A program made the translations under genes and the position numbers. The notes under the pieces were generated by a model. That model made no database searches and was not told where the DNA came from. It worked only from the letters and a program-made list of their open reading frames with translations. A DNA stretch of 10,097 nt from Pseudomonadota bacterium (GTDB taxonomy: Bacteria; Pseudomonadota; Alphaproteobacteria; Caulobacterales; Caulobacteraceae): positions 1 through 10,097 of the forward strand of contig JAEZHG010000190.1 of the NCBI GenBank assembly GCA_023436945.1, written 5' to 3'. Positions 1 to 10,097 of the stretch are shown here, piece by piece. Position 1 is the stretch's first letter. Every line of letters begins with the position of its first letter.

Positions 1-799
1 AGATCGCCCACCCGTGGTGAATAGCCGCCACGCCGCCCGTCAGGTTGGTCACGGTCACACGGCTGAAGCCTGCGTCCTCGATCATGCCCTTGAAGGTGTT
101 CTGGTCAGGGAAGCGACGGATGGATTCCACCAGATACTGGTAGCTGTCGCGATCCTTGGCGACCAGTTGGCCGATGCGCGGAATGGCGTGGAACGACCAT
201 GCGTCATAGGCCTTGCGCATAACCGACGTCGTCGGGCGCGAGAACTCCAGGCACATGAAGCGACCACCCGGTTTCAGCACGCGGCGCGCTTCCTTCAGTG
301 CCACCGAAATATCGGCCACGTTACGAATGCCGAAGCTGATCGAATAGGCGTCCACCGAGGCGTCCGGCAGCGGAAGGTTCATGGCGTCACCAACGCTCCA
401 GACCATCTCCGGTTCGCCGCCCTTTTGCACACCGGCAAGGATCATCTCGGCGTTGTAATCCAGCACAATGACCTTGGCGTCCTCGCCACCACGGCGCTCT
501 TGCGCCGCGCGGGCCATCTTAGAATAGCGGCGCGACATGTCACCGGTACCACCGGCCACGTCGAGGATCGTCTCGCCCGGACGCGCATTCAGCTTTGCCG
601 CCGCAATGTCTTTCCAGACGCGGTGCACGCCGACGCTCATCAGGTCGTTCATCACGTCGTAGCTGGAGGCGACAGAGTTGAACACACCGCGCACCATCTG
701 CACCTTCTCGCGCGCATCAACATCGCGGAAGCCGAAGGAGGAGGTCTTACCCGAGAGCTTGTCTTCAGGCTTTTGATTGGCCGTATCGGAGGAGGTCAT
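1..799 (-). CDS. ubiE: UbiE, demethylubiquinone/demethylmenaquinone C-methyltransferase (3' end cut by window)
   Basis: This SAM-dependent C-methyltransferase acts in ubiquinone (and, where present, menaquinone) synthesis, methylating the benzoquinol ring at the membrane surface. The 266 visible codons carry the family landmarks: FGF near residue 22, the first signature [16 protein letters not shown] at 47-62, SAM motif [10 protein letters not shown] at 79-87, SFGIRN at 155-160 and the second signature [15 protein letters not shown] at 173-187. The last visible residues, [10 protein letters not shown], match the usual C-terminus, so only a few codons and the stop lie outside the window. The ATG at 799 is chosen because an in-frame TAA lies four codons upstream and the N-terminal extension is short. 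No good Shine-Dalgarno precedes it; the upstream bases read CCTCCCCT. The gene is divergent from the pterin dehydratase gene across a 127-bp gap. The assignment is very secure. Confidence 0.96.
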
Positions 800-926
800 A
801 GGGGAGGTTTAGCGCCTGTCAGTCGGTTCGTCATCCGCCGATGCAGTCGAAGTTGCGTATCGTATTGGCGCATGCCGAAAAAGCAGGTTACGCCTAGGGG
901 TAATATAAAGTCCTAGGGAGTGGGAA
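800..926. promoter_or_regulatory. Divergent promoter region of ubiE and the pterin dehydratase unit, with two CCTAGG sites
   Basis: The 127-bp gap between two divergent starts must hold the promoters for both directions. The word CCTAGGGG at 893-900 recurs as CCTAGGGA at 912-919. Each contains the 6-bp palindrome CCTAGG, and the two copies are 19 bp apart, close to two helical turns. The spacer holds TAATAT (901-906), which could be a -10-like element, but I see no matching -35. The second copy runs into GGGAG (916-920), the likely Shine-Dalgarno for the ATG at 927, so a protein or RNA pairing there could affect translation. A regulatory role is inferred. Confidence 0.4.
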
Positions 927-1232
927 ATGACTGCTGTGCCGCCACAGATTTCCGTCGAAGACGCACTGGCGATGTTGCCGGAATGGCAAAAGGCCGATGA
1001 CAGCCGTCCGGCTATTTTCCGCTCCCTGCGCTTTGCCGATTTCAACGCGGCCTTCGGCTTTATGTCCCGCGTAGCGATTCAGGCCGAAAAGTCCGACCAC
1101 CATCCGGAATGGTCCAACGTCTGGAACAAGGTCGATATCGTCCTGACCACCCATGACGCAGGCGGTGTAACCCAGCGCGACATTGATCTGGCCCGCTTCA
1201 TCGATGCCGCCGCCGAAGGACAAACCCAATGA
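927..1232 (+). CDS. Pterin-4a-carbinolamine dehydratase (PCD/DCoH family)
   Basis: This small cytosolic enzyme dehydrates 4a-hydroxytetrahydrobiopterin (or the equivalent hydroxypterin) to the quinonoid dihydropterin, recycling the cofactor of aromatic amino acid hydroxylases. The 101-residue length is typical of the family. The active-site signature is intact: HHPEW at 58-62, followed by [11 protein letters not shown] at 67-77 with the third catalytic His at 76, then the C-terminal helix DIDLARFID at 85-93. The ATG at 927 has GGGAG (916-920) at suitable spacing. The stop overlaps the start of the next gene by ATGA, so the two are probably translated together. No aromatic amino acid hydroxylase is visible in this window. 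PCDs of this kind have also been tied to molybdopterin or other pterin metabolism, so the physiological substrate is uncertain although the family is not. Confidence 0.93.
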
Positions 1233-2011
1233 GCGGGCGGGTCAGCGGCAAGAAAGTTCTGATTACCGGCGCGGCTGGTGGTCTGGGCGAGGCCATGGCC
1301 CGCATGATGGCAAGGGAAGGGGCGACAGTCGCCCTGACCGACATCGACAGGGCAAAGGTGCAGGCGCTGGCCGACAGCATCAACGACGAGCGCGCGGGCG
1401 CGGCCTTTGCCTATGCTCACGACGTGACGCTGGAAGATGACTGGGTGCGTGTGGTCGCCAATGCGGCAGACGACATGGGCGGCATATCGGTGCTGGTCAA
1501 CAATGCCGGTATCGGCGGCCAGTTGCTGTTTGCAGAGCAGGATACAATGGAGAACTGGCGCAAGGTTCAGGCGGTGAACCTTGAATCGGTCATGCTGGGC
1601 TGCAAACACACCCTGCCGCATCTCAAGTCCGAGCCCTTGGCCTCCATCATCAATATCTCGTCGATTGCGGGTCTCGCCGCCGCGCCCGGCATGGGGGCCT
1701 ATAATGCGACCAAGGCGGCGGTCTGGCTCTATACCAAGACCGTCGCGCTGGAATGTGCCAAGGCCGGCGGCACGGTTCGCGCCAACTCGGTCCATCCGGT
1801 CTTTATCAAGACCCCGATCCTTGATCCCTTCATCGCAATGGCGGGCGGTCAGGCCGATCTGGCCCACGAGAAACTGGCACGCGGTATCCCGCTTAAACGC
1901 ATCGGAGAGCCGGATGATGTGGCCTATTGTGTGCTCTATCTGGCCTCTGACGAGAGCAAGTTCGTTACCGGCTCCGAGTTCAAGATCGACGGCGGCATGA
2001 CCGCCCAATAA
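1229..2011 (+). CDS. Classical short-chain dehydrogenase/reductase, probably NAD-dependent
   Basis: This is a 260-residue classical SDR with a full Rossmann fold. The cofactor loop TGAAGGLG lies at 13-20, and Asp38 at the end of the second strand favours NAD(H) over NADP(H). NNAG is at 91-94 and the structural Asn is 117. The catalytic triad is Ser145, Tyr158 and Lys162 within NISSIAG and YNATK. The C-terminus has the usual [12 protein letters not shown]. The overall pattern resembles 3-beta/17-beta-hydroxysteroid and cyclopentanol dehydrogenase-like SDRs, but these families are too alike for the substrate to be named. The start overlaps the stop of the pterin dehydratase by 4 bp and has GAAGGA (1215-1220) 8 bp upstream, so the pair forms one transcript. 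A pteridine-reductase-like role is possible from the neighbour, but the NAD-type Asp38 argues against it. Confidence 0.92.
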
Positions 2012-2031
2012 CGGACTTATCTCAGCAGCTT

Positions 2032-2065
2032 GGGCGGCTTTCGATCATCAGGGTTGAGGCCGCCC
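2032..2065 (+). terminator. Hairpin downstream of the SDR gene, possible weak terminator
   Basis: GGGCGGC (2032-2038) pairs perfectly with GCCGCCC (2059-2065), and three further inner pairs including wobbles are possible. It lies 21 bp after the SDR stop and before the tRNA gene, where a terminator or processing site would be expected. There is no T-run after it (CTACCTTG follows), so it is at best a weak or Rho-assisted terminator. Confidence 0.3.
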
Positions 2066-2107
2066 CTACCTTGCTGTAAGCACCGCCTTCGGCCTCACGC
2101 CGACCAA

Positions 2108-2184
2108 GCACCCGTAGCTCAGCTGGATAGAGCGTTGCCCTCCGAAGGCAAAGGCCACAGGTTCGAATCCTGTCGGGTGCGCCA
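2108..2184 (+). tRNA. tRNA-Arg (anticodon CCG)
   Basis: A complete 77-nt cloverleaf is visible. The acceptor stem GCACCCG (2108-2114) pairs with CGGGTGC (2174-2180), followed by discriminator G and an encoded CCA at 2182-2184. The D-arm contains AGCTCAGCTGGATAGAGC. The anticodon stem TTGCC/GGCAA closes the loop CTCCGAA, giving anticodon CCG, which reads the CGG arginine codon. The T-arm ACAGG (2157-2161) / CCTGT (2169-2173) encloses TTCGAAT. It is co-directional with the SDR gene upstream and the arabinose-donor operon downstream. tRNA 3' ends are common integration sites for mobile DNA. Confidence 0.97.
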
Positions 2185-2339
2185 TTTTCTGAAAATCTGG
2201 ATGTTGAGCCTGTTAAGCGGGCGGTGGGTTTGCGCGTCTAGGCTAAATATCGCGCCATCACCCTTGCTGTTAAGCATATGGCATTGTTCAGTTGTCATTA
2301 GGTGTGACGGATTTTTGAACTTGGGTGGGGCAAGGTTCA
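2185..2339 (+). promoter_or_regulatory. Leader/promoter region of the arabinose-donor operon with a repeated CTGTTAAGC word
   Basis: This 155-bp gap separates the tRNA from the operon and should hold the operon promoter. The 9-mer CTGTTAAGC occurs twice, at 2210-2218 and 2267-2275, 57 bp apart. A related TTGCTGTAAGCA lies before the tRNA at 2071-2082, one base shorter than TTGCTGTTAAGCA at 2264-2276. TTGTCA at 2292-2297 is a plausible -35, but the expected -10 position reads only TTGAAC, so I do not assign a firm promoter. AAGG at 2332-2335 is the probable ribosome binding site for the ATG at 2340. Confidence 0.35.
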
Positions 2340-3212
2340 ATGACTGCCTATTTCAGAGCCATGCGCCCGCATCAGTGGCTCAAGAACGTATTGATCTTTG
2401 CGGCCCTGCTGGCTTCGCACGATTTTAGTGCGGACCATCTGGTCCACGCCGCACTGGCCTTTGTCGGTTTCTGCCTGATCGCGTCTGCGACCTATATCGC
2501 CAACGATATCATGGACGTGAAAGCAGACCGCGATCACCCGCGCAAATGCCGTCGTCCGTTCGCATCCGGCCAGATTTCAGTGCCCAAGGGGCTGGTGTTT
2601 GCAGGTGTCCTGTTCGCGCTGGGCATACTGGTAGCGCTGGCAGTGAATGTGAACTTCATGCTGATCACCCTGCTCTATGCGGTGATCTCGCTGTCCTATT
2701 CCAAGTGGCTGAAGAAGATATTCGCCCTCGATATCACCGTGCTGGCGGCCCTCTATACGATCCGCATTCTGGCCGGAGCGGTGGCAACGAATATCGAGGT
2801 CTCGGTATGGCTTCTGGCCTTCTCGATCTTCTTCTTCCTGATGCTGGCGGCCATCAAGCGTCAGGCCGAACTGATCGATATTGCCGCGGTCGGAAAGATG
2901 TCGCCTAACGGGCGCGGTTACCACGTCGATGATTTGCCTGTGATCGGCAGTATCTCCGTGGCATCGGGCGTGGTGTCGGTGCTGGTCATCGTCATGTACG
3001 CCGACTCCGAGCCTGTGCGCCTGATCTATAGCCGCCCCGAGATGCTGTGGGGTGTGGCTCCGGTCCTGATGTTCTGGATATTCAGAATGGCCGTAATCAC
3101 AAATCGCGGCATGATGCATGACGATCCCTTGGTCTTCGCGGCCAAGGACAAGGTCAGCTATGCCAGCTTCTTTGTGATGCTGGTCCTGATCCTTCTCGGG
3201 ACATATCTGTAA
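2340..3212 (+). CDS. UbiA-family polyprenyl-phosphate phosphoribosyltransferase (DPPR synthase type)
   Basis: This 290-residue polytopic enzyme is predicted to join PRPP to polyprenyl phosphate, giving polyprenyl-phosphoryl-5-phosphoribose, the first step toward the arabinofuranose donor. It starts with MRPHQWLKNVLIFAALL, the usual N-terminus of this UbiA subgroup. The first Asp-rich motif NDIMDVKADRDHP lies at 55-67 with KxxRP at 69-73. YSKWLKK is at 120-126, followed by DITVLAALYTIRILAGA (131-147). The C-terminal DDPLVFAAKDKVS (261-273) is characteristic of the Rv3806c-like group rather than of quinone-forming UbiA. About eight or nine membrane helices are visible. The ATG at 2340 is preferred over an in-frame GTG at 2325 because AAGG precedes it and the core begins immediately. 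The stop overlaps the next start (TAATG). Rhizobial NoeC, used to arabinosylate Nod factors, is a related protein. Ubiquinone or heme prenyltransferase roles are unlikely. Confidence 0.9.
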   Translation: MTAYFRAMRPHQWLKNVLIFAALLASHDFSADHLVHAALAFVGFCLIASATYIANDIMDVKADRDHPRKCRRPFASGQISVPKGLVFAGVLFALGILVALAVNVNFMLITLLYAVISLSYSKWLKKIFALDITVLAALYTIRILAGAVATNIEVSVWLLAFSIFFFLMLAAIKRQAELIDIAAVGKMSPNGRGYHVDDLPVIGSISVASGVVSVLVIVMYADSEPVRLIYSRPEMLWGVAPVLMFWIFRMAVITNRGMMHDDPLVFAAKDKVSYASFFVMLVLILLGTYL

Positions 3213-3637
3213 TGAATATCCGGTTGGCCCTGCTTTACGTGGCTTTCGCGGTTGTGGCGACGCTGGTGAACATCGGCGTGCAGCGGCTGTCGATTGCTGC
3301 CTATGAGGGGCCGTATTTTCTGGCCATCGCCATCTTTGCGGGCACGCTTGCTGGGCTGGTGGTGAAGTATGTGCTCGACAAGAAGTGGATATTCCACGAC
3401 GTCGGTACCAGCGTCTCCAAGGACAGCAGACAGTTCCTGCTCTATGCCCTGATGGGTGTGATCACTACGGCCATCTTCTGGGGGGCAGAAGCTGTGTCGT
3501 GGATGGTGTGGCAGACCCATCTGGCGCGCGAGATCGGGGCCGTGATGGGTTTGGCAGTAGGCTATATCGTCAAATACCAGCTTGATCGGCGCTTTGTGTT
3601 TGGCGCGGGCACACGTCAGGTGGGCGAACGCGCATGA
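3212..3637 (+). CDS. GtrA-family small membrane protein
   Basis: This 141-residue integral membrane protein has four predicted helices, roughly residues 5-25, 36-56, 75-99 and 106-126. It shows the internal two-fold repeat of GtrA proteins: KYVLDKKWIF at 52-61 and KYQLDRRFVF at 121-130, each just after an even-numbered helix. GtrA proteins act with polyprenyl-phosphate sugars, either moving the lipid-linked sugar across the membrane or scaffolding the transferase. The mycobacterial GtrA protein Rv3789 sits next to dprE1/dprE2 and is needed for normal arabinosylation. Here the gene lies between the DPPR synthase and dprE1, overlapping one by 1 bp and the other by 4 bp. That position argues strongly for a role in delivering polyprenyl-phosphoarabinose to the periplasmic side. 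Whether it is a flippase or a recruitment factor cannot be read from the sequence. Confidence 0.9.
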   Translation: MNIRLALLYVAFAVVATLVNIGVQRLSIAAYEGPYFLAIAIFAGTLAGLVVKYVLDKKWIFHDVGTSVSKDSRQFLLYALMGVITTAIFWGAEAVSWMVWQTHLAREIGAVMGLAVGYIVKYQLDRRFVFGAGTRQVGERA

Positions 3638-4956
3638 TACTGACGGGCTGGGGGCGTTATACCAAGGCAGACTGCAAGGTCTCGCGGGCGCGTAGTCCGC
3701 AGGACGTGCAGGCTGCTGTCGCCCGAGGCCCGCTGATCGCGCGCGGCAATGGCCGTAGCTATGGCGACAGTGCGCATTTGCCGGAACAGACGCTGGATAT
3801 GCGGGCGATGAACCGCATGCTGGCGTTTGATGCCGAGGCGGGACTGCTGGTGGCCGAGGCCGGGGTGGTGCTGGGGGATGTGGTCGAGACCTTCCTGCCG
3901 CGTGGCTGGTTCCCATGGGTCACGCCCGGAACGCGCTTTGTCACCCTTGGCGGAATGGTGGCGTCGGATGTCCATGGCAAGAACCACCACAAGGAAGGCT
4001 CCATCTCGGAATATCTCGAATGGATTGAGGTTCTGACGGCAGGCGGTGAGGTGGCTCGCTGTAGCCGCACAGAGAATAGCCAGCTCTTTAGCGACACCAT
4101 TGGCGGTATGGGTCTTACCGGCGTCATACTGACCGTCGCCATGCGTCTGCGCCCCGTAGAGACGGGCTGGATACACCAGCAGAAGTTCCTGACCGCCAAC
4201 CTTTCCAGCACGCTTGATCTGCTGTCGCTGCTGGATAGCGCGACCTATAGCGTCGCCTGGATCGATTGCCTGTCCAAGGGGCGCGCGCTGGGGCGTTCGG
4301 TGGTGATGATGGGCGAGCATGCGCCGCTGGACAGGTTAGGCCAGAGCCAGAAGTCAGACCGGTATGTCTGCGGCCCCCGCAGGATCAAACGCGTGCCCTT
4401 TGCGCTGCCGTTCAACCTGTTCAATCCGCTGTTCTCGCGGGTCTTCAACAGCCTTTACTACTGGAAGAATTTCTTCAGTCCGAAGAACGCCCTCATCGAC
4501 TGGCAGACCTATTTCTATCCGCTCGATGGCGTTGAGGGATGGAACAAAATCTACGGGCCAAAGGGCTTTGTGCAGTTCCAGTGCGTGCTGCCTGTCGAGA
4601 CGTCCCGCAAGGGGCTGTCCGAACTGCTGCAGGCCGTCTCGGCGAGCGGACAGGCCAGCTATCTTTGCGTCCTGAAGAAAATGGGACCGGAGGGGATCGG
4701 TTCGATATCTTTCGGGCGCGAGGGCTATACCCTCGCCATGGATTTTCCGGTCACCAAGGCCATGCCTGACCTGATCGATAGGCTGCATCACATCGCCCTG
4801 TCGCATGGCGGGCGGTTCTATCTGGCCAAGGATGCACGGATGGGCGGCGAGATACTGTCGCAGTCAGACAGCCGCATCGAGGCCTTCAAGGCGCGTCGCC
4901 AACCCAACAGTTTCAAAACGTTCAAATCCAGCCAATCGGAGCGGGTAAACCTATGA
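3634..4956 (+). CDS. dprE1: DprE1-type FAD oxidase, polyprenylphosphoryl-beta-D-ribose 2'-oxidase
   Basis: This is a 440-residue FAD enzyme of the vanillyl-alcohol-oxidase type, close to the 461 residues of mycobacterial DprE1. It oxidises the 2'-hydroxyl of polyprenylphosphoryl-ribose to the keto intermediate, the first half of the ribose-to-arabinose epimerisation. FAD-binding motifs are RGNGRSYGDSA (37-47) and VTPGTRFVTLGG (96-107), followed by DVHGKNHHKEGS (112-123), the DprE1 signature. The substrate domain holds WNKIYGPKGFVQFQ (303-316), AMDFPV (368-373) and FYLAKD (395-400). Lys399 matches the essential Lys418 of the M. tuberculosis enzyme. Ala368 occupies the position of Cys387, the residue attacked by benzothiazinones. 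The ATG at 3634 overlaps the GtrA stop by ATGA, with AGGTGGG upstream. It is likely cytosolic or peripheral to the inner membrane, paired with DprE2 encoded next. An unrelated sugar-lactone oxidase is the alternative, but motif order and neighbours make that unlikely. Confidence 0.94.
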   Translation: MILTGWGRYTKADCKVSRARSPQDVQAAVARGPLIARGNGRSYGDSAHLPEQTLDMRAMNRMLAFDAEAGLLVAEAGVVLGDVVETFLPRGWFPWVTPGTRFVTLGGMVASDVHGKNHHKEGSISEYLEWIEVLTAGGEVARCSRTENSQLFSDTIGGMGLTGVILTVAMRLRPVETGWIHQQKFLTANLSSTLDLLSLLDSATYSVAWIDCLSKGRALGRSVVMMGEHAPLDRLGQSQKSDRYVCGPRRIKRVPFALPFNLFNPLFSRVFNSLYYWKNFFSPKNALIDWQTYFYPLDGVEGWNKIYGPKGFVQFQCVLPVETSRKGLSELLQAVSASGQASYLCVLKKMGPEGIGSISFGREGYTLAMDFPVTKAMPDLIDRLHHIALSHGGRFYLAKDARMGGEILSQSDSRIEAFKARRQPNSFKTFKSSQSERVNL

Positions 4957-5690
4957 GTGGTAAGAGTGTTCTCATCATCGGCGGCCGCTCGGATATGGGG
5001 CTGGCCATTGCGCATCGCTTTGCCAAGGCGGGCTATGCCGTGCAGTTGGCCGCACGTAATGCCGCCAGCCTGACCGAGGTTAAGTCCGATCTGGAAATCC
5101 GCCATCAGGTTGCTGTCAGCCTGCATGAGCTGAACATTCTACAGTCCGACCGTTTCGAGAGCTTCATCGGCAGCCTTCCTGTGCTGCCCGATGTAGCGGT
5201 CAGTGTGGTGGGCTTGATGGGCGACCAGAGCCAGTCCGAAAAGGACGCTCAAGCCGCTACGGTAGTGCTGCGTTCAAACTTCGAGGGACCTGCGCTGCTG
5301 TCGGGGTTGATCGTCAACCACTTCATTGCACGCGGCCATGGCACGCTTGTGGGTGTCAGCTCGGTTGCGGGCGATCGAGGCCGCGCGAGCAACTATGTCT
5401 ATGGCTCGTCGAAGGCCGGCTATACCGCCTTCCTGTCGGGGCTTCGCAACCGTGTGAACGGCACGGGCGTGAATGTCCTGACCGTCAAGCCGGGCTTTGT
5501 CGCGACGCGTATGACCGAGAATCTGGACCTGCCCAGAGCCTTGACGGCCTCGACCGAGCATGTGGCCGAAGACGTCTTCAAGGCCGTGGGTAAAGGCCGC
5601 CGGATCATCTACACCAAATGGATCTGGCGCTATGTGATGCTGATCATCAAACACATCCCAGAATTCGTGTTTGTCAGGCTGAAGCTATGA
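4953..5690 (+). CDS. dprE2: DprE2-type short-chain reductase, keto-arabinose intermediate reductase
   Basis: This 245-residue SDR is predicted to reduce polyprenylphosphoryl-2-keto-pentofuranose to polyprenylphosphoryl-D-arabinofuranose, completing epimerisation with DprE1. The nucleotide loop is the unusual GGRSDMG (10-16) typical of DprE2, in place of the standard TGxxxGIG. The structural Asn is 109 and the triad is Ser137, Tyr150 and Lys154 within SSVAGDRGRASNYVYGSSK. The stretch SSVAG...RxSNxVYGSxKAG closely matches mycobacterial DprE2. The tail from about residue 219 to the end is strongly hydrophobic and basic (WIWRYVMLIIKHIPEF), as in the family, and probably anchors the enzyme at the inner membrane near its lipid substrate. 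The ATG overlaps the dprE1 stop (ATGA), with GGAG at 4938-4941. Length agrees with the roughly 254-residue mycobacterial protein. Confidence 0.93.
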   Translation: MSGKSVLIIGGRSDMGLAIAHRFAKAGYAVQLAARNAASLTEVKSDLEIRHQVAVSLHELNILQSDRFESFIGSLPVLPDVAVSVVGLMGDQSQSEKDAQAATVVLRSNFEGPALLSGLIVNHFIARGHGTLVGVSSVAGDRGRASNYVYGSSKAGYTAFLSGLRNRVNGTGVNVLTVKPGFVATRMTENLDLPRALTASTEHVAEDVFKAVGKGRRIIYTKWIWRYVMLIIKHIPEFVFVRLKL

Positions 5691-6916
5691 CCCAGCCAGG
5701 CGCGCCGTCGAAGGTGTTTTCCAGCACCCTGATCATGATGGTGATCATCTATCTGGTGCTGGCTTTGGTCGCCTATAGCGCGGTCAGCTTCCAGTCTCCC
5801 GCGACGCTGGGGGCCGAGAAGTTTCTCACAGACTATGACGCCTTCTATGTCGCAGGTCTGATAGCGGGCGAGGGCAATGCGGGGCAGGGGTATTACGAGG
5901 CCTATCTGCGGCCCTATCAGGCAGCCTATGCGGATGGTGAGTCCTTCATGCCGTGGACCTATCCGCCGGTTGTGACCCTGATCATGCAGGGGTTTGCGTC
6001 AATCCCGATCGGCGTGTCCTATGTGATCTATATGGCGATCGGGATGATCGGTTGCTTCTGGCTTCTGCGTAAGACGGCCGGGGCGTATCTGCCAGGGATG
6101 CTGATCCTGATGTTTCCGGTCATCGCCCTGAACGTCAAAACCGGCCAGAACGGATTTCATACAGCGGCATTGGTGGGGCTGTTTTTGCTGTCCTATATGA
6201 AGGGGCTTAAAGTTGCGGGCGTGCCGCTTGGTCTGATGATCATCAAGCCGCACCTGGCGGTTGGCCTGTCTCTTCTGACCCTGCTGGGATGGCGGGTTTG
6301 GACCGCTGTCATAGCGGCAGTGGTTGTGGCGGTCGCGCTGGCACTACCGACCCTCGTCTATGGTAGCGGCATCTGGTCCGATTTCCTGAATGCCGTGCGC
6401 GAGTCTTCAGCCTTTCTGGAGAAGGGAGCCTATCCGCTGGAGCGGATGACCTCCGTCTATGCCTTCCTGAAAAGCTTTCATGTCATCAGCGCGGTGGCCA
6501 TCGCGATCCATAGTCTTGTCGCCCTTTGTGCCTTGGGGGCGGTGGTTTGGGCTTGGGCCAAAAAACTCCCGTTCAAACAGCTGGCTGCGGTGGTCTGTGC
6601 GGCCTCAGTCTTGGTCAGCCCCTATAACTATGACTATGATCTGATGATCCTTGCGGTCGGACTGTCATTTATCATCGACGATCTGGTGGTCCGGACGCGC
6701 GGACTGGAGCGGTTGCTGGGCGGTCTGGCGCTGTGGTTTGCCACCAGTATGGGGACCATCGCCCAGATCGCGGACATGCCGCGTGAAGGCTATCTGCACC
6801 TGAACTATTCCATCGCCGCACCGATCCTGATCGGTCTGATGATCTGGTCGGGAAAAGTGCTCGCACGTCCTGTGCCAGAGAAAGCTTGGCCGGAAAATAA
6901 AGTCATCGAACAGTAA
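5687..6916 (+). CDS. GT87 (DUF2029)-type polytopic GT-C glycosyltransferase, candidate arabinofuranosyltransferase
   Basis: This 409-residue protein has roughly ten membrane helices and the layout of GT-C glycosyltransferases that use polyprenyl-phosphate sugars. The first periplasmic loop carries DYDAFYVAG (49-57), where GT87 enzymes have their catalytic Asp. Other family marks are TYPPVV (91-96), NVKTGQNG (149-156), IIKPHL (185-190) and SPYNYDYDL (311-319). The family includes mycobacterial PimE (polyprenyl-phosphomannose user) and, to my knowledge, AftC (polyprenyl-phosphoarabinose user). Encoded last in an operon that makes the arabinose donor, the likely donor is polyprenylphosphoryl-D-arabinofuranose; the acceptor cannot be seen. 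The ATG at 5687 overlaps the dprE2 stop (ATGA) and begins a short tail before the first helix. An upstream in-frame start at 5618 would overlap dprE2 by over 70 bp and is rejected. A periplasmic active site is expected. Confidence 0.85.
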   Translation: MTQPGAPSKVFSSTLIMMVIIYLVLALVAYSAVSFQSPATLGAEKFLTDYDAFYVAGLIAGEGNAGQGYYEAYLRPYQAAYADGESFMPWTYPPVVTLIMQGFASIPIGVSYVIYMAIGMIGCFWLLRKTAGAYLPGMLILMFPVIALNVKTGQNGFHTAALVGLFLLSYMKGLKVAGVPLGLMIIKPHLAVGLSLLTLLGWRVWTAVIAAVVVAVALALPTLVYGSGIWSDFLNAVRESSAFLEKGAYPLERMTSVYAFLKSFHVISAVAIAIHSLVALCALGAVVWAWAKKLPFKQLAAVVCAASVLVSPYNYDYDLMILAVGLSFIIDDLVVRTRGLERLLGGLALWFATSMGTIAQIADMPREGYLHLNYSIAAPILIGLMIWSGKVLARPVPEKAWPENKVIEQ

Positions 6917-6928
6917 TCGTCGACTGTT

Positions 6929-6962
6929 GGGCGCTGTGGCAAAGCTTCAGCGCCCGATTTTT
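6929..6962 (+). terminator. Intrinsic terminator of the arabinose-donor operon
   Basis: GGGCGCTG (6929-6936) pairs perfectly with CAGCGCCC (6948-6955) around an 11-nt loop, followed by GATTTTT (6956-6962). It begins 12 bp after the GT87 stop. An 8-bp GC-rich stem plus T-run is a good Rho-independent terminator and marks the operon's end. Confidence 0.85.
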
Positions 6963-7016
6963 GAATGAAACTGCGATATGCCAAGCGTCGCTGTATTTAA
7001 GTCACTCATTTAGAAA

Positions 7017-7097
7017 CCGAATACCGGCTCGGCTTACGCCTCCGTAAGTCTACGGAAAGCGCCTTGCGTACACCTCCTGAGGAAGTTGTATGCGTAG
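7017..7097 (+). other. Hairpin-rich non-coding segment, possible structured RNA or leader
   Basis: The gap from 6963 to 7292 has no convincing long gene and is AT-richer than its neighbours. Within it three potential stems lie almost end to end. CCGA (7017-7020) pairs with TCGG (7029-7032). CTTACG (7033-7038) pairs with CGTAAG (7043-7048) around CCTC. CTACG (7050-7054) pairs with CGTAG (7093-7097), enclosing CGTACA (7067-7072) with TGTATG (7087-7092, one G-T). TCCGTA (7041-7046) can instead pair with TACGGA (7051-7056), which excludes the second and third stems. The inner loop shows CACCTCCT (7071-7078), identical to the anti-Shine-Dalgarno core of 16S rRNA. No promoter or terminator is clear, so an RNA product is only a candidate. 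Confidence 0.25.
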
Positions 7098-7119
7098 TAT
7101 CCCCTATAAAGAGCAATAG
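7090..7119 (+). other. Possible tiny ORF with its own Shine-Dalgarno (leader-peptide candidate)
   Basis: An ATG at 7090 opens a nine-codon frame (MRSIPYKEQ, stop TAG at 7117-7119) preceded at good distance by GAGGAAG (7079-7085). The Shine-Dalgarno and start lie inside the large stem-loop described at 7050-7097, so folding could hide them. Such short frames arise by chance and the codons show no attenuator-like run, so I give this low weight. Confidence 0.12.
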
Positions 7120-7204
7120 TTGTAGAAAATGCGGAACTAAATGAGCAGTTTACGCGATGTGTAGGTGCATTCCCATTTTCTAGCCTTGATTAGGCCAAGG
7201 GTGG

Positions 7205-7277
7205 CTTGTGCCTACAAGTCGAACAGTCGGGGTCTGGTGTGGGGGCTGCGACGTTGGTGCCCACCCGACACGTGTTG
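7205..7277 (+). promoter_or_regulatory. Candidate operator region of the TetR-family gene (two palindromes)
   Basis: Two inverted repeats precede the regulator. CTTGT-GCCT-ACAAG at 7205-7218 has perfect 5-bp arms. CGACACGTGTTG at 7266-7277 is a 12-bp palindrome with one mismatch, centred on CACGTG and ending 15 bp before the ATG at 7293. TetR-family proteins usually bind such palindromes at their own promoters, so autoregulation is plausible. Which of the two would be the operator is not decidable here. Confidence 0.3.
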
Positions 7278-7292
7278 CAGTTTGGTTTGAGT

Positions 7293-7916
7293 ATGCAGAA
7301 CGAAACCAAGGTCAAAGCCTCGCCCGACGGTCGTCACCTTCGCAGCGAGCGGAGCCGGTCGGTCATCGCCAAGGCCATGTTGGAATTGGTTCGTGAAACA
7401 GGTCAGATGCCGACGACCGATTCCGTTGCCGACCGTGCCGGAGTTTCGCGTCGTTCTGTGTTCCGTCACTATGCCGATGTCAGCGAACTTCTGAGCGCCG
7501 CCTACGAGCTTCAGCGCGAGGATGCCTTCACTCGCTATCCGCCGCGCGACCCTTCACAGTGGTCCGAAAGCGAGCGTGTTCAGGCCTTCACCGAGCGCGG
7601 CACCGCCCTTTATGAATATGTTTCGTCCGTGCGCCGCGCTGCGGTTCACATGTCGCGCGACTATCCGGTCCTGAATGACCTGATGCGTGATGATGACACC
7701 CTGCACCGCAGCCTGATTGCCAAGCTTTTTGACTCCTCGTTCGACAAGCTGAACGCGACCGACCGCATTACCTTCCTGAACACCTTGGTGGCGGCCAGCA
7801 GCTGGAGCGCGTGGGAGGCCATGCGTCACGAGCAGGGTCTGGATGTCGAGGCCGCGCGTGATGTGATCCGCACGACCTTCAACAGTGTTCTGGCCTACGC
7901 CAAGACCAAGGCCTAA
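7293..7916 (+). CDS. TetR/AcrR-family transcriptional regulator
   Basis: This 207-residue protein has the TetR architecture: an N-terminal helix (about 17-36) and a helix-turn-helix at 41-66 reading TTDSVADRAGVSRRSVFRHY, then an all-helical ligand and dimer domain without recognisable sequence marks. The arginine-rich recognition helix (SRRSVFRHY) is typical. The ATG at 7293 gives a normal short tail before the DNA-binding domain. A longer frame from a TTG at 7206 would add 29 residues of low-complexity sequence and is less likely, although no strong Shine-Dalgarno precedes 7293. The gene is convergent with the aldehyde and alcohol dehydrogenase pair. Control of those genes is possible by proximity only; the effector is unknown. 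Confidence 0.9.
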   Translation: MQNETKVKASPDGRHLRSERSRSVIAKAMLELVRETGQMPTTDSVADRAGVSRRSVFRHYADVSELLSAAYELQREDAFTRYPPRDPSQWSESERVQAFTERGTALYEYVSSVRRAAVHMSRDYPVLNDLMRDDDTLHRSLIAKLFDSSFDKLNATDRITFLNTLVAASSWSAWEAMRHEQGLDVEAARDVIRTTFNSVLAYAKTKA

Positions 7917-7932
7917 GGCCTGAAAAGCTGAA

Positions 7933-7955
7933 CGGCGGCGTGTGATACGCCGCCG
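7933..7955. terminator. Strong hairpin between convergent tetR and aldehyde dehydrogenase genes
   Basis: CGGCGGCGT (7933-7941) pairs perfectly with ACGCCGCCG (7947-7955) around the 5-nt loop GTGAT. It lies 16 bp after the regulator stop and 8 bp after the aldehyde dehydrogenase stop on the other strand. There is no T-run on the plus side. On the minus side the hairpin is followed by TTCAGCTTTTC, a weak U-tract. It probably serves both transcripts. Confidence 0.6.
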
Positions 7956-7963
7956 CCCAATCC

Positions 7964-9385
7964 TTACATCTTAAAGGCCAGATCGACGATCTGCTTGGCC
8001 CGCTTTCCATAGGGCGGGGCCATCAGGCGTGTGGTGTGCCAGCGCGGAGCCTTGAACACGGCGCGCGCGTGGCTCATTTCGGCAAAGCCATAGTGGCCGT
8101 GATAGGAGCCGCGACCGCTGGGGCCATTGCCGCCGAACGGCAACTGATCATTGGCAACGTGCAGCAGTGCGCCATTGACCGTCACACCACCCGAATGGGT
8201 GTGGTCCAGCACTTTCTCGACCTCGGCATTCTGTTGCGAGAAGACATAGAGCGCCAGCGGGCGGTCGCCATCGTACACATGGGCAATGGCCTGATCCAGA
8301 TCGGGCTTTGCAAACACAGGCAGCACAGGTCCGAAAATCTCTTCGCGCATCATGCGAAGGTTCTCCGGCGGATTGAGCACGACTGTGGGCGGGAATTTGC
8401 GTGTCGCGCGCACAGTATCGGCATCAAAGGCCGGCTGGATGATCTCGGCTCCGGCCTCGCGGGCCTCCTCGACCATGGATTCCAGGCGCGCGAAATGCTG
8501 TCCGGCGATGATGGTGGAATAGTCGGGGTTGTTGGCAAAGTCCGGATAGAAGGCTTCAACCTTGTCGGCGACGGCGCGGCCCAGTTTGCGGGCACTGTCG
8601 GCATCGCCAAGGGTGATGGCGTGATCGACCGCCACGCAGGTCTGGCCCGCATTGAGGAAACGGCCCCAGGCGATAGCGTGGGCGGCGTCCTCGACAGGAT
8701 AGCTGGCGCCGACGATGGCAGGGGACTTGCCACCCAGTTCCAGCGTGACCGGCACTAGGTTCTGGCCTGCGACCGCGGCCACGCTGCGGCCCACGCGGGT
8801 CGAGCCGGTAAAGAAGATGTGGTCGAAGGGCAGGGCGCTGAAGGCTTCGGCAAGATCGGGGCCGCCCTCGATGACCGCCACCTGATCCTCGGGGAAGGCC
8901 TCGTTCAAGAGGCGCTTCATAAGGGAATTGGTGTTGGGCGTCAGTTCCGACAGCTTCATCATGGCGCGGTTGCCCCCCGCCAGCGCCGTCGCCAGCACCA
9001 GCAGCGACAACTGCACCGGATAGTTCCACGGCGAGATGATGCCGACTACGCCCTTGGGGTCATGGCGCACGTATGAGCGACCCGGCTGGGCCAGCATAGG
9101 TGTAGGGACGCGTGTGGGCCTCATCCAGCGGCCAAGGTTCTTGCGCATGTCCTTGGTGCCGCGAAGCACGACAGACAGCTCCAGCAGGCGCGTTTCGATA
9201 TGGGCGCGGTGGCCAAAGTCTGCGGCCACCGCCTCGCACCATGCGTCCTGATGCTTGAGGCACAGTTCCTCGATCTTTTTCAGATCGGCGCGGCGCTTGT
9301 TGGCTGTACGGTTCGGTTCGGTCAGAAAGGCTTTGCGCTGGCGCTCCAGCAGCGGGTTCAGATCGGCGAGGGCAGTCTGGGTCAT
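7964..9385 (-). CDS. NAD(P)-dependent aldehyde dehydrogenase, coniferyl-aldehyde-dehydrogenase type
   Basis: This 473-residue ALDH oxidises an aldehyde to its acid. The catalytic set is intact: Asn121 in SPWNYP, GSTRVG at 194-199, Glu216 in ELGGKSP, nucleophile Cys250 in AGQTC, EEIFGPVLPV from 348, and PFGGNGPSGRG near the C-terminus. The compact length, the N-terminal RQRKAF and the late FGGxGxSGxGxYHGxxGF pattern place it with class-3-like and coniferyl-aldehyde dehydrogenases. Residues just after the cysteine read VAVDH, where relatives usually have VAPDY, which may alter the substrate tunnel. It starts 8 bp after the stop of the GMC alcohol dehydrogenase, so the two are one operon that could oxidise an alcohol through aldehyde to acid. 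The true substrate (aromatic, terpenoid or fatty) is not visible. The ATG at 9385 has only a weak ribosome binding site, consistent with coupling. Confidence 0.92.
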   Translation of the reverse strand: MTQTALADLNPLLERQRKAFLTEPNRTANKRRADLKKIEELCLKHQDAWCEAVAADFGHRAHIETRLLELSVVLRGTKDMRKNLGRWMRPTRVPTPMLAQPGRSYVRHDPKGVVGIISPWNYPVQLSLLVLATALAGGNRAMMKLSELTPNTNSLMKRLLNEAFPEDQVAVIEGGPDLAEAFSALPFDHIFFTGSTRVGRSVAAVAGQNLVPVTLELGGKSPAIVGASYPVEDAAHAIAWGRFLNAGQTCVAVDHAITLGDADSARKLGRAVADKVEAFYPDFANNPDYSTIIAGQHFARLESMVEEAREAGAEIIQPAFDADTVRATRKFPPTVVLNPPENLRMMREEIFGPVLPVFAKPDLDQAIAHVYDGDRPLALYVFSQQNAEVEKVLDHTHSGGVTVNGALLHVANDQLPFGGNGPSGRGSYHGHYGFAEMSHARAVFKAPRWHTTRLMAPPYGKRAKQIVDLAFKM

Positions 9386-9393
9386 AGCTGGGC

Positions 9394-10097
9394 CTATCGG
9401 CTAAGGATTATATCGGCAGCGCGGGTGGCGATCATCATCGACGGCGCATTGGTATTGCCGCCGATCAGACGCGGCATGATCGAGGCATCGACCACGCGCA
9501 GTGACTGCACACCATGCACGCGCAGCTGGGAATCCACCACCGACAGTTCGTCGTGGCCCATCTTGCAGGTGCCGACGGGGTGATAGAGCGTCTCGGCGCG
9601 GTTGCGCAGGTCATCCAGCAGTTCGCTGCGGGTCTGATAGGCCGGATTGGGCCAGATCTCTTCCTTGCGGTCGAAATCAAAGGCGCTGTGGGTCAGCACC
9701 TTGCGGGCCAGTTCCATACCGTCGAGCATGACCTCGACATCCTGCGGAGCCGACAGATATTTCGGATCGATATGCGGATGGACCTCGGGGTTGTTCGAGG
9801 TGATGCGCAGCTCGCCGCGGCTTTCCGGATAGAGGTGGCAGACGTGCAGCGACACACCGTGTCCGAAGGGCAGGCGGGCACCGTGCGGCGCGACCTTGGC
9901 CGGAATGAAGGCGAACTGCAGGTCCGGCAGATCTCCGGCGAGGGAGGACTTCAGGAAGCCCGCGCCCTGAACCGGATTGGTGCTCAAGAGACCGTGCTTG
10001 CCGGTCAGGAAGTTGAGGGTGCTTTGGGCCCATGCGCCCACCGTCGGGCCCGAAATGCCCAGCGAGGTTGTCGATCGGGTGGTGATCTGGCCCAGTA
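9394..10097 (-). CDS. GMC-family flavin alcohol dehydrogenase, C-terminal part (5' end outside window)
   Basis: The 233 visible residues are the C-terminal part of a glucose-methanol-choline oxidoreductase, an FAD enzyme that oxidises alcohols to aldehydes. The catalytic HPVGTCKMG with its active-site His is followed by the GMC C-terminal signature LRVVDASIMPRLIGGNTNAPSMMIATRAAD, split here as VVDASIMP and GGNTNAP (second catalytic residue Asn). Upstream, RGELRITSNNPEVHPHIDPKYL is the usual substrate-domain segment. The frame stays open to the right edge, so the N-terminal FAD-binding half lies beyond it. It resembles choline-dehydrogenase and AlkJ-like alcohol dehydrogenases; choline itself is not indicated. 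The aldehyde dehydrogenase encoded 8 bp downstream would take its product. Confidence 0.93.
   Translation of the reverse strand, partial: LGQITTRSTTSLGISGPTVGAWAQSTLNFLTGKHGLLSTNPVQGAGFLKSSLAGDLPDLQFAFIPAKVAPHGARLPFGHGVSLHVCHLYPESRGELRITSNNPEVHPHIDPKYLSAPQDVEVMLDGMELARKVLTHSAFDFDRKEEIWPNPAYQTRSELLDDLRNRAETLYHPVGTCKMGHDELSVVDSQLRVHGVQSLRVVDASIMPRLIGGNTNAPSMMIATRAADIILSR

Follow-up and report, generated by a model that had tools for sequence, protein, structure and literature searches.

D-arabinofuranose (D-Araf) is best known from mycobacteria, in which its synthesis and transfer are a drug target. The closest described gene set is noeCNHOP of strain IRBG74, where, according to the sections of PMC5080398 that we cite, Nod-factor arabinosylation is lost when the fifth gene, noeP, is deleted and is lowered when noeN is removed. 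In the portions of Kelly et al., 2024 (PMC11127046) used here, a HAD-UbiA fusion is shown to form polyprenyl-phosphate-ribofuranose from PRPP, DprE1/E2 versions for Araf are already reported, and Rv3789 is likened to GtrA-kind proteins. Here we analyse a 10,097-nucleotide stretch of alphaproteobacterial DNA (the window), the five-gene operon of which probably makes and uses polyprenyl-phosphate-D-arabinofuranose, its GT87 protein transferring D-Araf to a periplasmic or outer-membrane acceptor.

Results

Five overlapping genes form one operon

Five consecutive open frames on the + strand, at 2340-6916, encode UbiA, GtrA, DprE1, DprE2 and GT87 proteins:

2108..2184, + strand: tRNA-Arg (CCG), upstream neighbour outside the operon
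2340..3212, + strand: UbiA-family polyprenyl-phosphate phosphoribosyltransferase (PPPRS/DPPR synthase type) lacking HAD; 290 aa, PF01040 96.9 bits
3212..3637, + strand: GtrA-family small membrane protein; 141 aa, PF04138 44.2 bits
3634..4956, + strand: DprE1-type FAD oxidase; 440 aa, FAD_binding_4 80 bits
4953..5690, + strand: DprE2-type SDR reductase; 245 aa, adh_short 101 bits
5687..6916, + strand: GT87 polytopic glycosyltransferase with a predicted PimE-like GT-C fold, proposed D-arabinofuranosyltransferase; 409 aa, PF09594 83.9 bits
6926..6962, + strand: intrinsic terminator (hairpin and T run), operon end; fold z -5.7

Each stop overlaps the following start (TAATG at 3212; ATGA at 3634, 4953 and 5687), and the hairpin directly after the GT87 stop folds at -27.7 kcal/mol versus -13.45 (sd 2.5) for shuffled sequences; a simple hairpin scan missed it, probably because of its long loop. 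The frames, the Pfam and NCBIfam matches, the overlaps and the hairpin together confirm the original prediction of an overlapping five-gene operon with a terminator, except that GT87 starts at 5687 (409 aa) rather than at the in-frame ATG at 5618. An in-frame GTG lies at 2325, ahead of the UbiA start at 2340. A genomic island at the tRNA was not supported: GC3 is 0.72-0.76 in the operon and a similar 0.68-0.80 in the genes on either side, and repeats of the tRNA within the window never exceed 11 bases.

The first four genes resemble a D-arabinofuranose donor pathway

UbiA scored 375 bits against NCBIfam NF006088 (cut-off 351; aligned to model positions 191-480 of 482) and matched the decaprenyl-phosphate phosphoribosyltransferase of PDB 8j8j at E 2e-29, while scoring below the cut-offs of the mycobacterial-type models NF008976-8. 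It carries the motifs ANDIMDVKADR and KRQAEL, and with them the NDxxDxxxD pattern and the loop R/E that characterise PPPRS enzymes. GtrA lies above the cut-offs of both PF04138 and NF037976, is 47% identical to the second gene product of the IRBG74 operon, and is presumed to aid membrane crossing of the lipid-linked sugar. DprE1 matches mycobacterial DprE1 in the PDB over residues 3-439 (E 9e-72), conserves the motif residues, is 50% identical to NoeH and spans the full length of NF053785 at 374 bits, under the cut-off of 500; judged by sequence, it is a DprE1-type oxidase predicted to oxidise C2' of polyprenyl-phosphate-ribofuranose. DprE2 scored 336 bits against NF005489 (above its cut-off of 267) and 187 bits over the full length of the DprE2 model NF053786 (under its cut-off of 250), has a YGSSK motif at residue 150, and is 54% identical to NoeO.

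The HAD phosphatase domain that is usual in the PPPRS-type UbiA family is absent from the window's UbiA, which corrects the original prediction on this point, and the stretch from the tRNA end (2184) to the UbiA start (2340) has no space for it. The 'minimal five-gene route' once envisaged for the operon falls short, since the 5'-phosphate needs removing, the HAD domain is missing, and no 5'-phosphatase was found among the 10 window frames scanned with Pfam; such an enzyme may be encoded elsewhere in the genome. One other locus (L137) combines a degenerate HAD domain with a PAP2 gene overlapping the GT87 end. We discarded PAP2 as a regular HAD substitute: L136 and L147 (a relative of L137) have equally weak HAD scores and lack PAP2, and no relative of the L137 PAP2 occurs in any other fetched locus (L095 being the same place), leaving a single case.

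The absent HAD domain, together with DprE1 and DprE2 scores under curated cut-offs, would also fit if the lipid sugar were something other than arabinofuranose, either with its 5'-phosphate retained or with DprE1 and DprE2 acting on another polyprenyl-phosphate pentose. We consider this extremely improbable: IRBG74 NoeC has neither a recognised HAD domain nor the nucleophile motif, yet its Nod factors are arabinosylated, as PMC5080398 describes in the sections cited, and in the experiments we cite from PMC11127046 the Citrobacter HAD-UbiA fusion, with its HAD nucleophile mutated, did not entirely lose the dephosphorylated product or the Ribf side chains.

GT87 has a predicted PimE-like fold and keeps company with DprE1

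The GT87 Pfam score (83.9) compares with a gathering score of 25 bits, and sequence profiles of the GT87s found no relevant match in the PDB. The predicted model (pLDDT 93.4) has a GT-C fold, to which PimE (9dm5), which we take to be a GT87 family member, is closest at 15% identity. The first juxtamembrane helix of the model carries an Asp at its tip; the helix begins at D49 (ORF numbering), and this column is invariant in 88 aligned sequences. A further motif, SPYxYDYD, falls near the location of PimE W319, H321 and H322, a correspondence drawn from spacing alone.

We surveyed GT87 and DprE1, both at E ≤ 1e-40, in 396 Sphingomonadales and 292 Rhodobacterales genomes. DprE1 was present in 7/8 GT87 genomes of the first order (DprE1 total 7; hypergeometric p=2.8e-14) and in 9/10 of the second (DprE1 total 107; p=6.6e-4), neither value being corrected for kinship, and in 12 of the 16 co-occurring genomes GT87 and DprE1 were on different contigs or separated by no less than 105 kb. 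Leaving out five genomes first reached through DprE1 gave 4/5 and 7/8 (p=5e-9 and 0.004, respectively), and counting only DprE1 of at least 45% identity, as found in 49 of the 107 Rhodobacterales genomes, gave 6/10 in that order (expected 1.7, p=0.002). Weaker GT87s show no DprE1 link (0/84 genomes in the first order; 4/9 vs. 3.3 expected in the second, at E 1e-15 to 1e-40).

In the GT87 tree, from which one 41-residue row was dropped, a single clade of 32 rows (SH-aLRT 100) drew 29 from DprE1 genomes, compared with 6/36 outside; three genes had entered twice via overlapping loci (one in the clade, G007; two outside, G667), and without these repeats the figures are 28/31 and 6/34. Co-occurrence is not perfect: Sphingomonadales gave 7/7 at E < 1e-70, but G254 is an exception at 1e-40, and G474, G530 and G537 have DprE1 and no GT87 match. 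Testing 20 more genomes found by way of DprE1 loci gave GT87 at E ≤ 1e-40 in only three (G554, G551 and G543). Since DprE1 without this GT87 is common (98/107 Rhodobacterales genomes), the dependence is one-way.

These data bear on whether GT87 uses a different polyprenyl-phosphate sugar, such as mannose, and merely shares an operon with four genes that make the D-Araf donor. Its closest fold, PimE, uses polyprenyl-phosphate-mannose, and two genomes carry clade GT87s but neither DprE1 nor PPPRS; against this, DprE1 co-occurs in 16/18 GT87 genomes, mostly unlinked, SPYxYDYD sits roughly where the three PimE residues do (by spacing only), and no mannosyl-lipid synthase was seen among the scanned window frames. 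We therefore judge another sugar unlikely. Of the originally predicted D-Araf donor and transfer functions, the donor operon stands through its noeCNHOP match, whereas transfer by GT87 has a mixed outcome, supported by co-occurrence while the fold sides with a mannosyltransferase.

The donor cassette recurs, mostly apart from GT87

UbiA, GtrA, DprE1 and DprE2 lie close together on one strand in 57 of 80 loci (the best 80 of at least 585 DprE1 matches in named genomes), and this gene run is therefore not chance. Within the same best 80, GT87 adjoins the cassette in just five. Blastomonas aquatica keeps its pathway genes in two places, with HAD-UbiA, DprE1 and DprE2 at one locus (L059) and GtrA adjoining GT87 on another contig (L081). 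Among viral contigs, none of nine pattern-matching stretches encodes a DprE1 relative.

The scarcity of adjacent GT87s would suit an operon that only supplies donor to one or more transferases elsewhere, for a known type of glycan (O antigen, pilin or exopolysaccharide), with GT87 playing a minor part. Polysaccharide genes do lie near some cassettes, and of ten downstream proteins scanned, six reach no Pfam cut-off and have a polytopic hydropathy profile. We nevertheless hold this to be very unlikely for the window, where the GT87 frame starts before that of DprE2 has ended and the terminator follows directly after GT87.

Apart from pathway genes and common SDRs, the window flanks share no family with the 12 loci compared, in agreement with the original view that the acceptor is unassigned; among the loci examined, only those next to nod genes made an acceptor evident. 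Fatty-acid hydroxylase genes occur near lone GT87s in two loci (L133 and L135).

Discussion

In the D-Araf route that we favour, UbiA would transfer 5-phosphoribose from PRPP to polyprenyl phosphate, and a phosphatase encoded elsewhere would take off the 5'-phosphate, the usual fused HAD being gone. DprE1 and DprE2 would then invert C2' to yield the arabinofuranosyl lipid, which GtrA may help to reach the periplasmic side. There the PimE-like GT87 would transfer D-Araf, probably with inversion to give an alpha link, to an acceptor that appears not to be encoded nearby.

More tentatively, and with some doubt on our part, the SPYxYDYD clade could be a new D-arabinofuranosyltransferase family across Alphaproteobacteria that adds a single sugar to a membrane glycolipid as PimE does, in which case an outer-membrane glycolipid would carry D-Araf. 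Because clade GT87s are often distant from the donor genes, lone GT87s would, if this is true, mark arabinosylation systems that gene-cluster searches miss. At least in one alphaproteobacterial order, Rhodobacterales, homologues of DprE1 are common. Linking one GT87 clade to the D-Araf donor offers a marker gene together with an enzyme assignment that can be tested, and it may broaden the known range of GT87 transfer. Mycobacterial AftC (Rv2673) may, we assume, be filed in or near GT87, and if so it would be a precedent for a D-Araf-using GT87; our searches of open-licence PMC papers found no GT87 described as a D-Araf transferase.

The mycobacterial mannosyltransferase PimE, which uses polyprenyl-phosphate-mannose, is closest to the window's GT87 in predicted fold; it differs from it in overall sequence and roughly at the position of SPYxYDYD, and the genomic company of GT87 is DprE1. 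Within the operon, DPPR synthase, DprE1 and DprE2 of the mycobacterial DPA pathway (Rv3806c, Rv3807c, DprE1, DprE2 and Rv3789) each have a homologue, and a GtrA protein stands beside them; the differences are that the window scan yielded no phosphatase, the operon has no Emb or Aft gene, and the candidate transferase is a PimE-like GT87. The three-component pentofuranose systems resemble it, in the portions of Kelly et al., 2024 (PMC11127046) used here, in that a PPPRS leads to a lipid donor and a GT-C enzyme acts outside the cytoplasm; those systems have a fused HAD, a MATE exporter and GT136, whereas the window has no HAD, a GT87, and GtrA in the exporter's place, no MATE domain being found among the 10 window frames scanned with Pfam. 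The words GT87 and Alphaproteobacteria are both absent from the main text of that paper.

The nearest likeness is to noeCNHOP (IRBG74, L129; S. alkalisoli, L130; Microvirga, L034 and L036), with UbiA, GtrA, DprE1 and DprE2 in identical order at 47-54% identity to IRBG74 and one polytopic membrane protein as transferase in the next gene. That fifth protein, NoeP, differs, having no BLASTP similarity to GT87 and no Pfam match; phmmer with the IRBG74 protein matched only these four among the fetched loci, and the predicted fold of the L034 relative (mean pLDDT 40) is unusable. The IRBG74 and S. alkalisoli copies adjoin nod genes, and the window operon does not. The assignment of the operon to D-Araf donor synthesis is well supported, chiefly by the genetically tested noeCNHOP, whose first four genes match.

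Operon organization and probable donor enzymes

The original prediction of an overlapping five-gene operon closed by a terminator was borne out, as the genes run head to tail with overlaps and fold computation placed a strong hairpin and T run at the operon end. The layout is as follows:

5' side: ubiE (- strand), pterin dehydratase, SDR, tRNA-Arg(CCG)
2340 to 6916, + strand: five-gene operon, in order UbiA prenyltransferase, GtrA protein, DprE1-like FAD oxidase, DprE2-like SDR and GT87 glycosyltransferase; successive genes overlap, by TAATG once and then ATGA three times
3' side: TetR-like regulator (Pfam score under its cut-off), aldehyde dehydrogenase, GMC oxidoreductase

The flanking genes on both sides look unconnected to the operon. 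Among 21 alphaproteobacterial genomes tried, the window UbiE best matched two Hyphomonadaceae-labelled MAGs (57% each; 318 and 287 bits), followed by Lutimaribacter (57%, 273 bits) and Sphingomonadales (48-51%). The window thus comes from an alphaproteobacterium, although these matches do not single out one order.

The UbiA protein is related to mycobacterial DPPR synthase (8j8j, E 2e-29), and NDxxDxxxD and R/E are conserved in it. The corresponding residues of the Citrobacter enzyme have been mutated; excerpts of PMC11127046 report that the N and D changes mattered there, while R and E replacements were still active. DprE1 aligned end to end with a DprE1 of known structure (E 9e-72). Neither DprE1 nor DprE2 reaches its curated NCBIfam cut-off; these cut-offs may be tuned to actinobacterial proteins. 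Residue 368 of DprE1 (window 4735-4737) is an Ala, invariant at this position in 19 aligned sequences; in mycobacterial DprE1 the corresponding residue is a Cys, taken to be Cys387, the site hit by benzothiazinones.

A missing 5'-phosphatase domain

NF006088, the family model whose cut-off UbiA passes, is 482 long and the window protein spans only 191-480 of it, which indicates that its relatives bear an N-terminal HAD (phosphatase) domain. Sorting the best 120 of 2754 UbiA matches by N-terminus, we found a long N-terminus with the motif DxDx[TVSA] in 93, a long one without it in 15 (some merely starting late), a partial one in 5 and a short one in 6 (the window included; some probably fragments), the anchor motif being absent from 1. 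The HAD domain is decayed in some relatives, including ones named Erythrobacter and Novosphingobium. Excerpts of Kelly et al. 2024 (PMC11127046) describe a HAD-UbiA fusion that yields polyprenyl-phosphate-ribofuranose and still forms some product when the HAD nucleophile is killed. We found no substitute for the lost domain within the window. Nor did we see a HAD domain in NoeC, encoded by the noeCNHOP operon of Rhizobium sp. IRBG74, and a separately encoded phosphatase therefore seems able to do the HAD job. At one related locus (L137:11212-12468), the HAD domain of the operon's UbiA is degenerate and the end of GT87 overlaps a gene of the PAP2 family; this gene is absent from relatives L147 and L136.

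GT87 and DprE1 across genomes

We surveyed DprE1 and GT87 (E <= 1e-40 for both) in the orders of Erythrobacter sp. WG and Paenirhodobacter enshiensis. Among 396 genomes of the first order, DprE1 occurred in 7 and GT87 in 8, with 7 in common; among 292 of the second, the counts were 107, 10 and 9 (hypergeometric p, uncorrected for kinship, 2.8e-14 and 6.6e-4, respectively). G001, G004, G005, G006 and G543 had first been reached via DprE1, as had G553, which lacks GT87; with all of these removed, DprE1 was present in 4/5 and 7/8 GT87 genomes (p 5e-9 and 0.004). In the second order, DprE1 identity is at least 45% in 49 genomes (the close group) and lower in the other 58 (the distant group). Close-kind DprE1 was found in 6 of the 10 GT87 genomes of this order (1.7 expected, p 0.002), and the distant kind in three (G592, G679, G771), in each of which a polyprenyl-phosphate phosphoribosyltransferase (PPPRS)-type UbiA adjoins it. 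The reverse dependence fails, many DprE1 genomes lacking this GT87, and the two genes are adjacent in only 4 of the 16 genomes that have both (G001, G153, G287, G006). Weaker GT87s show no tie to DprE1, accompanying it in 0/84 genomes of the first order and 4/9 of the second (3.3 expected). On a Rhizobium sophoriradicis plasmid (L219:12251-13375), downstream of the cassette come two hypothetical proteins and, on the opposite strand, a gene annotated GT87.

A GT87 tree of 68 rows contained one clade of 32 (SH-aLRT 100), in which 29/32 rows came from DprE1 genomes vs. 6/36 outside it; SPYxYDYD was present in 27/32 clade rows and 0/36 others. Twelve of the 32 were the window or genomes chosen via DprE1, and 17 of the remaining 20 also came from DprE1 genomes. 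The three clade rows without DprE1 derive from G254 (twice) and G841, where neither DprE1 nor PPPRS-type UbiA was found, and each is therefore either a genuine exception or an incomplete genome. Lone GT87s of the clade have genes of the fatty-acid hydroxylase family next to them or in their vicinity (L133:8213-8992, L135:8509-9504). At L136:4412-7196, 3' of GT87, are a protein without a Pfam match, a small protein that we read as acyl-carrier-like and a ketoacyl synthase, the latter two resembling the ACP and ketoacyl synthase genes that adjoin the IRBG74 operon.

Proposed pathway and comparison with known systems

The operon probably works as a donor-transfer route, in which polyprenyl phosphate and PRPP would give a 5-phosphoribosyl lipid, an outside phosphatase would clear the 5'-phosphate, DprE1 and DprE2 would invert C2', GtrA would assist the lipid across the membrane and GT87 would transfer D-Araf, with an alpha link if it inverts as PimE does. 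Our first guess at the acceptor is a glycolipid, because a membrane glycolipid is what PimE modifies and because the window GT87 is small, with no extra domain. On Salipiger profundus plasmid pTPRO6 (L128:199-18113), genes near the four-gene cassette encode a protein with an M10-type metallopeptidase domain and two large calcium-binding proteins, which are conceivable acceptors there.

GT87 as a D-Araf transferase is the part of which we found no published account in the open-licence PMC literature; the donor pathway and its occurrence in Gram-negative bacteria are already known, as is the four-gene order, from Nod-factor operons. Excerpts of PMC5080398 report that in IRBG74 loss of noeP (the fifth gene) abolishes Nod-factor arabinosylation and loss of noeN (the second) lowers it, and put NoeN forward as the missing phosphatase. 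Judged by its annotation, its NCBIfam GtrA score (147.6 bits, cut-off 50) and its 47% identity to the window GtrA, NoeN (L129:8582-9004) is instead a GtrA-family protein. The first four noeCNHOP genes (record NC_022536, titled Agrobacterium pusense plasmid IRBL74_p; noe names given by gene order) are 47, 47, 50 and 54% identical to those of the window, in identical order, and this match is the strongest support for the donor reading.
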